From assembly GCA_016194975.1 (NCBI GenBank), contig JACQAM010000016.1, forward strand, positions 62,001 to 126,000: a stretch of 64,000 nt of DNA, given 5' to 3'. Below the pieces are notes generated by a model. It was not told the origin of the DNA. It made no database searches and worked only from the letters and a program-made list of their open reading frames with translations. A program made the translations under genes and the position numbers. The stretch is from Bacteroidota bacterium (GTDB lineage Bacteria; Bacteroidota; Bacteroidia; Palsa-965). Positions 1 through 64,000 of the stretch are shown here, piece by piece (positions within the stretch are counted from its first letter, which is position 1; each line of letters starts with the position of its first letter).

Positions 1-214
1 AAAATCAGCAAAAACTACTCATTTATTCAAATTATTGAATAAAAAATACGAATAATCGGAATATTTAAGCAAAAATAAGAGCAACTTCAATTTCCCACCT
101 TTTTAAAATCGATATTAAATTTTGCCATTACCTAAAATTCTCTGCCTAAAACACCAGATTTGGAGCCGGAAGTAAGGCAACTTCACAAACCTTTTGGCGT
201 CTTTTTAGCGTAAA

Positions 215-820
215 ATGAAGCGGACACTTAACCGCCCAATGACGGACAATGAACTTATCGCCGGTTGTATCAGGCAGGATCGCACCTGCCAGGAAGAATT
301 GTACAAACGGTTTTATGGTAAAATGCTTGGAGTCACCCTGCGTTATGCCAAAGACCGAGACGAGGCCCGCGATATGTTACAGGAAGGATTCATCAAGGTG
401 TATACGTCGCTTCGCAATTTTTCTTTCAAGGGTTCCTTTGAAGGATGGGTGCGGAGAATTGTCGTGAATACTGCAGTGGATCACCTGAGAAGAAACAAGC
501 ATGAGTACATGATCGTTTCTACCGTTTATGCGCGTGAAGGTGAGATTCCGGATCATTCCGAAGAAGTGGAAGAAGAGGATTTAGTGAACACACTTTCCGA
601 AGAAGAAATTCTCGCGTGTGTGCAAACACTCAGTCCGGCTTACAGAACAGTGTTCAACCTCTATGTGATCGAGAATTTTTCGCACAGGGAAATTTCTGAA
701 CAGCTGAACATCTCGGAAGGAACATCGAAATCAAACCTGGCAAAGGCCCGCTTCCAACTGAAAAAAAATCTTTACAAACAAATCAAAACAACTGATGGAG
801 AACGGACCTCTACACGATGA
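215..820 (+). CDS. ECF-type RNA polymerase sigma factor
   Basis: 201-residue sigma-70 family factor of the extracytoplasmic function class, which directs RNA polymerase to a small regulon in response to envelope signals. Region 2 is visible at about residues 20-95 (acidic DRDEARDMLQEGF helix, then GSFEGWVRRIVVNTAVDHLRR). Region 4 with its helix-turn-helix is at about 135-190 (LSPAYRTVFNLYVIENFSHREISEQL, then ISEGTSKSNLAKAR). There is no region 1 or 3, as expected for the class. The ATG at 215 is used; an in-frame ATG at 239 is an alternative. The 3' end overlaps the next gene by 26 nt, which implies translational coupling to a membrane protein that is probably its anti-sigma factor. A PorP/SprF gene follows, so envelope or T9SS control is an inference from context only. 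Confidence 0.93.
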   Translation: MKRTLNRPMTDNELIAGCIRQDRTCQEELYKRFYGKMLGVTLRYAKDRDEARDMLQEGFIKVYTSLRNFSFKGSFEGWVRRIVVNTAVDHLRRNKHEYMIVSTVYAREGEIPDHSEEVEEEDLVNTLSEEEILACVQTLSPAYRTVFNLYVIENFSHREISEQLNISEGTSKSNLAKARFQLKKNLYKQIKTTDGERTSTR

Positions 821-1517
821 CAAACTCTTCCGGGCGGTGAACGAACGGCTGAGCAACTACGAAGCACCTTACGAGGGCGCCGACTGGGATGCTATGAGCC
901 GCTCACTCGACCAGCTCCCTAAAGTTTCCCGCTTCAAGTGGAAAATCTCGCTCAATTCCATTCTCATTGGAATCGGTATAGTGGGAATTTCTGCGCTTGC
1001 GATCACACTCGTAAAAAGCAGCGGAAAGAAAACCAATGTTGCCTCTCCACAGGAGAATGCGCAACAGGTAACAACACCTAAACAGGCCCCGCCTGCGGGC
1101 ACCAATTCTTTCGTAGTGAATACCACGCAGAACGTAACTGCCGACAATAATGGGGTTGTGTTACAAGACAACCATCCCGTTGCCGCCGATGCAACAAGCG
1201 GAATCACATCCTCGGATAATTCCACGAAAGCGCACCGGCAGAAAAAAGATAACGGCGATGGCCTTTATTTCGGCGACCAGATCGATCGCAGGAAAGGGTT
1301 CATTCACCATACTCAGGAAGATCCCGAACTTGTGAACAGTCACGAGGATTCCATTCCCGGCTATTACTATGATATCGTGAATGGAAAAACCACCAAGATC
1401 CGGCTGAAAAAAGATACCGCTTCTAAGAAAACGAGCGCACCTTCGCAGAATAATTCTTCATCTCAAGGCGCTCCAACAGACGGTGAAACTCAGGGATTCG
1501 GCCCCCAGAGTAACTAG
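795..1517 (+). CDS. Single-pass membrane protein, probable anti-sigma factor
   Basis: 240 residues. The cytoplasmic N-terminus (about 1-48) is acidic and contains the sort of APYEGADWDAMSRSLDQLP segment seen in proteins encoded beside Bacteroidota ECF sigma factors. One hydrophobic helix lies at about 51-72 (ISLNSILIGIGIVGISALAI). The remaining C-terminal part is low-complexity and rich in S, T, N, Q and K, so it is probably a disordered periplasmic tail. The start codon lies inside the sigma gene (26-nt overlap), the usual arrangement for a sigma/anti-sigma pair. No zinc-binding HxxxCxxC motif is visible, so a ZAS-type domain is not supported and the anti-sigma call rests on topology and position. 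It could instead be a structural envelope protein. Confidence 0.62.
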   Translation: MENGPLHDDKLFRAVNERLSNYEAPYEGADWDAMSRSLDQLPKVSRFKWKISLNSILIGIGIVGISALAITLVKSSGKKTNVASPQENAQQVTTPKQAPPAGTNSFVVNTTQNVTADNNGVVLQDNHPVAADATSGITSSDNSTKAHRQKKDNGDGLYFGDQIDRRKGFIHHTQEDPELVNSHEDSIPGYYYDIVNGKTTKIRLKKDTASKKTSAPSQNNSSSQGAPTDGETQGFGPQSN

Positions 1518-1735
1518 GGAGTACGAAATACGAAACCCCGAACGAGTTTTGGGAAAAGTTACGTAATACTTAATATTACGAATAGCCGCTTTTAATATGT
1601 GGCAGGCGCATTCCTGTTTCCGCGGATACACACTTTTCGCATTTCATTCCCCCAATAATTCATCTGTAAAATGCAGGCAACCATTCAGAGCCGGCGCGTC
1701 TTTTATATGGCTACACCTTATTAAAAAACATTGTC

Positions 1736-2698
1736 ATGAAACACGTACTACACATCTTTTCCATTTCGCTGTTGTGCGTTTTGTGTGCGGGAAAATTATC
1801 AGCGCAGGATCCGGAACTAACACAATTCTATGCGAGTCCTATTTATTTAAATCCTGCATTGGCAGGAAGCAACATTTGTCCACGCATGTGTATGAGCTAT
1901 CGTGCGCAATGGCCAGGCATTTACGGAACTTATTCCACAATGGCTTTTTCTGTTGACCGTCTCGCTTATAAAGTGAAAGGTGGAATAGGTTTAATAGTGG
2001 TGAATGATCGTGCTGCAAAAGGAACACTCAACACTACTGGAATTGGTTTGATCTATGCTCCAACCATTCCGCTTTCGCATACCGTTTCTGTAAGCGCAGC
2101 AATACAAGCGGGCTATTGGCAGAAAACGGTGGACTGGAACAAACTCACTTTCGGTGATATGATCGATCCTAAACGCGGATTTATTTACAATACCGATGAA
2201 GTTCCAGGTATGCAACGCAAAGGAAATTTCGATCTCGCAGCGGGAATGGTATTATCAAGCCGTCATTTTTTCGCAGGCGTTGCAGTACACCACATTCTTC
2301 AGCCCAATGAATCGTTTCTGAACGGAACAAGTATTCTGCCGAGAAAATATACTGCTCATGCCGGCGGAATTATTCCGCTTGGAGAAAGCCGTTACGACGA
2401 GTCTTACATTTCACCGAATGTGATGTATCAGCAACAGGGAGATTTTAAACAACTTGATCTCGGAATTTATGTGAAGAAAGAATCTATCGTAGGCGGACTC
2501 TGGTACCGCGGAAATGATTCATTTATTCTCCTGATAGGAGTAGAATCGGGATTGCTGAAGATCGGTTACAGTTATGATGTGACGGTTTCAAAACTTTCAA
2601 ATGCTACCGCAGGTTCTCACGAAATAACTTTAGGATATACTATGAAATGCAAGCCGCCGAAAAGAAAATATCGCCCGGTTTCTTGTCCCAGCTTTTAA
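1736..2698 (+). CDS. PorP/SprF family type IX secretion outer-membrane protein
   Basis: 320 residues with a signal peptide (about 1-23, ending LCAGKLSAQ) followed directly by the diagnostic family opening DPELTQFYASPIYLNPALAG. Alternating amphipathic strands and glycine-rich turns continue to the end, as in an outer-membrane beta-barrel. Family members (PorP in Porphyromonas, SprF in Flavobacterium) help the type IX secretion system place gliding or surface proteins, and many genomes carry several paralogs, each paired with a cargo gene. Here no large cargo gene is adjacent; the upstream neighbours are the ECF sigma pair, 218 nt away. A strong intrinsic terminator follows the stop codon. Which cargo it serves cannot be read from this window. 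Confidence 0.92.
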   Translation: MKHVLHIFSISLLCVLCAGKLSAQDPELTQFYASPIYLNPALAGSNICPRMCMSYRAQWPGIYGTYSTMAFSVDRLAYKVKGGIGLIVVNDRAAKGTLNTTGIGLIYAPTIPLSHTVSVSAAIQAGYWQKTVDWNKLTFGDMIDPKRGFIYNTDEVPGMQRKGNFDLAAGMVLSSRHFFAGVAVHHILQPNESFLNGTSILPRKYTAHAGGIIPLGESRYDESYISPNVMYQQQGDFKQLDLGIYVKKESIVGGLWYRGNDSFILLIGVESGLLKIGYSYDVTVSKLSNATAGSHEITLGYTMKCKPPKRKYRPVSCPSF

Positions 2699-2739
2699 GA
2701 ATTTTTTTTGGTAAGATCCGTTAGGGATCAGGGTGTGTT

Positions 2740-2788
2740 CCGCCACTGCAGTGTTTGCCAACGTTGATGCAGTGGCGGATTTTTTTTA
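2740..2788 (+). terminator. Intrinsic terminator after the porP/sprF gene
   Basis: Perfect 11-bp stem (2740-2750 pairing with 2768-2778, GC-rich core CCGCCACTGCA) with a 17-nt loop, followed by a run of eight T on the plus strand. It lies 41 nt after the stop codon at 2698. There is no comparable T-run for the minus strand, so it serves only the plus-strand gene. Confidence 0.9.
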
Positions 2789-2827
2789 CTCCGGTTTTAT
2801 CAGAATGCCATTCTCCACGATCTTTCT

Positions 2828-3655
2828 TCATCCTTTATTTACGATCTCATCACGAAGCTGCACCGCCTTTTTTTTCAGGGGATCGATCTGGTCTTTTGTG
2901 TAACTGCTCACATTAACATTATTGGCCACCGTTACTTTTATCGGCTCATAATAATGCTGCAGGGTGTAGAAAGTATTATACAAATCCTGTGTCTCATTAT
3001 CCGGCGTAATGTAAGTCAACGCTGTTGAAAGATTGCCGAGCATTAATTTCTGCTGTCCGAGCAGCTGTGGAAAATTCTTTACTTTTTCCGAATTCGAACT
3101 CGACAAAGAAATAGAAAGCCCTTCGAGAAAACTTCCGGAGGTAATGAAAAGAGCAGTTTTTTCCCTTTTACTTTCATTCAGTTGTTTATTGGCTTCATCG
3201 TAAAGCGTAAGGATCAGTTTGCAGATGGAATCGGGCTGTGGAATACTTTTCTCGAGGCGAGCCATGTAAGGAGAAGCAATATTATCAAGCTTCAGATCTG
3301 AAACAAGTTGTTTTACAATGGCAAGATAATCCAGCGCTTGCTGGCGCTGATTGTACATGCACGAATAACCGAGATCAGTAAGAGTTACACCGAGATTGAG
3401 TGCACGTGATGCATCTGTCTTGTAAAGATCCGCAGCTCTTTTTGCAGGCGACAGCAGATTCATTTCCGGTTCTGTTCCGTATTGTCGCATCCAGGTGCTA
3501 ACCTGTAATGGCGCGGGCAGGATCATCACTTTCGCTGTAGTGTCGGAAAGTTTTGTTGAATCTGCGTTAAGAACTCCTTTTGTTCCTGAGTTGTTATCAT
3601 TACCGCATCCGAACAGAAAAGATGCGCATGCAAAAGCGAAAATTATTTTTCTCAT
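2828..3655 (-). CDS. Putative lipoprotein of unknown function
   Basis: 275 residues. The signal peptide ends in a lipobox (FLFGC, Cys about residue 17) followed by an N/D/S/G-rich linker, so an outer- or inner-membrane lipoprotein is likely. The rest is predicted helical, with conserved-looking blocks such as ADLYKTDASRALNLGVTLTDLGYS and a long helix around the middle; no catalytic motif is recognised. It overlaps the upstream type IX cargo gene by 4 nt (ATGA), so the two are translated as a coupled pair. I do not recognise the family. Confidence 0.75.
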   Translation of the reverse strand: MRKIIFAFACASFLFGCGNDNNSGTKGVLNADSTKLSDTTAKVMILPAPLQVSTWMRQYGTEPEMNLLSPAKRAADLYKTDASRALNLGVTLTDLGYSCMYNQRQQALDYLAIVKQLVSDLKLDNIASPYMARLEKSIPQPDSICKLILTLYDEANKQLNESKREKTALFITSGSFLEGLSISLSSSNSEKVKNFPQLLGQQKLMLGNLSTALTYITPDNETQDLYNTFYTLQHYYEPIKVTVANNVNVSSYTKDQIDPLKKKAVQLRDEIVNKG

Positions 3656-4668
3656 TTCAGAATTGCTTTTTGCATGTATGCATTTTTAGAAGAAGTTCCT
3701 CTCACAATGTAAACGCCGGGCGCAAGATTATTGCTTCTGTCAATATGCAAATTGAATCCGCCGTTTGCATTTTGCTCCGCAATCTGCGAAGATACAACCG
3801 CTCCGTTGGCATCAATCATATCCACAGTGATCACTCCGTCATTATCACCAGGACAATCAGTGAAATTAATCTGGCAATCGTCGGTACATGGATTAGGAAA
3901 TACTTTGAGCGAACATCCGGAATTATTAATGGTCCTTTCGGCAATAGCATTGTCAGACGTGGAATTAAGGCCATGCTTGTTACTTTGTGTAACGCGGTAA
4001 TAAGCCGAACCCTCTAACGGATTTTTATCTTCGAAAGAATATTCTGTTCCTGCCATTGAAAATCCTGTGCTGTTTACTGTTCCAATCGTTTCGAAAGTCA
4101 AACCATTTTCACTTCTCTCAATTGTAAATACGTCACCGGCAAAAACAATGGGTGAAGACCACTTAGCAATGACACTGTTTGCTGTTGCTTTGTCCTGAAC
4201 ACCAGAAACTGTGTGAACTGTGGGGCCGGTGCCCGTATAACCACTATTAGGATAATTACCAAAACCTACAGGACCCGTTGCAGTATCAGGACCCGTCCAA
4301 TCTGTAGTACCACAAATATTGATTTTTGCACCCGGGTTATCGCCGGTAAGCAGTCCGCCATCATAAATAATAACACATCCTGCAGGGCAAATATTTAATT
4401 TTTGTCCGCCATCAAAATTAAGTGTGCCCAATACGCAAACAGCCATGTATGCATAATCGTGAGAGTTAATATCAACGGTAACCGTAGTTCCTGCGTAAAT
4501 GACTACAGTATCATTATCAGCAGGCGCACGGTGTACATCCCATGTATCGGGCGAACTCCACCGGCCATTTGCAATTGCAGTTATAGTTGCGGCACGGGAA
4601 GTGAATGTTATTCCTGCGAGAAGAATGAATGAACATAAAATGTTCTTTGGGGTAATGTAAGTTTTCAT
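3652..4668 (-). CDS. Secreted protein with type IX secretion C-terminal sorting domain
   Basis: 338 residues. An N-terminal signal peptide (about 1-26) is followed by a beta-rich region with a WSSPDTWDVHRAPADNDTVV block typical of Bacteroidota surface proteins with stacked right-handed beta folds. A fibronectin-like stretch follows (about 165-245: KWSSPIVFAGDVFTIERSE, then GSAYYRVTQ). The last 80 or so residues form a type A sorting domain (LKVFPNPCTDDCQINF, then LAPGVYIVRG, then a basic AILK end). Such domains are recognised and cleaved by the type IX secretion machinery, so the product is probably released or surface-bound. The stop codon overlaps the start of a lipoprotein gene by 4 nt. 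Substrate or function is unknown. Confidence 0.85.
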   Translation of the reverse strand: MKTYITPKNILCSFILLAGITFTSRAATITAIANGRWSSPDTWDVHRAPADNDTVVIYAGTTVTVDINSHDYAYMAVCVLGTLNFDGGQKLNICPAGCVIIYDGGLLTGDNPGAKINICGTTDWTGPDTATGPVGFGNYPNSGYTGTGPTVHTVSGVQDKATANSVIAKWSSPIVFAGDVFTIERSENGLTFETIGTVNSTGFSMAGTEYSFEDKNPLEGSAYYRVTQSNKHGLNSTSDNAIAERTINNSGCSLKVFPNPCTDDCQINFTDCPGDNDGVITVDMIDANGAVVSSQIAEQNANGGFNLHIDRSNNLAPGVYIVRGTSSKNAYMQKAILK

Positions 4669-4844
4669 GGTGCGAATGATTGGTGTGAAAATTATTTTCC
4701 CGCAGCAAATAATTGCCGTGAGTGTGGATTAAGGATTAGTGTTTATTGAATTGGTGAACGGGACTCATAGGGGGTGCTGTTTTCTACGCATAAAAGTTAA
4801 AAAGGTTCGGCGAAATAACAAAAAGAGAAGACAAATTATCGCAA

Positions 4845-4878
4845 AAGACAGCCCGGCAGAACCATCAGGGGCTGTCTT
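4845..4878. other. Perfect hairpin in the uvrC leader
   Basis: A 10-bp perfect inverted repeat (AAGACAGCCC at 4845-4854 with its complement at 4869-4878) has a 14-nt loop and ends 15 nt before the uvrC ATG. No long T-run follows on either strand. Just after it, TATCTTTA (4878-4885) resembles a Bacteroidota -7 box with the last base changed, so the hairpin arm covers the DNA just upstream of a possible uvrC promoter. Confidence 0.55.
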
Positions 4879-4893
4879 ATCTTTATTCCCCCA

Positions 4894-6702
4894 ATGAAGA
4901 ACGCTAACAAACCATTGTCGGTAATTCTCAAGTCGCTTCCCGAATCTCCGGGGGTGTACCAGTATTTTGATGCGGAAGGAAAACTGATCTATGTGGGCAA
5001 GGCAAAAAATCTGCGCAAAAGAGTTTCTTCTTATTTCACCAGGGAACCTGATAATGCGAAGACAGGAATCCTCGTCCGGAAAATTGCGGATCTGAAATAT
5101 ATTGTTGTCGATTCAGAACTGGATGCGCTGCTGCTGGAAAATTCCCTGATCAAAAAACATCAGCCGCGTTATAATGTGATGATGAAGGACGATAAAACTT
5201 TTCCATGGATCTGCATCACCAACGAACGTTTTCCGAGATTGTTTCATACGCGGAAAATGATGAAGGACGGTTCTGAATATTTCGGGCCGTATGCCAATGT
5301 AAAAGTGATGTACGCCGTAATGGATTTCGTAAAAAAAATGTATCCGCTTCGTAATTGCAGGTTGAATCTTTCAAAAGAAAATATTGCGGCGAAAAAATTC
5401 AAAGTTTGTCTCGAATATCATATCGGGAACTGCAAAGGCCCCTGCGAAGGTTTGCAGGAAGAGAAAAATTATAACCAGGGAATTGAAAATATCCGGAAGA
5501 TCATCAAAGGACATGTGAGCGTGGTGGTGCGGGAGCTGAAAGAACTGCTGAAAAAATATTCAGTGGAAATGCAGTTCGAAAAAGCGCACGAGGTGAAAGA
5601 GAAAATAGATGCGCTCGAAAATTACCAGGCAAAATCGACCGTGGTGAGCAATACGATCACTAATGTAGACGTGTATTCCATCCAAAGCGATGAGAAAACG
5701 GGCTATGTGAATTTTTTCAAAGTAATAGACGGCGCCATTGTACAGGGGCATACCATTGAAATGAAAAAACGCCTCGAAGAAAGTGATGATGAATTGCTGA
5801 CCATGGCCATTGTTGAATTGCGCGAACGTTTTTCCAGCAATGCGAAAGAGATCATCGTTCCTTTTATTCCATCACTGGAAATTCCGGAAGTAGATTTTTT
5901 TATTCCGCAGCGTGGAGATAAATTTCAACTGCTTCAGCTCTCGCAGCGGAATGTTTCCTATTACCGGAAAGAACACGAACGCCGGGAATCGCTCGTAGAT
6001 CCGGAAAGGCACACGAAAAGAATTCTCGCCACTATGATGAAAGATCTGCGATTGAAAGAAGAACCCAAACTCATCGAATGTTTTGATAATTCAAATTTTC
6101 AGGGCGATTTCGCCGTTTCTGCCATGACCGTTTTCCGGAATGCAAAACCGGCGAAAAAAGAATACCGCCATTTCAATGTAAAAACCGTGGAAGGCCCCGA
6201 TGATTTTGCAACGATGGAAGAAGTAATTTTTCGCCGCTACAAACGTGTGCAGGAAGAAAATCTGGAAATGCCGCAACTCATTGTGATCGACGGAGGGAAA
6301 GGACAATTGAGCGCGGCCATGAATTCATTGGAGAAATTAGGATTGCGCGGAAAAGTTGCAGTGATAGGAATTGCCAAACGTCTCGAAGAAATTTATTATC
6401 CCGATGATCCTGTTCCGCTTTACCTTGATAAAAAATCGGAAACACTGCGCACGATACAACACATCCGCGATGAAGCGCACCGATTCGGAATTACGCACCA
6501 CAGGAAAAAACGCAGCAAAGGCACGATCAAAACAGAGCTGACGGAAATAAAAGGGATCAGTGAAGTGACGGCGAAAAAATTATTATCGGAATTCAAATCT
6601 GTAAAAAATATCAGAGAGAAAAGCGCGGAGGAATTAGCAGAGGTTATCGGAAAGGCGAAGGCGGAGTGGGTAGTTGAATATTTTCAGAAGGGAAGAAGTT
6701 GA
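4894..6702 (+). CDS. uvrC: Excinuclease ABC subunit C
   Basis: 602 residues, full length for UvrC, the nuclease that makes both incisions around DNA lesions in nucleotide-excision repair with UvrA and UvrB. The N-terminal GIY-YIG domain is clear (SPGVYQYFDAEGKLIYVGKA, about 17-37, with RKRVSSYF after it). A UVR helical hairpin lies near 210-235, and the RNase H-like endonuclease region spans the centre (ECFDNSNFQGDFAVSAMTVF, IVIDGGKGQL, DEAHRFGITHHR). Tandem helix-hairpin-helix motifs close the protein (TELTEIKGISEVTAKKLLSE). It appears monocistronic, between a minus-strand pair upstream and a convergent metallopeptidase gene downstream. Confidence 0.98.
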   Translation: MKNANKPLSVILKSLPESPGVYQYFDAEGKLIYVGKAKNLRKRVSSYFTREPDNAKTGILVRKIADLKYIVVDSELDALLLENSLIKKHQPRYNVMMKDDKTFPWICITNERFPRLFHTRKMMKDGSEYFGPYANVKVMYAVMDFVKKMYPLRNCRLNLSKENIAAKKFKVCLEYHIGNCKGPCEGLQEEKNYNQGIENIRKIIKGHVSVVVRELKELLKKYSVEMQFEKAHEVKEKIDALENYQAKSTVVSNTITNVDVYSIQSDEKTGYVNFFKVIDGAIVQGHTIEMKKRLEESDDELLTMAIVELRERFSSNAKEIIVPFIPSLEIPEVDFFIPQRGDKFQLLQLSQRNVSYYRKEHERRESLVDPERHTKRILATMMKDLRLKEEPKLIECFDNSNFQGDFAVSAMTVFRNAKPAKKEYRHFNVKTVEGPDDFATMEEVIFRRYKRVQEENLEMPQLIVIDGGKGQLSAAMNSLEKLGLRGKVAVIGIAKRLEEIYYPDDPVPLYLDKKSETLRTIQHIRDEAHRFGITHHRKKRSKGTIKTELTEIKGISEVTAKKLLSEFKSVKNIREKSAEELAEVIGKAKAEWVVEYFQKGRS

Positions 6703-6753
6703 GAATGGAAGAATGGAGGAAAAGCAGAAATGAAATTCAGCTGACAAAACCAA

Positions 6754-6800
6754 CCCACAAGATCGCTTCTCCCGAATAAATTCGGGATCGCGATGACCTC
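6754..6800. repeat. Intergenic palindromic repeat between convergent genes
   Basis: A hairpin CCCGAAT-AA-ATTCGGG (6771-6786) sits inside a longer imperfect palindrome whose outer words read like GATCGCTTC and CGCGATGAC. It resembles the cores at 17473, 55917 and 62739 (GATTGCTTC-spacer-CGCAATGAC type). It lies between uvrC and the convergent metallopeptidase gene and may act as a bidirectional terminator. Confidence 0.6.
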
Positions 6801-6813
6801 CCCGTCCTGCTTT

Positions 6814-7554
6814 TCACTTATAGAAAATCACAAAATCTTTCTGCAGTTGTAAAATTCCGCCGGGATAAACTGCATTTATACTTTCGATTGCATTTTTTTT
6901 CGCACGCAACTGGTTGATGATCTCCGTTACAAAACGCGGATCGAGATACATGAGCAGGTGAATGATTCCCCATGACAAGGCATAATTATTCAGTTCGCGG
7001 CGCTTGTGAAATTTTTTGTACGACAAGCCGACAAGGCGCTTGATCCGTATCCTGTTCCTGCGGATGAGTTTGCGGATCCTTTTCAATTGCCAGGTGCGAT
7101 CGGAAATTCGAATTCCGTTTTTTCCTGCCATGGCGCCTTCAAAATATTCGGCAATTCCTTCGTCGAGCCACTCGGGTGCGATGCGGAAAAATGTACCGAG
7201 AAAAAAATGACTGATCTCGTGATAACACGTTGAAAGAAAATCAGCGTCTTTGTAAACCGTGATCTCTTTTGTATCCACGTCGTAAAATCCGTAATCGGAA
7301 CGCGCATATTTAGGTGTACTCTTCTGGCAATTCAGGAATTCATTAAACTGGCCGTAAACAGTGATACTGATGGCGGGAATATTTCCATCCGTAAAACAGT
7401 TTCTGAAAAATTCCAGTTCGTAATTCACCATTTGCCGCAGCGAATCCTGTTCTTCCCGCGTTATCCGGCATCCGCGCCTGATGAGTTTCAATTTTTGCCT
7501 GAAACGACCTCCGCGCAACGTTCCCGGTTGTGTTATTGGGGTTACTCTGCTCAT
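6814..7554 (-). CDS. Putative gluzincin-type zinc metallopeptidase
   Basis: 246 residues from the ATG at 7554. A zinc-binding HEISH motif lies at about residues 112-116, followed by EWLDEGIAEYFE at about 128-139. This HExxH plus downstream WL-DEG-A-Y arrangement is that of peptidase MA-like gluzincins. No signal peptide is evident from this start, so it is probably cytoplasmic. The C-terminal half is very basic (RIRKLIRRNRIRIKRL). An upstream in-frame ATG at 7620 would add 22 residues, but that stretch contains a duplicated AATGAAAA-rich sequence and looks non-coding. It converges on uvrC. Substrate is unknown. Confidence 0.78.
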   Translation of the reverse strand: MSRVTPITQPGTLRGGRFRQKLKLIRRGCRITREEQDSLRQMVNYELEFFRNCFTDGNIPAISITVYGQFNEFLNCQKSTPKYARSDYGFYDVDTKEITVYKDADFLSTCYHEISHFFLGTFFRIAPEWLDEGIAEYFEGAMAGKNGIRISDRTWQLKRIRKLIRRNRIRIKRLVGLSYKKFHKRRELNNYALSWGIIHLLMYLDPRFVTEIINQLRAKKNAIESINAVYPGGILQLQKDFVIFYK

Positions 7555-7726
7555 ATTTAAATTTAAGATTTTCCCAATGAAAATCCGAGAAAAACGTGCC
7601 AGAGATTTACAGTTTCCCAATGAAAAAGTTAAAAATTTACTGTGCTGAGCAGCAAGGGCTGGCAGCGATTTAACATGAATTCACCAATGAATAAGTGGTA
7701 ATGGCATCGGGTTTGTTTGGCGGGAA

Positions 7727-7837
7727 GATTACAGATTTTACGGAATACAGATTATGGATAAAGATTGTTTAAGAATTTGATGTGTTGAGTTAGAAATCCT
7801 TGAGATTTGTAATCTGTATTCCGTAAAATCTGTAATC
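7727..7837. repeat. 28-bp perfect inverted repeat upstream of lysS
   Basis: Left arm 7727-7754 (begins GATTACAGATTTTACGG) and right arm 7810-7837 are perfect reverse complements, 28 of 28, around a 55-nt spacer. The right arm ends 13 nt before the putative lysS -7 box. The arms contain the 'GGATT/ACAGATT' type of word, of which a relative (CCACGGATTACACAGAT) occurs before dxr near 31743. Confidence 0.9.
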
Positions 7838-7850
7838 CTCTCCCATTTCG

Positions 7851-7858
7851 TACTTTTG
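7851..7858 (+). promoter_or_regulatory. Putative lysS -7 box (TAnnTTTG type)
   Basis: TACTTTTG matches the Bacteroidota -7 consensus TAnnTTTG exactly. It ends 5 nt before the lysS ATG, so transcription would begin at or very near the start codon. No clear TTG -33 element is seen at the usual spacing; that DNA is occupied by the right arm of the inverted repeat. Confidence 0.45.
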
Positions 7859-7863
7859 GCGCA

Positions 7864-9393
7864 ATGGAAAACTCCACAGCACCCACCACGCTTTCAGAGC
7901 AGGAAATTGTTCGTCGGCAAAAATTAGAAGAGATAAAAAAACTCGGCATTGATCCGTATCCGGCTGCGGAATTCAAAGTGAATGTTTCTGCAAAAGATAT
8001 TCACGAAAATTACGAGCGCGATAAAACGAATTACAAAGATGTTTCCATCGCGGGAAGAATAATGACGGTTCGCGATATGGGAAAAGCGGCGTTCGCTTCT
8101 TTGCAGGATGCTACAGGAAGAATTCAGCTTTACATTCGCCGCGATGATATTTGCCCCGGCGAAGACAAAACGATTTACGATTCTCTTTTCAAAAAACTAA
8201 CTGACATCGGTGACATCATTGGTGTGAAAGGTTTTGTATTCACGACGAAGGTTGGAGAAATTTCCATTCACGTTACTTCATTTCAAATGCTGAGCAAAGC
8301 ATTGCGCCCTCTTCCTATTGTGAAATTAGATGAGGAAGGAAATGCGCACGATGCAGTTGTTGATCCTGAATTCCGTTACCGCCAGCGTTACGCCGATCTC
8401 GTGATCAATCCTGCGGTGAAAGAAACTTTTATCAGGCGCACGAAAATGATCAACACGATCCGCGAATATTTAAATGATAAAGGTTTGCTGGAAGTGGAGA
8501 CACCCGTGCTGCAGAGTATTCCCGGTGGTGCGGCCGCGCGCCCGTTCATCACGCATCATAACGCGCTCGATGTTCCGTTCTATTTGAGAATTGCCAATGA
8601 ACTTTATTTAAAACGCCTGATCGTCGGGGGTTTCGACGGCGTGTATGAATTCTCAAGAAATTTCCGCAATGAAGGAATGGATCGCACGCATAATCCGGAA
8701 TTCACCGTGCTCGAATTTTATGTTGCATACAAAGATTATGAGTGGATGATGCGCACTACGGAAGAGATGCTGGAAAAAGTAGCGACAGCTATTCACGGAA
8801 CAACGGATGTGCAGATGGGAGAATCGGTGATCAGTTTCGCGGCGCCGTTCAAACGAATTACTATTTACGACGCAATAAAAGAACATACCGGAATTGATGT
8901 GAATGGAATGGATGAAGAAAAATTGCGCGATGCGTGCAACTCACTCGGCATTCACGTCGATAAAACAATGGGACACGGAAAATTAGTGGACGCGATCTTC
9001 GGAGAAAAATGCGAAGGGAAATATATTCAGCCGACATTTATTATCGATTACCCGGTGGAAATGTCGCCGCTCACAAAAAAACACAGAAGTAAACCCGGGC
9101 TCGTTGAGCGTTTTGAATTAATGATCAACGGGAAAGAAATTGCGAATGCCTACAGTGAGTTGAACGACCCGATCGATCAGCGTGAACGTTTTGAAGAGCA
9201 ATTGAAACTCATGGAACGCGGCGATGACGAAGCGATGTTCATCGATCACGATTTCCTGCGCGCGCTTGAGTACGGAATGCCGCCGACTTCAGGAATCGGA
9301 ATAGGGATCGATCGGCTCGCGATGTTTCTCACGAATAATGTTTCGATTCAGGATGTTTTATTCTTCCCGCAGATGAGGCCGGAGAAACAGTAA
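7864..9393 (+). CDS. lysS: Lysyl-tRNA synthetase, class II
   Basis: 509 residues, full length. It charges tRNA-Lys in the cytoplasm. An N-terminal OB-fold anticodon-binding domain lies at about 60-165 (VSIAGRIMTVRDMGKAAFAS and FVFTTKVGEISIHV). The class II catalytic core carries motif 1 near 205-225 (INTIREYLNDKGLLEVETPV), motif 2 (FRNEGMDRTHNPEFTVLE) and motif 3 close to the C-terminus (PPTSGIGIGIDRLAMFL). The ATG at 7864 gives the normal N-terminus. It follows the 28-bp inverted repeat and its own putative promoter and appears monocistronic. Confidence 0.98.
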   Translation: MENSTAPTTLSEQEIVRRQKLEEIKKLGIDPYPAAEFKVNVSAKDIHENYERDKTNYKDVSIAGRIMTVRDMGKAAFASLQDATGRIQLYIRRDDICPGEDKTIYDSLFKKLTDIGDIIGVKGFVFTTKVGEISIHVTSFQMLSKALRPLPIVKLDEEGNAHDAVVDPEFRYRQRYADLVINPAVKETFIRRTKMINTIREYLNDKGLLEVETPVLQSIPGGAAARPFITHHNALDVPFYLRIANELYLKRLIVGGFDGVYEFSRNFRNEGMDRTHNPEFTVLEFYVAYKDYEWMMRTTEEMLEKVATAIHGTTDVQMGESVISFAAPFKRITIYDAIKEHTGIDVNGMDEEKLRDACNSLGIHVDKTMGHGKLVDAIFGEKCEGKYIQPTFIIDYPVEMSPLTKKHRSKPGLVERFELMINGKEIANAYSELNDPIDQRERFEEQLKLMERGDDEAMFIDHDFLRALEYGMPPTSGIGIGIDRLAMFLTNNVSIQDVLFFPQMRPEKQ

Positions 9394-9529
9394 GCAGCGA
9401 CAGCAGGCAGTAACTTTTCCGAAGAAACTAAATGACGGCGGGCAGTTTTCAGAGAGAAAAGAATTACGAAGGATGCACACATTCGTATATTCGTCCCGAA
9501 CTTTCCCGGGATTCGAAATTCGTAACGAA

Positions 9530-11593
9530 ATGAATCTTCTCGAAAAAATTTCTTCCGGTAAACGATTCAATCTTGCTCTCGCAGGAATTGTAATTGCCGG
9601 GGCTGTTTTTCGTTTTCGCGATATCGGGACAGAATCGCTTACTGCTGATGAAGCGAGTGCGTTGCTGCGATTACATTTTTCTTCTTTTTCTGCAATGATC
9701 GAAGGTGGAGTGCGGCCCGACGGACATCCCGCATTCGCACAAGTGCTGTTGTGGTTCTGGACAAAATGGTTTGGTGTGAGTGAATTCTCCATTCGTTTTC
9801 CGTTTGCGCTGATGGGAACAGCTTGTGTTTTTCTTGCCGCTGATAGTGCGAAAAAATTATTCAACGACACAGTTTCGTTATGTGTCGCCGGGGGAATGGC
9901 GTTTTTGCAATTCCCGCTCATGTATTCGCAACTCGCGCGTCCGTATGCGCCGGGATTATTTTTTGTTTTGCTTTCGATGTTTTTTCTGCTGCGATTCCTC
10001 GGTGAGAAAAAAGTATCCCGGAAAACGATCATCGCACTTTCACTTTCGTTTTCACTTTCTGCCTATTCTCATTACTTCGCGATGATGGAAGCCGGCCTGA
10101 TCGCACTCGCCGGATCATTCCTCGTTAAAAAAAATAACCGCAAAGCATTTTTTCTGTCGTGCGGGATCTCGATCGCGCTTTTTCTTCCTTACGTAGGAAT
10201 TTTTCTTCATCAGCTGAAAATAGCCGGAGTAGGCGGAGCAGGTGGCTGGCTTGGAAAACCGAACGGAGAATTTCTGCTGCATCATTTGATGTTCATCTTC
10301 AATTCTTCGAGAGGATTAACATGGACTGTGCTCGGGTTTGTATTCCTGTCCGCAATTATTTTCAGGAAAAATAAAAGCAAAATGCATCTGCTGCTTTTCA
10401 CCTTGTGGCTTATTCCGCTGGTCGTGGGATATATTTATTCCGTGACAGTGAACCCGGTGCTCATGGATTCTGTTTTGCTTTTCGAATTTCCTTTCCTGCT
10501 CATTTTTCTTTTTGGATGGTTGCCGCCGCTTGATTGGACGAATAACATTCTGAAAGAAAAAAAATTGGTTGCCACCATTCCCGCCGCAATCACGCTCGGG
10601 CTTCTTTATTATGTAGGCCAATACAAACCGTATCGTCTCACGGATCATTTCGGAAGATTAAAAGAATTAGTGAACCAGACCATCGACTGGCAGGAAACTG
10701 CGGGATTGAACCAGACGGATGTTTTTTACAATGTGGATGCGCCGTATTTCGTGGATTATTATTATGAAAGAGCAGGAAAGAAAAAACTGAACGTGCTGGG
10801 AACGATCAACAATGGAAATTCTGAATTGAAGAGTTTCAGAAAGCTCGTGGAAAATTCAAATGCCGAATTTTTTATTTATGCATGGAGTACAAAATATTCG
10901 CCGCCGGAAGTTCCGGAGATCATCCGCGAAAAATTCCCGTATTTACTCAAGCGCGATTATTTTTTCAACTCCGCGTTTTATGTTTTCGGAAGATCGGCAA
11001 CTCTTTCTTACCTGCATGAAAGCGATGATGTGTTGTGGAAGTCGGATGCAATTTTTTTTCCTAACGGCGACAGTTCACAATGGTCGAAGCCATGCAATCT
11101 TTTATTGGGCGACACATTATTGGCAAACACATGGAATGGAAAATTCATCAGAATTCTGCAACCAATACAGGAATATGTTACGTCCCCAGAGCTCTATTCA
11201 ACAATGCTCGATAGTTCCTGCATCTACGGACCGCTTCTGAAAATGAAACTCGGAGACATGCTGCGCAGCCCGGATAATATTCTTGAACTCGACGCCGATG
11301 TTAAACTGAAAGAAAAAAATGCGAACGCAGTACTCGTCATTGAAATTCACCGCGGCGATTCATTACTCTCCTGGAACGGAAGAGAAACGAATACACAATT
11401 GTCTGCTGCAGACACCGGTGATTATCACCATGTGTATTTCGGAATTCAGTTACCCGAAGGTCTTTTATTGAACGACGAGGTGCGTTTTTATATTTACTCG
11501 CAGAATAAAAAACCGATTCTCGTTCGATCGCTTACGGCAAAAGCAATGCGCGGACATGAAGGAATCTATGGAGTAAGATCGGATTTCCAATAG
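9530..11593 (+). CDS. GT-C fold membrane glycosyltransferase (ArnT/PMT-like)
   Basis: 687 residues from the ATG at 9530. The N-terminal half has about nine to ten hydrophobic helices and an acidic first-loop motif (LTADEASALLRL), plus a DGHPAFAQVLLW segment. This is the layout of lipid-linked-sugar glycosyltransferases of the dolichyl-phosphate-mannose transferase/ArnT superfamily. The C-terminal 250 residues are soluble and beta-rich, probably periplasmic. A longer open frame back to 9473 exists, but its 19 extra codons run through intergenic repeat words (ATTCGTA/TACGAA), so that start is rejected. Donor and acceptor are unknown. A second gene of the same class begins at 63597. Confidence 0.8.
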   Translation: MNLLEKISSGKRFNLALAGIVIAGAVFRFRDIGTESLTADEASALLRLHFSSFSAMIEGGVRPDGHPAFAQVLLWFWTKWFGVSEFSIRFPFALMGTACVFLAADSAKKLFNDTVSLCVAGGMAFLQFPLMYSQLARPYAPGLFFVLLSMFFLLRFLGEKKVSRKTIIALSLSFSLSAYSHYFAMMEAGLIALAGSFLVKKNNRKAFFLSCGISIALFLPYVGIFLHQLKIAGVGGAGGWLGKPNGEFLLHHLMFIFNSSRGLTWTVLGFVFLSAIIFRKNKSKMHLLLFTLWLIPLVVGYIYSVTVNPVLMDSVLLFEFPFLLIFLFGWLPPLDWTNNILKEKKLVATIPAAITLGLLYYVGQYKPYRLTDHFGRLKELVNQTIDWQETAGLNQTDVFYNVDAPYFVDYYYERAGKKKLNVLGTINNGNSELKSFRKLVENSNAEFFIYAWSTKYSPPEVPEIIREKFPYLLKRDYFFNSAFYVFGRSATLSYLHESDDVLWKSDAIFFPNGDSSQWSKPCNLLLGDTLLANTWNGKFIRILQPIQEYVTSPELYSTMLDSSCIYGPLLKMKLGDMLRSPDNILELDADVKLKEKNANAVLVIEIHRGDSLLSWNGRETNTQLSAADTGDYHHVYFGIQLPEGLLLNDEVRFYIYSQNKKPILVRSLTAKAMRGHEGIYGVRSDFQ

Positions 11594-11747
11594 GGAACGA
11601 ATTGCGAACCCGGCGGTGAAAGACCGCCGTGCGAAAATGCGAAATACGAATGTCCGAAATCCGTATTTCGAAATCCTGAATACGCATGTTCGCACTACGC
11701 ATTTTCGCACATCCGCCACTGCGGATGAGTTCGCAATTCGTTCCCTA
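11591..11747. repeat. Nested inverted-repeat element between the glycosyltransferase gene and gpsA
   Basis: Outer arms 11591-11609 and 11729-11747 are perfect 19-bp complements (core GGGAACGAATTGCGAAC). Inside are two small hairpins (CGGCGGT/ACCGCCG near 11612; ATCCGC/GCGGAT near 11711), 13-bp arms (GTGCGAAAATGCG and its complement, 11629-11641 and 11698-11710), and CGAAATACG/CGTATTTCG. The left arm includes the stop codon of the upstream gene; the right arm ends 18 nt before the gpsA ATG. Confidence 0.88.
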
Positions 11748-11765
11748 ATCGTATCTTCGTACAGC

Positions 11766-12761
11766 ATGAAAATCGCCGTTATAGGAGGAGGAAGCTGGGC
11801 TACAGCAATAATCAAGATGTTGTGTAATAATACAACCACAGGCCGGAAGGCCGGGTGGTGGATCCGCAATCAGGAAACGATCGACTACATAAAAAAATTC
11901 AAACACAATCCGAATTATCTCAGCTCGGTAGAATTGCATCTCGAAAAACTCGGGCTGGATACAGAAATTAAAAATGTAGTTGCAGGGTACGACGTTCTCA
12001 TTATGGCGGTTCCCGCCGCGTTCCTCGCCGGGTCGCTGAATGGATTGACAAAGGATGATTTTAAAAACAAAATTATTTTCTCCGCCATAAAAGGAATTGT
12101 TCCGGGGCCGAATCTCATCGTCGGGGAATATTTCAATCAACAGTTCGGTGTTCCTTATGAAAATATCGGCGTCATCACCGGGCCTTGCCACGCGGAAGAA
12201 GTTGCACTCGAAAAACTTTCTTATCTCACGGTCGCGTCGCACACACAGGCGTATGCGCAACTCGTTGCGGAAAAAATTTCATGTCGTTATATCCGCACCA
12301 CTGTTTCCGATGATATTTATGGAACGGAATACTCCGCTGTTCTGAAAAATGTTTTTGCCATTGCCAGCGGAATTTGCCATGGACTTGGTTACGGCGATAA
12401 TTTCCAGGCGGTGCTTATTTCGAATGCAATCCAGGAAATTTCACGGTTTGTGGATGCAGTTCATCCCATTGATCGCGATATAAAATCTTCGGCTTATCTC
12501 GGGGATCTTCTCGTTACCGCGTATTCTCAATTTTCAAGAAACAGGATGTTCGGGGCAATGATCGGAAAAGGATACTCGGTGAAAATGGCGCAGCTCGAAA
12601 TGAATATGATCGCCGAAGGATATTATGCGGTGAAATGTATTCGCGAAATCAATCAGCAATTAAAAGTGCACATGCCTGTTACAGATGCAGTGTATCACAT
12701 CGTCTATGAAAAAATTGCACCGGCTATTGAAATAAAACTCCTGACAGATAAACTTTCTTAA
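11766..12761 (+). CDS. gpsA: NAD(P)H-dependent glycerol-3-phosphate dehydrogenase
   Basis: 331 residues from the ATG at 11766, the normal GpsA length. It reduces dihydroxyacetone phosphate to sn-glycerol 3-phosphate for phospholipid synthesis. The N-terminal Rossmann motif is MKIAVIGGGSWATA. The central VITGPCHAEEVALEKLS and the C-terminal helical domain with YGTEYSAVLKNVFAIASGI (substrate-binding lysine) and GLGYGDNFQA agree with the family. The frame is open back to 11616, but those 50 codons are translated inverted repeat and are rejected. TATCTTCG at 11752-11759, 6 nt before the ATG, resembles a -7 box. Confidence 0.95.
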   Translation: MKIAVIGGGSWATAIIKMLCNNTTTGRKAGWWIRNQETIDYIKKFKHNPNYLSSVELHLEKLGLDTEIKNVVAGYDVLIMAVPAAFLAGSLNGLTKDDFKNKIIFSAIKGIVPGPNLIVGEYFNQQFGVPYENIGVITGPCHAEEVALEKLSYLTVASHTQAYAQLVAEKISCRYIRTTVSDDIYGTEYSAVLKNVFAIASGICHGLGYGDNFQAVLISNAIQEISRFVDAVHPIDRDIKSSAYLGDLLVTAYSQFSRNRMFGAMIGKGYSVKMAQLEMNMIAEGYYAVKCIREINQQLKVHMPVTDAVYHIVYEKIAPAIEIKLLTDKLS

Positions 12762-12845
12762 AGTTGGTCGTTAGGTTTTTTGGTGGTTGGTAGTCGATCG
12801 CAAATGAACTTCACCACCAACTACTAACCAAACGACCACCAACTT
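12761..12845. repeat. Imperfect inverted repeat filling the gap after gpsA
   Basis: Left arm 12761-12794 and right arm 12813-12845 are imperfect complements built from GGTGGTTGG/CCACCAA words, with small indels. The repeat occupies the whole space between the gpsA stop and the next gene; its right arm overlaps the first two bases of the TTG start codon at 12844. Confidence 0.7.
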
Positions 12846-14250
12846 GCTCCGCAACAAATACAATCTCTACACGCATCTCTTTTTTTTAGCGATGATGATC
12901 TTCGCACTCATCTTCGCGAAGGAACGTTTCCAGGCCGATGGCGCATATTATCTTTTTAAAGTTGTCAATTCGGGACATTTTCAGATCGAACACCAGCGCT
13001 ACATTCTTATTTTTTCTCAATGGATGCCGCTGCTCGGTGCAAAAATGGGATTGTCGCTGAACGCCATTTTTATTCTGAATTCACTCGGCAATATTTTATT
13101 TTTCTATTTCATCTTTTGTTATTGCGTTTATTACCTGCGCGATGAAACGGCCGGCGTTGCTGTCATTCTTTTTCAATGTCTCGGCGTTCTTCATTTACAA
13201 TTCACACCCATGTACGAGATCTGGTATGGCACTATGTTGCTTGTTCCCATCCGCTCTCATCTTGTAAAAGGAAAATATTTTCTCACACGCGATCTTATTG
13301 TTATCGGCGCGCTCATGATCACCGTGCTGTTCAGTCATCCGTTGTTGTTCATTCCGCTTCTTTTTATTCTCATGCTCGATGTAATCGAGAAATGGATCAT
13401 GAACTGGAAATTATTTATTCTCGTCGTGATCACTTTCGGGGCATGGTTCATTGTAAAAAAATTATTTCTAAGCGATTACGAAGCGGGGAAAATCTCGATG
13501 CTGGACACCAGGTGGAATAAAGCCTATCTCGATCTGTTGCATCCTTCCTATTACTGGTTTCTCACAAAATTCTTTTTTACATATTATACGATCCCTGTTC
13601 TTGTTTACATCACACTCATCATCATGTATCTCGTTCGCGGAACAAAACGGAAAGCAATTTTTGTCTCATTATTTTTTTTCGGACACATCGGCCTCGTGAA
13701 TTTCACGCACGTATGCGATCCCGTGCTCACGCCTTACTTCGAGCGCATGTACATGCCGCTGATGCCCATTGTATTTTTTCCGTTTCTCTACGACATCTTC
13801 ACGCAGTTTTTTCTACGCAATGCAATCGGTGCCTGGCTCATTGCACTCGTCATTGTTTGGCGCATCGGAAGATTTGTGGATGTGGGATTGGATTATCGCA
13901 CGCGTGCGCATGCAACCGATCGCGCGATCGCGCAGGCGCAAGCAAAAAACGGAAGTAAGTTTGAACTCAATCCGGCCGATTACAAAGAAGGTGGCGGCGG
14001 TTGTATGCAGTGGGCCGACGACTGGTCTTTCCCGATGGAAACGATGTTGCGATCAGCGGCGATCGATAAAAATAAAACGGTGACTATTGCAACGTGGTTT
14101 GATTTCGAAGAAAATGGCAATAGAAAAAAACTGAACGATAAAAATTACATGATGCGCCGCCAGGAATTGATGCCGGATAATTCAGTGAATGAAAAATATT
14201 TTGTGATGAAGGATGGAGCGTATGTGTTGCTGGATGGGAGTTGCAGGTAG
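12844..14250 (+). CDS. Polytopic membrane protein of unknown function
   Basis: 468 residues. At least nine hydrophobic helices run from residue 9 to about 345, and a soluble C-terminal tail of about 100 residues follows (begins after RTRAHATDRAIAQAQAK, ends with a Cys). The alternation of short charged loops resembles glycosyltransferase GT-C or O-antigen-type membrane enzymes, but no diagnostic motif is seen. The start is a TTG at 12844; the frame is closed upstream by a TGA at 12805 with no ATG between. The next ATG, at 12892 (residue 17), would remove part of the first helix. It follows gpsA across an inverted repeat. Confidence 0.72.
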   Translation: MLRNKYNLYTHLFFLAMMIFALIFAKERFQADGAYYLFKVVNSGHFQIEHQRYILIFSQWMPLLGAKMGLSLNAIFILNSLGNILFFYFIFCYCVYYLRDETAGVAVILFQCLGVLHLQFTPMYEIWYGTMLLVPIRSHLVKGKYFLTRDLIVIGALMITVLFSHPLLFIPLLFILMLDVIEKWIMNWKLFILVVITFGAWFIVKKLFLSDYEAGKISMLDTRWNKAYLDLLHPSYYWFLTKFFFTYYTIPVLVYITLIIMYLVRGTKRKAIFVSLFFFGHIGLVNFTHVCDPVLTPYFERMYMPLMPIVFFPFLYDIFTQFFLRNAIGAWLIALVIVWRIGRFVDVGLDYRTRAHATDRAIAQAQAKNGSKFELNPADYKEGGGGCMQWADDWSFPMETMLRSAAIDKNKTVTIATWFDFEENGNRKKLNDKNYMMRRQELMPDNSVNEKYFVMKDGAYVLLDGSCR

Positions 14251-14365
14251 CGGTGAGTGCGAAATACCCGCCTGCCGCCGGGAGGCGAAATGAGCGATCC
14301 GGATTACAATCGGGAGAAGTAATTTTGCGGGAGGAGTAAAAGCTGTCGTTCCTCATAGGGCAATT

Positions 14366-14734
14366 TTATTTCCTGTACCCGCTTTTCTTTTTCGGACGCT
14401 CCACCACATTCATCCGCTCACGGAGGAACTGGATCTCTTTTCTCATGTGAAGCATTTCTTCCCGTAAAAAATGAATTTCTTTTTCAATCCTCGTATAGGC
14501 CGGCCGTGATTCTTCAAAGATGGAAGTTTCTTTTTTCCTGCCGGAATTTTTATTCATGAAATCGTGTTCAAGCACCTGTGAAATATTTCTTAACAGTTCC
14601 GTATCTAAACTTTTGCGTTTGAAAATGCTGTAGATATTTTCTCTCGATTTATTGATCCTTCTCGCAAATTCACTCACCGTCATTCCACGATACTTCAAGA
14701 TTTTTTTTATTTCTGCTCCCAGGTTTTGACTCAT
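14366..14734 (-). CDS. XRE-type helix-turn-helix regulator with coiled-coil tail
   Basis: 122 residues from the ATG at 14734 (a TTG two codons upstream is less likely). The N-terminal helix-turn-helix of the XRE/Cro type spans about 5-60 (GAEIKKILKYRGMTVSEFAR, then RINKSRENIYSIFKRKSLD). The C-terminal 50 residues are a charged coiled coil (RIEKEIHFLREEMLHMRKEI) and a basic end. It probably binds DNA as a dimer or oligomer. The same layout is found in the XRE gene at 33514. The target is unknown; the AT-rich upstream space is the obvious candidate for autoregulation. Confidence 0.85.
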   Translation of the reverse strand: MSQNLGAEIKKILKYRGMTVSEFARRINKSRENIYSIFKRKSLDTELLRNISQVLEHDFMNKNSGRKKETSIFEESRPAYTRIEKEIHFLREEMLHMRKEIQFLRERMNVVERPKKKSGYRK

Positions 14735-14852
14735 GCTCAAAAGTCCTTAAAAGCAGAGAAATTCGTTTACATGCAGATGGTGTTTGAATTTCACAAAAAA
14801 GTTTGTATTATTGCATATAAACGTAAAATTCTGTTAAACGCAGGACCCTTGT

Positions 14853-14897
14853 CACAGGGTCGTTTTCCCCCAAGGTTTTCCCTGTGGCATTTTTTTG
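14853..14897 (+). terminator. Terminator-like hairpin with T-run
   Basis: CACAGGG (14853-14859) pairs with CCCTGTG (14880-14886), followed by GCA and an eight-T run (14890-14897). An overlapping alternative hairpin GACCC/GGGTC shares its left part. No plus-strand gene precedes it, so either it ends an unseen short transcript or it is fortuitous. Confidence 0.4.
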
Positions 14898-14979
14898 TTC
14901 TGGCGGCGTAACCCCGAAAAGCCGAAAGAGAGTAGGGGGAATGAGATAAAATTTTCTCATTTTATTCTTTCAGAAATGT

Positions 14980-16008
14980 TCAATTCTTCAAATAAGCTTC
15001 CTCATGCGAGTTTACATTCATTTTCTGAATTGTTCTCGTTCCCCAGTTCTGTAGCACAGTAATCGCATTTACCTTAACAGTTACTTCTATTGGATCCGTA
15101 ATGTTATCGTTATACAATCCAAGATATACTTTCCCTTGTAGTGGTTTTTTCATTTGCGATGCATCGTTAATTACATCTCCTTGTTTGTATTGGTAATAGG
15201 TTTGTCCCGCCATAAAGGCCTGAACATTTGGCCAATCAGTAATGAAATCATACTTCACATTATCTGCACCTCCAACCTGTTTGAAATAATTCATTCCGTA
15301 AAGCGCTAAAGCGGCCATTGCACCGCCAGGAATTTTCATAGCAACTCCGGCGGCAGAACTTAGAAATTGGCTCGATGCTCTGTCAAATTCTTTTTGACCT
15401 TCCGTTCCAACACCAATGTAATAACTCCATGAAATTGTATTAGCAGGAAGATCAAAATCCACAACTGTTCTGTTGGGGTTTCCATTCAGTGCGTTTTGAG
15501 AAGAGACTTTAGCTAATTGATCAATGATTAAACTAGACGAAGTATCAGAACTTACGAGATACTTTTCCTGAACAGGTGTATACGTCGTATCATAAATCGT
15601 CTTCCAATAAACACTCGTATTGAAATCCTTCGTCTGATCTGATGCTGGAATTCTCTGAATTTTGAATTTGCAAACTCTTCCTGCAACAGCAGAATTCGAA
15701 AATCTGAATTTGTAAATTCCTGTTCGCGTTACGTTGATAATTTTGTTGTCAATTTTTGTTGTTTTGTAATCCATGAATTTCGACGATGAAGGCATTTCGA
15801 GTATTTCTACTTCTTTTAATTCTTTGCCATTTACTTCTTCGAATGAAAAAATGATTTGGTCTCCTTCTGCGAAACCATAATAAAGAACTTCTTCGCTTAA
15901 CCCGCCAACTTTAAGTGTTGATTCGTTAACGTCAATAGGAGCAAGGTCAAATTTTATGAATGAACAAAGAAAGAAAACGAAGATTGAGAAAAGATGAATT
16001 TTTTTCAT
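14980..16008 (-). CDS. Exported protein of unknown function
   Basis: 342 residues with a short signal peptide (about 1-22, MKKIHLFSIFVFFLCSF). The mature protein is beta-rich at the start (STLKVGGLSEEVLYYGFAEGD looks like a beta-sandwich opening). It has a central block ISWSYYIGVGTEGQKEFDRA followed by a small-residue-rich hydrophobic helix (SSAAGVAMKIPGGAMAALAL), and ends with another beta segment. No catalytic motif or sorting tail is recognised. The gene reads more AT-rich than its neighbours and stands alone between the XRE regulator and the ATPase cassette, which is compatible with accessory DNA, though I did not calculate composition. Confidence 0.72.
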   Translation of the reverse strand: MKKIHLFSIFVFFLCSFIKFDLAPIDVNESTLKVGGLSEEVLYYGFAEGDQIIFSFEEVNGKELKEVEILEMPSSSKFMDYKTTKIDNKIINVTRTGIYKFRFSNSAVAGRVCKFKIQRIPASDQTKDFNTSVYWKTIYDTTYTPVQEKYLVSSDTSSSLIIDQLAKVSSQNALNGNPNRTVVDFDLPANTISWSYYIGVGTEGQKEFDRASSQFLSSAAGVAMKIPGGAMAALALYGMNYFKQVGGADNVKYDFITDWPNVQAFMAGQTYYQYKQGDVINDASQMKKPLQGKVYLGLYNDNITDPIEVTVKVNAITVLQNWGTRTIQKMNVNSHEEAYLKN

Positions 16009-16142
16009 GGGACTGAATTTTAGAATTGCAATTTACATTTTTCCCCAATATGCAGTCGTTTGTAAACGAATAACTCCATAAACCCTAAAAATTCTACCCT
16101 ATTCAATAGTCGGTAGGAATACCGACAAATCACATCAATTAA

Positions 16143-16177
16143 TGTGAAATCTTGCAATTCATTTGCAAATTTTCACA
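16143..16177. repeat. 35-nt palindrome in front of the DUF4143-type ATPase gene
   Basis: Arms TGTGAAATCTTGCAA and TTGCAAATTTTCACA surround TTCAT; the arms are complementary except for one mismatch. It immediately precedes the TACCTTTG box, so it covers the -33 region of the ATPase promoter. A second copy with the two arm variants swapped lies downstream at 17389-17423. Confidence 0.9.
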
Positions 16178-16185
16178 TACCTTTG
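16178..16185 (+). promoter_or_regulatory. Putative -7 box of the ATPase gene
   Basis: TACCTTTG fits TAnnTTTG exactly and ends 4 nt before the ATG at 16190. A TTG inside the palindrome lies 23 nt upstream, at the edge of the accepted spacing, so a protein bound to the palindrome would block polymerase. Confidence 0.45.
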
Positions 16186-16189
16186 TGGT

Positions 16190-17356
16190 ATGATCGACCG
16201 CCACGCCATACTGCAGCTGGAGAAACTGGGGAAGCATTTTCCTGTGCTCGCCATTACCGGCCCAAGGCAGATCGGGAAAACTACACTCGCAAAACAATAT
16301 TCCCGCAACCTGAAAAAGCAATTCATCTATCTCGACCTGGAATCATCGAGAGATTTTGAGCGGCTTTCCGTGGCGCCCCAGCTTTTCCTGGAAGAACTGG
16401 CGGACAAACTCGTCATTATTGACGAAGTACAAAGATTGAAAAATATTTTTCCTTTGCTCCGGCATTTGGTAGATGTGAAAAGAAAACCACAACGATTTCT
16501 GCTGCTTGGTTCCGCCTCTCCTGATATGATCCGCGACAGTTCTGAAACACTTGCCGGAAGAATAGCATTTCTTGAACTCGGCGGCCTAAGTATAAAAGAA
16601 GCAGGAGAAAAAATAAAACGATTATGGTTCCGCGGAGGATTTCCGATTCCGTTTCTTACCGGTGATAATGAAATACGCAGAACGTGGTTTGAAAATTTTC
16701 TTTTCACGTACGTGCAGCGCGATCTTCCTGCGCTCGGTTCGCCCGCCTCTCCATTGGTCATGCAACGACTGATTCAAATGCTCGCGCACCTGAACGGGCA
16801 ACTGCTTAACCTGAGTACGATCAGCCGCGCACTCGGGCTGAGTGTGAATACGGTGAAGACCTATCTGGATTTTCTCGAGCATGGATATCTCGTGCGACGA
16901 ATTCAGCCCTGGCATTCCAACTTCGGAAAGCGCATTGTAAAAACGCCGAAAATTTATATCCGGGATTCCGGATTGCTGCATCATTTGCTCAATGTAAATT
17001 CAGAAGGCGATGTATTTTCTCATCCCGCGGTAGGATTCTCATTCGAATCATTTGCCGTCGAGCAGATCGCAAACGCAACAGGAAAGAGAGCGGAACTTTT
17101 TTTCTACAAAGAACATGTAGGCGGAGAAGTGGACCTGGTCATTGCGCGCGGAATTCATATTCTTGCGTCGGTTGAATTTAAATTATCATCCGGAGCTTCA
17201 TTGACAAAGCAGGGAAATAAAACCTTCCAGGCGATCAGGGCAAAAAAACAATTCATTGTAACCTTCGACCGGAACTCGGGCTACAACGCCGGAAAAATAA
17301 AAATCTGTTCGCTTGATGATTTCGTAAATAGGGAATTGCCGGCGCTTCTGAAATAG
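16190..17356 (+). CDS. AAA-type ATPase with DUF4143 C-terminal domain
   Basis: 388 residues from the ATG at 16190. The Walker A motif GPRQIGKT is at about 24-31, Walker B LVIIDEVQ at about 74-81, and a GSAS sensor-like segment follows near 110. The C-terminal half carries a winged-helix-like block (STISRALGLSVNTVKTYLDF, LEHGYLVRRIQPW) and a restriction-nuclease-like GGEVDLVI core, the DUF4143 arrangement common in Bacteroidota. Function of this family is not established. An in-frame ATG nine codons upstream lies in the palindrome and would read through the promoter box, so it is rejected. Paired palindromes sit directly before and 33 nt after the gene; see findings. Confidence 0.9.
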   Translation: MIDRHAILQLEKLGKHFPVLAITGPRQIGKTTLAKQYSRNLKKQFIYLDLESSRDFERLSVAPQLFLEELADKLVIIDEVQRLKNIFPLLRHLVDVKRKPQRFLLLGSASPDMIRDSSETLAGRIAFLELGGLSIKEAGEKIKRLWFRGGFPIPFLTGDNEIRRTWFENFLFTYVQRDLPALGSPASPLVMQRLIQMLAHLNGQLLNLSTISRALGLSVNTVKTYLDFLEHGYLVRRIQPWHSNFGKRIVKTPKIYIRDSGLLHHLLNVNSEGDVFSHPAVGFSFESFAVEQIANATGKRAELFFYKEHVGGEVDLVIARGIHILASVEFKLSSGASLTKQGNKTFQAIRAKKQFIVTFDRNSGYNAGKIKICSLDDFVNRELPALLK

Positions 17357-17388
17357 TATTTTTACCCTTGCGCGAAGTTCAGATAAAA

Positions 17389-17423
17389 TGTGAAAATTTG
17401 CAATTCATTTGCAAGATTTCACA
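17389..17423. repeat. Downstream copy of the 35-nt palindrome
   Basis: TGTGAAAATTTGCAA, TTCAT, TTGCAAGATTTCACA. The arms match those at 16143-16177 with left and right variants exchanged, so the two sites together form an inverted pair around the ATPase gene. It starts 33 nt after the stop codon. Confidence 0.9.
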
Positions 17424-17432
17424 GAGCATGGA

Positions 17433-17538
17433 ATACGAAAAGTTTACTAAAAGTTATGAAAGCCCAACCCGCAGGATTGCTTCACTTTGTTCGCAATGAC
17501 CATCGCGCATTTCGTAACTTTTAGTAAACTTTTCGTAT
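17433..17538. repeat. Inverted-repeat element after atpG with GATTGCTTC-type core
   Basis: Arms 17433-17461 and 17510-17538 are 29-nt complements with one mismatch (ATACGAAAAGTTTACTAAAA type). The 48-nt spacer contains a GATTGCTTC...GCAATGACC core. The element separates the plus-strand ATPase gene from the convergent atp operon end and may terminate both. Confidence 0.9.
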
Positions 17539-17547
17539 TTCGCAGCC

Positions 17548-18423
17548 CTATCCCGCCAGCGCTTCCGCCCCACCCACAATTTCCAGAATCTCATTGGTAA
17601 TCGAAGCCTGCCTCGCTTTGTTGTAGGAAATTTTCAAAGCTTTCAGAAGATCTTGCGCGTTGTCGGTCGCCTTGTGCATAGCGGTCATGCGCGCGCCGTG
17701 TTCGGAGGCGAATGAATCGAGAATCGCTTTGTACAATTGTGTTTTCAGCGAACGCGGAATAAGATCAAGTACGATCTCTGAACGATTGGGTTCGAAAATA
17801 TAATCGGTTTTATTTCCTTTTGCTCCTTTCGGCGGAACAACCGGCAGGAACTGTTCGCATTGCGTGAGTTGCACAGCCGCATTCTTGAACTGGTTGTACA
17901 CGAGTACAACCCGGTCGAAATCTCCGGATGCGAATGCTTTCATGATCGCTTCGGCAACGGGAGCCGTTTTGGCAAAGGACACGCCGTCGAACAATGCATT
18001 CGGATTTTCAATATTGCCCAGTGCTGCTGTGTAATTTGTTTTTTTGAAAACATCATTCCCTTTTTTCCCGATGCAGAGGTAATGAATTTTTGCACCGGCA
18101 TATTCCTCGCGAATAGCGCGCATTGTTCTTTTCGACACACTTGAATTGAATCCGCCGCACAACCCGCGGTTGGAAGTGATGACCACGAAGAGCACATTTT
18201 TCACTTCACGCGTTTTTGCATAAGCGCCGCCTTCACTGCTGTCGAGACTTCCGCTGAGATTAGAAAGTATCTCACTCATCTTGTTCGCATACGGGCGCAT
18301 CTGGATGATCGCGTCCTGGGCGCGGCGCAGTTTCGCAGCCGACACCATCTTCATAGCAGAAGTGATCTGCTGTGTGGAGGACACCGAGGTGATGCGATTG
18401 CGGACTTCTTTTAAGCTTGCCAT
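17548..18423 (-). CDS. atpG: ATP synthase F1 subunit gamma
   Basis: 291 residues. The gamma subunit is the central rotor shaft of the F1 sector and couples c-ring rotation to catalysis. The long N-terminal helix is recognisable (EVRNRITSVSSTQQITSAMK, MVSAAKLRRAQD), as are the middle alpha/beta domain (VITSNRGLCGGFNSS) and the C-terminal helix ending with ITNEILEIVGGAEAL. It is the last gene of the minus-strand atp series, 68 nt after atpA. An inverted-repeat element follows the stop codon. Confidence 0.97.
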   Translation of the reverse strand: MASLKEVRNRITSVSSTQQITSAMKMVSAAKLRRAQDAIIQMRPYANKMSEILSNLSGSLDSSEGGAYAKTREVKNVLFVVITSNRGLCGGFNSSVSKRTMRAIREEYAGAKIHYLCIGKKGNDVFKKTNYTAALGNIENPNALFDGVSFAKTAPVAEAIMKAFASGDFDRVVLVYNQFKNAAVQLTQCEQFLPVVPPKGAKGNKTDYIFEPNRSEIVLDLIPRSLKTQLYKAILDSFASEHGARMTAMHKATDNAQDLLKALKISYNKARQASITNEILEIVGGAEALAG

Positions 18424-18491
18424 TTCTGAAAAATTTCAAAAAACAAAAAACAAATCACAAATGCGAAAATGTTATTTTGATTCTTGTTATT

Positions 18492-20072
18492 TTATTTTTT
18501 GTACTTCGCGGAAATTTCTTTAGCTGCTGCATCTAATGCTGCGGTGATCTTGTCATCGAATTTTCCTGCTTTGAGGTCATTCATTACATCGGCATGTGTT
18601 GCTTTCATGTACGCGAGAAAATCAACTTCAAATTCCTTCACTTTATTCACCGGCACATTGCGCAGCAATCCTTTTGTTCCGCAGTAAATGATCGCGATCT
18701 GTTCTTCCACGCGGAACGGAGAGAATTGCCCCTGCTTGAGAATTTCCACGTTGCGCGATCCTTTGTCGAGAACGCCTTTTGTAGCCGCATCAAGATCGGA
18801 GCCGAATTTTGCAAATGCTTCCAGTTCGCGGTACTGTGCCTGGTCGAGCTTCAATGTTCCCGCAACTTTTTTCATGGACTTGATCTGCGCATTTCCTCCC
18901 ACACGTGAAACTGAAATTCCTACGTTGATTGCAGGACGCACACCGGCGTTGAAAAGATTGGATTCAAGAAATATCTGTCCGTCGGTAATGGAGATCACAT
19001 TCGTAGGAATGTAAGCAGAAACGTCTCCTGCCTGTGTTTCAATGATGGGAAGTGCAGTGAGTGATCCGCCGCCTTTTACCATGGAGCGAATCGACTCAGG
19101 AAGATCATTCATATTCTTCGCCACATCATCATTGCCATTCACTTTTGCTGCGCGCTCGAGCAAACGTGAGTGCAGATAAAAAACATCACCGGGATAAGCT
19201 TCACGCCCCGGAGGACGACGAAGAAGGAGGGAAACTTCACGATACGCTACAGCTTGTTTTGAAAGATCATCATAGATGATCAGTGCAGGACGGCCGGTGT
19301 CGCGGAAAAATTCTCCAATGGCAGCGCCCGACATCGGTGCGTAGAATTGCAACGGTGCAGGATCGGCGGCAGGAGCAGCAACAACAACTGTGTAAGGCAT
19401 AGCACCGTTTTCTTCAAGCACACGAACAATATTTGCAACGGTAGAACCTTTTTGCCCGATGGCAACATAAATACAGAAAACAGGTTTTCCTGCTTCGTAA
19501 AATTCTTTTTGATTGATGATCGTGTCAATGCACACTGCAGTTTTTCCGGTTTGGCGATCGCCGATCACCAACTCACGTTGTCCGCGTCCAATGGGAATCA
19601 TTGCATCAATCGCTTTTATTCCTGTTTGCAGGGGCTCATTCACCGGCTGACGGAAAATTACACCGGGCGCTTTTCTTTCGATCGGCATTTCATACGTCTG
19701 TCCTTTGATCGGGCCTTTTCCATCAATGGGATTTCCAAGTGTATCCACTACACGTCCAAGCATTCCTTCGCCCACATTGATCGAAGCAATTTTTCCGGTG
19801 CGCTTTACAGTATCACCTTCTTTGATATCGGTTGAATTTCCGAGCAACACGGCACCAACATTATCTTCTTCGAGATTGAGTGCAATTCCTCTCAACCCAT
19901 TTTCAAATTCGATCAGCTCGCCTGAACCTACATTCGAAAGGCCGTAGATGCGCGCAATGCCATCACCCACTTGAAGAACAGTTCCTACTTCTTCGAGTTC
20001 TTTCGCCGATTTGAATCCTGCGAGTTGCTGCCTGAGGATCGCGGAAACTTCCGCTGGTTTTACTTCTGCCAT
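18492..20072 (-). CDS. atpA: ATP synthase F1 subunit alpha
   Basis: 526 residues, slightly longer than many homologs. It is the nucleotide-binding, non-catalytic subunit of the F1 hexamer. The P-loop GDRQTGKT is clear near residue 171, followed by [17 protein letters not shown], the family signature near 272-288, and [20 protein letters not shown]. The N-terminal beta-barrel ([17 protein letters not shown]) and C-terminal helical bundle are complete. It lies between atpH (78 nt upstream) and atpG. No atpD or atpC follows, as is common in Bacteroidota, where these form a separate locus. Confidence 0.98.
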
Positions 20073-20150
20073 TTTATTTTATTATTGAAAGTTCTGTACT
20101 TTATTTTATGTTCTGACTTACCGGGGTTGACCCTTATTGGATTCGTAGAA

Positions 20151-20705
20151 TTAATTCGGTCTTACGTATGGATTTTCATTGAAGGATCTTTCCAGTTCTT
20201 TTATCTGGCGGATGATACTTGCATCGACTTGTTTGTCGCCGACACGAAGCACAAATCCGCCAATGAGATTTTTATTTACTTTTTCCACCAGTTGAATTTC
20301 TGTTTGCGAAGTTTCTTTTACGATCTCCATCACTTTTTCGCGGAGGCGTTCGTCGAGGCCAGAAGCGGTGGTGATCACTGCGGTGAGAATATTTTTATGT
20401 TTTTTGTATTGGGCAATGAAAGATTCCGCAACACTTTCCAGTTCTGCTTCGCGGCGTTTTCTCGTTACGATGTCAATGAAAGAAGAAGTGATCACGCCGA
20501 TCTTACCACCGAATATCGCTTTGAGAATTTCCTGTTTCTTGTCTGTTTTGATAACGGGGCTGTGCATTAAAACAGAAAGTTCATGGCTTTGATGAATAGT
20601 AGAATGCACCAGTTGCATGTCTTCATACACTTGTTCCAACTGACCTTTGTCGAGTGAAAGATCGAGTAATGATTTTGCGTAACGTTGAGAAACTCTTGTT
20701 TCCAT
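20151..20705 (-). CDS. atpH: ATP synthase F1 subunit delta (OSCP)
   Basis: 184 residues. The delta subunit joins the peripheral stalk to the top of F1. The N-terminal helical domain starts VSQRYAKSLLDLSLDKGQLE, and the C-terminal part has VITTASGLDERLREKVMEIV and LIGGFVLRVGDKQVDASI, the delta signature region. Length and position between atpF (8 nt upstream) and atpA are normal. The start ATG at 20705 is the only good choice. Confidence 0.95.
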   Translation of the reverse strand: METRVSQRYAKSLLDLSLDKGQLEQVYEDMQLVHSTIHQSHELSVLMHSPVIKTDKKQEILKAIFGGKIGVITSSFIDIVTRKRREAELESVAESFIAQYKKHKNILTAVITTASGLDERLREKVMEIVKETSQTEIQLVEKVNKNLIGGFVLRVGDKQVDASIIRQIKELERSFNENPYVRPN

Positions 20706-20713
20706 CGGAGAGA

Positions 20714-21208
20714 TCAGTTGAGCTTAACGTCTTTGAGCAGATTTTTGATCAGCTCTTTTTGTTTGGTATCATCTGCGAGTTCACTTTTGAGAATTTTTTC
20801 AGCAATGTCAATGGAAAGTTGCGCCACCTGGTTTTTCAATTCGGTGATGGCCGCCATTTTTTCATTCTGAATGGTTTCGCGTGCCGAGGCGAGCATTTTA
20901 TCTCCTTCTTCTTTCGCTTTATTTTTTGCTTCGCCCACGATGCTGTCTTTCATTTCTCGTGCTTCTTTCATCATGTGATCGCGTTCCGCACGTGCCTGAG
21001 CGAGGATCTGTTCGTTCTCCGATTTCAGATTTGCCATTTCTGCTTTTGCATTCTCTGCCGACTTCAAGGCATTGTCAATGGAATCTTCCCGCTCTTTAAT
21101 GGATTTCAGGATCGGTTTCCACGCATATTTTTTCAGCAGAACAAGAACGATCATGAACGTGATGAGCATCCATATCGCTAAACCGGTATCGGGCATTACT
21201 AATCCCAT
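20714..21208 (-). CDS. atpF: ATP synthase F0 subunit b
   Basis: 164 residues. One N-terminal membrane helix (TGLAIWMLITFMIVLVLLKK, about 8-27) is followed by a long charged helix (KSIKEREDSIDNALKSAENA onward) that forms the peripheral stalk, typical of subunit b. It sits between atpE (91 nt upstream, across a strong hairpin) and atpH. Only one b-type gene is present, so a homodimeric stalk is expected. Confidence 0.95.
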   Translation of the reverse strand: MGLVMPDTGLAIWMLITFMIVLVLLKKYAWKPILKSIKEREDSIDNALKSAENAKAEMANLKSENEQILAQARAERDHMMKEAREMKDSIVGEAKNKAKEEGDKMLASARETIQNEKMAAITELKNQVAQLSIDIAEKILKSELADDTKQKELIKNLLKDVKLN

Positions 21209-21246
21209 GGCGAATTATTTTTTGTTTTATTTTTTTCTTTTTTAAA

Positions 21247-21281
21247 ACCGCTCTCTTCTGCCAACCGCAAAAGAGAGCGGT
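21247..21281 (-). promoter_or_regulatory. Intercistronic hairpin between atpE and atpF
   Basis: Perfect 11-bp stem (21247-21257 with 21271-21281, ACCGCTCTCTT type) with a 13-nt loop. Read on the minus strand it follows atpE and is trailed by TTTAAAAAAG, a weak T-run. It could attenuate transcription into atpF or protect the atpE message, which would match the need for many c subunits per complex. Confidence 0.6.
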
Positions 21282-21299
21282 GAATTTTTTCCCGCGATC

Positions 21300-21587
<288 letters not shown>

Positions 21588-22763
21588 TTACGTGGTTACT
21601 GTTGCGTGTTCTTGTTGTGCATGTTCTTCTTCGTGATGATGTTCTTCCACTGCTGAGCCGAAATACATTGCAGCGAGCAAAGTGAAAACATACGCTTGTA
21701 AAAACGCAACAAGCAATTCGAGGAACATCATGAACACACAAAAAGCGATAGAGACAACCGCCACGCCAAATCCGGCGCCGAGCGATTCTCCGCCTTTTGC
21801 GAAAATGAAAATGAGCGAGTAGAATGAAAGTGCGATGATGTGGCCGGCAGTAATGTTTGCAAACAATCGGATCATCAATACGAATGGTTTGAGAAAGATG
21901 CCGAGAATTTCAATGGGAGTGAGAATGACAAGAACACCAATGGGAACGCCGGGCATTGCAAAAACGTGGCGCCAGTAAGTGGATTTTGCAGAAAAAGTGG
22001 TGATCATGAAAACAATGACCGCAAGCACCATCGTGATCGCAATGTTGCCGGTGAAATTTGCTCCTCCCGGAAAAACAGGGATGAGCCCGAGCATATTTGC
22101 AAGCCAGATAAAAAAGAAAACGGTAATCAAAAATGGAAGATAGCGCTCGTATTTTTTTCCGATGCTCGTTTTGGCAATATCGTCGCGGATGAAAATGATG
22201 AATGGTTCAACGAGCGATTGCATTCCGCGAGGGCCTTTGCCGGGATTGTTTTTGTATTTACGCGCAACGCCGGTGAAAATGAGCATCAGCAGGAGCACCA
22301 CGACCAGCAATGTCACTACGTTTTTGGTAATGGAAATATCGAAAACTGTTTTCGAAGCATTCTCATTTTCCATCATCGCCAATGGATCCCACACTTTTAT
22401 TTTTCCGTCTTTGAGAATGTACGTGTAATACCTGCCTTTGTATGGCTGTAGTTCATTTGTTTCGGAATTCCTGAAATTTCCGGAAGAGAAAAATTCCCAC
22501 CCCTTGTCTGTTTTAATGATCACGGGAAGAGGAATGAAAATCTTCCCGTAAATGTGCCATTCATGCGCATCACCAATATGCTCCATGATCATTTCACTCG
22601 GTTTGAAACCGCCTTCATCTGCCGCAACATCGTTCGTGGTTTTTTGTGCGCGAACCGTGTCGGCGGCAGCTACTGCATCAGGATCGAACGCATAGGAAAA
22701 TGCAGGAAAAAAAAGGGCACTGGCTGAAAAAATGATCCGGGCAATTCGGGCAGACAAACGCAT
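21588..22763 (-). CDS. atpB: ATP synthase F0 subunit a
   Basis: 391 residues, longer than the enterobacterial protein because of an N-terminal extension of about 130 residues. It starts with a signal-like segment (ARIIFSASALFFPAFSYA) and continues with a periplasmic stretch, a Bacteroidota trait. The channel part has the conserved arginine helix LMIRLFANITAGHII and the final helices LELLVAFLQAYVFTLLAAM. The C-terminus is His/Glu rich (EEHHHEEEHAQQEH). Subunit a provides the proton half-channels beside the c-ring. A -7-like box lies 50 nt upstream, so this may be the first gene of the atpBEFHAG transcript. Confidence 0.96.
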   Translation of the reverse strand: MRLSARIARIIFSASALFFPAFSYAFDPDAVAAADTVRAQKTTNDVAADEGGFKPSEMIMEHIGDAHEWHIYGKIFIPLPVIIKTDKGWEFFSSGNFRNSETNELQPYKGRYYTYILKDGKIKVWDPLAMMENENASKTVFDISITKNVVTLLVVVLLLMLIFTGVARKYKNNPGKGPRGMQSLVEPFIIFIRDDIAKTSIGKKYERYLPFLITVFFFIWLANMLGLIPVFPGGANFTGNIAITMVLAVIVFMITTFSAKSTYWRHVFAMPGVPIGVLVILTPIEILGIFLKPFVLMIRLFANITAGHIIALSFYSLIFIFAKGGESLGAGFGVAVVSIAFCVFMMFLELLVAFLQAYVFTLLAAMYFGSAVEEHHHEEEHAQQEHATVTT

Positions 22764-22813
22764 TGATTCGCAGAATTATTTCAAAGGAGAATTTTCACTT
22801 TCAAAATTCGGCG

Positions 22814-22821
22814 CAAAAATA
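22814..22821 (-). promoter_or_regulatory. Putative atpB -7 box
   Basis: On the minus strand TATTTTTG matches TAnnTTTG and ends 50 nt before the atpB ATG. No TTG lies at the right distance upstream, so only the -7 part is supported. Confidence 0.35.
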
Positions 22822-22947
22822 GGTATTTGTTCCATTAATGATCATGATTCCTGTCAATTATTTTGAGGGAAGAAATGAACTTGTTTTTCACTACTTATCA
22901 GCAATGAAAATCAGGATTGTTCCGAAACGAAGTTCAGTGACGACGGA

Positions 22948-23607
22948 TCACTTTCCGAAGCCGATGAAAAAGGAACTATTCACGCCGCTCATGTCAAGCG
23001 CCGGGAAAACATCGGAAGTAGATCCGCTTTTTTTCCAGGCAGAATTGAAGAATCCATCGTACTGGTAACCGGCCCTTGCACCAATGTAAAAATGATCGCC
23101 GAGGCGCACATGCAACTGCAAGCGCAATACCGGATCGAAATAAGGATCGAGGAAAGTGGAAACATTTCCCTTTTGATTTTCGGTCACTTTAAATCGCCCG
23201 AAGCACCACGCGATTCCACCGGTGAACACCGCATTGTCTGATTTCAGAAAATTGAATCCCACAATGTCAAGCAGAACATGATAGCCGTTCAATTTAAAAC
23301 TTACACTGTCGTTGGAAATGGTTTGTGGCAATAAATACTGGAAAGAAAGCAAAGTCACAGCAGCGTGATTCAGTTTTTCACTCTTTGCCGTAGCGCCGCG
23401 ATCAATTCCAATTCCCAGCGGATTCGAAAATCCTCCGAGTTTGTAGGTGCCCGACGGTACAGAATTCAGTGTGGCAAGATTCGGTAAATAAATTCCGGTA
23501 CTGATCGCCGTGTAGCTATGCGTATCGGACAATTGCGCAAAAGATATTTTGCAGGAGAATACCATCACGATCATCGCGATGAACAGGGAGAATTTTTTAG
23601 ATTTCAT
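22948..23607 (-). CDS. Exported protein of a local four-member paralog family (copy A)
   Basis: 219 residues, signal peptide about 1-24 (ends CKISFAQ). The mature part is beta-rich with alternating hydrophobic residues and ends in aromatic/Gly residues (SSFFIGFGK), like a small outer-membrane barrel. It shares family landmarks with the copies at 24333, 25118 and 25797: NDSVSFKLNGYHVLLDIVGF in the middle and LGDHFYIGARAGYQYD near the end. It is the most divergent of the four. A TAGGTTTG -7 box 19 nt upstream suggests its own promoter. Function is unknown; it sits directly upstream of atpB. Confidence 0.8.
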   Translation of the reverse strand: MKSKKFSLFIAMIVMVFSCKISFAQLSDTHSYTAISTGIYLPNLATLNSVPSGTYKLGGFSNPLGIGIDRGATAKSEKLNHAAVTLLSFQYLLPQTISNDSVSFKLNGYHVLLDIVGFNFLKSDNAVFTGGIAWCFGRFKVTENQKGNVSTFLDPYFDPVLRLQLHVRLGDHFYIGARAGYQYDGFFNSAWKKSGSTSDVFPALDMSGVNSSFFIGFGK

Positions 23608-23626
23608 AAGAATTGGAGTTGTTGAA

Positions 23627-23634
23627 CAAACCTA
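23627..23634 (-). promoter_or_regulatory. Putative -7 box of paralog A
   Basis: TAGGTTTG on the minus strand fits TAnnTTTG exactly, 19 nt before the ATG. The -33 region is AT-rich with no clear TTG. Confidence 0.35.
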
Positions 23635-23723
23635 AAAAATAAAATTGATTTAATGAATAGAGTTTATTCCGAATAAGATACTAAATGCGAAACAGGAAAT
23701 TTTTTGGCATTCAAATGAATCAG

Positions 23724-23757
23724 ACTGAGCATCGGGAATGCCTTGCAAATGCTCAGT
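23724..23757. other. Hairpin in the gap between the AtpI-like gene and paralog A
   Basis: ACTGAGCA (23724-23731) pairs perfectly with TGCTCAGT (23750-23757). A T-rich tract follows only on the plus strand, where no gene precedes it. On the minus strand it lies between the stop of the small membrane protein at 23822 and the promoter of paralog A, so it could separate two transcripts. Confidence 0.4.
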
Positions 23758-23821
23758 TTTTAATAATGGAGCGCTTGCAATCATTTTTATACAACTCTTA
23801 ATCGATATAAACTCTAATGGA

Positions 23822-24199
23822 TCAGTTTTTTTTCCGGAGTTGTTTGTAAAAAGTGATGACTTCAAAAACAGTGAAAAGAATGTACAGTACAAGAAAATGA
23901 AAAAGGAACAAAACAGCTTTATCACGACGTGTAAAAGTGAAAATAAGAATAGCAATGAGAAACAGCATCAGCCGCAGCGTAGTTGCACCCATGAAGCGCC
24001 GAACAAAAACGCCCGGTTTACCTTTTTCACCCGCGCTGATGTATAGGTGGGCGAACACGTACACAAGCGTGAGGAAAATAAGCAAAGCCCAGCTCATCCA
24101 TCCGGCATCATATCGCGGAAAAAATTTATTCCACGAAAAAAGTGCAACAGAAAGAACAACAAGAAAAATAAAATAACGGAGCAAGTGTTTCATCGGCAC
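23822..24199 (-). CDS. Small AtpI-like membrane protein
   Basis: 125 residues with four hydrophobic helices (about 8-24, 36-56, 70-90, 94-115) separated by short basic loops, and a basic C-terminus. In many Bacteroidota a short membrane protein of this size lies between atpZ and atpB; that position and topology match the AtpI role of helping c-ring assembly or ion uptake, but no diagnostic motif allows a firm call. Here the usual neighbours are pushed apart by the paralog genes. Codon 3 is also an ATG. The gene is probably cotranscribed with neither paralog, given the hairpin downstream and repeat upstream. Confidence 0.65.
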   Translation of the reverse strand: MPMKHLLRYFIFLVVLSVALFSWNKFFPRYDAGWMSWALLIFLTLVYVFAHLYISAGEKGKPGVFVRRFMGATTLRLMLFLIAILIFTFTRRDKAVLFLFHFLVLYILFTVFEVITFYKQLRKKN

Positions 24200-24210
24200 G
24201 AAGGTATTTA

Positions 24211-24317
24211 CGATTTACAATTTATGATTTACAATTTTGGAGTTCTTCCGAAGAGATTGTTTCCGGCAGATAACGTGGTGTCAAATAGTCGTTCTCAAAA
24301 ACGGTAAATTGTAAATC
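24211..24317. repeat. Inverted repeat GATTTACAATTT upstream of the AtpI-like gene
   Basis: GATTTACAATTT at 24215-24226, repeated directly once more just after, pairs with AAATTGTAAATC at 24306-24317. A related word (TTTACGATTTACGATTTACG) occurs near 35482. The arms bracket most of the gap between the small membrane gene and paralog B. Confidence 0.65.
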
Positions 24318-24332
24318 TTACATCGCACATTC

Positions 24333-25028
24333 TCACTGGTAATGCACATGTCCCCAGCCGACGAAGAATTCAATACTGGTTCCGGTATTTTTCACTCCCG
24401 GCAATGCAAACGCAGGACCCGATTTCAGGTTCCAGGAATCTTTTGTCACGTCATAGCGGTAACATCCGCGTGCGCCAAGGCAAATAGGACCAAACACGAA
24501 ACGCATTTCCGCACGACCCAGTGGCGCAATGAAAAAATTCCGCTGCAACGTTCCATTTCCATTCACAGCGCTTATCATTTTTAATGTTCCCCAATCTATT
24601 CCCGGCGCAAGAACGAGCGCAACAATACTTCCGGGAATAATATCCTTCCCAAAAAAACTCGACATGAAATTCCATCCTTTCAGATCGAAGGTGAGCGAAT
24701 CTTTCTGCACTTTACCAATGGAAACTTTCGAAGGCATCATCAGGTCGAATGCAAATGAACCATCAAATTCTCCTCCACGCGTCAAATCACAAGGCCCTGC
24801 ATAGGTTAAACCATAACCACGAAGCCCCGAATAAAAAAGATCCTGGTCATTTCCTTTCCATGCGGTAAGCTGATTATTCATCGCGCGCAGATCGGGATGA
24901 AACTGTCCGCCGGAAGGAGCGACAGCCCATTGTTCCGAGATCCAGTGAAAATTATTGCCGTCTTTCTTTTTCTGGGAGAACAAAAAAGCAGGCGCAAGAA
25001 TGAACAGGAATAAAAATATTTTTTTCAT
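24333..25028 (-). CDS. Exported protein of the local paralog family (copy B)
   Basis: 231 residues, signal peptide about 1-19 (ends LFSQ). The family core is clear: KDSLTFDLKGWNFMSSFFGK, then VALVLAPGIDWGTLKM, then RNFFIAPLGRAEMRFVFGPI and ARGCYRYDVTKDSW, with a C-terminal FFVGWGHV. The same series occurs in the copies at 25118 and 25797 and, more weakly, at 22948. Beta-rich and probably outer-membrane or periplasmic. A TATCTTTA box 27 nt upstream suggests a separate promoter. Function is unknown. Confidence 0.8.
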   Translation of the reverse strand: MKKIFLFLFILAPAFLFSQKKKDGNNFHWISEQWAVAPSGGQFHPDLRAMNNQLTAWKGNDQDLFYSGLRGYGLTYAGPCDLTRGGEFDGSFAFDLMMPSKVSIGKVQKDSLTFDLKGWNFMSSFFGKDIIPGSIVALVLAPGIDWGTLKMISAVNGNGTLQRNFFIAPLGRAEMRFVFGPICLGARGCYRYDVTKDSWNLKSGPAFALPGVKNTGTSIEFFVGWGHVHYQ

Positions 25029-25055
25029 AAGCGGAGGTATAAAAATATTTCATGC

Positions 25056-25063
25056 TAAAGATA
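25056..25063 (-). promoter_or_regulatory. Putative -7-like box of paralog B
   Basis: TATCTTTA on the minus strand, differing from TAnnTTTG only in the last base, 27 nt before the ATG. The identical octamer precedes paralog D, and also uvrC and the OsmC gene, so it may be a common variant in this genome. Confidence 0.3.
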
Positions 25064-25117
25064 GCTTCTAAAATGAATTACGAAAAAAACGTCGGAAGAG
25101 TTTTCTCCCTTCGTAAT

Positions 25118-25786
25118 TCAAACTGTTTTTCCCCATCCGAGAAAAACCTGGAATCCAAAACCTGAAATGCGGGTGTGCGACAGAGCAATGTCATCTCTCC
25201 AGCGCGGACTCGTTATGTCGTAACGATACACGGCGCGTATGCCGAATGCAATGGGATGGAAAACAATTCTGAATTCCGTTCGCGCAAGAGGGGCAACGAA
25301 AGGATTAGAAGAATTGAAATTTCTTCCGTTGATGGTTTGTGTGAATTTAATTATGCCCCAGTCAACACCGGGAGCAAGTTCGAGAGCGAGATGAGCATTG
25401 CCGGGCAGAAAATCGTGAGCGTACCAGCTTGTAATAATATGCAATCCTCCAAGTTTGAACTGGAGCGAATCATTCTGTGTTATTTTTTGCGGGATAAAAA
25501 TTTCTGCGCCTAAGGATCCTTTCCATTCACCGCTGCGCCCGCCCACAGGCACAACCATGTTTGCGCCCGCGCCGTAAAGAAAAGGGGCGAATGATTTATT
25601 GCCGGAACGAAGTACGTAGGTGTTGAGCGAATTGAAATTCTGCGGATAATATCCGGCCGAAGCCATAATACACCTCTGGTCAGCCGTTCCATCCTGCAGC
25701 CATCCTTTTTTTGAATGCAGATTTTTTTTTCCTTCAGCATGAAATGAAAAACAAAGAAGGATCAGGCAAAGAAAAAAGTGTTTCAT
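25118..25786 (-). CDS. Exported protein of the local paralog family (copy C)
   Basis: 222 residues from the ATG at 25786, which places a proper signal peptide (MKHFFLCLILLCFSFHAEG) at the N-terminus. An in-frame ATG 11 codons upstream lies inside copy D and is less likely. Family core: NDSLQFKLGGLHIITSWYAH, LALELAPGVDWGIIKF, NPFVAPLARTEFRIVFHPI, AVYRYDITSPRWRDD, and C-terminal FQVFLGWGKTV. Its start follows the stop of copy D by 10 nt, so C and D form a two-gene transcription unit. It is closest in sequence to copy B. Function is unknown. Confidence 0.8.
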   Translation of the reverse strand: MKHFFLCLILLCFSFHAEGKKNLHSKKGWLQDGTADQRCIMASAGYYPQNFNSLNTYVLRSGNKSFAPFLYGAGANMVVPVGGRSGEWKGSLGAEIFIPQKITQNDSLQFKLGGLHIITSWYAHDFLPGNAHLALELAPGVDWGIIKFTQTINGRNFNSSNPFVAPLARTEFRIVFHPIAFGIRAVYRYDITSPRWRDDIALSHTRISGFGFQVFLGWGKTV

Positions 25787-25796
25787 TTTTTTTAAA

Positions 25797-26561
25797 TCAG
25801 TTGAAAGAAATTCCGACATAAGCCTGATAATACAATCCGCGATTCAGATAACCGGGAAGAATTTCAAGATTAGGAGATCTGCGTTTCCATTTAGGATCGG
25901 TCACATCATACGCGTACACCGCGCGTCCTCCAATGGAAATACTGCCGAGATTGAAACGAAGTTCGAGCCGCAGACCCGGCGCCACAAAAGGTTCTTTGTA
26001 TTTTTCTTTTCCTGTTGACGGAGTATTTTTTATCAGGTGATAACTTCCCCAGGTGATCTGCGGGCCGATAATTAGATCTACGTATTCGGTGCCGAGCAGA
26101 TCGAACCCGATAATACTGGTCATCATTTGCCATCCGTGAATTTTAAATCGAAGCGAATCGTTCGTTCCTGCTGATCCGTATTGCGGAAAAATATAATTTA
26201 CGCTGACCGCTGCAGTAAGCGGATCGTCGACCACGAGATCTTCATAGCCGATCATTTTATAATAATTCCGCAATATTTCTTTTTGTCCGAATTGTGCAAG
26301 ATAATTATTCAGTGGAGCAGGATTGAAAGCGGAGTAACCGAATGACAAGCCGCGGGTGGAAACCGCATCATCAGAATAAGAATAGCTTTTCATCGCGCAT
26401 AATTCTTTGAATGCGCCGCTGTAATAATTCATCAAATGTCCCTGATAAAAATGAGAAGTGCGTGAATGAACATTTTCTTTCGTGCACCGCGGATGAAACG
26501 GCCCGGCGGAAAGGGAATTCGCAGTAATGCAAATGAGGCACAGCGAAAAAATATTTTTCAT
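25797..26561 (-). CDS. Exported protein of the local paralog family (copy D)
   Basis: 254 residues, the longest of the four, with a signal peptide about 1-19 (ends NSLSAG) and an extra N-terminal region containing HPRCTKENVHSRTSHFYQGH. Family core: NDSLRFKIHGWQMMTSIIGF, DLIIGPQITWGSYHLI, EPFVAPGLRLELRFNLGSIS, RAVYAYDVTDPKWKRR, and a C-terminal YYQAYVGISFN that ends like an outer-membrane barrel strand. First gene of the D-C pair, 99 nt downstream of atpZ, with a -7-like box of its own. Confidence 0.8.
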   Translation of the reverse strand: MKNIFSLCLICITANSLSAGPFHPRCTKENVHSRTSHFYQGHLMNYYSGAFKELCAMKSYSYSDDAVSTRGLSFGYSAFNPAPLNNYLAQFGQKEILRNYYKMIGYEDLVVDDPLTAAVSVNYIFPQYGSAGTNDSLRFKIHGWQMMTSIIGFDLLGTEYVDLIIGPQITWGSYHLIKNTPSTGKEKYKEPFVAPGLRLELRFNLGSISIGGRAVYAYDVTDPKWKRRSPNLEILPGYLNRGLYYQAYVGISFN

Positions 26562-26584
26562 AAATTAATAATCGGGGTGAAGTA

Positions 26585-26592
26585 TAAAGATA
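26585..26592 (-). promoter_or_regulatory. Putative -7-like box of paralogs D and C
   Basis: TATCTTTA on the minus strand, 23 nt before the ATG of copy D. Identical to the octamer before copy B. Confidence 0.3.
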
Positions 26593-26660
26593 AGGTGAAC
26601 AACAACATTTAGATCAGGTCAAATAAGATCAGCCAGGAAAAAAATTCGCAAAACGAAAGA

Positions 26661-26888
26661 TCACTTCTTCACAAAATCGCGGATGAAATACCACATCGCA
26701 GCGAAAACGGAGAACAGGGAAAGTGTAAGTGTGAAGAGTGGGAATTTTACAACCGGGTGATGATTATCGAGCCAGCGGCCGGCCAATGTACCCAGCGTGA
26801 TGACAGCAGCCATGAAGCTGGTCATCGAAATATATTTCGCTGTGTTATTAAGCGGTTTTTTCGGCGAGCTCTGCTTCGGAGTTGTCAT
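26661..26888 (-). CDS. atpZ: AtpZ/AtpI family ATP synthase accessory protein
   Basis: 75 residues with two hydrophobic helices (about 20-40 and 47-68), a glycine-rich first helix (MAAVITLGTLAGRWLD) and a Pro/Lys-rich N-terminus. This is the size and pattern of AtpZ/AtpI proteins that sit at the head of bacterial atp operons and are linked to magnesium or c-ring assembly functions. It overlaps the 3' end of the bactofilin gene by 41 nt. In compact Bacteroidota loci it is followed closely by atpB; here more than 3.8 kb of other genes intervene. Confidence 0.82.
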   Translation of the reverse strand: MTTPKQSSPKKPLNNTAKYISMTSFMAAVITLGTLAGRWLDNHHPVVKFPLFTLTLSLFSVFAAMWYFIRDFVKK

Positions 26889-27270
26889 GCTGCAGGATCT
26901 CTTTCACTACGCCGCCCATGCTGCACGATCCGGAGAAATCAGCGCCGGGCTCAATAGCAAGTTTACCGGTAGAAATTTCTCCGTTCAGTTTTGCAGTTGA
27001 TTTGAGCGCGAGAAGATCAGACACATTCACTTTGCCGCGGATGTTTCCGGAGATGTCCGCATTCTGGCAATTCACTTCGCCTTCCACGCTTCCGGAAGGC
27101 CCGATCACCAGTTTGCCTCTTGTTTTCACAGTGCCTTTCAGCGTTCCGTCAATACGGATATCGCCGGTAGAAATTATATCACCATCAATGGAAGTTCCGG
27201 CGCCAATGATATTGACCGATCCGGAATCGGGAGAATTCGAGCGCATTGGCCCTGAGTTTTTGTTGAACAT
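26848..27270 (-). CDS. Bactofilin
   Basis: 140 residues. Central repeats of a right-handed beta-helix (about 20-115) are visible as regularly spaced G-D-I-x-x-x-G steps (DGDIISTGDIRIDGTLKG, KLVIGPSGSVEGEV, ADISGNIRGKVNVSD), framed by unstructured tails, as in polymer-forming bactofilins. These cytoskeletal proteins assemble into filaments at the membrane and organise cell-wall enzymes or shape. It precedes and overlaps atpZ, an arrangement often seen in Bacteroidota. An M23 peptidase, a common bactofilin partner, lies at 30258 on the other strand. Confidence 0.9.
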   Translation of the reverse strand: MFNKNSGPMRSNSPDSGSVNIIGAGTSIDGDIISTGDIRIDGTLKGTVKTRGKLVIGPSGSVEGEVNCQNADISGNIRGKVNVSDLLALKSTAKLNGEISTGKLAIEPGADFSGSCSMGGVVKEILQHDNSEAELAEKTA

Positions 27271-27381
27271 GTTGGTCGCGTTTCGGTAAAGCTAAGCAAT
27301 ATAGGTTTTCACTCCGGGGGCTTCGTTGATAAAAAACGTAAAATGTTAATTGCGGATTGCCAGTGAAAAATCAAGGACAGA

Positions 27382-30042
27382 TCACTTGCCGGTAAGAATA
27401 TTCTTCTCGAAAAAAGCTTTGTAGGTATCGATGTTCTTGTCTTTAAAAAATACGGGGAAATTTTCAGAAGAGATCGCCATCACCTGGAACGTTCCGGGCT
27501 GCAGCATTGCGAATAATTCGGGATGGATCTTCAGCACGCCATAGTAATCCATCACCGACTTTTTCCCGCTGAATTTTTTTACGAGAATGCACTGGTGTTT
27601 ATCGTCGAGCATCATGCTGGAAACAACGAGTCCTTCCGAAGTATAATTCACGCCATCGAAATCCGTGATCGCGATCTTCGTTTTATTCACATCACCTTTT
27701 CCATTTTCCACAATGATCATGAACTGGTAATCTCCATTGTCATTGATCTTGTAACCATTTCCATTCACCACGCTCGCCGTATCGGTAAGTACCACATCGG
27801 TTGAACCGCTATTCTGTTTGTGAATAGCATCAATGAGCGCCTGCACCTGCGGACGAATAGGGTCTTTCGGATAATTAGCCACGATCTTTGTGAGTGCAGT
27901 TTCCATTTGCGGAATGCCCTGCGTTTTTCCAATGCTCACAGCGCGCAGGTACGCAAATTTCGCCGCCATTTCATTCTTGTCTGTTTTTGTTCCGTAAACA
28001 GAATCGGCATAATTGCAACGAGCTATGACTTGCTGATAATCCCTGCGCAGGTAAATCGAATACGTGCTGTCGTAATAAGCGGAAATATCTTTTTTCGCGC
28101 CAAGCACATCTACTTCGTGGTCCGGATTTTTTATGAGCTCACAATATTCACTCGACGGGAAATTGTTGCAGATATAATCGCTGTGTTCTTTTGCTTTTGC
28201 GGTGTTGTTCACGGTCTGGTCCGAATAGATCCGGTAGAGCTGAAAATGCGAAGGAAGATTGTATTTGTGTTTCGGGAATCGTTTGCATAATTCTTCAAAA
28301 GCATCTTCAGATCGCGGATAATTTTTCATTTGCTCTTTGTAAATAGTTCCGAGATTGAAAAGAGCATCTGCGATTCTTTCATTGGACGCGGCCACCAGCG
28401 AATCATTCAGCGGAAGATCTTTGATGTAATAAGCGCGCGAATATTTATCGTTGACCGTTTTTTTCCCGCCCCCCTTTGTATTGGAAGAATCAGCATTCTG
28501 ATTATCGGAACTTTCTTCTTCCACAATGGATTCCTTGTTCGATCTTCGCCAGTTGTCTTCCAGTTTCCGGTTTCCCCATTTGCGCGTGAATTCATTCACA
28601 CCGAAAGAAATGTTCGAAGGGTTATAGAAATAAAATGAACTCGGTTGTGTGTTGGTGCTGCTCTGCCCCGCAGTGAAACCCGTTCCTCCCGCGGCGGCCA
28701 ATGCATCCTGCTGCTCCTTCTTTTTCTTGTCTTCCGCTTTCTGTTTTGCAATGAGTTTATCAATGAACGGATACAATTTGAGTGTGTCATCTCCATATTT
28801 GCGCGCAACCATCTGTGTGCTGTCTTCGAAAGCAACAAGATTGATGTAATGCACCAGGTTGTTCAGCGATTTTCTTTTTTCGTCAATAGATTTGTAATCG
28901 GGATAATCTTTCGGAAGGAACTGCATAGTGCTGTCGTAATACGCCTGTGCATTGATGTAATCAGTCCGCCCGAAATAAATATCACCGAGCGCGAGGTAAG
29001 AAAGTGATTTCTGTTTGTTATTACCCACGCTTGAAGCAACAGAAAGTTTGTAGTAACTCACGGCGCCCGCTTCATTCTTCGATCCCATTTCTAATTGCGC
29101 AAGCGTGTAATAGATCTGGTCCTGAAATTCCGTGTTCTTCGAATCGGAAAGCATTTTCTGCAATTCTTTCTTCGACTCATTTCTTGTTTTCGGATCAGAT
29201 GCACTCAGCCGTGCGCGCGAAAGTTTTGCATTGAAAAGCATATCGTACCTCGGGTGCATGCCGATCACTTTGTCGTACATGTCGAATGCTTCTTTTTGCT
29301 TTCCTGTTTTTTCATACAACTGCGCAAGCACGTACATGTAACGCACGCGGGGTTTTTTACTCTTTGTGATCTTGATCGCCTCTTCGAGATTTTTTATCGC
29401 TGCATTGTAATTCCCCTTCTGGATGTAGAGATAAGCATAGGTGGCTTTGATGTCGGGCAAAAGACGTTCGGGGCAACCCTTGTCATTGGCAATCACATCG
29501 AGCATCCCTTCTGCTTCGGTGAGGCCGCTCATTTCAATTTCTGTTCTCGCTTTCCACATGATCGCGTCATAACGGATCGGGAATTTGGAATATTTCTGAA
29601 TGAGATAATCGAAGATCTCAATAGCGGAAATGTATTCTCCCTTGTAATAACGCGCCCGGCCGATGATCAGGTAATTGTCATCGATCCATTTTACTGCACC
29701 GGGAATCTCGTCGCCGCCCTTGGTGGTGATCGCGTGATGTTCAATAACGCTGCTCGATTTCTTGATCGCTTTTTCCAATGGAGCATAGCATCCTTTCGTC
29801 TCCGGTGTATTGGGCAAACGATAAACCGGAAGTATCTGCGAATAATCGTCGATGTATGATTTGTCGAGCTGATCGAGCGCATCTTTCATGTTTTCCTTCG
29901 CGTAGAAATATCCATTGTACCGCGAGGTCATGTTGTGATACGCACGGTGCATGAATTTATTCTTCGTGGTGGAACAGGCCCCGAGCAGGAACAGCACGAA
30001 TCCGATGACGGGAAAAAGAGAATATGAGAGGCGAAACTTCAC
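27382..30042 (-). CDS. SprE/PorW-like TPR lipoprotein of the type IX secretion system
   Basis: 886 residues from a GTG at 30042. The signal peptide ends in a lipobox (FLLGAC, Cys about 23), followed by STTKNKFMHRAYHNMTSRYN, the typical start of SprE/PorW, with an N-terminal block around LDQLDKSYIDDYSQILPVYR. Many tetratricopeptide repeats follow (about 130-400 and 550-700), separated by a low-complexity K/Q/S-rich linker. SprE/PorW links the PorL/GldL motor complex to the outer-membrane parts of T9SS. An open frame extends to a TTG at 30081, but that codon lies in a -7 box, so the internal GTG is preferred. It diverges from the M23 peptidase gene. Confidence 0.85.
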   Translation of the reverse strand: MKFRLSYSLFPVIGFVLFLLGACSTTKNKFMHRAYHNMTSRYNGYFYAKENMKDALDQLDKSYIDDYSQILPVYRLPNTPETKGCYAPLEKAIKKSSSVIEHHAITTKGGDEIPGAVKWIDDNYLIIGRARYYKGEYISAIEIFDYLIQKYSKFPIRYDAIMWKARTEIEMSGLTEAEGMLDVIANDKGCPERLLPDIKATYAYLYIQKGNYNAAIKNLEEAIKITKSKKPRVRYMYVLAQLYEKTGKQKEAFDMYDKVIGMHPRYDMLFNAKLSRARLSASDPKTRNESKKELQKMLSDSKNTEFQDQIYYTLAQLEMGSKNEAGAVSYYKLSVASSVGNNKQKSLSYLALGDIYFGRTDYINAQAYYDSTMQFLPKDYPDYKSIDEKRKSLNNLVHYINLVAFEDSTQMVARKYGDDTLKLYPFIDKLIAKQKAEDKKKKEQQDALAAAGGTGFTAGQSSTNTQPSSFYFYNPSNISFGVNEFTRKWGNRKLEDNWRRSNKESIVEEESSDNQNADSSNTKGGGKKTVNDKYSRAYYIKDLPLNDSLVAASNERIADALFNLGTIYKEQMKNYPRSEDAFEELCKRFPKHKYNLPSHFQLYRIYSDQTVNNTAKAKEHSDYICNNFPSSEYCELIKNPDHEVDVLGAKKDISAYYDSTYSIYLRRDYQQVIARCNYADSVYGTKTDKNEMAAKFAYLRAVSIGKTQGIPQMETALTKIVANYPKDPIRPQVQALIDAIHKQNSGSTDVVLTDTASVVNGNGYKINDNGDYQFMIIVENGKGDVNKTKIAITDFDGVNYTSEGLVVSSMMLDDKHQCILVKKFSGKKSVMDYYGVLKIHPELFAMLQPGTFQVMAISSENFPVFFKDKNIDTYKAFFEKNILTGK

Positions 30043-30078
30043 AGAATAAAAATCCGGCAAAATGCAACGCCGGAAGCG

Positions 30079-30086
30079 CAAAAATA
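30079..30086 (-). promoter_or_regulatory. Putative -7 box of the SprE/PorW-like gene
   Basis: TATTTTTG on the minus strand fits TAnnTTTG. A start site some 7 nt downstream leaves a short leader before the GTG at 30042 and rules out the upstream TTG as a start. Confidence 0.4.
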
Positions 30087-30257
30087 GTGTATTACTTCTA
30101 CAAAGACGGATAAATTACCAATGGTTGCTTCTGCTCAGTTGCCGGGTTTCAGTTCTCAGTCACCAGTATAGAAGTGTTTCCAAATACTGACAACTGCCGC
30201 TGACAACTGCTACTGACCACTGTGCTCTCTTTTCCCGATATTTGACGTTCCCAGAAA

Positions 30258-31127
30258 ATGACCGAACACAAAGCGAAAAATAAACTCATTCACCGTTTGC
30301 GGAACCGGTATCGCCTCGTAGTAATGAACGACGATACTTTCGAAGAACGTTTTTCCTGGCGACAAACTCCGCTCGGGTTTCTCATTGCTATTATTTCGCT
30401 TACGATCTTCATGATCGCGCTCGTGGTCGTGCTCATTGCGTTCACGCCCATACGCGAGTACATTCCCGGGTACGCCGACGAAACGTCGCAGCAGAAATTA
30501 CTCGATCTTCATTTCAAAACCGACTCGATCGAAAAAATTCTTACTGATCAGCAGAAATACACAGATAATATTCTCACGATCCTGAAAGGAAAAGATTCGG
30601 CAGAGCATCCGGTGAATCCGCGCGACACGACAAAAAAATATACGAATCTCAATTTCAAACCTTCGAAGGAAGACACCGCGCTGCGCAATGATGTGGAAAG
30701 CATGGATCAGTATTCACTCACTGCGAATTTCGATCGAAAAGGCGGGATCGGCGACTTTTTCTTTTTCGTTCCGCTCCAGGGAACAGTCACGAATATTTTC
30801 AATGCAGCAGAAGAACATTTCGGTGTGGACATTGCTGCTACTGATGATAACGAGCCCGTTCGCAGCACGCTCGACGGAACTGTTATCTCTGCCGGATGGA
30901 CGATCGATAATGGTTACGTGATAGAAATTCAGCATGCGAATAATATTATTTCTATTTACAAACACAATGCAGCGCTGCTCAAAAAAACCGGCGATTATGT
31001 GAAAGCGGGAGATCCCATTGCTATTGTTGGAAGTTCGGGCGAACAAATGATCGGGCCACATCTTCATTTTGAATTGTGGTACAATGGAACGCCGGTCGAT
31101 CCGCAGGATTATATTTTAATTCAATGA
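30258..31127 (+). CDS. M23 family metallopeptidase (LytM-type)
   Basis: 289 residues. A cytoplasmic basic N-terminus is followed by one membrane helix (about 37-62) and a periplasmic coiled segment (KLLDLHFKTDSIEKILTDQQ). The C-terminal M23 domain spans about 170-289. Zinc-site residues are all present: EEHFGVD (H and D), YKHNAALL and GPHLHFELW (HxH). An active endopeptidase that cuts peptidoglycan cross-bridges is therefore likely. The stop overlaps the OmpA-like gene start by 4 nt, suggesting the two wall-associated proteins are made together. It diverges from the SprE/PorW-like gene. Confidence 0.92.
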   Translation: MTEHKAKNKLIHRLRNRYRLVVMNDDTFEERFSWRQTPLGFLIAIISLTIFMIALVVVLIAFTPIREYIPGYADETSQQKLLDLHFKTDSIEKILTDQQKYTDNILTILKGKDSAEHPVNPRDTTKKYTNLNFKPSKEDTALRNDVESMDQYSLTANFDRKGGIGDFFFFVPLQGTVTNIFNAAEEHFGVDIAATDDNEPVRSTLDGTVISAGWTIDNGYVIEIQHANNIISIYKHNAALLKKTGDYVKAGDPIAIVGSSGEQMIGPHLHFELWYNGTPVDPQDYILIQ

Positions 31128-31741
31128 TTCAAAATTCAAAATTCAAAATTCAACGATTCGTTGTGGGAGCGGCGGTGATGTGTTTTGTGCTGATGAATTC
31201 TTTCGTGAAATTTCAAAGCACGAATATCCGGCATTACAAAACTTTTGCTGACACTGTTTTCGATACGAATGATATTGTGCGTACGCCGAAAATAATTTTC
31301 AATTTTGACAAGGCAACGATCTGGCAGGACAGCACTCACCACGGAATGGATTCTTTACGATTGGTATTCGCTTTTATCCAGGATCATCCATCATTTGTGA
31401 TAGAAGTCGGAACACATACTGATCACGTTTGTACAGATTGTTCGACACGATTAACATACAATCGCGCCATTTCAATTACCGATTCCCTTATCAAAATGGG
31501 AATTGAAAGAGAAAGAATTGTTGCGAAGAGTTATGGAGATGTAAGGCCGGTAATTCTTGAGAATGACTTAACTCTTCCTTCGGGGAAGATCGTTCAGAAA
31601 GGAACGGTGCTTTTTGAATCAAGAATAGATAAGATCGACACGAATAGAAGGGGAGCAGATAATCAGTACATGAGAATGCTTGACCGAAGAACAGAATTGA
31701 AAATTCTCAGAACAGATTTTATGCCAGCACAACAGAAATAA
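31124..31741 (+). CDS. OmpA-like peptidoglycan-binding protein
   Basis: 205 residues from the ATG at 31124, which overlaps the upstream stop by 4 nt. A hydrophobic export segment lies at about 14-30. The OmpA C-terminal domain follows at about 65-150 (IIFNFDKATIW, FVIEVGTHTDHVC, RLTYNRAISITDSLIKMGI, RIVAKSYGDVRP), with the D and R positions that bind diaminopimelate. The first codons after the ATG are an A/T-rich triple repeat (ATTCAAAA), so the true start might be the ATG at 31178. The C-terminus is basic. It pairs with the M23 peptidase. Confidence 0.8.
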   Translation: MIQNSKFKIQRFVVGAAVMCFVLMNSFVKFQSTNIRHYKTFADTVFDTNDIVRTPKIIFNFDKATIWQDSTHHGMDSLRLVFAFIQDHPSFVIEVGTHTDHVCTDCSTRLTYNRAISITDSLIKMGIERERIVAKSYGDVRPVILENDLTLPSGKIVQKGTVLFESRIDKIDTNRRGADNQYMRMLDRRTELKILRTDFMPAQQK

Positions 31742-31767
31742 GCCACGGATTACACAGATAAAAATTA

Positions 31768-32952
31768 ATGCCAAGCAACACAACAAACACAAGCAACCAA
31801 GCAACCAAAAAACTCGCGATACTTGGAAGTACCGGCTCTATTGGCACCCAGTCTTTGGAAGTTATTGCTTCTCACCCGGAAAAATTTTCGGTAGAAGTTC
31901 TTGCTGCTGGAAATAATTGTGATCTGTTAATTCAACAAGCGAAAAAATTCAAACCGAATGTTGTCGTCATCAATGATCTTTCTCATTTGCAGAAAGTGAA
32001 AGACGCGTTGCTCGATGATGGAATAAAAGTTTACGGAGGAGAAGAAGCGCTGGCCGATGTGGTTCAAATGGAAACGATCGACATGGTGCTCGCTGCCATT
32101 GTTGGTTACGCGGGATTGCGTTCCACACTTGCTGCCGTGAATGCAGGAAAACAAATTGCGCTGGCGAATAAAGAAACGTTGGTTGTAGCAGGAGATCTCG
32201 TGACAAAAGCGGCGCGTGAAAAAGGAGTGAATCTTTATCCTGTCGACTCTGAGCACTCTGCAATTTTCCAATGTCTCGCCGGAGAATTTGAAAATCCTAT
32301 CGAGAAAATTTACCTCACTGCATCGGGCGGGCCTTTCCGCGGAAAGAAAAAAAATGAATTAGAGAATGTGACGAAGAAAGATGCGCTCAAACATCCGAAC
32401 TGGGAAATGGGCGCAAAAGTCACGATCGATTCGGCGACGCTCATGAACAAAGGGCTCGAAGTAATAGAAGCAAAATGGCTCTTCGGACTGAAACCGGAAC
32501 AGATCGATGTGATCGTTCACCCGCAAAGTATCATTCATTCGCTCGTGCAATTCCGCGATGGTTGTATTAAAGCACAACTCGGGCTGCCCGACATGAAACT
32601 GCCGATCCAGTACGCGTTCGGTTACCCGGAAAGACTGAGTTCAGAATTTCCGCGATTCGATTTTGCGAAATATCCCGCGTTGAATTTTGAAAAGCCAGAC
32701 GTGGAAACATTCGCGTGCCTGGGCATAGCGTACGACGCGCTGCGTGCGGGAGGCAACCGTGCGTGCGTCATGAATGCCGCAAATGAAGTGGCGGTGAAGG
32801 CATTTCTCGAAGAGAAAATAAAATTCCTTCAGATCGCGGAGATCATCGAAAAAACAATTTCAAAAGTTTCATTCGTGAAAAATCCGACACTGGAAGATTA
32901 TGTGAAGAGTGATGAGGAGGCAAGGCAGTTGTCGGTTGTCAGTTGCCGGTGA
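31768..32952 (+). CDS. dxr: 1-deoxy-D-xylulose-5-phosphate reductoisomerase
   Basis: 394 residues. It converts 1-deoxy-D-xylulose 5-phosphate to 2-C-methylerythritol 4-phosphate in the MEP isoprenoid pathway, using NADPH and a divalent metal. The nucleotide-binding motif LAILGSTGSIGTQSLEVI is at about 16-33. Active-site segments are complete: ALANKETLVVAG, PVDSEHSAIFQCL, TASGGPFRG, and DSATLMNKGLEVIEAKWLF. The last ten or so codons run into an intergenic repeat-like word (CAGTTGTCGGTTGTCAGTTG), so the tail may be longer than in relatives. The N-terminal 14 residues before the motif are N/T-rich. Confidence 0.97.
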   Translation: MPSNTTNTSNQATKKLAILGSTGSIGTQSLEVIASHPEKFSVEVLAAGNNCDLLIQQAKKFKPNVVVINDLSHLQKVKDALLDDGIKVYGGEEALADVVQMETIDMVLAAIVGYAGLRSTLAAVNAGKQIALANKETLVVAGDLVTKAAREKGVNLYPVDSEHSAIFQCLAGEFENPIEKIYLTASGGPFRGKKKNELENVTKKDALKHPNWEMGAKVTIDSATLMNKGLEVIEAKWLFGLKPEQIDVIVHPQSIIHSLVQFRDGCIKAQLGLPDMKLPIQYAFGYPERLSSEFPRFDFAKYPALNFEKPDVETFACLGIAYDALRAGGNRACVMNAANEVAVKAFLEEKIKFLQIAEIIEKTISKVSFVKNPTLEDYVKSDEEARQLSVVSCR

Positions 32953-33072
32953 TCACATTTTACATTGCAGATGCAATTCTCATAGTTTCATTGGTAAATG
33001 GCCAAAATTAATACCGTAAAAAGCAAATTGAAATTGCGAATTACGGGATTAAAAAACAAGCTACCGAGACTT

Positions 33073-33429
33073 TCATTGCAGGCACACCAGTTCGAAATGA
33101 TGATCGAATTCTTTCAGCCGGAAGATGAGTAATGCGGGTTTTCCTCCGGCGGGTTTGTGCCAGCCGTTTTTGTAAATGAAAGAAGAAAGATCATCGCTGT
33201 AAAGCATGTAGCCTTTCACACAGACAACCGCTGCTTTTTTCTGATCGTATCTCCACGTTCCGAACGTGGTGCGTGTAGCGAAAGTTTTTTCCTTTATTGA
33301 AAGAACGACCGGTTTCCTGCAATCGAAAAAATACTGTGCGGAGGCCACCGCCGGAATTTCCAGTTGCCATTTGTTATCATTGTTCCCGCAGGGCCGCACG
33401 GTGAGTTCTATTTCGCAGGTCGTGTACAT
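33073..33429 (-). CDS. Small protein of unknown function, divergent from an XRE regulator
   Basis: 118 residues, no signal peptide or membrane helix. Predicted beta-strand rich, with conserved-looking CRKPVVLSIKEKTFATRTTF and AVVCVKGYMLYSDDLSSFIY blocks and four Cys residues. I do not recognise the family. It is transcribed divergently from the XRE gene at 33514 and has a well-formed Bacteroidota promoter (33460-33489) in the shared space, so it is probably a real, possibly XRE-controlled gene. Confidence 0.65.
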   Translation of the reverse strand: MYTTCEIELTVRPCGNNDNKWQLEIPAVASAQYFFDCRKPVVLSIKEKTFATRTTFGTWRYDQKKAAVVCVKGYMLYSDDLSSFIYKNGWHKPAGGKPALLIFRLKEFDHHFELVCLQ

Positions 33430-33459
33430 AGTAGGAAGTTTTTGTTATATCGAATTAAC

Positions 33460-33489
33460 CAAATGTAAATTTAAATAACCAAAAGGCAA
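33460..33489 (-). promoter_or_regulatory. Promoter of the 118-residue gene, with paired TAACCAAA sites
   Basis: On the minus strand TTG (33489-33487), 19 nt, then TACATTTG (33467-33460): a full TTG-N19-TAnnTTTG promoter, 30 nt before the ATG at 33429. On the plus strand, TAACCAAA occurs at 33456-33463 and 33476-33483, exactly 20 nt apart, one copy overlapping the -7 box. These are plausible operator half-sites for the adjacent XRE regulator. Confidence 0.5.
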
Positions 33490-33513
33490 TGACCGGAATG
33501 TTAATTTAAGCGC

Positions 33514-33858
33514 ATGCATATCGGTAAAAAGATCAAGCTGGCAAGAGTGGCAAAAGGACTCACCCAGGAAGCGCTGGCAAAACGAATACACAAGGCGCGA
33601 CCATTGATATCTCATATTGAAAAATCGGGGAACGTGAGCTCCGAAACACTCAAAGATATTTTTCGTGTGCTGGATGTTTCTGAGAATTCCATCGACAATA
33701 TCGTCGAAGAAAAAGCGGGGATATTTACCAAAGGTAAACCGGGGTCAACGGAATATTACCGCAACGAAATCGAAAAACTCCAGCGCCAGATAGAGTTGCT
33801 GATGCAGTTGCTGGAAACACAGAAAGAACTGATCGCAAAAATGAGAAAGAAGAAGTGA
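33514..33858 (+). CDS. XRE-type helix-turn-helix regulator with coiled-coil tail
   Basis: 114 residues. The N-terminal XRE helix-turn-helix spans about 4-60 (IGKKIKLARVAKGLTQEALA, RIHKARPLISHIEKSGNV). The C-terminal coiled coil (RNEIEKLQRQIELLMQLLET) ends in a basic KMRKKK. It has the same layout as the regulator at 14366 but little sequence identity by eye. It is likely to bind the space it shares with the divergent gene at 33073, where two TAACCAAA sites lie 20 nt apart. Confidence 0.88.
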   Translation: MHIGKKIKLARVAKGLTQEALAKRIHKARPLISHIEKSGNVSSETLKDIFRVLDVSENSIDNIVEEKAGIFTKGKPGSTEYYRNEIEKLQRQIELLMQLLETQKELIAKMRKKK

Positions 33859-34005
33859 GTGGCCAGTGACAGTAACCAGCGGCGGTAGCTTGCCCGACTA
33901 AACGAAGAGCAGGCGGGTCAGTGCTTCCGGCGAATCACAGCGCAAATGCGTACTTTTGACTCCGCTCAAATAAAAATCGTAAATCATAATTTGTAATTCA
34001 TTCCC

Positions 34006-35334
34006 GTGATAAAATTCACATTATTCTTTTTAAGTCTTTCTCTGCTCATCGTTCTGCATGAGTTCGGTCATTTCATTACGGCGCGCTTGTTCAAAATGCG
34101 CGTGAATAAATTTTACCTCTTTTTCGATTTTCTTTTTCCTATTCCTGCGCTGTTGAATTTTTCACTCTTCAAAAAGAAAATCGGAGAAACAACTTACGGA
34201 TTAGGATGGTTCCCATTCGGCGGATACGTGGATATTCACGGGATGCAGGCCGAAGAAGGCACCGATGCAAATGCCGTCCCTGCTCCTGATGAATTCCGCG
34301 CAAAAAAACCGTGGCAGCGGCTGATCGTTCTCGCGGGAGGAATTACGGTGAATTTTCTTCTCGCTATTGTCATTTACAGTATGGTGGCATGGGCCTGGGG
34401 CGATGAATATCTTCCGGCGAAAAATGCGAAGTATGGATTGTATTACGACTCTCTTCTTCTCAATCTTGGCGCTCATCATGGCGATAAATTAGTTTCCATT
34501 GACAATGCGGCTGTCGATAATCTTGGAAAAGCAACATTGAAAATTCTCCTCGACAAACCGAAAACAATTCAGCTTGATCACAACGGAAAAATAATCTCCA
34601 TCAATATTCCCAAAGGATTCACAGAAATGGCCGTGCAGAAGGAAGTGAAAGCTTTATTCACCGAAGAAATTCCGTACGTGATCGATAGCGTGGTGGCCAA
34701 TATGCCGGCCGGAAAAGCAGGATTGATGAAAGGCGACAGTCTGATTTCCATTGACGGAGATTCGCTGCATTATGCACAGCATTTTGTGGATCGCATTCAG
34801 AAAAGCAAAGGAAAAAAATTCATGCTCGGCTTTATCAGGAACGGGAAATCCGATTCCGTTGCCGTCACTGTGAATGAAGAAGGAAAGATCGGGATACTCG
34901 GAAAAGGCCCCGATCAATTTCTTCAGTACAAAACCATCAGCTACGGATTTTTTGCTGCGTGGGGAAGAGGATTCGATCGCACGATAGAAACGCTTTCGAG
35001 TTATGTGAAACAACTCGGATTACTTTTTTCAAAAGTGGGCGCATCCAAGATCGGCGGATTTGCAACCATCGGTGGATTATTTCCTTCCACGTGGGATTGG
35101 GAAGCATTCTGGAACATCACCGCATTTCTTTCCGTCATCCTTGCATTCATGAATTTATTGCCGATACCTGTTCTCGACGGCGGATACATTCTTTTCGTGT
35201 TGTACGAAATGATAACGCGCAAAAAAGTGAGCGATAAATTCATGCAACGTGCGCTCGCGATAGGAATGTACCTGGTACTCGCCCTGCTCATTTATGCCAA
35301 TGGAAACGACATTATCCGCGCTTTTCACCACTGA
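34006..35334 (+). CDS. rseP: Site-2 intramembrane metalloprotease RseP
   Basis: 442 residues from a GTG at 34006. Zinc motif HEFGH in the first membrane helix (about 18-22), a PDZ domain in the central periplasmic region (VVANMPAGKAGLMKGDSLIS), and the second metal-site motif NLLPIPVLDGGYILF in the third helix: the standard RseP layout. It cleaves membrane-bound anti-sigma factors after a first periplasmic cut, releasing ECF sigma factors. An ECF/anti-sigma pair occurs at 215-1517 but is not linked. A TACTTTTG box lies 47 nt upstream (33951-33958). Confidence 0.94.
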   Translation: MIKFTLFFLSLSLLIVLHEFGHFITARLFKMRVNKFYLFFDFLFPIPALLNFSLFKKKIGETTYGLGWFPFGGYVDIHGMQAEEGTDANAVPAPDEFRAKKPWQRLIVLAGGITVNFLLAIVIYSMVAWAWGDEYLPAKNAKYGLYYDSLLLNLGAHHGDKLVSIDNAAVDNLGKATLKILLDKPKTIQLDHNGKIISINIPKGFTEMAVQKEVKALFTEEIPYVIDSVVANMPAGKAGLMKGDSLISIDGDSLHYAQHFVDRIQKSKGKKFMLGFIRNGKSDSVAVTVNEEGKIGILGKGPDQFLQYKTISYGFFAAWGRGFDRTIETLSSYVKQLGLLFSKVGASKIGGFATIGGLFPSTWDWEAFWNITAFLSVILAFMNLLPIPVLDGGYILFVLYEMITRKKVSDKFMQRALAIGMYLVLALLIYANGNDIIRAFHH

Positions 35335-35457
35335 TCTTCACGAATTGGCTTTTTTTATCAAAAACCGGCGTTGAATAACTGGTTTTTCAGAGACGTTTTC
35401 GGCAATTTTATTCTCCCGAATTTCGTTATGGCATTGGGATTGCCTATTTACATTAAG

Positions 35458-36348
35458 ATGAAAAACGTAGCCGGAAAAATTTACGATTTACGATTTACGC
35501 CTGACAATTTATTTTCAATTGGAAATTGGAAATTGAAAATCGGAAGTTTTTCGAAACCAGTAATATTCCTGTTGACGGTGATTTTTATTGGAACAGGAAT
35601 ATCCGCACAAACTACCACGCGCGGCGATGGAAATAATTCTTCAACGACCGGCTCGAAAAAAACAAAAATTTTACTCATTCCCTGGGAACCGAAAATGTTC
35701 AATTGCAGTTCCGACATCACGCGCGCGATCGCGAACGAGACCGGGCAGAAGTATGACCAGGTGCAGGACGCGCTCAGGAAAGGTTTCGTGGAATCGGTGA
35801 AACATTCTTTCGGCGCAACCTGCAATGTTGTTTCACTGCTCGATGATACAGCAATGAAACGCGATCTCGAATATGTTTACAATGTGACCAGCATGTCCTA
35901 CACGCCTGTTGATTTTCCTCTGAATCCGACGAAAGCAGATTCAGCAAAACTGAAAGCGGCGAGCGGAGTTCAGAAAGGACAAGTAGAAACTGCAGATGAT
36001 GATGCAGATAAATTTATGAACACGGTCATCATCAGTCCGAACCTGCTCACTTATCTCCGGAAAGTTTACAAAGTGGATTACGTTATTTTCATCAATGAAA
36101 TGGATATTGATAATGACCTCGGCGCCGATCCCTACAACCTGCAGGGCAAAGAAGATTTTAAACGCGTTGCTACTGCACACTGGACCATCTTCAATTCCAC
36201 GACCGGTAAACGCGTGGCGATGGGAAAATCAAAATCAAATTTCTCCTCCACTTCAAATACGCCGAAGAAAATCATCGACAGCGCATTCGCTACGATCACA
36301 AAAGCGGTTTACGAAAAATATCTCGTTGGAATAAAACCAACACAATAG
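35458..36348 (+). CDS. Exported protein of unknown function
   Basis: 296 residues from the ATG at 35458. The export signal begins only at about residue 26 (KPVIFLLTVIFIGTGISAQ), and the codons before it run through noncoding-looking direct repeats (TTTACGATTTACG and GGAAATTGGAAATTG). A TTG at 35533 would place the signal at the N-terminus and may be the true start. The mature protein has an alpha/beta pattern (KTKILLIPWEPKMFNCSSDI, KVDYVIFINEMDID, HWTIFNSTTGKRVAMGKSKS) resembling Bacteroidota proteins of unknown role with a GNA-like or TolB-like N-terminal fold. It follows rseP on the same strand. Confidence 0.75.
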   Translation: MKNVAGKIYDLRFTPDNLFSIGNWKLKIGSFSKPVIFLLTVIFIGTGISAQTTTRGDGNNSSTTGSKKTKILLIPWEPKMFNCSSDITRAIANETGQKYDQVQDALRKGFVESVKHSFGATCNVVSLLDDTAMKRDLEYVYNVTSMSYTPVDFPLNPTKADSAKLKAASGVQKGQVETADDDADKFMNTVIISPNLLTYLRKVYKVDYVIFINEMDIDNDLGADPYNLQGKEDFKRVATAHWTIFNSTTGKRVAMGKSKSNFSSTSNTPKKIIDSAFATITKAVYEKYLVGIKPTQ

Positions 36349-36677
36349 AACAACGAAATCCTGCTGCTCTTCCAATAACTACCCCTTCTTCAGATTTTTA
36401 TCGGGTACAATCCGCATTGGTCGGCGGCAAAGCTGCGTTAATCGGAATTGTAAGTCTTCATTGCTGATCTTCTCGTATAAAAAATGAATTTGACTACCTT
36501 TACTTCCCTTTAAAAATGAGTACGAAATACGAAAAGTTTACTAAAAGTTACGAAATGCAGATGAATACGAAATCTGTGTTCCCCAATAGACTTTAAGTAC
36601 ACTTTCGTATTTCGTAACTTTTAGTAAACTTTTCGTATTTCGTACTTCTGCATTTCGTACTCACAAAAAAAACAGAC
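36349..36677. other. 329-nt intergenic space with inverted repeat
   Basis: The first 170 nt hold no recognisable gene or strong hairpin apart from A/T-rich stretches. From 36519 the large inverted repeat described separately takes over, and 31 nt of A-rich leader then precede the aldehyde dehydrogenase ATG. Confidence 0.6.
36519..36646. repeat. 38-bp perfect inverted repeat before the aldehyde dehydrogenase gene
   Basis: Arms 36519-36556 and 36609-36646 are perfect complements (38 of 38), starting AGTACGAAATACGAAAAGTT, around a 52-nt spacer that itself contains more ACGAAAT-type words. Same arm family as 17433-17538 and 59433-59476/61581-61624. Confidence 0.95.
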
Positions 36678-38231
36678 ATGACCCAGGTTTTAACGGATAA
36701 TTTCGGAATTGCAGAAGCGCTGAAAACGCTCGGCATTAACGAAGTGAATTACGGCGCATCAACCGGCACCGATCACTGGAATACAAAAGGCTCGAAAGTG
36801 GATTCCTATTCTCCTGCCGACGGACAATACATCGGCAGTGTGAACCAGGCCACTGCTGATGATTATGAAAAAATAATTTCAAAAGCGAGCGAAGCATTTT
36901 TGGAATGGAGAAATATTCCTGCGCCCAGGCGCGGAGAAATGGTGAGACAGATCGGCGATCAGTTGCGCAAATACAAAGAACCGCTTGGGAAATTAGTTTC
37001 CTATGAAATGGGAAAATCACTGCAGGAAGGATTGGGAGAAGTACAGGAGATGATCGACATCTGTGATTTTGCAGTGGGACTTTCGCGGCAACTTTACGGG
37101 CTAACGATGCACAGTGAGCGGGCGAAGCACCGCATGTACGAACAATATCATCCGCTGGGCATTGTAGGAATTATTTCTGCATTCAATTTCCCGGTAGCAG
37201 TGTGGAGCTGGAATGCCGCGCTCGCGTGGGTATGCGGTGACGTGTGTGTGTGGAAACCTTCGAGCAAAACTCCATTGTGTGCAATTGCCTGCCAGAATAT
37301 TATTTCTTCTGTGCTGAAAAAAAATAATATTCCCGAAGGCGTGAGCTGTTTACTCATCGGGAACCCCGTTGGCGATTGGATGAACAGCGACAAACGTCTT
37401 CCGCTTGTTTCATTCACCGGATCAACAAGAATAGGTAGAAGAGTTTCTTCCATGGTTGCAGAACGTTTCGGAAAAACAATTCTTGAACTCGGTGGTAATA
37501 ATGCGATCATCGTTTCCGAACATGCCGATCTGAATATGGTATTGGTTGGTGCGGTGTTCGGCGCAGTTGGAACCGCCGGGCAACGTTGTACTTCAACACG
37601 ACGCCTTATCATTCACGAAAGCATTTACGACAAAACAATTTCTGTTCTGAAAAATGCGTATGCACAATTGAAGATCGGAAATCCGCTTGATGGAAAAAAT
37701 CACGTGGGGCCGCTCATTGATAAAAAAGCAACAGAAGAATATTTGAATGCGATCGATCGCGCGAAAAAAGAAGGTGGGCAACTAATTGTTGAAGGAGGAA
37801 TTGTTAGCGGCAATGGATTTGAAAGCGGATGTTATGTGAAGCCATGCATCATTGAAGCGAAGAATGAATTTCATATTGTACAGGAAGAAACTTTTGCGCC
37901 TATACTTTACGTGATGAAATATAAAACCATGGACGAAGCGATCGCCCGGCAGAACGGAGTTCCACAGGGATTATCGTCGAGCATTTTCACTTCTGATCTG
38001 CGCGAGATGGAACAATTCCTTTCACACAACGGATCCGATTGCGGAATTGCAAATGTGAACATAGGAACATCAGGAGCAGAGATCGGCGGAGCTTTCGGCG
38101 GAGAAAAAGAAACGGGCGGAGGAAGAGAAAGCGGAAGTGATGCGTGGAAAGTTTACATGCGCCGCCAGACGAACACGATCAACTACGGAACGCAACTCCC
38201 ATTGGCGCAGGGCATAGAATTCAACATCTGA
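36678..38231 (+). CDS. ALDH7-type aldehyde dehydrogenase (aminoadipate semialdehyde type)
   Basis: 517 residues. NAD-binding FTGSTRIGRRVSSMVAERFG, catalytic Glu in KTILELGGNNAIIV, catalytic Cys in GTAGQRCTSTRR. The sequence is closest to the ALDH7A/antiquitin group (MYEQYHPLGIVGIISAFNFP, ETGGGRESGSDAWKVYMRRQ), which oxidises alpha-aminoadipate semialdehyde/piperideine-6-carboxylate in lysine breakdown. No lysine pathway partner is nearby, so the substrate is inferred from the subgroup only. The ATG follows the 38-bp inverted repeat. Confidence 0.92.
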   Translation: MTQVLTDNFGIAEALKTLGINEVNYGASTGTDHWNTKGSKVDSYSPADGQYIGSVNQATADDYEKIISKASEAFLEWRNIPAPRRGEMVRQIGDQLRKYKEPLGKLVSYEMGKSLQEGLGEVQEMIDICDFAVGLSRQLYGLTMHSERAKHRMYEQYHPLGIVGIISAFNFPVAVWSWNAALAWVCGDVCVWKPSSKTPLCAIACQNIISSVLKKNNIPEGVSCLLIGNPVGDWMNSDKRLPLVSFTGSTRIGRRVSSMVAERFGKTILELGGNNAIIVSEHADLNMVLVGAVFGAVGTAGQRCTSTRRLIIHESIYDKTISVLKNAYAQLKIGNPLDGKNHVGPLIDKKATEEYLNAIDRAKKEGGQLIVEGGIVSGNGFESGCYVKPCIIEAKNEFHIVQEETFAPILYVMKYKTMDEAIARQNGVPQGLSSSIFTSDLREMEQFLSHNGSDCGIANVNIGTSGAEIGGAFGGEKETGGGRESGSDAWKVYMRRQTNTINYGTQLPLAQGIEFNI

Positions 38232-38351
38232 TCTTTGCGAAAAGATATTTTTCAGGCGAAGAAAAAAGTTCTTCGCTTTTTTTATTGCCGTTGTGTTTGC
38301 TTAGTTTGGTACTCACTGCGAATAAAAAATAAAATATAGCAGAACGAAAAA

Positions 38352-39107
38352 ATGTACACCTTCATCCGCACTGTTTATTTTCTCTGGATCGCTGCTGCAG
38401 CGCCGCTCGGATTGTATTACATCAATCAGTATTATCCCGGAAATTATGATTCATTCCCGGTTATTGTCCGTTTCCTTTCTTTCTGCGGATTATTCATGTG
38501 GGCTATCTATTACCTCCTGTTTCGCCAGCGTTATTTCCCGTTTGACACACTTCATGCAGCAGGACTTTTATTTTTTTCCGTGATCGGTGCGACGGCCGCT
38601 TTTTTTTCCGGGACCGGCCAGTTGCTGTTCTCATCCTACACGGTTTTATTCTCTTCTTCACTCTCGCTTATTTTTTATTTCGCACCCATGTGTGTGTTTT
38701 TCCTGGTCCCTTCCCAGAGGGGGAAATGGTATTTCTATAAGAATGCCGGCTACTTTTTTCTTCCGCTCATATTTTTTCTTACCATCCTCGCTTTTCTCAT
38801 CATAATTACAGGGCCGGCGCTCGATCATTTCCGGACCGGTTTCAGTACCAGGTGGAAGATCATTTATTTTACAGCCATCGGTATCGATTCTGTTTACTCG
38901 GCCCGGAGTTATTTTATGCACAACATGTTTGTGTATGATAAAGGCAGCGAGCGGAATGAGCGCGACCAGATGATGGTGAGTTGGGGATGGTTCGCAGTAT
39001 TGTCTTTGATTGCGGTTGTTGCTCTGTGCATGTACATGCTCGCTACGGGCATGGGTGCAGGCGCGAAGGGTAACGCAGGTATTTTGAGTAACTTTAATTC
39101 ACCATGA
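38352..39107 (+). CDS. Multi-pass membrane protein of unknown function
   Basis: 251 residues with seven predicted membrane helices and short polar loops; aromatic-rich. No motif is recognised. The stop overlaps the start of the TlpA-like gene by 4 nt (ATGA), so they form a coupled pair. This might supply reducing power or a membrane partner to the thioredoxin-like protein, but nothing in the sequence resembles DsbD/CcdA (no conserved Cys pair in the helices). Confidence 0.72.
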   Translation: MYTFIRTVYFLWIAAAAPLGLYYINQYYPGNYDSFPVIVRFLSFCGLFMWAIYYLLFRQRYFPFDTLHAAGLLFFSVIGATAAFFSGTGQLLFSSYTVLFSSSLSLIFYFAPMCVFFLVPSQRGKWYFYKNAGYFFLPLIFFLTILAFLIIITGPALDHFRTGFSTRWKIIYFTAIGIDSVYSARSYFMHNMFVYDKGSERNERDQMMVSWGWFAVLSLIAVVALCMYMLATGMGAGAKGNAGILSNFNSP

Positions 39108-40378
39108 AAATATTTTTTTTTCTATTTTCCACTTTCATTTTTTCTCTCGTGCCTCTTTTCGCTCAGATCTCGCCTGAGCGCACGCAAATGTCGGAAGGCC
39201 ATTTGAAAATCCAGTTGGGCGCATGGCACGGAACACTCCGGCTCAATGACTCTGTAGAATTACCATTTTCTTTTTCTGTGGATTATTCACCGGAAGGATA
39301 CACGTTGACGATTCATAATTCGGAAGAGAGTATCCAGGTGGAAGATCTCGTTGTTACAAAAGATTCTGTCAGCTGGCACATGCCTGTTTTCGATTCTTAT
39401 TTTAAATGCAGACGCGAAACAGATTCAACTTTCTCCGGTTCATTTTATAATCATGCGGCGAGCCATCCTTACGTCATTCCCTTTCATGCGAAATATGGAA
39501 ACGCGAATTTTATTTATTATCCGAGAAAAGACCCGACAGATCTCAGTGGCAAATGGGAATGTCATTTTTCTCCCGGAACTCCGGACAGCAGTAACGCGAT
39601 AGGAATTTTCAGCACACCCTATAACAGCGGGTACATGACCGGAACTTTTCTCACGGAAACAGGAGACTATCGTTACCTCGGTGGAGCATTCGGCGGCTGG
39701 AATGATTTCACCATTTCCACTTTCGATGGTTCGCATGCATTTGTTTTCAAAGGGGAAAGGCAATATGATGGAACCATAAAAGGAGAAGCATGGTATGGAA
39801 ATTATGGTTATGAAAAGTGGATCGCGAAGCGGAATGATAACTATCAACTGCGCGATCCGCTTCATCTTACTTACGTTGTCGATTCTTCAAAAATAAATTT
39901 CACGTTCAATGATCTCAATGGAAATCCTGTTTCACTCAGCGATCCTCAATTCAAAGGGAAAGTGGTGATCATTCAGGTGATGGGAACCTGGTGCCCGAAT
40001 TGCATGGATGAAACAGCGATGATGACGGAGTTGTACAACAAATATCATGATGATGGATTGGAGATCGTAGCGCTCGCGTATGAGCGGAGTTCAGATTCTG
40101 CGATTGCGAATGCAAATATCCGTCGCGTGAAAAAAAGATTCGGCTCTGATTATACTTTTCTTCTCACCGGAAAAAAAGGAGCGAAGGGCGCATCGGAGAG
40201 TCTTCCTTTTTTAAATGGGATCATGTCATTTCCTACAACAATTTATATTGACAGGAACGGAAATGTGCGCGAAGTGTACACCGGGTTCAATGGACCCGCT
40301 ACAGGAGAGGCGTATGAAACGGATAAAAGAAAAACGGAATTGCTGATCAATAAATTATTGGCGGAGAAAGCGAAGTGA
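39104..40378 (+). CDS. Exported TlpA-like thioredoxin-fold protein
   Basis: 424 residues. A signal peptide (about 1-20) is followed by a beta-rich domain of about 235 residues with WGT/GEW-type repeats, and a C-terminal thioredoxin domain (about 265-424). The redox motif is CPNC at 297-300 (QVMGTWCPNCMDET) and the cis-proline loop is MSFPTT. TlpA/ResA-type proteins keep cysteines reduced in the periplasm for cytochrome or envelope assembly. The N-terminal domain probably selects the partner. The start overlaps the upstream membrane gene by 4 nt. Confidence 0.88.
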   Translation: MKIFFFLFSTFIFSLVPLFAQISPERTQMSEGHLKIQLGAWHGTLRLNDSVELPFSFSVDYSPEGYTLTIHNSEESIQVEDLVVTKDSVSWHMPVFDSYFKCRRETDSTFSGSFYNHAASHPYVIPFHAKYGNANFIYYPRKDPTDLSGKWECHFSPGTPDSSNAIGIFSTPYNSGYMTGTFLTETGDYRYLGGAFGGWNDFTISTFDGSHAFVFKGERQYDGTIKGEAWYGNYGYEKWIAKRNDNYQLRDPLHLTYVVDSSKINFTFNDLNGNPVSLSDPQFKGKVVIIQVMGTWCPNCMDETAMMTELYNKYHDDGLEIVALAYERSSDSAIANANIRRVKKRFGSDYTFLLTGKKGAKGASESLPFLNGIMSFPTTIYIDRNGNVREVYTGFNGPATGEAYETDKRKTELLINKLLAEKAK

Positions 40379-40407
40379 AAAAATTTCCTGCACAACCATC
40401 CCGGAAT

Positions 40408-42105
40408 TCATTTACTGAACCATACCTGTGAAAGATCGCGGGCATCGAGCCCGTTCAGAAAATAATTACGAACGTTTGTTCCCAACAGCAGGTAGTTTGT
40501 TCTATAATACAACGGGCAGACAAAAGCATTCTCCATCGCAATTTTTTCAGCAGTGTGATAATCATCCATCCTTGTGGTTTCACTTTTTTCCGTTTCCGCC
40601 TTTTCAAATGCAAGATCAAAATCCTTATTTATAAAACGGGAGGGGTTCAGGCTGGAGCGCGCATGAGGATCCTGCGGAACATTTTTTCCATAAGCGAGAA
40701 TGAGAAAAGTGCGCGGATCAGGATAATCAACAATCCAGCCGGAACGCCAGAAAAGAGACCGGCCTGTTTCGAGTTCTTCAAGATGCTGTGCAAACGGAGC
40801 AAGATTCACACGCACATTCACTCCCAGATTCTGCTTCAGCATCGTTACAACAGCATCGGCAACTTTTGAGTTTATGTTGGCTGCACCAGCATTGATTTCA
40901 AGCGTTACTTCCGGAAAATTTTTTCCATTGGCAAATCCGGCTTTCTTCAATAATGCACGGGCTTTTTCCGGATCATAGGCATAAAAAGTTTCCTGCCCTG
41001 AATATCCATTTATGCCCGGAGGAACAAAACCATTATCGGCAGGCACTCCTGCGCCTTTGAGAATTTCATCAACGATCTTAGTCCTGTCAATAGCATAACA
41101 GAATGCCTGGCGCACATAAATATTATTGAATGGAGGAACGGAATTATTGAATCCATAATAATCAATACTCAAAGCGTTGCAATTGAAAAGCTGGAATTGC
41201 GGAGGGCTTGGAAATGAATCGATAGCGAAACTCACAAAAGAAGCAAGATCTTCCACGTCCGGATTCCACAGCAGATCGATCTCTTTATTCTGAAATGCAG
41301 TCAACTCGGATTTCTTGTCCTTCAGAAATGTGATTTTGATTTGGTCAAGATAGGGCAATTGATTTCCGTCCTCATCTTTTCCCCAATAACCAGAGTTGCG
41401 TTGCAACACAACCTCATCTCCTTCTGTAATTTTCTTCACAAAGAACGGGCCTGTCCCCACGGGATGTATCCGCATGTCGTCTCCGTATTTATCCAATGCT
41501 TCTTTTGGAAAGATCCAACTGAAGGGCGTAGTCAGGATTTCGGTTAGATAATGACAGGGAGTAATTGTTTCAATGGAAAATGTGCTGTCGTTTATCGCTT
41601 TGAATCCGCTTACGTCCATATCAAGCCCGAGATGATATTCTTCAGCACCTTTAATGATCCCGGTAAACGTTCTGTAAAAAAAACTTTCCGGAGTTTCTTC
41701 ACACGCCTTCTGAAAACAGAATTTGACGTCATTTGCAGTTAACTTTCTTCCTTTGCCGGCAGGAAAACAAACATCATCCTGAAAATAAATATTATTGCGC
41801 AGATGGAAGGTCCAGCGCCGGAAGGAAGTATCTGCTTCCCAACTTTCCGCAAGACACGGAATAATTTTTAAAGTCTGCGGATCAAACTTCACGAGCCCTT
41901 CGTAAATCTGCCTCCCGATATTGATTCCCGCATCATCATAAATGGATAGCGGATAAAGACTCAGAAAATCTTCGGTAAAATTCATCCGGAAAATTCCACC
42001 GTAAATCGGGGAAGAATCAGTCATGTTTTTTCCTGCATGAGTTTCCTGGAATGGAATAGCGATAACAAAAAACAGGAAGAAGGACCAGAAAAAAAAATGT
42101 TTCAT
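40408..42105 (-). CDS. Peptide/nickel-type ABC solute-binding protein (family 5)
   Basis: 565 residues with a signal peptide (about 1-24). The family 5 fold is evident from YPLSIYDDAGINIGRQIYEG, VKFDPQTLKIIPCLAESWEA, the GTGPFFVKK block, RQAFCYAIDRTKIVDEILKG and the YDPEKARALLKKAGF segment. It binds oligopeptides or similar ligands and delivers them to a DppBCDF/OppBCDF importer. No permease or ATPase genes are in the window, so it is an orphan. No lipobox Cys is at the expected position, unlike many Bacteroidota homologs. Confidence 0.88.
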   Translation of the reverse strand: MKHFFFWSFFLFFVIAIPFQETHAGKNMTDSSPIYGGIFRMNFTEDFLSLYPLSIYDDAGINIGRQIYEGLVKFDPQTLKIIPCLAESWEADTSFRRWTFHLRNNIYFQDDVCFPAGKGRKLTANDVKFCFQKACEETPESFFYRTFTGIIKGAEEYHLGLDMDVSGFKAINDSTFSIETITPCHYLTEILTTPFSWIFPKEALDKYGDDMRIHPVGTGPFFVKKITEGDEVVLQRNSGYWGKDEDGNQLPYLDQIKITFLKDKKSELTAFQNKEIDLLWNPDVEDLASFVSFAIDSFPSPPQFQLFNCNALSIDYYGFNNSVPPFNNIYVRQAFCYAIDRTKIVDEILKGAGVPADNGFVPPGINGYSGQETFYAYDPEKARALLKKAGFANGKNFPEVTLEINAGAANINSKVADAVVTMLKQNLGVNVRVNLAPFAQHLEELETGRSLFWRSGWIVDYPDPRTFLILAYGKNVPQDPHARSSLNPSRFINKDFDLAFEKAETEKSETTRMDDYHTAEKIAMENAFVCPLYYRTNYLLLGTNVRNYFLNGLDARDLSQVWFSK

Positions 42106-42147
42106 CCGCGATCGGGGTTGTGAAAGTTAAAGGTAATTAAACGGGAG

Positions 42148-42186
42148 AAAAAAAACAGCCAACCGGTTTTTGATCCCGGTTAGCTG
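42148..42186 (-). terminator. Intrinsic terminator of the giant surface protein gene
   Basis: On the minus strand: stem CAGC plus AACCGG paired with CCGGTT plus GCTG (42156-42186) with a single mismatched pair, followed by eight T. It lies about 80 nt beyond the stop of the 1188-residue gene. Confidence 0.82.
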
Positions 42187-42265
42187 CGATTAACCTCCGC
42201 TTGTGCGACCAACACTTGCGGAATTTCCGCTTTGCTGAAGCGGTAAACCAAACCAGCACGCTACA

Positions 42266-45200
42266 CTATTTGAGGAGAGATACGTGACCGGTGTAGCTGT
42301 GCTTTTTACCCCTGAAGTCGGTCACCATTATTTTGTAAACATAAACCCCCTCTTGTGAAATTTCTTTTCCGCCGCGCGCTGTTCCATCCCATCCCGCATT
42401 CATATCACTCGTCTCATAAATCATTTCTCCCCAGCGGTCAAACATCATCATGTGAAAATCACTCACCTCGTTTCCATAGGCGAGAAAATTATCATTCAGC
42501 CCGTCGCCGTTCGGTGTAAATGCATTCGGAATGTAAAGTGTGAATTCAGGATTTACTTCCACGCGCTGCATCGTAGTGTCGGTGCATCCGCCGTTAGAAG
42601 TTGCGATCAGGCGAGCAGTGTAAGAACCGATCGCTGCGTACGTGTGCGTGGGCGATGGAATGTTGTCCGTTGTATTGTCACCGAAATCCCATTGCCAGCC
42701 AAGTGTGTTCACCGAACTTTCATTGGTAAAATGAATGGTGGGCTCCAGCTCACTCACTTCGTGCGCATCCATTGCGAATGCAGCACGCGGTGAATCGAAG
42801 ATGGTAACGTTCACATTTGTTGATCCCGTTCCTACGCAACCATAAACGGAAGTTGCAGTTGCCGTCACCGTGTAAATCCCGCCAATCGTGTAATTGTGAA
42901 CTACGCCGTTTCCCGTTCCTGTATTGTTGTCACCGAAATTCCAGGTGTAAGAACAATTCGTATTCGCACTCGTAGTGTCAGTGAATGTGAGCGGAACTTC
43001 ATCGCAGCCGGTTGCAAGTTGTGGCGAAAGCGAGATCACCGGAACAGGATGAACAACCACCGTCACGCTTCCATTGACAACGGTTCCGCACTGATTCGTT
43101 ATGGTAAGAATATAATTCGTTGTGGCATTCGGTTGCACAGTGAACGGCCCGCCGTTCGTCCAGGTTTGATTTGACCACGTCCAGTTGAGTGCGCCCGTAT
43201 TTCCGGTAACCGTTGCTCCAATGATGGTGGTTGTGCCAGAACACAACGCCGCATTTCCGCTCATGACCAGGTTGGCAGGAGAGAACTGAAACACATCGAT
43301 CGTGATGCTCGCGCTCGCACTCGCGCACCCGTTCGCATCCACTGCGTGCACGATGTACGTCGTGAGCGTGGAAGGATAAACGGTGTAAGTGGAATTATTG
43401 CCGAGATTATTATTCCACACATAAGAGTAAGGGCCGGTTCCTCCACTCGCACCTGCAGCAATCACCGCTGGTTGTCCCGGGCAGATCGTATCGTTACTGA
43501 AAGCAGTAATATTCACCGGCGCAGGTTGCGTGATTGAAACTGTACTCACAGTGGCACACCCATTCGCATCGGTAACAGTGATCGTGTAATTTCCTGCAGG
43601 AATATTTGCTGCAGCGGGGGTGAATTGTGCCGGCGTAGTATTCCAGCTATAAACGTATGGCGATGTTCCTCCGTTCACATTCACTCCGGCATTTCCGTCT
43701 GATGCTCCATTGCAGGAAACATTATTGAGTGAAGAAAGTGATGCTGCAAGAGGAGCGGGCTGACTGACTGCGGCAGGAGCATTGATTACACATCCGTTCG
43801 CATCCGTTACAGTTGCCGTGTAATTTCCTGAAGAAAGATTATTCGCGAATGTTCCCGATTGAGACGGCGTGCAATTCCAGGATATGGAGTAAGGGAATGT
43901 TCCGCCGCTGAGAATGATCTGTGCCGCTCCGTTCGATCCGCCATTGCAGGAAACGGAAGTGGATGTAACTGTTGAAGTAATTACCGGCGGTTCGGTGATG
44001 TTCACATTCAAAGTAGAAGTACAACCGTTAGCATCGGTAACAACGCAGGAATAAATTCCTGCAGAAAGTGAATTTGCGTTTGCAGTATTCTGCGCCGGTG
44101 TTGAATTCCAGCTGTACACATAAGGGCCTGTTCCGCCCGAAGCATTCACGTAGGCGAGCCCGTTATTTCCACCGAAGCAGGAAACGTTATTCATAACAGT
44201 TGAACTTGTTGCAAGCGCACTCGCGGGTTGTGTAAGCGTAACGGTTCCTGTTGCAGTGCATCCGTTGTTCGTGGTCACAGTTACTGTGTATGTTCCCGCA
44301 GTGAGATTACTGATCGTAGAAGTATTTCCGCCATTCGACCACGAATATGTGTAGGGCTGTTGTCCGCCGTTCATATTTGCCGTCGCGCTTCCATTGGTTG
44401 TATTATAACACAACACATCGATCTGGCTCATCACCAGGTTTCCGGGCGCTGCGCCTTGTCCTACAGTGACGGTATCCATTGCCACACATCCGGCGGCGTC
44501 AGTTACCGTTACAGAATAAGTTCCCGCTGATAATCCGTTCTGGTTTGCGTTGTTTCCACCCGAAGACCATGAATAAGTGAAAGGCCCCGTTCCGCTGGTG
44601 ACAATCACCGATGCGGTTCCGTTCGATGCGTTACAGTTGGCCGCGGTAGAAGTGATGTTCATTGCAAAACCGGTAACGGTGATGCAGAATGCAAAAGTCT
44701 GTGATCCGAAATAAGGACAGGCATCATCGGTTACTGTTACAGTGAAGCAATAAGGATTGTTGCTGATCTGTGCAGCGGAAGGTGTCCATGAAAAAGTTCC
44801 GGTGGGAAGCGGGCCGCCCGTTGTGGTGAAAGATGCGCCGGTGATTCCGTTATTCCATGTCATCGTAATATTCTGTCCGGGATCGCTGTCGAAAGAGTTG
44901 ATTGAAAAATTAATATTGTTTCCTGCGCAGGATGACATGCTGTAAACGCCGGTGTTATTTATTCCGGTGATGTAGGGCAATGAATTGGTGCAGTTCACCG
45001 TGTGCAATTCAATGTCGCGCGTTACACTTCCAATGTTCACCGCGTTTCTCCATTCATCAACACGCACCGCCATTACTGTTACAATAATTTGTGTAGGATT
45101 CATGCAGATGTCGCCGGTAACCGGATTAAATGTTACTGCGGGATTTGAAAGCAACGGTTGTGCTGATGTATAAGGATTTATATAAGTAACATAAGTTCCC

Positions 45201-45832
45201 GGCCCTGTTCCCGGATTCACGAGTGTATAAGAAAGAGAATCTCCGTCAGGATCTATCGCTCCGTGATTGAAGCAGAAACTTTGTCCGGAACATATATAAG
45301 GAACAGGAATGTTGGAGAATGTAGGAGAACTGTTGCAGGGAGCAGCAACATTATTCAAATGAGATTCTATATAAATATTTTGTCCGCCCGGATTGGTGAT
45401 GGTGTTTATGGCGGCATTGCGGCAACATAATGTAAAACTGAATACCCAATCGGTACACTGTTGTGGTAAAGTAATCACTCCCTCGTAAATCCATTGTTGT
45501 ACTCCCGGGTTCGGCCCACCGCTGCAGACTGTAGTTTGTGAAGGACATATAGGAGTTACATCTTGTCCTGTTCCTGCAATAGGTGTGAGTACTGTTGTAA
45601 AACTCTGGTTGCATGTTGCTGAATTGATATCTATTGAAACGGTGCCTGGTGCAGAAACTCCGGAGCAGTCGCGGTAAAATGCAAGGCGCAAACGATACTG
45701 GTTTCCCCCAAGGCAGGTGTAAGTAAGTTCTCCACCCTGCGCGTGCGAAGCGTAGGCCTCTGTGCTCATCTGTATGAACGCGATGATGAGGCAGGCCAGG
45801 AGCTTCCATCCTTTTGCGTAGATAGTTTTCAT
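42266..45832 (-). CDS. Large SprB-repeat/PKD surface protein with gliding-motility C-terminal domain
   Basis: 1188 residues. A signal peptide (about 1-28) is followed by a Cys-rich beta domain (about 30-390, SHAQGGELTYTCLGGNQYRL onward). Five successive SprB repeats come next, each with a C-N-G/N-G core and a SWN/SWS strand ending in TVTDANGC. Two Ig-like and two PKD domains (SYTWNFGDNNTG, WQWDFGDNTTDN) follow. The final 90 residues are a type B gliding/CHU_C domain (IPNAFTPNGDGLNDNFL, MMMFDRWGEMIYETSDMNAG, GVYVYKIMVTDFRGKK). It is exported by T9SS and would form a filament or adhesin on the cell surface. The terminator at 42148-42186 follows. Confidence 0.95.
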   Translation of the reverse strand: MKTIYAKGWKLLACLIIAFIQMSTEAYASHAQGGELTYTCLGGNQYRLRLAFYRDCSGVSAPGTVSIDINSATCNQSFTTVLTPIAGTGQDVTPICPSQTTVCSGGPNPGVQQWIYEGVITLPQQCTDWVFSFTLCCRNAAINTITNPGGQNIYIESHLNNVAAPCNSSPTFSNIPVPYICSGQSFCFNHGAIDPDGDSLSYTLVNPGTGPGTYVTYINPYTSAQPLLSNPAVTFNPVTGDICMNPTQIIVTVMAVRVDEWRNAVNIGSVTRDIELHTVNCTNSLPYITGINNTGVYSMSSCAGNNINFSINSFDSDPGQNITMTWNNGITGASFTTTGGPLPTGTFSWTPSAAQISNNPYCFTVTVTDDACPYFGSQTFAFCITVTGFAMNITSTAANCNASNGTASVIVTSGTGPFTYSWSSGGNNANQNGLSAGTYSVTVTDAAGCVAMDTVTVGQGAAPGNLVMSQIDVLCYNTTNGSATANMNGGQQPYTYSWSNGGNTSTISNLTAGTYTVTVTTNNGCTATGTVTLTQPASALATSSTVMNNVSCFGGNNGLAYVNASGGTGPYVYSWNSTPAQNTANANSLSAGIYSCVVTDANGCTSTLNVNITEPPVITSTVTSTSVSCNGGSNGAAQIILSGGTFPYSISWNCTPSQSGTFANNLSSGNYTATVTDANGCVINAPAAVSQPAPLAASLSSLNNVSCNGASDGNAGVNVNGGTSPYVYSWNTTPAQFTPAAANIPAGNYTITVTDANGCATVSTVSITQPAPVNITAFSNDTICPGQPAVIAAGASGGTGPYSYVWNNNLGNNSTYTVYPSTLTTYIVHAVDANGCASASASITIDVFQFSPANLVMSGNAALCSGTTTIIGATVTGNTGALNWTWSNQTWTNGGPFTVQPNATTNYILTITNQCGTVVNGSVTVVVHPVPVISLSPQLATGCDEVPLTFTDTTSANTNCSYTWNFGDNNTGTGNGVVHNYTIGGIYTVTATATSVYGCVGTGSTNVNVTIFDSPRAAFAMDAHEVSELEPTIHFTNESSVNTLGWQWDFGDNTTDNIPSPTHTYAAIGSYTARLIATSNGGCTDTTMQRVEVNPEFTLYIPNAFTPNGDGLNDNFLAYGNEVSDFHMMMFDRWGEMIYETSDMNAGWDGTARGGKEISQEGVYVYKIMVTDFRGKKHSYTGHVSLLK

Positions 45833-46191
45833 AAAAACTTTCCTTTCTTTTAGGTTTGACGATCAAAGAACTTGTTGTTGTAACGTCTGCAATTGGCGCG
45901 AAGTTTCTGAAGGATTTGAAGAATGCGCCGTTAAAAAAATTATTATGCATGCATAATAGATTGGAAAATACTGAGCGACAACACGAAGAAAATAACCGTT
46001 AAATAAGTTGCGGGGGTTGCGTGAAACTTAAAAATATTTCAATCGTATAATTTAAACATATACTCACCGTGAAGTGGATCAGGAGAAGAAGTCCCGGGTA
46101 GAAGGGAAGAGGGAAATTATTGTGAATGAAACGGAAATTATTCATTTCCGTATCGGCAAATTCCACCAATGAAAAATTTTCGGATCTTGAT
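45833..46191. other. 359-nt gene-free region with an 18-bp palindrome
   Basis: No open frame of note. It holds the palindrome at 45941-45958 and, near the 46192 gene, an ACGGAAAT/ATTTCCGT hairpin (46131-46151) that on the minus strand follows the SpoIIE gene and may be a weak terminator. The rest is A/T-rich leader of the giant surface protein gene. Confidence 0.6.
45941..45958. promoter_or_regulatory. 18-bp perfect palindrome upstream of the surface protein gene
   Basis: TATTATGCATGCATAATA is fully self-complementary. Its near edge is 109 nt before the ATG at 45832. It fits a dimeric regulator site in a leader that is otherwise featureless; no owner protein can be named. Confidence 0.45.
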
Positions 46192-48294
46192 TTAAACTCT
46201 CACGCCGATCACTAAAACGTCGTCTACCTGTTCCAGATTACCTTTCCATTTTTCAAAAGTTCCGAGCAGAATTTTTTCCTGCATGCGCATGGGTTCCGCG
46301 CTTACGTTGATGAATAATTCCTGCAAAGGTTTGTAACGGAATTTTTTCCCTAACTGTCCGCCAAACTGATCGGCGTAACCATCGGTGAAAACATAAAGTG
46401 CATCGCCTTTACCGAGATTTATTCTGTGAGAGAGAAATGGTTTCGCTTCGCCCGAATAAAATCCGATCGGCTGCTTATCACCTTTTATTTCTTCCATGCT
46501 CATCGATCCGTTACGGCAAATCCACAAGGGATTATTTGCGCCGGCGAATTCAGCGGAATTATTTTTTTCATCGAAGACAAGCAACGCGAGATCCATTCCG
46601 TCTTTACTTTCTTCTTCCTGTCCTTTTTGTTTGAGTGATGCGATGATCATGCCGCGCAACTCATCGAGAATTTTTCCGGCGGAAGTAATTCCTTTTTCGA
46701 GGACGATCTCATTGAGAAATGCATTACCGATCATGCTCATGAATGCGCCCGGCACGCCGTGACCGGTACAATCTACAGCCGCCATAAATTTTTTCCCGTT
46801 CTTTTCTGCGAACCAGTAAAAATCGCCGCTCACAATATCGCGGGGCAAGAGCAGCACGAATGCATCGGGAAATAATTTATACTTGAGTTCCTTCGGCGGG
46901 AAGATCGCTTCCTGTATTCTTTTTGCATACTGAATACTGGACATCATCTCATTTTTCTGCGCCGAGATCTCTTCATTTTTTTTCTCAAGCAAAGAATTGT
47001 TTTTTCTTTTCAACCGGTACATGATGAGCAGCACCACCACGATAATCACACCAACGATTCCCATGAAAGAAAAAACGATCACATTGCGCTGGTATTTTTC
47101 ATCCGAAACTTTTTGCCGCGCTTCCGAAACTTTCTGCCGCTCCTGCGCGATCTGCAGATCATGATCTTTTTTGTCGAGCTCATTCACCATTTTCAGTTGT
47201 TCCACCACGCCCGCTTTTTCTGCATCGTGCAAGCTGTCGCTCAATTCTGTGTAACGTCGCGCGTACCTGAGCGCACTTGCGAGATCTTTCTTCATCTCGT
47301 AATCATTGCTCAGCTCATACAACACACCCAGTTCATCATCGAGTGTTTTTAGTTTGGTCGAGATTGCAAGCGACTTGTTGAAATAAAAAATAGAAGAGTC
47401 AGGCATATTCCCGTCTTCATACAATCCTCCAATGGACCGAAGCGCTTTGCATGCGCTCACGGCATTATCGTATTTGTAATCGAGACTCAGCGCGTGACGA
47501 AAATACCAGAGTGCAGAATCGGTATTGCCTTTGTCTTTCCAAACCGTACCGAGATTATCATAATTAGAACCCAGCCGCAGGTACATTCCTGCATTAATAA
47601 AATCACCGGCAGAAAGGCGATAATAATAAAGTGCAGAGTCATATTGCTTAAGCGAAATGAACATTCCGCCGATATTACCGAGCGCCACAGCAGAGACCTC
47701 AATATTTTTTTTGCTCGCTTTATTCAGCCGGTAAGCGATCTCGTAATAATCGAGCGCCGAATTCACATCGCCCTGGTTGTAGGAAATATTTCCGAGTGTG
47801 AGATTGGAAACCGCTACACCAAAATTATTGTGAACGCTTTCCTGCTGCTTGAGCGAACGTATGGCATACTCCGACGCGGAATGGTAATCGGTTTTTGAAA
47901 CATATACATTCGCCACATTCAGATTGAGTTTTGCTTCGTTGTAAACCGAATTGACGGAAGTCCATTTCGCCAATGAAGAATCGTAATAATTAAGCGCTGC
48001 ATCGAAGCGCCCGGTATTTTCCATGGCGCTGCCGAGCATGTTGTAGGCATTCGCTTCTCCGGGAATGAAATTATTTTGTTTCGAAATGTTCAGCGCTTTT
48101 TTTGCATAATCCATCTGCATTTTCACATCATGGAAACGATATTCATTCGCCAGGTGATTGTATAATGTGGCTTTGCCCGTATCAGTCGGTTCTTTTCCTG
48201 CGAGCGCGTTCAGGCTGTCGATGGCCTGCATGTTCTGTGCGCGAAGAAAAATTTCCCCGGGTAAAAAAAATAAAATAAAAAAGATGCTGCGCAT
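46192..48294 (-). CDS. TPR sensor with SpoIIE-type phosphatase domain
   Basis: 700 residues: signal peptide, about six or seven tetratricopeptide repeats (about 20-350), one membrane helix (about 400-420, VIVFSFMGIVGVIIVVVLLI), a short coiled coil, then a SpoIIE/PP2C phosphatase domain (about 480-700: ASIQYAKRIQEAIFPPKELK type opening, SGDFYWFAEK, AAVDCTGHGVPGAFMSMIGN, VFTDGYADQFGG). Metal-binding D residues are present. Such proteins probably dephosphorylate anti-sigma or partner-switching proteins in response to an envelope signal. Last of three consecutive genes of this type; the gap to the one upstream is 1 nt. Confidence 0.9.
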   Translation of the reverse strand: MRSIFFILFFLPGEIFLRAQNMQAIDSLNALAGKEPTDTGKATLYNHLANEYRFHDVKMQMDYAKKALNISKQNNFIPGEANAYNMLGSAMENTGRFDAALNYYDSSLAKWTSVNSVYNEAKLNLNVANVYVSKTDYHSASEYAIRSLKQQESVHNNFGVAVSNLTLGNISYNQGDVNSALDYYEIAYRLNKASKKNIEVSAVALGNIGGMFISLKQYDSALYYYRLSAGDFINAGMYLRLGSNYDNLGTVWKDKGNTDSALWYFRHALSLDYKYDNAVSACKALRSIGGLYEDGNMPDSSIFYFNKSLAISTKLKTLDDELGVLYELSNDYEMKKDLASALRYARRYTELSDSLHDAEKAGVVEQLKMVNELDKKDHDLQIAQERQKVSEARQKVSDEKYQRNVIVFSFMGIVGVIIVVVLLIMYRLKRKNNSLLEKKNEEISAQKNEMMSSIQYAKRIQEAIFPPKELKYKLFPDAFVLLLPRDIVSGDFYWFAEKNGKKFMAAVDCTGHGVPGAFMSMIGNAFLNEIVLEKGITSAGKILDELRGMIIASLKQKGQEEESKDGMDLALLVFDEKNNSAEFAGANNPLWICRNGSMSMEEIKGDKQPIGFYSGEAKPFLSHRINLGKGDALYVFTDGYADQFGGQLGKKFRYKPLQELFINVSAEPMRMQEKILLGTFEKWKGNLEQVDDVLVIGVRV

Positions 48295-48295
48295 T

Positions 48296-50368
48296 TTACC
48301 TGATGATTACACCGATAACAAGAATATCATCCACCTGTTCGTGTTCACCCTTCCATTCGAGAAATTCATCGCGCATCCGTTTCTTCTGTTCTTCTGCAGG
48401 AAGCGTGTAAATACTTTTCAGCAATTCACGAAGCCGGTTGTATTTGAATTTTTTTCCGAGCGGTCCGCCAAACTGATCGGCATAACCATCGGAAGAAAGA
48501 TAAACGACATCACCGGGATACAATTGAATTTCGTGATTTGTGTAAAGATCGGTAACGCCATCCGTGTTTATGCCAATGGGAAATTTATCTGCTTTCACTT
48601 CCACCAGTTCTCTTTTGTGCATGATGTATGCGGGATTGAATGCGCCTGCGAACTGGAGTTTATTTGTTTTCCGGTCGAGTGAACATAAACCCAAATCCAT
48701 TCCGTCTTTCACAATGCTTCCTTTATCAGACTGGCGCAATAATTTATTTACGCCGTAATCGAGATGATGAAGAATTTCGGAAGGTTTGGTGAGATGCATT
48801 TCATTCACCGCCTGGTTGAGCAAATTGAAACCGACCACCGACATGAGCGCGCCGGGAACTCCGTGGCCGGTGCAGTCCACTGCAGAAAAAATAGAATACT
48901 GCTCGTGTTTTTCCACCCAGTAAAAATCGCCGCTCACCACATCTTTCGGTTCATAGAGAATGAATGAATCGGGAAGAATATTTTTCACAAGGTGTTCGGG
49001 CGGCAAAATAGAATCCTGGATCTTCTTCGCGTAATTGATACTATCCGTAATGTGTTTTTTCTGCGCAGAAATTTCTGCATTCTGTTTTTCCAGTTCGTGC
49101 GTCAGTTTTTCTTTCACGCGGTTGCGGTAAATAACAACGAGCGCCACGGTGAGCAGGATAAATATTCCAAGCACGAGGAAAAGAATGTTGCGCGCCGATT
49201 CCGCATGTTCGGCCTGGCGTTTCGATTCGAGAAGATCGAGTTTGGTTTTTTGTTTTTCCTGGTCGTAGCGTGTACGGAGCTGGTTCACGGCATTGATGCT
49301 CGCTTGTCCTTTTACAACTTCGTTCAGTTCTTTATAAAGATTCAGGTAATGATAAGCGGAATCATATTTTTTCAGGTAAGCATAAGTTTCCGCAAGGCCA
49401 TCGTAACAATCGAGCCGTTGCGAACGCGATTGCGAATTGATTGCGATTTGCAGTGCATGTGAAAAATAGAAAAGTGCAGAATCATACCGGAGAAGATCAT
49501 TGCAAAGATTTCCAAGATTCTGCATTGCAGAACAAACGCCGTCGCTGTCGCCGTTTATTCTTCTCAGATCAAGACTTTTCCTGAATAACCGTTCGGCTTC
49601 ATAATATTTTCCCTGGTGTTCGCGGATGGTTCCGAGATTGTTCAAAGTAACAGAGATCTCGTAGGTTGAATTCAGTTTTTCGAAAATGCTGTCGGCGGTC
49701 GTATAGAAATAAGCGGCGCTATCGTATTTATTCGTCGCATTATACACATTGCCTATACAGGCGAGTGCGCGCCCGCGGAAGTCGGGTTGCTTCGGAAAAT
49801 CTTTACTCAATTCGAGAGCCATCTGGAATTGTGCAAGCCCGGCTTCGTAGGATTTTTGTTCTACAAGAATATTTCCAATACCATAATGGATCGCGATCAG
49901 CCCGATCTTATTACCGAGTTTTTCATAGAGGCCAAGTGACTGGTAGGCATGTTCGGCAGCAGAAGTATAATCGCCAATGTAGTATTCGTTATTCGACATA
50001 TTGCCAAGCGCTTTTGCCATGCCCAGCGAATCATTTTCTTTTTCACGCAATTCAAAAGCTTTTTGTTCATCGTCTATTGCAGCCACAAAATTTCCGGCGC
50101 CTTCTTCAGCGAGGCCAAGGACGGCGTAGGAGGATGCGATTCCGCGCTCGTAATTTATTTTTTTTGCGAGCGCGAGCGCTTCCAGAGAATATTTTTTTTC
50201 TGTTGTATCGCTGTGATCATCGAGGATCTTTGCTACGCGCACAAGCAGGTTTACGCGCTGCGTGTCAGGCATCGTTCCTTTCAGCACGCGAAGAATACTA
50301 TCCGTAGAATTCTGCGCAGGCAGCAAAAACGAAAACAGGAATGCGAAAAGAAAAAATATTTTTTTCAT
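48296..50368 (-). CDS. TPR sensor with SpoIIE-type phosphatase domain
   Basis: 690 residues from the ATG at 50368, which gives a normal signal peptide (MKKIFFLFAFLFSFLLPAQ) and lies 4 nt after the upstream stop. A longer frame to 50455 reads through the end of the previous gene and is rejected. Layout: signal peptide, tetratricopeptide repeats (about 20-350), membrane helix (about 390-412), coiled coil, SpoIIE domain with SGDFYWVEKH, SAVDCTGHGVPGALMSVVGF and YLSSDGYADQFGG. A close paralog of the gene at 46192. Middle of the three-gene phosphatase set. Confidence 0.9.
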   Translation of the reverse strand: MKKIFFLFAFLFSFLLPAQNSTDSILRVLKGTMPDTQRVNLLVRVAKILDDHSDTTEKKYSLEALALAKKINYERGIASSYAVLGLAEEGAGNFVAAIDDEQKAFELREKENDSLGMAKALGNMSNNEYYIGDYTSAAEHAYQSLGLYEKLGNKIGLIAIHYGIGNILVEQKSYEAGLAQFQMALELSKDFPKQPDFRGRALACIGNVYNATNKYDSAAYFYTTADSIFEKLNSTYEISVTLNNLGTIREHQGKYYEAERLFRKSLDLRRINGDSDGVCSAMQNLGNLCNDLLRYDSALFYFSHALQIAINSQSRSQRLDCYDGLAETYAYLKKYDSAYHYLNLYKELNEVVKGQASINAVNQLRTRYDQEKQKTKLDLLESKRQAEHAESARNILFLVLGIFILLTVALVVIYRNRVKEKLTHELEKQNAEISAQKKHITDSINYAKKIQDSILPPEHLVKNILPDSFILYEPKDVVSGDFYWVEKHEQYSIFSAVDCTGHGVPGALMSVVGFNLLNQAVNEMHLTKPSEILHHLDYGVNKLLRQSDKGSIVKDGMDLGLCSLDRKTNKLQFAGAFNPAYIMHKRELVEVKADKFPIGINTDGVTDLYTNHEIQLYPGDVVYLSSDGYADQFGGPLGKKFKYNRLRELLKSIYTLPAEEQKKRMRDEFLEWKGEHEQVDDILVIGVIIR

Positions 50369-50372
50369 TCGG

Positions 50373-53300
50373 TCAGTTAAGATAGCGAAAACCAATGACG
50401 AGTACATCGTCCACCTGGTCGTGTTCTCCTTTCCAGTGGAGAAAAGATTTTTCAATGATGGATCGCTGCTGCTTCATATCGTCGCCGGCAATGCCCAGCA
50501 ATACTTTCTGGAATTGTTTCACCATGAATTTTTTTCCGCGCTCACCGCCGAACTGGTCGGCATATCCATCGGTGGAAAGATAGAACACATCTCCTTTTTT
50601 CATTTCAACCGTGTGCCCTGAAAAAATTCTTTTTTCCTCGAACTGGTCGCCGGCAATAGGAAATTTATCGGCTTTGATTTCGTTGAAATTTCCATCGCGC
50701 ACATACCACAGCGCACGGTTCGCTCCCGCATAATGCAATTCATTTTTTTCATGATCGATGATCACGAATGCAATGTCCATTCCGTCGCGCGTTTCTCCGC
50801 CCGTATCCTGCTTGAGCGAATGACGCACTCCCTCATGCAGCATATTCAGCACCTGGTCGGGCGAATCTGTTTTTTTCTCGATGATGATCTGGTTGAGCAG
50901 CGTGTTACCGATGAGCGACATGAATGCGCCAGGAACGCCATGACCAGTACAATCGACACAAGCGAGAAAAGATTTATTGTCACGCCACGTGTACCAGTAA
51001 AAATCGCCGCTCACAATATTTCTCGGTCGGAAAAAAACAAATGCTTCCGGCAAATGCGCAGCCATCTCGTACTGCACAGGAAGAATTGCATTCTGTATGC
51101 GCTCCGCATAATGGATACTGTCCTGGATCTCCGTGTAAGCAGTCTCCAGTTCTGTTTTCTGTTTTTCGATCTGCTGCTTCTGGAAAACAACTTCCGCCGT
51201 TCGTTCTGAAACGAGCACTTCCAGTTTTTGTTTTTGCATACGCAGTCTCCGCGCACTGATGCGGATGGATATCCAGAATAGCCCGATGAAGGAAAGGATG
51301 TAAAAAGAATAAGCCCACCACGTGCGGTACCAGGGCGGGAGAATGGTAAAAGTGTAAGTTGCTTCGCGCGCAATCATACCCAGTTCATTGGTGGCTCTCA
51401 CCCGGAAAGTATAAGTTCCCTCACCGAGATTATTGTATTCTTTCGTGAATGAATTTGAAGGCGCCGACCAGTTCGTATCGAGCCCGTCAAGGCGATAGGA
51501 AAATTTCGGTTGCTCGTTGAACATGAAATAAGGGGCCGCGTAACGGAATGCAATCGAATTGAATTTGTATGCGATCTCATTTTCATTCACTACAAAACTA
51601 CTGTCGGTTCCCTGCATGATCACCGAATCTTTTCCTATGCTTACATAACGAATGATGACAGCAACATTTTTTTTGCTTCTGTTGTTGTCCGCAGTTCCGG
51701 CATGAAGAATAAGATCATTGGAAAGCAACCATAATTTGTGATCCGGCTCGGCAAGCGCAAACTGAATGCCGTTCTCTTCGAAAAGCGAACCGGCAATATA
51801 ACGCACCGCAAAAACTTTTTCTTTCTCCGCACCGAAGTATATACCATTCACATCATTCATCGCCTGCAGGTTCAACCGGTTGTCAATGGGAAAATCGATT
51901 TTCTCTGTATGAAGTTCATAGAGACGGTCAAATAGTTCCTTTGACGTGATAAAACATTTTGAATGCGCGCCGTGATCGAGAGCGGGAACATAACGCATGG
52001 CCAGGTCCACGTCGAAAAAATAAACCGTGTCGGAACTCTCCACGAAATAATGTTCGATGTTTTTCAATCCGTTCGAAGTATCGTAGCGCGTAACCGCAGC
52101 AACACTATCATTGAGATTGAAATTTATTTTCAGGATATTCTTGAAACGATTCACCGCCCACACCTGTTCAATATTTTTTTCTCCGGCCGCAGGATGAATG
52201 CGCGACATCCTCAGCAATTCATCACCCGCAACGATATAATGTTTTACGAGAACCGGTTTTTTCCCGCGCTCATGTTCGAACACCGAAAAACTTCCTTTCT
52301 CTCCGGTTACGATCGTCTTGTTGTCATCCGAACAATTGATATAGTCGGTGTATTCGCTATTGAGCATTTCTTCTTTTCCATCGTGCATCCAGTATAATCC
52401 TTCGCTCGTAGCCACGAACAGTTCACCCATGTGTGCGCGCACATCCCATACTTCCGTCTGAAAAGTTGCTGCAGGAACAAACCGGATCTCATCGGCATTA
52501 TTTTTATTCAATTCTTCTTTTTTGAAAAGTCCCTGCGAAGTGGCGAGATATAAAATACCGTTGAACCGATAAACCATGCACGGTGTTCCGGTGTAACCAG
52601 ATTTATCATCGTAGAATAAAGCAGTGCTGTTATAAGCGATACAGGTAAGCCCGTTATTGTGCGCAACCCAGATATTTTTTTCGCGATCGAGATAAAGTGC
52701 GGCAATGGATTCATCAGCGAGGCCGGACGTTTTATTGATGATCTCTTTCAGGTGAAATTGCCGGTCGTAAAAACCGATTCCGCTTCTCGTATTTACTGCT
52801 ATGGTAGAATCATTCACCCACAAACAGCCAAGCACTCCGGAATTCACCAGGAAACTATCCGATTTGAATGGGTGATAGAATGAGCCGGAAGAATCGGTGC
52901 GATCATTCATAAGATAAAATCCGCGATCGCCGGTAAGAAGCAACTGTTCATTTTTTTTCCACGGGATCATTCCGAGTAAACGCAGCGTAGAAAAAATTTC
53001 ACCGCCGGGAGTGGCAAGCAGTTTTCCGTCGCTTGTCACTTTCATGAATCCTACATTCCGTTCGCGAACGTAAAGATCTTTACCATCGGTAAAAGAAAGT
53101 GCGAAATCATTCTCACCCGATGGTTCAACAGTTGAGATGACTTTCTTGTCTTTCACAACGAAGATGCGCTCCGAGGACTGGAAATAAGTTTTTCCACCCA
53201 GACAGTAGATCTTCCACACATCGGTAAAAACCTTTTTTACAGAATCAAGAGGGGCGGAAAGAGAAACGTAATGCAGTTTTCCATTGGCATTGCGTTCGAG

Positions 53301-53606
53301 ATAACCGAATTCGTCAACCGCGCCCACATAAATTATTCCTGTTGCACTGTCGCGAACGATCTGCCGGTTGGCAGCGCCATTTTTTATTTTCACCGATTCC
53401 CATTGCAATCCGTCATAAACAAAAACATCGGAGGTTCCGGCAAAATACATAAGTCCGTTCTCGTCCTGCGTCATTTGCCACATCTGATTGAAGCCCTTGT
53501 ATTCGCGCGGAAGATAATTGCGGATGTAATGAGAGGAGCGCTGCGAAAAAATATTCCCGGCGGAAAAGAGAAAAACAAAAAGAAAAAAATAGCTGTGCCT
53601 GCTCAT
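50373..53606 (-). CDS. Propeller sensor with SpoIIE-type phosphatase domain
   Basis: 1077 residues: signal peptide, two beta-propeller repeats regions of the two-component-regulator type (about 25-660, with AALYLDREKNIWVAHNNGLT), a Y_Y_Y domain (about 685-755, YRLDGLDTNWSAPSNSF, LGEGTYTFRVRATNELG), a membrane helix (about 765-785), a coiled coil, and a C-terminal SpoIIE phosphatase (about 850-1077: SGDFYWYTWR, ACVDCTGHGVPGAFMSLIGN, YLSTDGYADQFGG). In most relatives this extracytoplasmic sensor is linked to a histidine kinase; here the output is a phosphatase. Start ATG overlaps the metZ stop by 4 nt. Confidence 0.92.
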   Translation of the reverse strand: MSRHSYFFLFVFLFSAGNIFSQRSSHYIRNYLPREYKGFNQMWQMTQDENGLMYFAGTSDVFVYDGLQWESVKIKNGAANRQIVRDSATGIIYVGAVDEFGYLERNANGKLHYVSLSAPLDSVKKVFTDVWKIYCLGGKTYFQSSERIFVVKDKKVISTVEPSGENDFALSFTDGKDLYVRERNVGFMKVTSDGKLLATPGGEIFSTLRLLGMIPWKKNEQLLLTGDRGFYLMNDRTDSSGSFYHPFKSDSFLVNSGVLGCLWVNDSTIAVNTRSGIGFYDRQFHLKEIINKTSGLADESIAALYLDREKNIWVAHNNGLTCIAYNSTALFYDDKSGYTGTPCMVYRFNGILYLATSQGLFKKEELNKNNADEIRFVPAATFQTEVWDVRAHMGELFVATSEGLYWMHDGKEEMLNSEYTDYINCSDDNKTIVTGEKGSFSVFEHERGKKPVLVKHYIVAGDELLRMSRIHPAAGEKNIEQVWAVNRFKNILKINFNLNDSVAAVTRYDTSNGLKNIEHYFVESSDTVYFFDVDLAMRYVPALDHGAHSKCFITSKELFDRLYELHTEKIDFPIDNRLNLQAMNDVNGIYFGAEKEKVFAVRYIAGSLFEENGIQFALAEPDHKLWLLSNDLILHAGTADNNRSKKNVAVIIRYVSIGKDSVIMQGTDSSFVVNENEIAYKFNSIAFRYAAPYFMFNEQPKFSYRLDGLDTNWSAPSNSFTKEYNNLGEGTYTFRVRATNELGMIAREATYTFTILPPWYRTWWAYSFYILSFIGLFWISIRISARRLRMQKQKLEVLVSERTAEVVFQKQQIEKQKTELETAYTEIQDSIHYAERIQNAILPVQYEMAAHLPEAFVFFRPRNIVSGDFYWYTWRDNKSFLACVDCTGHGVPGAFMSLIGNTLLNQIIIEKKTDSPDQVLNMLHEGVRHSLKQDTGGETRDGMDIAFVIIDHEKNELHYAGANRALWYVRDGNFNEIKADKFPIAGDQFEEKRIFSGHTVEMKKGDVFYLSTDGYADQFGGERGKKFMVKQFQKVLLGIAGDDMKQQRSIIEKSFLHWKGEHDQVDDVLVIGFRYLN

Positions 53607-54769
53607 TTTGATTTTTCGAGCGCCTGTTCAATGTCGCTCACGATGTCCGTAATATTTTCAAGCCCGGCGGAAACGCGGACAAGGCCCGGCGTAATTCCTG
53701 CAGCGAGGCGTTCTTCCTCCGAAAGTTTCGCGTGCGTAGTGGATGCGGGATGCGTAACGGTGGTGCGTGTGTCACCGAGATTTGCAGTGAGCGAACACAT
53801 TTTTATTGCATCGAGGAATTTTTTTCCCTGCTTCAATCCGCCTTTGAGTTCAAACGTTACGACTCCACCGCCCGCACTCATCTGCCTGCGCGCGATCTCG
53901 TACTGCGGGTGCGAGAGCAGGAACGGATATTTTACCAATGAAATTTCAGGATGATGCTGGAGAAGTCCCGCGAGTTTGTGCGCGTTCTGCGAATGCCGTT
54001 CCATGCGCACATGAAGTGTTTCGAGCGATTTGGAAAGGATCCATGCATTGAAAGCAGATAACGCCGGGCCGGTTGCGCGGCAGAAGAGATAAACTTCCCT
54101 GATGAGTTCTTTTTTTCCGAGTATGGCGCCACCCAGTACGCGTCCCTGTCCGTCGATGAATTTTGTAGCGGAATGCGTAATAAGATGTGCGCCGAACTTT
54201 GCGGGTTGCTGCAGCACTGGTGTTGCAAAACAGTTATCAACATTAAAAAGAAGGTTGTGTTTTAACGCAACCTGCCCCAGGAACTCGAGATCGACAATGT
54301 CGAGGCCCGGATTCGTCGGAGTTTCCACGAAGATCATTTTCGTTTCCGGGCGGATCATGGCTTCCCACGTTTCCGGTTTGTTCACATCAAAATAAGAATA
54401 GGAAATTCCCCACTTCGGAAGATACTTTGTGATGATGGTGTGCGTGGAGCCGAAAATGGAAGAGCAGGCAAGAAGATGATCGCCGCTTTTCAGGAAAGTG
54501 AGAAAGGAAGCGAACACAGCTGACATTCCTGATGCTGTTGCAAATCCCGCTTCTGTTTCTTCGAGCGCGCAGAGTTTGTCGGTGAATTCATCCACATTCG
54601 GATTCGAAAAACGCGAATAGATATTAGCATCGTTCTCATCGGCAAAAGCAGCGCGCATCTGTTCTGCATTATCAAAAACAAAACTTGAAGTAAGATAAAG
54701 CGGAACAGAATGTTCATTTTCGGGTGAACGTTCGTTCTGGATGCGTATAGCTTTTGTTTCCGGTTTCAT
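53603..54769 (-). CDS. metZ: O-acylhomoserine sulfhydrylase (MetZ/MetY-type PLP enzyme)
   Basis: 388 residues from the ATG at 54769. The Cys/Met metabolism PLP fold is evident: EETEAGFATASGMSAVFASF, VETPTNPGLDIVDL, PLP lysine in THSATKFIDGQGRVLGG (about residue 203), and SLETLHVRMERH. It forms homocysteine from an acylated homoserine and sulfide. The metX gene 1.2 kb away supplies the acetylated substrate. MetB, a gamma-synthase, is not excluded by sequence alone. The frame extends eight codons upstream into an inverted repeat, which I reject. The stop overlaps the start of the propeller phosphatase gene by 4 nt. Confidence 0.88.
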   Translation of the reverse strand: MKPETKAIRIQNERSPENEHSVPLYLTSSFVFDNAEQMRAAFADENDANIYSRFSNPNVDEFTDKLCALEETEAGFATASGMSAVFASFLTFLKSGDHLLACSSIFGSTHTIITKYLPKWGISYSYFDVNKPETWEAMIRPETKMIFVETPTNPGLDIVDLEFLGQVALKHNLLFNVDNCFATPVLQQPAKFGAHLITHSATKFIDGQGRVLGGAILGKKELIREVYLFCRATGPALSAFNAWILSKSLETLHVRMERHSQNAHKLAGLLQHHPEISLVKYPFLLSHPQYEIARRQMSAGGGVVTFELKGGLKQGKKFLDAIKMCSLTANLGDTRTTVTHPASTTHAKLSEEERLAAGITPGLVRVSAGLENITDIVSDIEQALEKSK

Positions 54770-54782
54770 TTCTGAGAATTGG

Positions 54783-54839
54783 TTATTGGTCATTGCGAGA
54801 GGTGGCGAAGAAACACACCCAATGACAATTGACCAATAA
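54783..54839. repeat. Short inverted repeat between metZ and the OsmC gene
   Basis: TTATTGGTCATTG (54783-54795) pairs with CAATTGACCAATAA (54826-54839) with one bulged base, around GCGAGAGG...CCAATGAC. The left arm reads as a false MTNNQ N-terminus of metZ. Confidence 0.7.
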
Positions 54840-54844
54840 CAATA

Positions 54845-55267
54845 TTATTTTCCATTCACTAAAACATCCCAGGTAATTTTCGCCCCGGCAAGCTGGAGCG
54901 TTCTTACCACGGAACAATATTTTTCCATTGAGAGTTGTACCGCGCGTTTTGCTTTTGCCGGTTCAATATTTCCGTCGAGTTTGAAAAGCAGGTGAACGGT
55001 TTCCCATAATGCGGGCTCTTTGCCTTTTTCACGTTCGCCATCAATTTCAATTTTAAAATCTTTTATTTCCTGTTTTTGTTTTTTGAGAATGAGAATGACA
55101 TCGATGGCACTGCATCCTCCCGCAGCCATGATCAGCGACTGCATGGGGCTCAAACCATTTCCTTTTCCTCCCGTTTTTACACCGGCATCGAAGACAACTG
55201 TTTTTCCTGTCTCACTTTTTGCTTCGAAATTAAAAGCATCGTCGATGCGCTGTAAAGTAACTTTCAT
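54845..55267 (-). CDS. OsmC/Ohr-family protein
   Basis: 140 residues from the ATG at 55267. The two redox cysteines of the family are present: the first in AAGGCSAIDVI and the second in MEKYCSVVRTL. OsmC/Ohr proteins reduce organic hydroperoxides as homodimers in the cytoplasm. A longer frame to 55414 adds a hydrophobic stretch that is not part of the family and overlaps the divergent lipoprotein promoter, so it is rejected. TATCTTTA, the same -7-like octamer as elsewhere, lies about 20 nt upstream on the minus strand. Confidence 0.88.
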   Translation of the reverse strand: MKVTLQRIDDAFNFEAKSETGKTVVFDAGVKTGGKGNGLSPMQSLIMAAGGCSAIDVILILKKQKQEIKDFKIEIDGEREKGKEPALWETVHLLFKLDGNIEPAKAKRAVQLSMEKYCSVVRTLQLAGAKITWDVLVNGK

Positions 55268-55417
55268 GGGTGGTAAAAAAGGAAAGTAAAGATAGGCGAA
55301 AAAGCCGGCAGGAATAATGCCGATCAGCAGCGATAACCGGAGGAGAAAGCGGAAAGTGATCCGATGCAAACCGATGCTTTTCCTAACTTCGCAATTCAAA
55401 ACAAAACCTGACACACT

Positions 55418-55882
55418 ATGAAAAAATTATTCTTCACACTCCCCGCACTTCTTATTCTCCTTATGACTTCCTGCGGGCCAAAAATGCATAACCCGCTCAT
55501 CGGAAAATGGAAATTCGAAAATATGGCAGCTGCAAAGATCAATGTAACATCGAACGGCGATTCTTCTGCAATGGGACAAGCCGGCGATTCGCTCGCGAAA
55601 GGAATGACTACAATGGCCAATGCACTCACCGGCGTGGGCACTGCATTTGCAACCGGTTTTATGAAAGGATCCATTTATGAATTCAAGGACAACGGAATTG
55701 TTTCTGTTTCCATTCTCTTTGGAACGGACGACAGCAAATACATACTCACACCCGATAACAAAACACTTACCATGACCAAAGACGGGAAAGATGAAGTGTA
55801 CACGGTGACCAAAGTGGATGATAAACAACTCGTACTCACGACGAGCGACGGAATGGAAGAAACGTTCTCAAGACAGAATTAA
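55418..55882 (+). CDS. Small lipoprotein, lipocalin-like
   Basis: 154 residues. Lipobox MTSC (Cys about 19), then a beta-rich mature domain that starts with IGKWKFENMAA and ends with QLVLTTSDGMEETFSR, the pattern of Bacteroidota lipocalin-like or DUF4923-like lipoproteins. The middle is an A/G/M-rich helix (GMTTMANALTGVGTAFATGF) that interrupts the barrel pattern. Ligand unknown. It is divergent from the OsmC gene, followed by a terminator-like repeat. Confidence 0.78.
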   Translation: MKKLFFTLPALLILLMTSCGPKMHNPLIGKWKFENMAAAKINVTSNGDSSAMGQAGDSLAKGMTTMANALTGVGTAFATGFMKGSIYEFKDNGIVSVSILFGTDDSKYILTPDNKTLTMTKDGKDEVYTVTKVDDKQLVLTTSDGMEETFSRQN

Positions 55883-55895
55883 AATTCTAAATTCC

Positions 55896-55971
55896 AAAAA
55901 CCAAATTCCAAATCTTGCGTGCAGGTCACTGCGAGCACAGTGAAACAGTCTTAGTGTGGGATTTGGTTTTT
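55896..55971 (+). terminator. Terminator-like inverted repeat with GATTGC-type core
   Basis: AAAAACCAAAT (55896-55906) pairs with ATTTGGTTTTT (55961-55971), 11 of 11, followed by ATTTTTT. The spacer contains GCAGGTCACTGCGAGCACAG-type palindromic words. It follows the lipoprotein gene and precedes metX by 13 nt. Confidence 0.6.
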
Positions 55972-55984
55972 ATTTTTTCTCAAC

Positions 55985-56995
55985 ATGAGTCTTTCTTCTT
56001 TTACATACGGAGAATTTACAACGGAAGCAGGAATAAAAATCCCTTCGCTCGAACTTGCTTATTGCACGTATGGAAAATTTATTCCGGGAAAAAGCAAAGT
56101 AGTCTGGGTGTGTCATGCACTCACCGCAAGCGCAGAATGTGCCGAATGGTGGCCCGATCTTATTGGAGAAAACAAAGCGATCAACCCGGAAGAATATTTC
56201 ATCATCTGCGTGAATATTCCGTCCTCCTGTTACGGTTCATCGGGGCCCATGACAGAAAATCCGGACACTGGAAATTTATGGTACGGCGATTTTCCTGTTT
56301 TTTCCATTCGCGATATGGTGTGTTCTTTCATTGCACTCCGGAAACATTTAGGAATAGAAAAAATTCATTTACTCATTGGAGGAAGTATGGGCGGATACCA
56401 GTGCGCAGAATGGGCGATCATGGAAAATGAAGTGGTGGAACATCTCGCGCTCGTAGCTACGGGAGCGAAAGAAAGTGCGTGGGGCATTGCCATTCACACC
56501 GCGCAGCGCATCGCTATAGAAATTGATTCTTCTTTCGGAGAAAAAAATAAAGATGCCGGGGCGAAAGGACTCAAGACCGCGCGCGCTATAGGCATGCTCA
56601 CGTACCGCAACTACGCGGCGTTCGTACACACGCAAAACGACGATGATCATCGCACAGAAAATTTCAGCGCCGAATCTTACATTCATTACCAGGGAGAAAA
56701 ATTAGTGAAACGGTTCAATGCCTATTCCTACTGGCTGCTTACTAAAACAATGGATTCGCATAATGTGGGAAGAGACAGGGAAAGTATCAGCGCAGCGTTG
56801 AAAAAAATAAAAGCAAAAACAATCTGTATCGGCATCAGCAGCGATTTTCTTTGCCCGCTGCCGGAGCAGAAATTTCTCGCAGAAAATATTCCGGGAGCAA
56901 AATTCGCAGAGATCGATTCCCCTTTCGGGCACGATGGATTTTTAGTAGAAGGAGAAAAGATTGGGAAGATCGTAAGGGAATTTATTTCATCGTGA
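55985..56995 (+). CDS. metX: Homoserine O-acetyltransferase
   Basis: 336 residues. Alpha/beta hydrolase fold with nucleophile Ser134 in IGGSMGGYQCAEWA, acid in GISSDFLCPLPEQ and His in SPFGHDGFLVE. The oxyanion region HALTASAECAEWW is typical of MetX-type acyltransferases. The reaction transfers acetyl from acetyl-CoA to homoserine, the first committed step of methionine synthesis. Because the acyl preference of MetX enzymes varies, succinyl use cannot be excluded. It pairs functionally with metZ on the opposite strand. Confidence 0.94.
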   Translation: MSLSSFTYGEFTTEAGIKIPSLELAYCTYGKFIPGKSKVVWVCHALTASAECAEWWPDLIGENKAINPEEYFIICVNIPSSCYGSSGPMTENPDTGNLWYGDFPVFSIRDMVCSFIALRKHLGIEKIHLLIGGSMGGYQCAEWAIMENEVVEHLALVATGAKESAWGIAIHTAQRIAIEIDSSFGEKNKDAGAKGLKTARAIGMLTYRNYAAFVHTQNDDDHRTENFSAESYIHYQGEKLVKRFNAYSYWLLTKTMDSHNVGRDRESISAALKKIKAKTICIGISSDFLCPLPEQKFLAENIPGAKFAEIDSPFGHDGFLVEGEKIGKIVREFISS

Positions 56996-57012
56996 AAGGG
57001 TTATGAGTTACG

Positions 57013-57047
57013 GGTTTTGAGTTTGGACACACATCGAACTCAGAACC
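57013..57047. repeat. Short inverted repeat between metX and the PBP gene
   Basis: GGTTTTGAGTT (57013-57023) and AACTCAGAACC (57037-57047) match 10 of 11. It sits 68 nt before the -7 box of the penicillin-binding protein gene. Confidence 0.55.
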
Positions 57048-57114
57048 ACCACGGCACTTATTCATCCGATCTTTACACTTGTCCTTTCTGTTCCCCATCG
57101 CATTTGAATTTCAC

Positions 57115-57122
57115 TACTTTTG
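57115..57122 (+). promoter_or_regulatory. Putative -7 box of the penicillin-binding protein gene
   Basis: TACTTTTG, the same octamer as before lysS, ends 8 nt before the ATG at 57131. No -33 TTG is seen at the right spacing. Confidence 0.4.
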
Positions 57123-57130
57123 ATTCCGGA

Positions 57131-59431
57131 ATGGAAAAGGAAAAATCAGCAGCGGAAACTCCCGCACCGAAAGACGGAAAACCCAAAAAGGCGAATAAAA
57201 AATACCGCTTCATCATCCGTATTTTCTGGATCATCCTGCTCACACCGCTGGTCGGTTTCATCGGTCTTGTCATTGGCATTGCACTCTTTGCCGATCTGCC
57301 GGATATTGAACAACTCCAGAATCCGGAAAGTAATCTTGCTACTGTTGTGTATTCTGCCGATGGAAAAGAGCTCGGACGATTTTATGCAGAGAATCGTGTG
57401 AATGTAAAATTCAAAGACATCGATGGCGACGTGATCCACGCACTCATCGCAACAGAAGACGAACGTTTTTACGATCACTCCGGAATTGATCTGCGAGGAC
57501 TCGGCCGTGCGGTTACAAGTTTCGGTCACGGTGGCGGTGCCTCCACCATCACGCAGCAATTGGCGAAAATGCAATTTCACCAGGAAGAAGCGCAACATGC
57601 AACGTTCTGGGAACGCGTTTACCAGAAACTGAAAGAGTGGATCATTGCCATAAAACTGGAACGGCTTTATACAAAGGAAGAGATCGTTGCATTGTATCTC
57701 AATAAATACGATTTCAATTTCAATGCAGTGGGAATAAAATCGGCGGCGAAAGTTTATTTTTCCAAATCGCAGGATTCATTGAAAGTGGAAGAAGCGGCTT
57801 TGCTCATTGGCATGTGCCAGAACCCATCACGATGGAATCCTATTTTATTTCCCGACAATGCAAAGAAGAGAAGAAATGTGGTGCTGGGACAAATGATGAA
57901 GAACGGATATCTCACGCAGGCGCAATTCGATTCGCTGAAAAATCTTCCCATTGTTATTCATTACAATCCCGAAAGCCACAACGAAGGGCTTGCTCCTTAT
58001 TTCCGCGAATACCTGCGCGATAATTTTATGAAGAAATGGTGCAGCGAACACACGAAGCCCAATGGAAAAGCTTATGACCTGTACCGCGACGGATTGAAAA
58101 TTTATTCTACGATTGATACGCGCATACAGGAATATGCGGAAGCCGCAGTGAGTGAACACATGAAATATTTACAGGGAGAATTTGATAAAGCGCTGAAGCA
58201 GAAAAAAAATGCGCCGTTCTCCTGGAAAGTGAAAAAAGATGAGATCGACCAGATCATGCATTCGGCCATGCTGCGGAGCGATCGGTATCACAACCTGAAA
58301 AAAGGCGGAATGAGCGATGCTGACATTGACAAAAATTTTCACACGAAAATAAGAATGTCAGTTTTTTCCTGGAACGGAGATATTGACACGACTCTGTCGC
58401 CGATGGATTCCATCCGCTATTACAAAGGATTTTTACAAACAGGATTCATGGCAATGGAACCGCAAACGGGTTACATACGAGCGTGGGTGGGAGGAATAAA
58501 TTTCCGCCATTTCAAATTTGATCACGTGAAAGAATCGAAACGGCAAGTGGGTTCTACTTTCAAACCATTCGTGTACGCACTCGCCATACAGGAAGGATAT
58601 TCTCCCTGCGATAAAGTTCCCTGCGTGCGCACGTGTATCACCACCGAAGACAACAAAGAATGGTGTCCCGATAATGCGGGAGGAAAAGCAGATGAGAAAT
58701 ACGAAGGGCAAATGATCTCGCTTCGCAAAGCCCTTGCACTTTCCATCAATTATATTTCTGCATATCTCATGAAACAATTCGGCCCGCGCGCAGTAGTTGA
58801 TTTCGCAAGAAATGTGGGAATCACTTCTCCGCTCGATCCTGTTCCTTCACTTTGCCTGGGTACTGCAGATATTTCTGTTTACGAAATGGTGGGAGCGAAT
58901 TCTACTTTCGTAAATAAGGGAACGTGGATAGAACCGACGTTTGTAACGCGCATCGAAGACAAGAACGGAAGAGTGCTCGAAGATTTCATTCCGAAAAGCC
59001 ACGAAGCGATGAGCGAAGAAAAAGCATACATCATGATCAATCTTATGCAGGGCGTTGTTGATTTCGGAACCGGCGCACGATTGCGAAGCAAATACAAACT
59101 CATGAATCCCATTGCAGGAAAAACAGGAACCACGCAGGAAAATGCAGACGGATGGTTCATGGGACTTACGCCCGATTTGGTTGCCGGCTGCTGGGTGGGA
59201 GGAGAAGACCGCAGTATTCATTTCGATAATATGGAACAAGGACAAGGCGCAGCAATGGCGCTTCCTATATGGGGATTATTTTTTCAGAAAGTTTATGCCG
59301 ATAAAAGTTTAAAAATTTCCAAAGGAGCATTTCCGCGCCCGTCAAAAAAAATTCTCATGGATCTGAATTGTTCGAAGGATGATGATACTGATATTCATGA
59401 TCCGAATGTGGATACGTTGTTTGGTGAGTGA
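57131..59431 (+). CDS. Class A penicillin-binding protein 1A
   Basis: 766 residues from the ATG at 57131. A short basic cytoplasmic end and one membrane helix (about 25-50) are followed by a GT51 glycosyltransferase domain (about 80-270, with EDERFYDHSGIDLRGLGRA, GGASTITQQLAKM and KYDFNFNAVGIKSAAKVYF). The transpeptidase domain (about 420-740) has the catalytic SxxK in VGSTFKPFVYA, SIN in LSINYISAYL and KTGTTQ. It both polymerises and cross-links peptidoglycan. The open frame extends upstream to 57017, but this would read through an inverted repeat and the promoter, so the inner ATG is chosen. Confidence 0.95.
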   Translation: MEKEKSAAETPAPKDGKPKKANKKYRFIIRIFWIILLTPLVGFIGLVIGIALFADLPDIEQLQNPESNLATVVYSADGKELGRFYAENRVNVKFKDIDGDVIHALIATEDERFYDHSGIDLRGLGRAVTSFGHGGGASTITQQLAKMQFHQEEAQHATFWERVYQKLKEWIIAIKLERLYTKEEIVALYLNKYDFNFNAVGIKSAAKVYFSKSQDSLKVEEAALLIGMCQNPSRWNPILFPDNAKKRRNVVLGQMMKNGYLTQAQFDSLKNLPIVIHYNPESHNEGLAPYFREYLRDNFMKKWCSEHTKPNGKAYDLYRDGLKIYSTIDTRIQEYAEAAVSEHMKYLQGEFDKALKQKKNAPFSWKVKKDEIDQIMHSAMLRSDRYHNLKKGGMSDADIDKNFHTKIRMSVFSWNGDIDTTLSPMDSIRYYKGFLQTGFMAMEPQTGYIRAWVGGINFRHFKFDHVKESKRQVGSTFKPFVYALAIQEGYSPCDKVPCVRTCITTEDNKEWCPDNAGGKADEKYEGQMISLRKALALSINYISAYLMKQFGPRAVVDFARNVGITSPLDPVPSLCLGTADISVYEMVGANSTFVNKGTWIEPTFVTRIEDKNGRVLEDFIPKSHEAMSEEKAYIMINLMQGVVDFGTGARLRSKYKLMNPIAGKTGTTQENADGWFMGLTPDLVAGCWVGGEDRSIHFDNMEQGQGAAMALPIWGLFFQKVYADKSLKISKGAFPRPSKKILMDLNCSKDDDTDIHDPNVDTLFGE

Positions 59432-59901
59432 AGAGTACGAAATACGAAAATTCTACTAAAAGTTACGAAATACGAATCGGGGACAAAAATGCTAAGTGCG
59501 AATTGATGCGAAAAAGATTATATGTGTAGATTGTTTTTTCATTGGAAATATCAGGAAATGATATTGAGGAAAATTGCAGTTGTATTAAAAGACAACTCAT
59601 GTGGAACACTTATTCTTTAATAACGAGCAGGGGATAAGCGGCTGGAAAAGCAGGTTAGCCGGGAATCAGAAATTTCTTTCCGGGGATTCGGCAGTTTTCA
59701 TTGATAAATTCCTGTTAAATACCGGCAGAAAACACCCGCTTACCCTTCACTGGATATGTTACCGCAAGATGAGGTGTTATCATTATGATAAGTCGGGGGA
59801 ATTACCATATTAGGAGACGCTGTACAGGTAAGAAATCGCAAAAACTTAATTGTCGAATCCGGTAACACGTTGTATTTTCATTAAAGAATAACAGGCGAAG
59901 A
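59432..59901. other. 470-nt gene-free region with repeat arm
   Basis: After the left repeat arm (59433-59476) the region is AT-rich with no convincing gene. A 70-codon frame at 59601-59813 lacks a plausible product or leader. About 20 nt of A-rich sequence precede the secreted protein ATG at 59902. Confidence 0.6.
59433..59476. repeat. Left arm of a 44-nt inverted-repeat pair
   Basis: Begins GAGTACGAAATACGAAAATT. It matches the reverse complement of 61581-61624 in 42 of 44 positions. Both arms carry the variant AATTCTACTA where the copies at 17433 and 36519 read AAGTTTACTA. It starts 2 nt after the penicillin-binding protein stop codon. Confidence 0.92.
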
Positions 59902-61485
59902 ATGAAATATTTTTATTCATGTTTCTTTTTGTCAATGCTGGGAGTGAACTCAATTTCCCAGTCACTGATGAACGTTGGTATGACTGCGGTTACAAATTAT
60001 CCGCTCGATACTTCAACAGATTATGTGCTTCATGTTTATGATACGAGAAATGTGGTGATCAGCGCTCCGTTTTCCGCAAACTGGTCCATAAATACAATTT
60101 TGCCGGCGACGAATGCAATTTCAAGACAATGGAAGGCATCGAGAATGGGTTCCGTTTTCGGTGTAACAATTGATAATCTCGGTAATATATTTGTTGCAAG
60201 CAGTTTTGTTTATGGCCCTACTCCAGCCGGAACAGCAGGGCCTGGTGGAATTTACAAAGTGAACGCAGCAGATGGAAGTGTGAGCGATTTCGTACTGACC
60301 GATCCGAATCCTTCAAGTTCGAGTGCAACAAAAATTCCGAATACAGGGCCCGGGCTTGGAAATATTACTTACGATAAATGGCATGATCAACTTTTCGTGA
60401 CCAATTTTGAAGACGGAAAGATTTATCGCGTAAGCATGACCGGCGTTATACTGAGCAGGTTTGATCCTTTCGCACCTGATAATGGATTGGCCGGAGCCCC
60501 ACCTTATGGTGATCTGCCCTGGGGTGTTGGCGTTTACAGTGACTACAACGGGGAAGCGAGAGTTTATTTTTCAGATTACACAGAAGATGAGTCAGTGACC
60601 TCTTCCGCATCTTTTCCCTTCGATAACAATTCGGTGTGGTCGGTGGCACTCGATCAGAACGGAGATTTTTCCGGAACGGAACGATTCGAGATCGCCATGC
60701 CGAATTATCTTCTCGAGTCCTATTCAAACCCGGTTTCGAGTTTGAATTTTTCTTCAGCCGGAAAAATGCTTCTCTCCGAAAGAAGCATGGAAAACATAGG
60801 ATATACAAGCGCTCATCTTAGCAGAGATTTTGAATATACTTTCACGGGTGGCGCCTGGAATTTATCTGAATTTTACAACATCGGCAATTACAGCACTTAC
60901 CAGGATTATCATTCCAATAGTGCAGGTGGAGCCGATTTTGCTTATCGTGATTCTGATCCATCAGATTCTCTTAATGGTTGCGAAGAATTGATCTGGACAA
61001 CGGGAGATGCCTTACGATTTCAAGGTTCCAATCCCGATGGCGGTACCGATTATGTTTATGGATTAACCGGAATTCCGGAAGCCGGGAATTCCGGCTCTTC
61101 AACCGGCAGCAATTCTGTCTGCACAAGTTCTTACTACATCGATCTTGATAATGATGTCAGCGATATTCCCAAAAGTAGAATTGGCAGTTGCGCGGTTTTC
61201 CGGAATTGTATTTTCAATCCCTGTGAAAATTATTCCTGTACATTAATAAATGTGGTTACACCAAATGGCGATGCAACAAATGATAAATTCTCAATAGATT
61301 GTATTCAGTCCGACGGATGGAAGCTGGAAGTTTATGACCGCTGGGGATACCGTGTTTTTAAAAGTGATAATTACCATAACGATTGGGATTGTAAGAATCT
61401 TGTCGAAGGAGTTTACTATTATATCCTTACCACTCCCTGTGAAAAAGGCAAAACGTTTACGGGATTTTTTCACCTCATCCGGTAA
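59902..61485 (+). CDS. Secreted beta-propeller-like protein with gliding-type C-terminal domain
   Basis: 527 residues. Signal peptide about 1-19. Repeated beta blades (about 40-400) with IDNLGNIFVASSFVY, YDKWHDQLFVTNFEDGKIYR and GVYSDYNGEARVYFSDY suggest an NHL- or SMP-like propeller. The last 90 residues (VVTPNGDATNDKFSID, WKLEVYDRWGYRVFKSDNYH, GVYYYILTTPCEKGKTFTGF) are a type B gliding/CHU_C sorting domain of T9SS cargo. Six or more Cys residues lie near the C-terminus. It is flanked by the inverted arms at 59433 and 61581. The coding sequence looks more AT-rich than its neighbours; I did not calculate it. Confidence 0.88.
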   Translation: MKYFYSCFFLSMLGVNSISQSLMNVGMTAVTNYPLDTSTDYVLHVYDTRNVVISAPFSANWSINTILPATNAISRQWKASRMGSVFGVTIDNLGNIFVASSFVYGPTPAGTAGPGGIYKVNAADGSVSDFVLTDPNPSSSSATKIPNTGPGLGNITYDKWHDQLFVTNFEDGKIYRVSMTGVILSRFDPFAPDNGLAGAPPYGDLPWGVGVYSDYNGEARVYFSDYTEDESVTSSASFPFDNNSVWSVALDQNGDFSGTERFEIAMPNYLLESYSNPVSSLNFSSAGKMLLSERSMENIGYTSAHLSRDFEYTFTGGAWNLSEFYNIGNYSTYQDYHSNSAGGADFAYRDSDPSDSLNGCEELIWTTGDALRFQGSNPDGGTDYVYGLTGIPEAGNSGSSTGSNSVCTSSYYIDLDNDVSDIPKSRIGSCAVFRNCIFNPCENYSCTLINVVTPNGDATNDKFSIDCIQSDGWKLEVYDRWGYRVFKSDNYHNDWDCKNLVEGVYYYILTTPCEKGKTFTGFFHLIR

Positions 61486-61580
61486 TTCCCGTTCCACCTC
61501 TTTCGGCTTCCACCCCATTTCCATTTCCATCCGCACTTCGTATATTCGCTCTCCCTGCGAAATAGTACCCATTCGTACAT

Positions 61581-61624
61581 TTCGTAATTCGTAACTTTTA
61601 GTAGAATTTTCGTATTTCATACTC
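61581..61624. repeat. Right arm of the 44-nt inverted-repeat pair
   Basis: Reverse complement of the arm at 59433-59476, two mismatches. It ends one nucleotide before the scoA ATG, so any scoA ribosome-binding or promoter -7 region lies within the repeat. Confidence 0.92.
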
Positions 61625-61625
61625 C

Positions 61626-62333
61626 ATGAATAAAGTAGTTTCCAACGCCGACGAAGCCATCCGTGATATCAATGACGAGGCAACCATTATGCTCGGCGGT
61701 TTCGGCCTTTGCGGCATTCCCGAAAATTGCATTGCTGCGCTCGTGCGCAAGGGTGTGAAAAATCTCACTTGCATTTCCAACAACGCAGGAGTAGATGATT
61801 TTGGTATCGGGCTTTTGCTGCAAACGCGCCAGGTGAAAAAAATGATTTCTTCTTACGTGGGAGAGAATGCAGAATTTGAACGGCAATTGCTCAGTGGAGA
61901 ACTGGAAGTGGATCTTATTCCGCAGGGAACATTGGCAACAAGAAGCATGGCTGCAAAATTCGGAATGCCTGCCGTGTGGGTGCGCGCGGGTGTGGGAACA
62001 GAAATTGCCAATGGAAAAGAAACGCGAAAACTTCCTTTCCAGGGAGAAGAACACGATTATTTACTCGAGTATGCTTTCAATGCGCAGTTTTCCATTGTGA
62101 AAGCGTGGAAGGGTGATAAATTCGGAAATCTTATTTTCAGAAAAACAGCGCGCAATTTCAATGATCCTATGACCGGTGCTGCAAAAATTACCATTGCGGA
62201 AGTGGAAGAACTCGTGGAGCCCGGCGAACTCGAACCGGCGCAGATACATGTTCCCGGAATCTACATTCAGCGTATTTTCAAAGGAGAAAAATATGAAAAA
62301 AGAATAGAGCAGAGAACCGTAAGAAAAAAGTAA
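61626..62333 (+). CDS. scoA: 3-oxoacid CoA-transferase subunit A
   Basis: 235 residues. CoA-transferase family I, subunit A: MLGGFGLCGIPENCIAALV, NNAGVDDFGIGLLLQTRQVK, LIPQGTLATRSMAAKFGMPA, EEHDYLLEYAFNAQFSIVKA. With subunit B (62824) it moves CoA from succinyl-CoA to acetoacetate or another 3-oxo acid. The ATG lies 1 nt after a repeat arm. An unknown 111-codon gene separates it from scoB, an unusual split. Confidence 0.95.
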   Translation: MNKVVSNADEAIRDINDEATIMLGGFGLCGIPENCIAALVRKGVKNLTCISNNAGVDDFGIGLLLQTRQVKKMISSYVGENAEFERQLLSGELEVDLIPQGTLATRSMAAKFGMPAVWVRAGVGTEIANGKETRKLPFQGEEHDYLLEYAFNAQFSIVKAWKGDKFGNLIFRKTARNFNDPMTGAAKITIAEVEELVEPGELEPAQIHVPGIYIQRIFKGEKYEKRIEQRTVRKK

Positions 62334-62384
62334 ATTAGCCAATTCAAAACAGAACACCGAACACTTGCAAACCGAAAACACATA

Positions 62385-62720
62385 ATGAAACCATACATCG
62401 ACTACAAAGGCGACAAGCTTTATCTCCCCCAGGAAGTAGCTGCTGATAAATTCGAAATGAATGTTCTCGAATTAAAAGGCAATCCTATTTTTCTTCTTTG
62501 TCCGCGCGTGCGTACACGTTACATGCAGGCGACCGGCGCACTCATGGAGCGCGATGGAAGTGAATTGAAATTTATTCTCGCAGGAGAAAAACTCACGCAG
62601 GCCTCTTTCCCCGTTGGCCGGTATGAAACGATCCAGCTTCGTATCGATCACAAAGCTGCGAATGCAACACCGGTGTCCATGCCTTCTTCTCCGAAAAAAG
62701 ACGAGAAGGGCGATAAATAA
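62385..62720 (+). CDS. Small protein of unknown function between scoA and scoB
   Basis: 111 residues, no signal peptide or membrane helix. The first 90 residues form a predicted alpha/beta unit (YIDYKGDKLYLPQEVAADKF, LKGNPIFLLCPRVRTRYMQA, GSELKFILAGEKLTQASFPV) and the rest is a charged, low-complexity tail (SSPKKDEKGDK). It lies 51 nt after scoA and 103 nt before scoB on the same strand. I do not recognise it; cotranscription suggests a link to CoA-ester metabolism, but nothing in the protein shows this. Confidence 0.65.
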   Translation: MKPYIDYKGDKLYLPQEVAADKFEMNVLELKGNPIFLLCPRVRTRYMQATGALMERDGSELKFILAGEKLTQASFPVGRYETIQLRIDHKAANATPVSMPSSPKKDEKGDK

Positions 62721-62721
62721 A

Positions 62722-62792
62722 ATTCCCAAAACCTCCATCGCACAAGATTGTCACGCTACGCTCGCAATCATCCACGCTCTTGTTTTTGGAAT
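62722..62792. repeat. Inverted repeat with GATTG-type core before scoB
   Basis: ATTCCCAAAAC (62722-62732) pairs with GTTTTTGGAAT (62782-62792), one mismatch, around GATTGTCACG...CTCGCAATC (62746-62769). A T-rich tract follows on the plus strand, so it may act as an attenuator between the 111-codon gene and scoB. Confidence 0.65.
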
Positions 62793-62823
62793 TTGTCTTT
62801 TCTTTTTTTGAATTTTTTCAATT

Positions 62824-63483
62824 ATGCTTGATAAAAACGGAATAGCAAAACGCATTGCAAAAGAAGTCCGGGACGGATATTACGTGAACCTCGGAATAGG
62901 AATTCCTACGCTCGTTGCTAATTATATTCCGAAGGGAATGACCGTGATGCTGCAATCGGAAAACGGGATGCTGGGTATGGGGCCGTTTCCATTCGAAGGC
63001 GATGAAGATCCCGACCTGATCAACGCAGGAAAACAAACCATCACCGAAATTCCCGGCACAGCATATTTTGATTCCGCAACAAGTTTCGGAATGATACGTG
63101 CAGGAAAAGTGGACCTCACTATTCTCGGCGCAATGGAAGTGAGTGAGAACGGCGACATTGCCAACTGGAAAATTCCGGGAAAGATGGTGAAGGGAATGGG
63201 TGGAGCGATGGATCTTGTTGCTGCTGCAAAAAATATTATTGTTGCCATGCAGCATGTGAATAAAGCGGGAGAATCGAAATTGCTGCCTGCATGTACGCTC
63301 CCGCTCACGGGTGTGCGCTGCGTGAAAAAAATTGTTACCGAACTTGCCGTGGTGGAAGTGATTCCCGGAAAGGGATTCAAACTTCTCGAACGCGCGCCGG
63401 GAGTTTCCGTTGAAGAGATAAAAAAAGCAACAGCCGGAAAATTGCTGGTCGAAGGAGAAATTCCGGAAATGGTGATTGATTAA
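62824..63483 (+). CDS. scoB: 3-oxoacid CoA-transferase subunit B
   Basis: 219 residues. Subunit B signature includes the catalytic glutamate (E46 in MLQSENGMLGMGPF), which forms the CoA thioester intermediate, and VNLGIGIPTLVANYIPKGMT, DLTILGAMEVSENGDIANWK, MGGAMDLVAAAKNIIVAMQH. Complete length. Together with ScoA it forms the heterodimer/tetramer of the 3-oxoacid CoA-transferase. An inverted repeat (63480-63593) starts at its stop codon. Confidence 0.95.
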   Translation: MLDKNGIAKRIAKEVRDGYYVNLGIGIPTLVANYIPKGMTVMLQSENGMLGMGPFPFEGDEDPDLINAGKQTITEIPGTAYFDSATSFGMIRAGKVDLTILGAMEVSENGDIANWKIPGKMVKGMGGAMDLVAAAKNIIVAMQHVNKAGESKLLPACTLPLTGVRCVKKIVTELAVVEVIPGKGFKLLERAPGVSVEEIKKATAGKLLVEGEIPEMVID

Positions 63484-63593
63484 TGTGCTAATGTGCTGAT
63501 TGGAAAATGTGTTGATGTTTTGTCATTGAAAGTTTTCGCTGAATAATTTCTTTCGTATAAGATGCCTATTAAAATACGTCATTAGCAAATTAA
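63480..63593. repeat. Inverted repeat between scoB and the second glycosyltransferase
   Basis: TTAATGTGCTAATG (63480-63493, overlapping the scoB stop) pairs with CATTAGCAAATTAA (63580-63593), 13 of 14. The right arm ends 3 nt before the ATG at 63597. Confidence 0.75.
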
Positions 63594-63596
63594 CGG

Positions 63597-64000
63597 ATGC
63601 CGGTAACTTTCCCCGACTCTAAAAAATTTTCGTCCGGCACTCCCGTCCTGTATTTATCGGCAGGCGCACTTTTCATTTACCTGGCCATCCGCGCAAAAAA
63701 TATTTCCATCACGTGGGATGAAGCGCAAACTTTTTTCGAATATGTGAGAACCCCGCGATGGCTGCCGCACGACTTGAATTACATGAGCGCAAACAATCAC
63801 CTGCTCAACACGTGGCTCATGAAAATTTCCGTTTCACTCTTCGGATCGGGAGAACTGGCTCTGCGATTGCCGAATGTACTCGCCGGCGGAATATTTTTCA
63901 CCGCGTTGATCGCCACGCTCAAACAATGGTTCGGCAACAATTGGCGGATACTTCCTGTTTTCCTGATCATCGCACTGCAGCCCTGGCTGCTTGATTATTT
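63597..64000 (+). CDS. GT-C fold membrane glycosyltransferase, 5' part
   Basis: The first 134 codons of a gene that continues past the window. The N-terminus has a basic cytoplasmic end, a membrane helix (about 14-30), and the acidic loop motif TWDEAQTFFEYV, then a NNHLLNTWLMK segment and two more helices. This is the first-loop layout of the ArnT/dolichyl-phosphate-sugar transferase class, as in the gene at 9530. Sugar and acceptor are unknown. The start lies 3 nt after an inverted-repeat arm. Confidence 0.78.
   Translation, partial: MPVTFPDSKKFSSGTPVLYLSAGALFIYLAIRAKNISITWDEAQTFFEYVRTPRWLPHDLNYMSANNHLLNTWLMKISVSLFGSGELALRLPNVLAGGIFFTALIATLKQWFGNNWRILPVFLIIALQPWLLDY

Follow-up and report, generated by a model that had tools for sequence, protein, structure and literature searches.

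The closest described counterparts of the proteins considered here are the OmpA transmembrane domain and the small outer-membrane proteins OmpX-Ail, NspA and OmpW, which are alike in their signal peptide, eight strands and size, while sequence identity is just about 8-14%. The outer loops of OmpA and OmpX are usually the variable part. Counterparts are also found within the Bacteroidia, where erythromycin-esterase-like proteins of about 600-650 aa carry a C-terminal domain homologous to our proteins by profile and BLAST searches; unlike our proteins, these have an enzyme-like domain fused to them and are not linked to atp genes. Bacteroidetes atp genes are usually split into transcription units (PMC5709465), and the -7 box of Bacteroidota sigma-A promoters has the consensus TAnnTTTG (PMC9723704). 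Here we describe four genes, A to D, located between atpZ and atpB in a Bacteroidota genome (G000; assembly of 4.1 Mb, 99.8% complete). The whole stretch of DNA analysed, 64,000 nt of this assembly, is referred to as the window. Our set represents the GTDB order of G000 by a single family, with 12 genomes from three genera. Among the papers searched, we found no report of barrel genes in an atpZ-to-atpB arrangement.

Gene order and paralogy between atpZ and atpB

Inspection of the open reading frames identified A-D as four intact frames, all on the minus strand. The order on this strand is TPR protein, bactofilin, atpZ, D, C, B, the AtpI-position gene, A, atpB, atpE, atpF, atpH, atpA and atpG. 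Coordinates are presented in Table 1. The mechanical reading frame of gene C starts at 25819, inside D, and the Met used in Table 1 is the likelier start. A gap of 10 nt separates C from D, and the two are therefore probably co-transcribed.

Table 1. Features at the atpZ-atpB junction (positions in the window).
Feature	Position	Strand	Description
atpB	21588-22763	(-)	PF00119 at residues 151-368, 1e-54; border of the junction on the downstream side
atpB promoter -7 box TATTTTTG	22814-22821	(-)	58 nt before the atpB start; downstream of A-D
gene A	22948-23607	(-)	219 aa; signal peptide and predicted 8-stranded outer-membrane barrel; of the four, closest to atpB
AtpI-position gene	23822-24199	(-)	conserved 125-aa multi-TM ORF, between A and B
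gene B	24333-25028	(-)	231 aa; A-D family, sister of C
gene C	25118-25786	(-)	222 aa; A-D family
gene D	25797-26561	(-)	254 aa; A-D family; groups with atp-linked copies of G005 and G011
atpZ	26661-26888	(-)	PF09527 ATPase_gene1, 7e-11; border of the junction on the upstream side

A sequence-only reading of this DNA had suggested that the four genes take the place normally held by an AtpI-like gene. This proved incorrect, since the AtpI-position gene, missed in that reading, is still present; nothing has been replaced, and A-D are additions on both sides of it. The AtpI-position gene is multi-TM by its hydropathy segments, has no curated Pfam match; relatives and other Bacteroidia encode homologs of it in the same place. 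In AtpB, the ATP-synt_A domain is preceded by about 150 residues that begin with a signal-like stretch, and this N-terminal extension is found also in loci without barrels. An Rfam scan of positions 17000-31000 gave no match.

With gene C as query against its own genome, B (2e-31), D (2e-14) and A (4e-7) were retrieved and nothing else matched, making A-D the sole four copies of the family in G000. Four motifs align in order across the proteins, beginning with NDSVSFKLNG / KDSLTFDLKG / NDSLQFKLGG / NDSLRFKIHG and continuing with APGxDWG (degenerate in A and D), PFVAPxxRxExRF (degenerate in A) and RAxYxYDVT. The C-terminal strand is aromatic/Gly, and signal-peptide-like N-termini are recognizable by eye in all four sequences. 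The own-genome search, the motif alignment and the N-termini bear out the claim of four tandem paralogs with signal peptides and ordered motifs, and on their sequences A-D are true paralogs.

In the tree, a weakly supported branch (62/77) separates the atp-linked copies from the rest, and they may form a single clade. Gene A groups with the G006 copy and both G003 copies (100/100), D with those of G005 and G011, and the B-C branch is strong (100/99). Since A and D each group with copies of other genomes, the A type is older than the species, as are the B/C/D types, and the separation between them precedes the split of the sampled species. The latest duplications, B/C and those within G003, look recent. 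Duplication in place, as proposed earlier, therefore fits B/C and the G003 copies, but not the older separation of A from B/C/D.

Predicted fold and family of the A-D proteins

AlphaFold2 models of A and B were built from shallow alignments of five sequences. Gene A is modelled as an eight-stranded barrel (pLDDT 76.3, pTM 0.73) with strands at residues 29-43, 64-74, 83-99, 102-119, 126-145, 148-169, 173-182 and 205-218. The model of B is also an eight-stranded barrel, with a pLDDT of only 62.8 and a pTM of 0.60. In Foldseek searches against the PDB, OmpA and Ail rank first for both models, and OmpX, NspA and OmpW are near the top (for B, OmpA at 5.6e-7, also Ail, OmpX, NspA and OmpW); the target-normalised TM-score against outer-membrane barrels is about 0.46-0.69. 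The combination of eight-strand barrel and signal peptide that characterizes outer-membrane barrels is thus predicted for A and B with moderate confidence, and both models are alike in fold to solved outer-membrane barrels. The small-barrel fold anticipated by the sequence-only reading is consistent with these models and their matches, at the same moderate confidence.

Scans of A-D against Pfam, NCBIfam and PHROGs gave nothing usable, and no significant hit came from a sequence-profile search of the PDB. The closest relative of gene A, the atp-linked copy of G006 (45% identity), aligns to PF13505 OMP_b-brl over residues 37-224 (1.8e-5) with 25.4 bits, just below the cutoff of 28.7 bits. None of the other 21 family members tested matches PF13505, and A-D have no match. 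The inside/outside alternation of hydrophobic residues is weak along the strands of gene A.

Conservation peaks toward the loop end of the barrel, with LN..L in L1, D-S in L2, NP..AP and R-x-E in strand 6 and YD..T...W in L4, and is lowest in two of the turns at the opposite end. This distribution is unlike that of OmpA and OmpX; A-D also differ from OmpA in having no peptidoglycan domain. With a periplasmic N-terminus, such as OmpA has, the loop end would face outward. Since the most conserved residues cluster there, it seems plausible that the proteins share a ligand- or partner-binding mouth. PagP-like catalysis by the Asp-Ser in the loop was considered and rejected, as one G005 copy lacks the Asp-Ser and Thr often replaces the Ser. 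A-D are best read as predicted small outer-membrane barrels of an unnamed family, for which we infer the outer-membrane location, the orientation of the barrel and the binding role.

Distribution of the barrel genes and the promoter box of atpB

A profile of A-D found relatives in 9 of the 12 genomes of the GTDB family, among them all seven good ones (7/7). The atpZ-to-atpB junction is readable in eight family genomes, and six of these, G000 included, carry 1-4 barrel genes there. Intact copies number two each in G003 and G005 and one each in G006, G011 and G002. The G006 copy lies between the AtpI-position gene and atpB, while the very diverged G002 copy (E 0.001) directly precedes the AtpI-position gene. 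G008 and G009 have no insert and show a compact TPR-bactofilin-atpZ-AtpI-atpB junction, so the copy number at the locus ranges from 0 to 4 among relatives. Although deeply diverged, the 11 atp-linked copies have all kept open, uninterrupted frames, suggesting that the barrel genes themselves are under selection. The linkage is real, old and lineage-specific, and older than the split of two genera.

Other genes, envelope-type ones among them, are also present at these junctions. In G002 (L065:6176-9386), a glucose/sorbosone dehydrogenase-like protein and a SprB-repeat protein are encoded, both type-IX-sorted, and in G011 (L024:7778-9878) an ankyrin protein and a type-IX-sorted protein. A run of sugar- or polysaccharide-type genes, judged from their sequences, lies ahead of the AtpI-position gene in G007. 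The atpZ-to-atpB interval at L084:1867-6785 holds a further insert of 4.9 kb.

Outside the family the picture is different. We surveyed 30 atp loci fetched by AtpB similarity, of which two belong to family members and some have short flanks; none of the 28 loci from outside the family carries a barrel family member, and 9 of the 28 show the compact bactofilin-atpZ-AtpI-atpB order. A class-wide profile search, in which the best nine or fewer candidates were scored per large genome and weak homologs may be missed, found a homolog in at least 30 of 296 sampled genomes. The flanks of about 1.5 kb retrieved around homologs outside the family contain no atp genes. The conserved atpZ/atpB neighbourhood that the sequence-only reading foresaw in other species thus holds inside one GTDB family, but the phylum-wide linkage to atp genes expected of an accessory gene was not found.

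The contexts of the non-atp homologs are mixed, pointing to no single function. In some, the barrel domain is fused to an erythromycin-esterase-like domain, the barrel being at the C-terminus (L038:205-2103; L039; L040; L046-L051; L053); PF05139 is recognized in the N-terminal part of the L038 protein (6e-11). At L029:159-8441, a family member lies after genes resembling a pilus/type-II-secretion set, with a pseudopilin, a weak prepilin peptidase, a secretin (PF00263 at 1.7e-36) and a weak PilO, and homologs of the two genes just ahead of this barrel also lie ahead of a barrel gene in L044:1408-3362.

TAnnTTTG was found before atpB in all six family genomes with barrels at the locus (6/6), at -45 to -61, and every barrel gene lies upstream of this box. 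Among 21 atpB loci from named records, two of which are on the same contigs as family members, the box occurs in 19 at -28 to -61, against 1.1 expected from shuffles; as a control, it occurs in 3 of 18 atpE upstream regions. Most atpB loci share a CaccCGAA-like stretch after the box. The promoter core TAnnTTTGCacccGAA is strikingly conserved across several Bacteroidota lineages (Table 1; upstream regions of L070-L097).

We infer from this conservation that atpB has its own promoter, which would separate the barrels from the main atp transcript. The position of the box between the barrels and atpB argues against A-D and atpB sharing one transcript, although transcription of the barrel genes may read through into atpB. 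The embedding of A-D in the ATP synthase locus is thus correct as to gene order, but the operon would begin downstream of all four. An own -7-like box had also been claimed for each of B, D and A. The exact box is found before A only (-27), with TATCTTTA before B and D; among the atp-linked members, it occurs in 1 of 11, against 0.63 expected. Sigma-70-type promoters and terminators were at chance level. The proposed separation from the atp transcript is therefore supported through the promoter box of atpB, while motifs lend no support to separate barrel promoters.

Explanations for the barrel genes at the atp locus

We consider it fairly likely that small outer-membrane barrels settled between atpZ and the atpB promoter, have been inherited at that site and function at the outer membrane. 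A-D would be exported eight-stranded barrels and belong to a Bacteroidia barrel family that is otherwise unnamed, in which they constitute a lineage-specific subfamily. In an ancestor of this Bacteroidota family, one or a few barrel genes would have inserted between atpZ and the atpB promoter, and would then have been retained by descent and multiplied to up to four strongly diverged copies. The junction would tolerate inserts because atpBEFHAG has its own promoter directly upstream of atpB, so that genes inserted before it leave the atp operon unbroken. The unrelated secreted-protein genes in G002 and G011 support such a permissive junction. The proteins themselves would most likely act at the outer membrane through the shared binding mouth.

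It is also conceivable that the barrels have been kept at the locus because of a functional tie to the ATP synthase, for instance by way of the N-terminal extension of AtpB, or because their regulation follows energy demand. Such a tie would fit the persistence of the linkage across six genomes from two genera and an AtpB with about 150 residues, signal-like at their start, ahead of ATP-synt_A. We regard it as quite improbable, however, because G008 and G009 lack barrels at the atp locus, the extension occurs also where barrels are absent, homologs elsewhere are without atp linkage, atpB has a promoter box of its own downstream of the barrels and their number at the locus varies from none to four. 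It is extremely doubtful that the tandem barrels serve the ATP synthase locus as a set of outer-membrane partners, for example by coupling through the AtpB extension or by adjusting outer-membrane permeability to the cell's energy state. A selected link could explain why two genera retain the genes at one site, but a role of A-D in ATP synthesis, possible but unsupported, is not expected, and the barrels probably form no part of the ATP synthase but are its neighbours.

Pure hitchhiking, in which the genes are present by accident in a permissive site and their location and number have no adaptive meaning, agrees with the occurrence of other unrelated genes at the same junction and draws on a tolerance of the site that is already part of the settlement explanation. 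It appears unlikely in view of the 11 atp-linked copies, all intact though deeply diverged, and of a linkage older than the split of two genera. As for the proteins, a soluble periplasmic or surface barrel of the lipocalin-like eight-stranded fold, not inserted in the membrane, would be compatible with the weak hydrophobic alternation along the strands of gene A, and lipocalins too have eight up-and-down strands. The top Foldseek matches of both models are outer-membrane barrels and include no lipocalin, the G006 relative comes near the OMP_b-brl threshold and the C-terminal strand is aromatic/Gly, all of which make a soluble barrel very unlikely.

Settlement of outer-membrane barrels at a permissive junction, the explanation that we favour, would define a family of small outer-membrane barrels in the Bacteroidia, as yet unnamed, whose members occur alone, in tandem or fused to an enzyme-like domain. 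It also cautions that position inside an apparent operon is an unsafe guide to function: the stretch from atpZ to atpB can absorb extra genes, since the atp operon would begin at its own conserved promoter just ahead of atpB.
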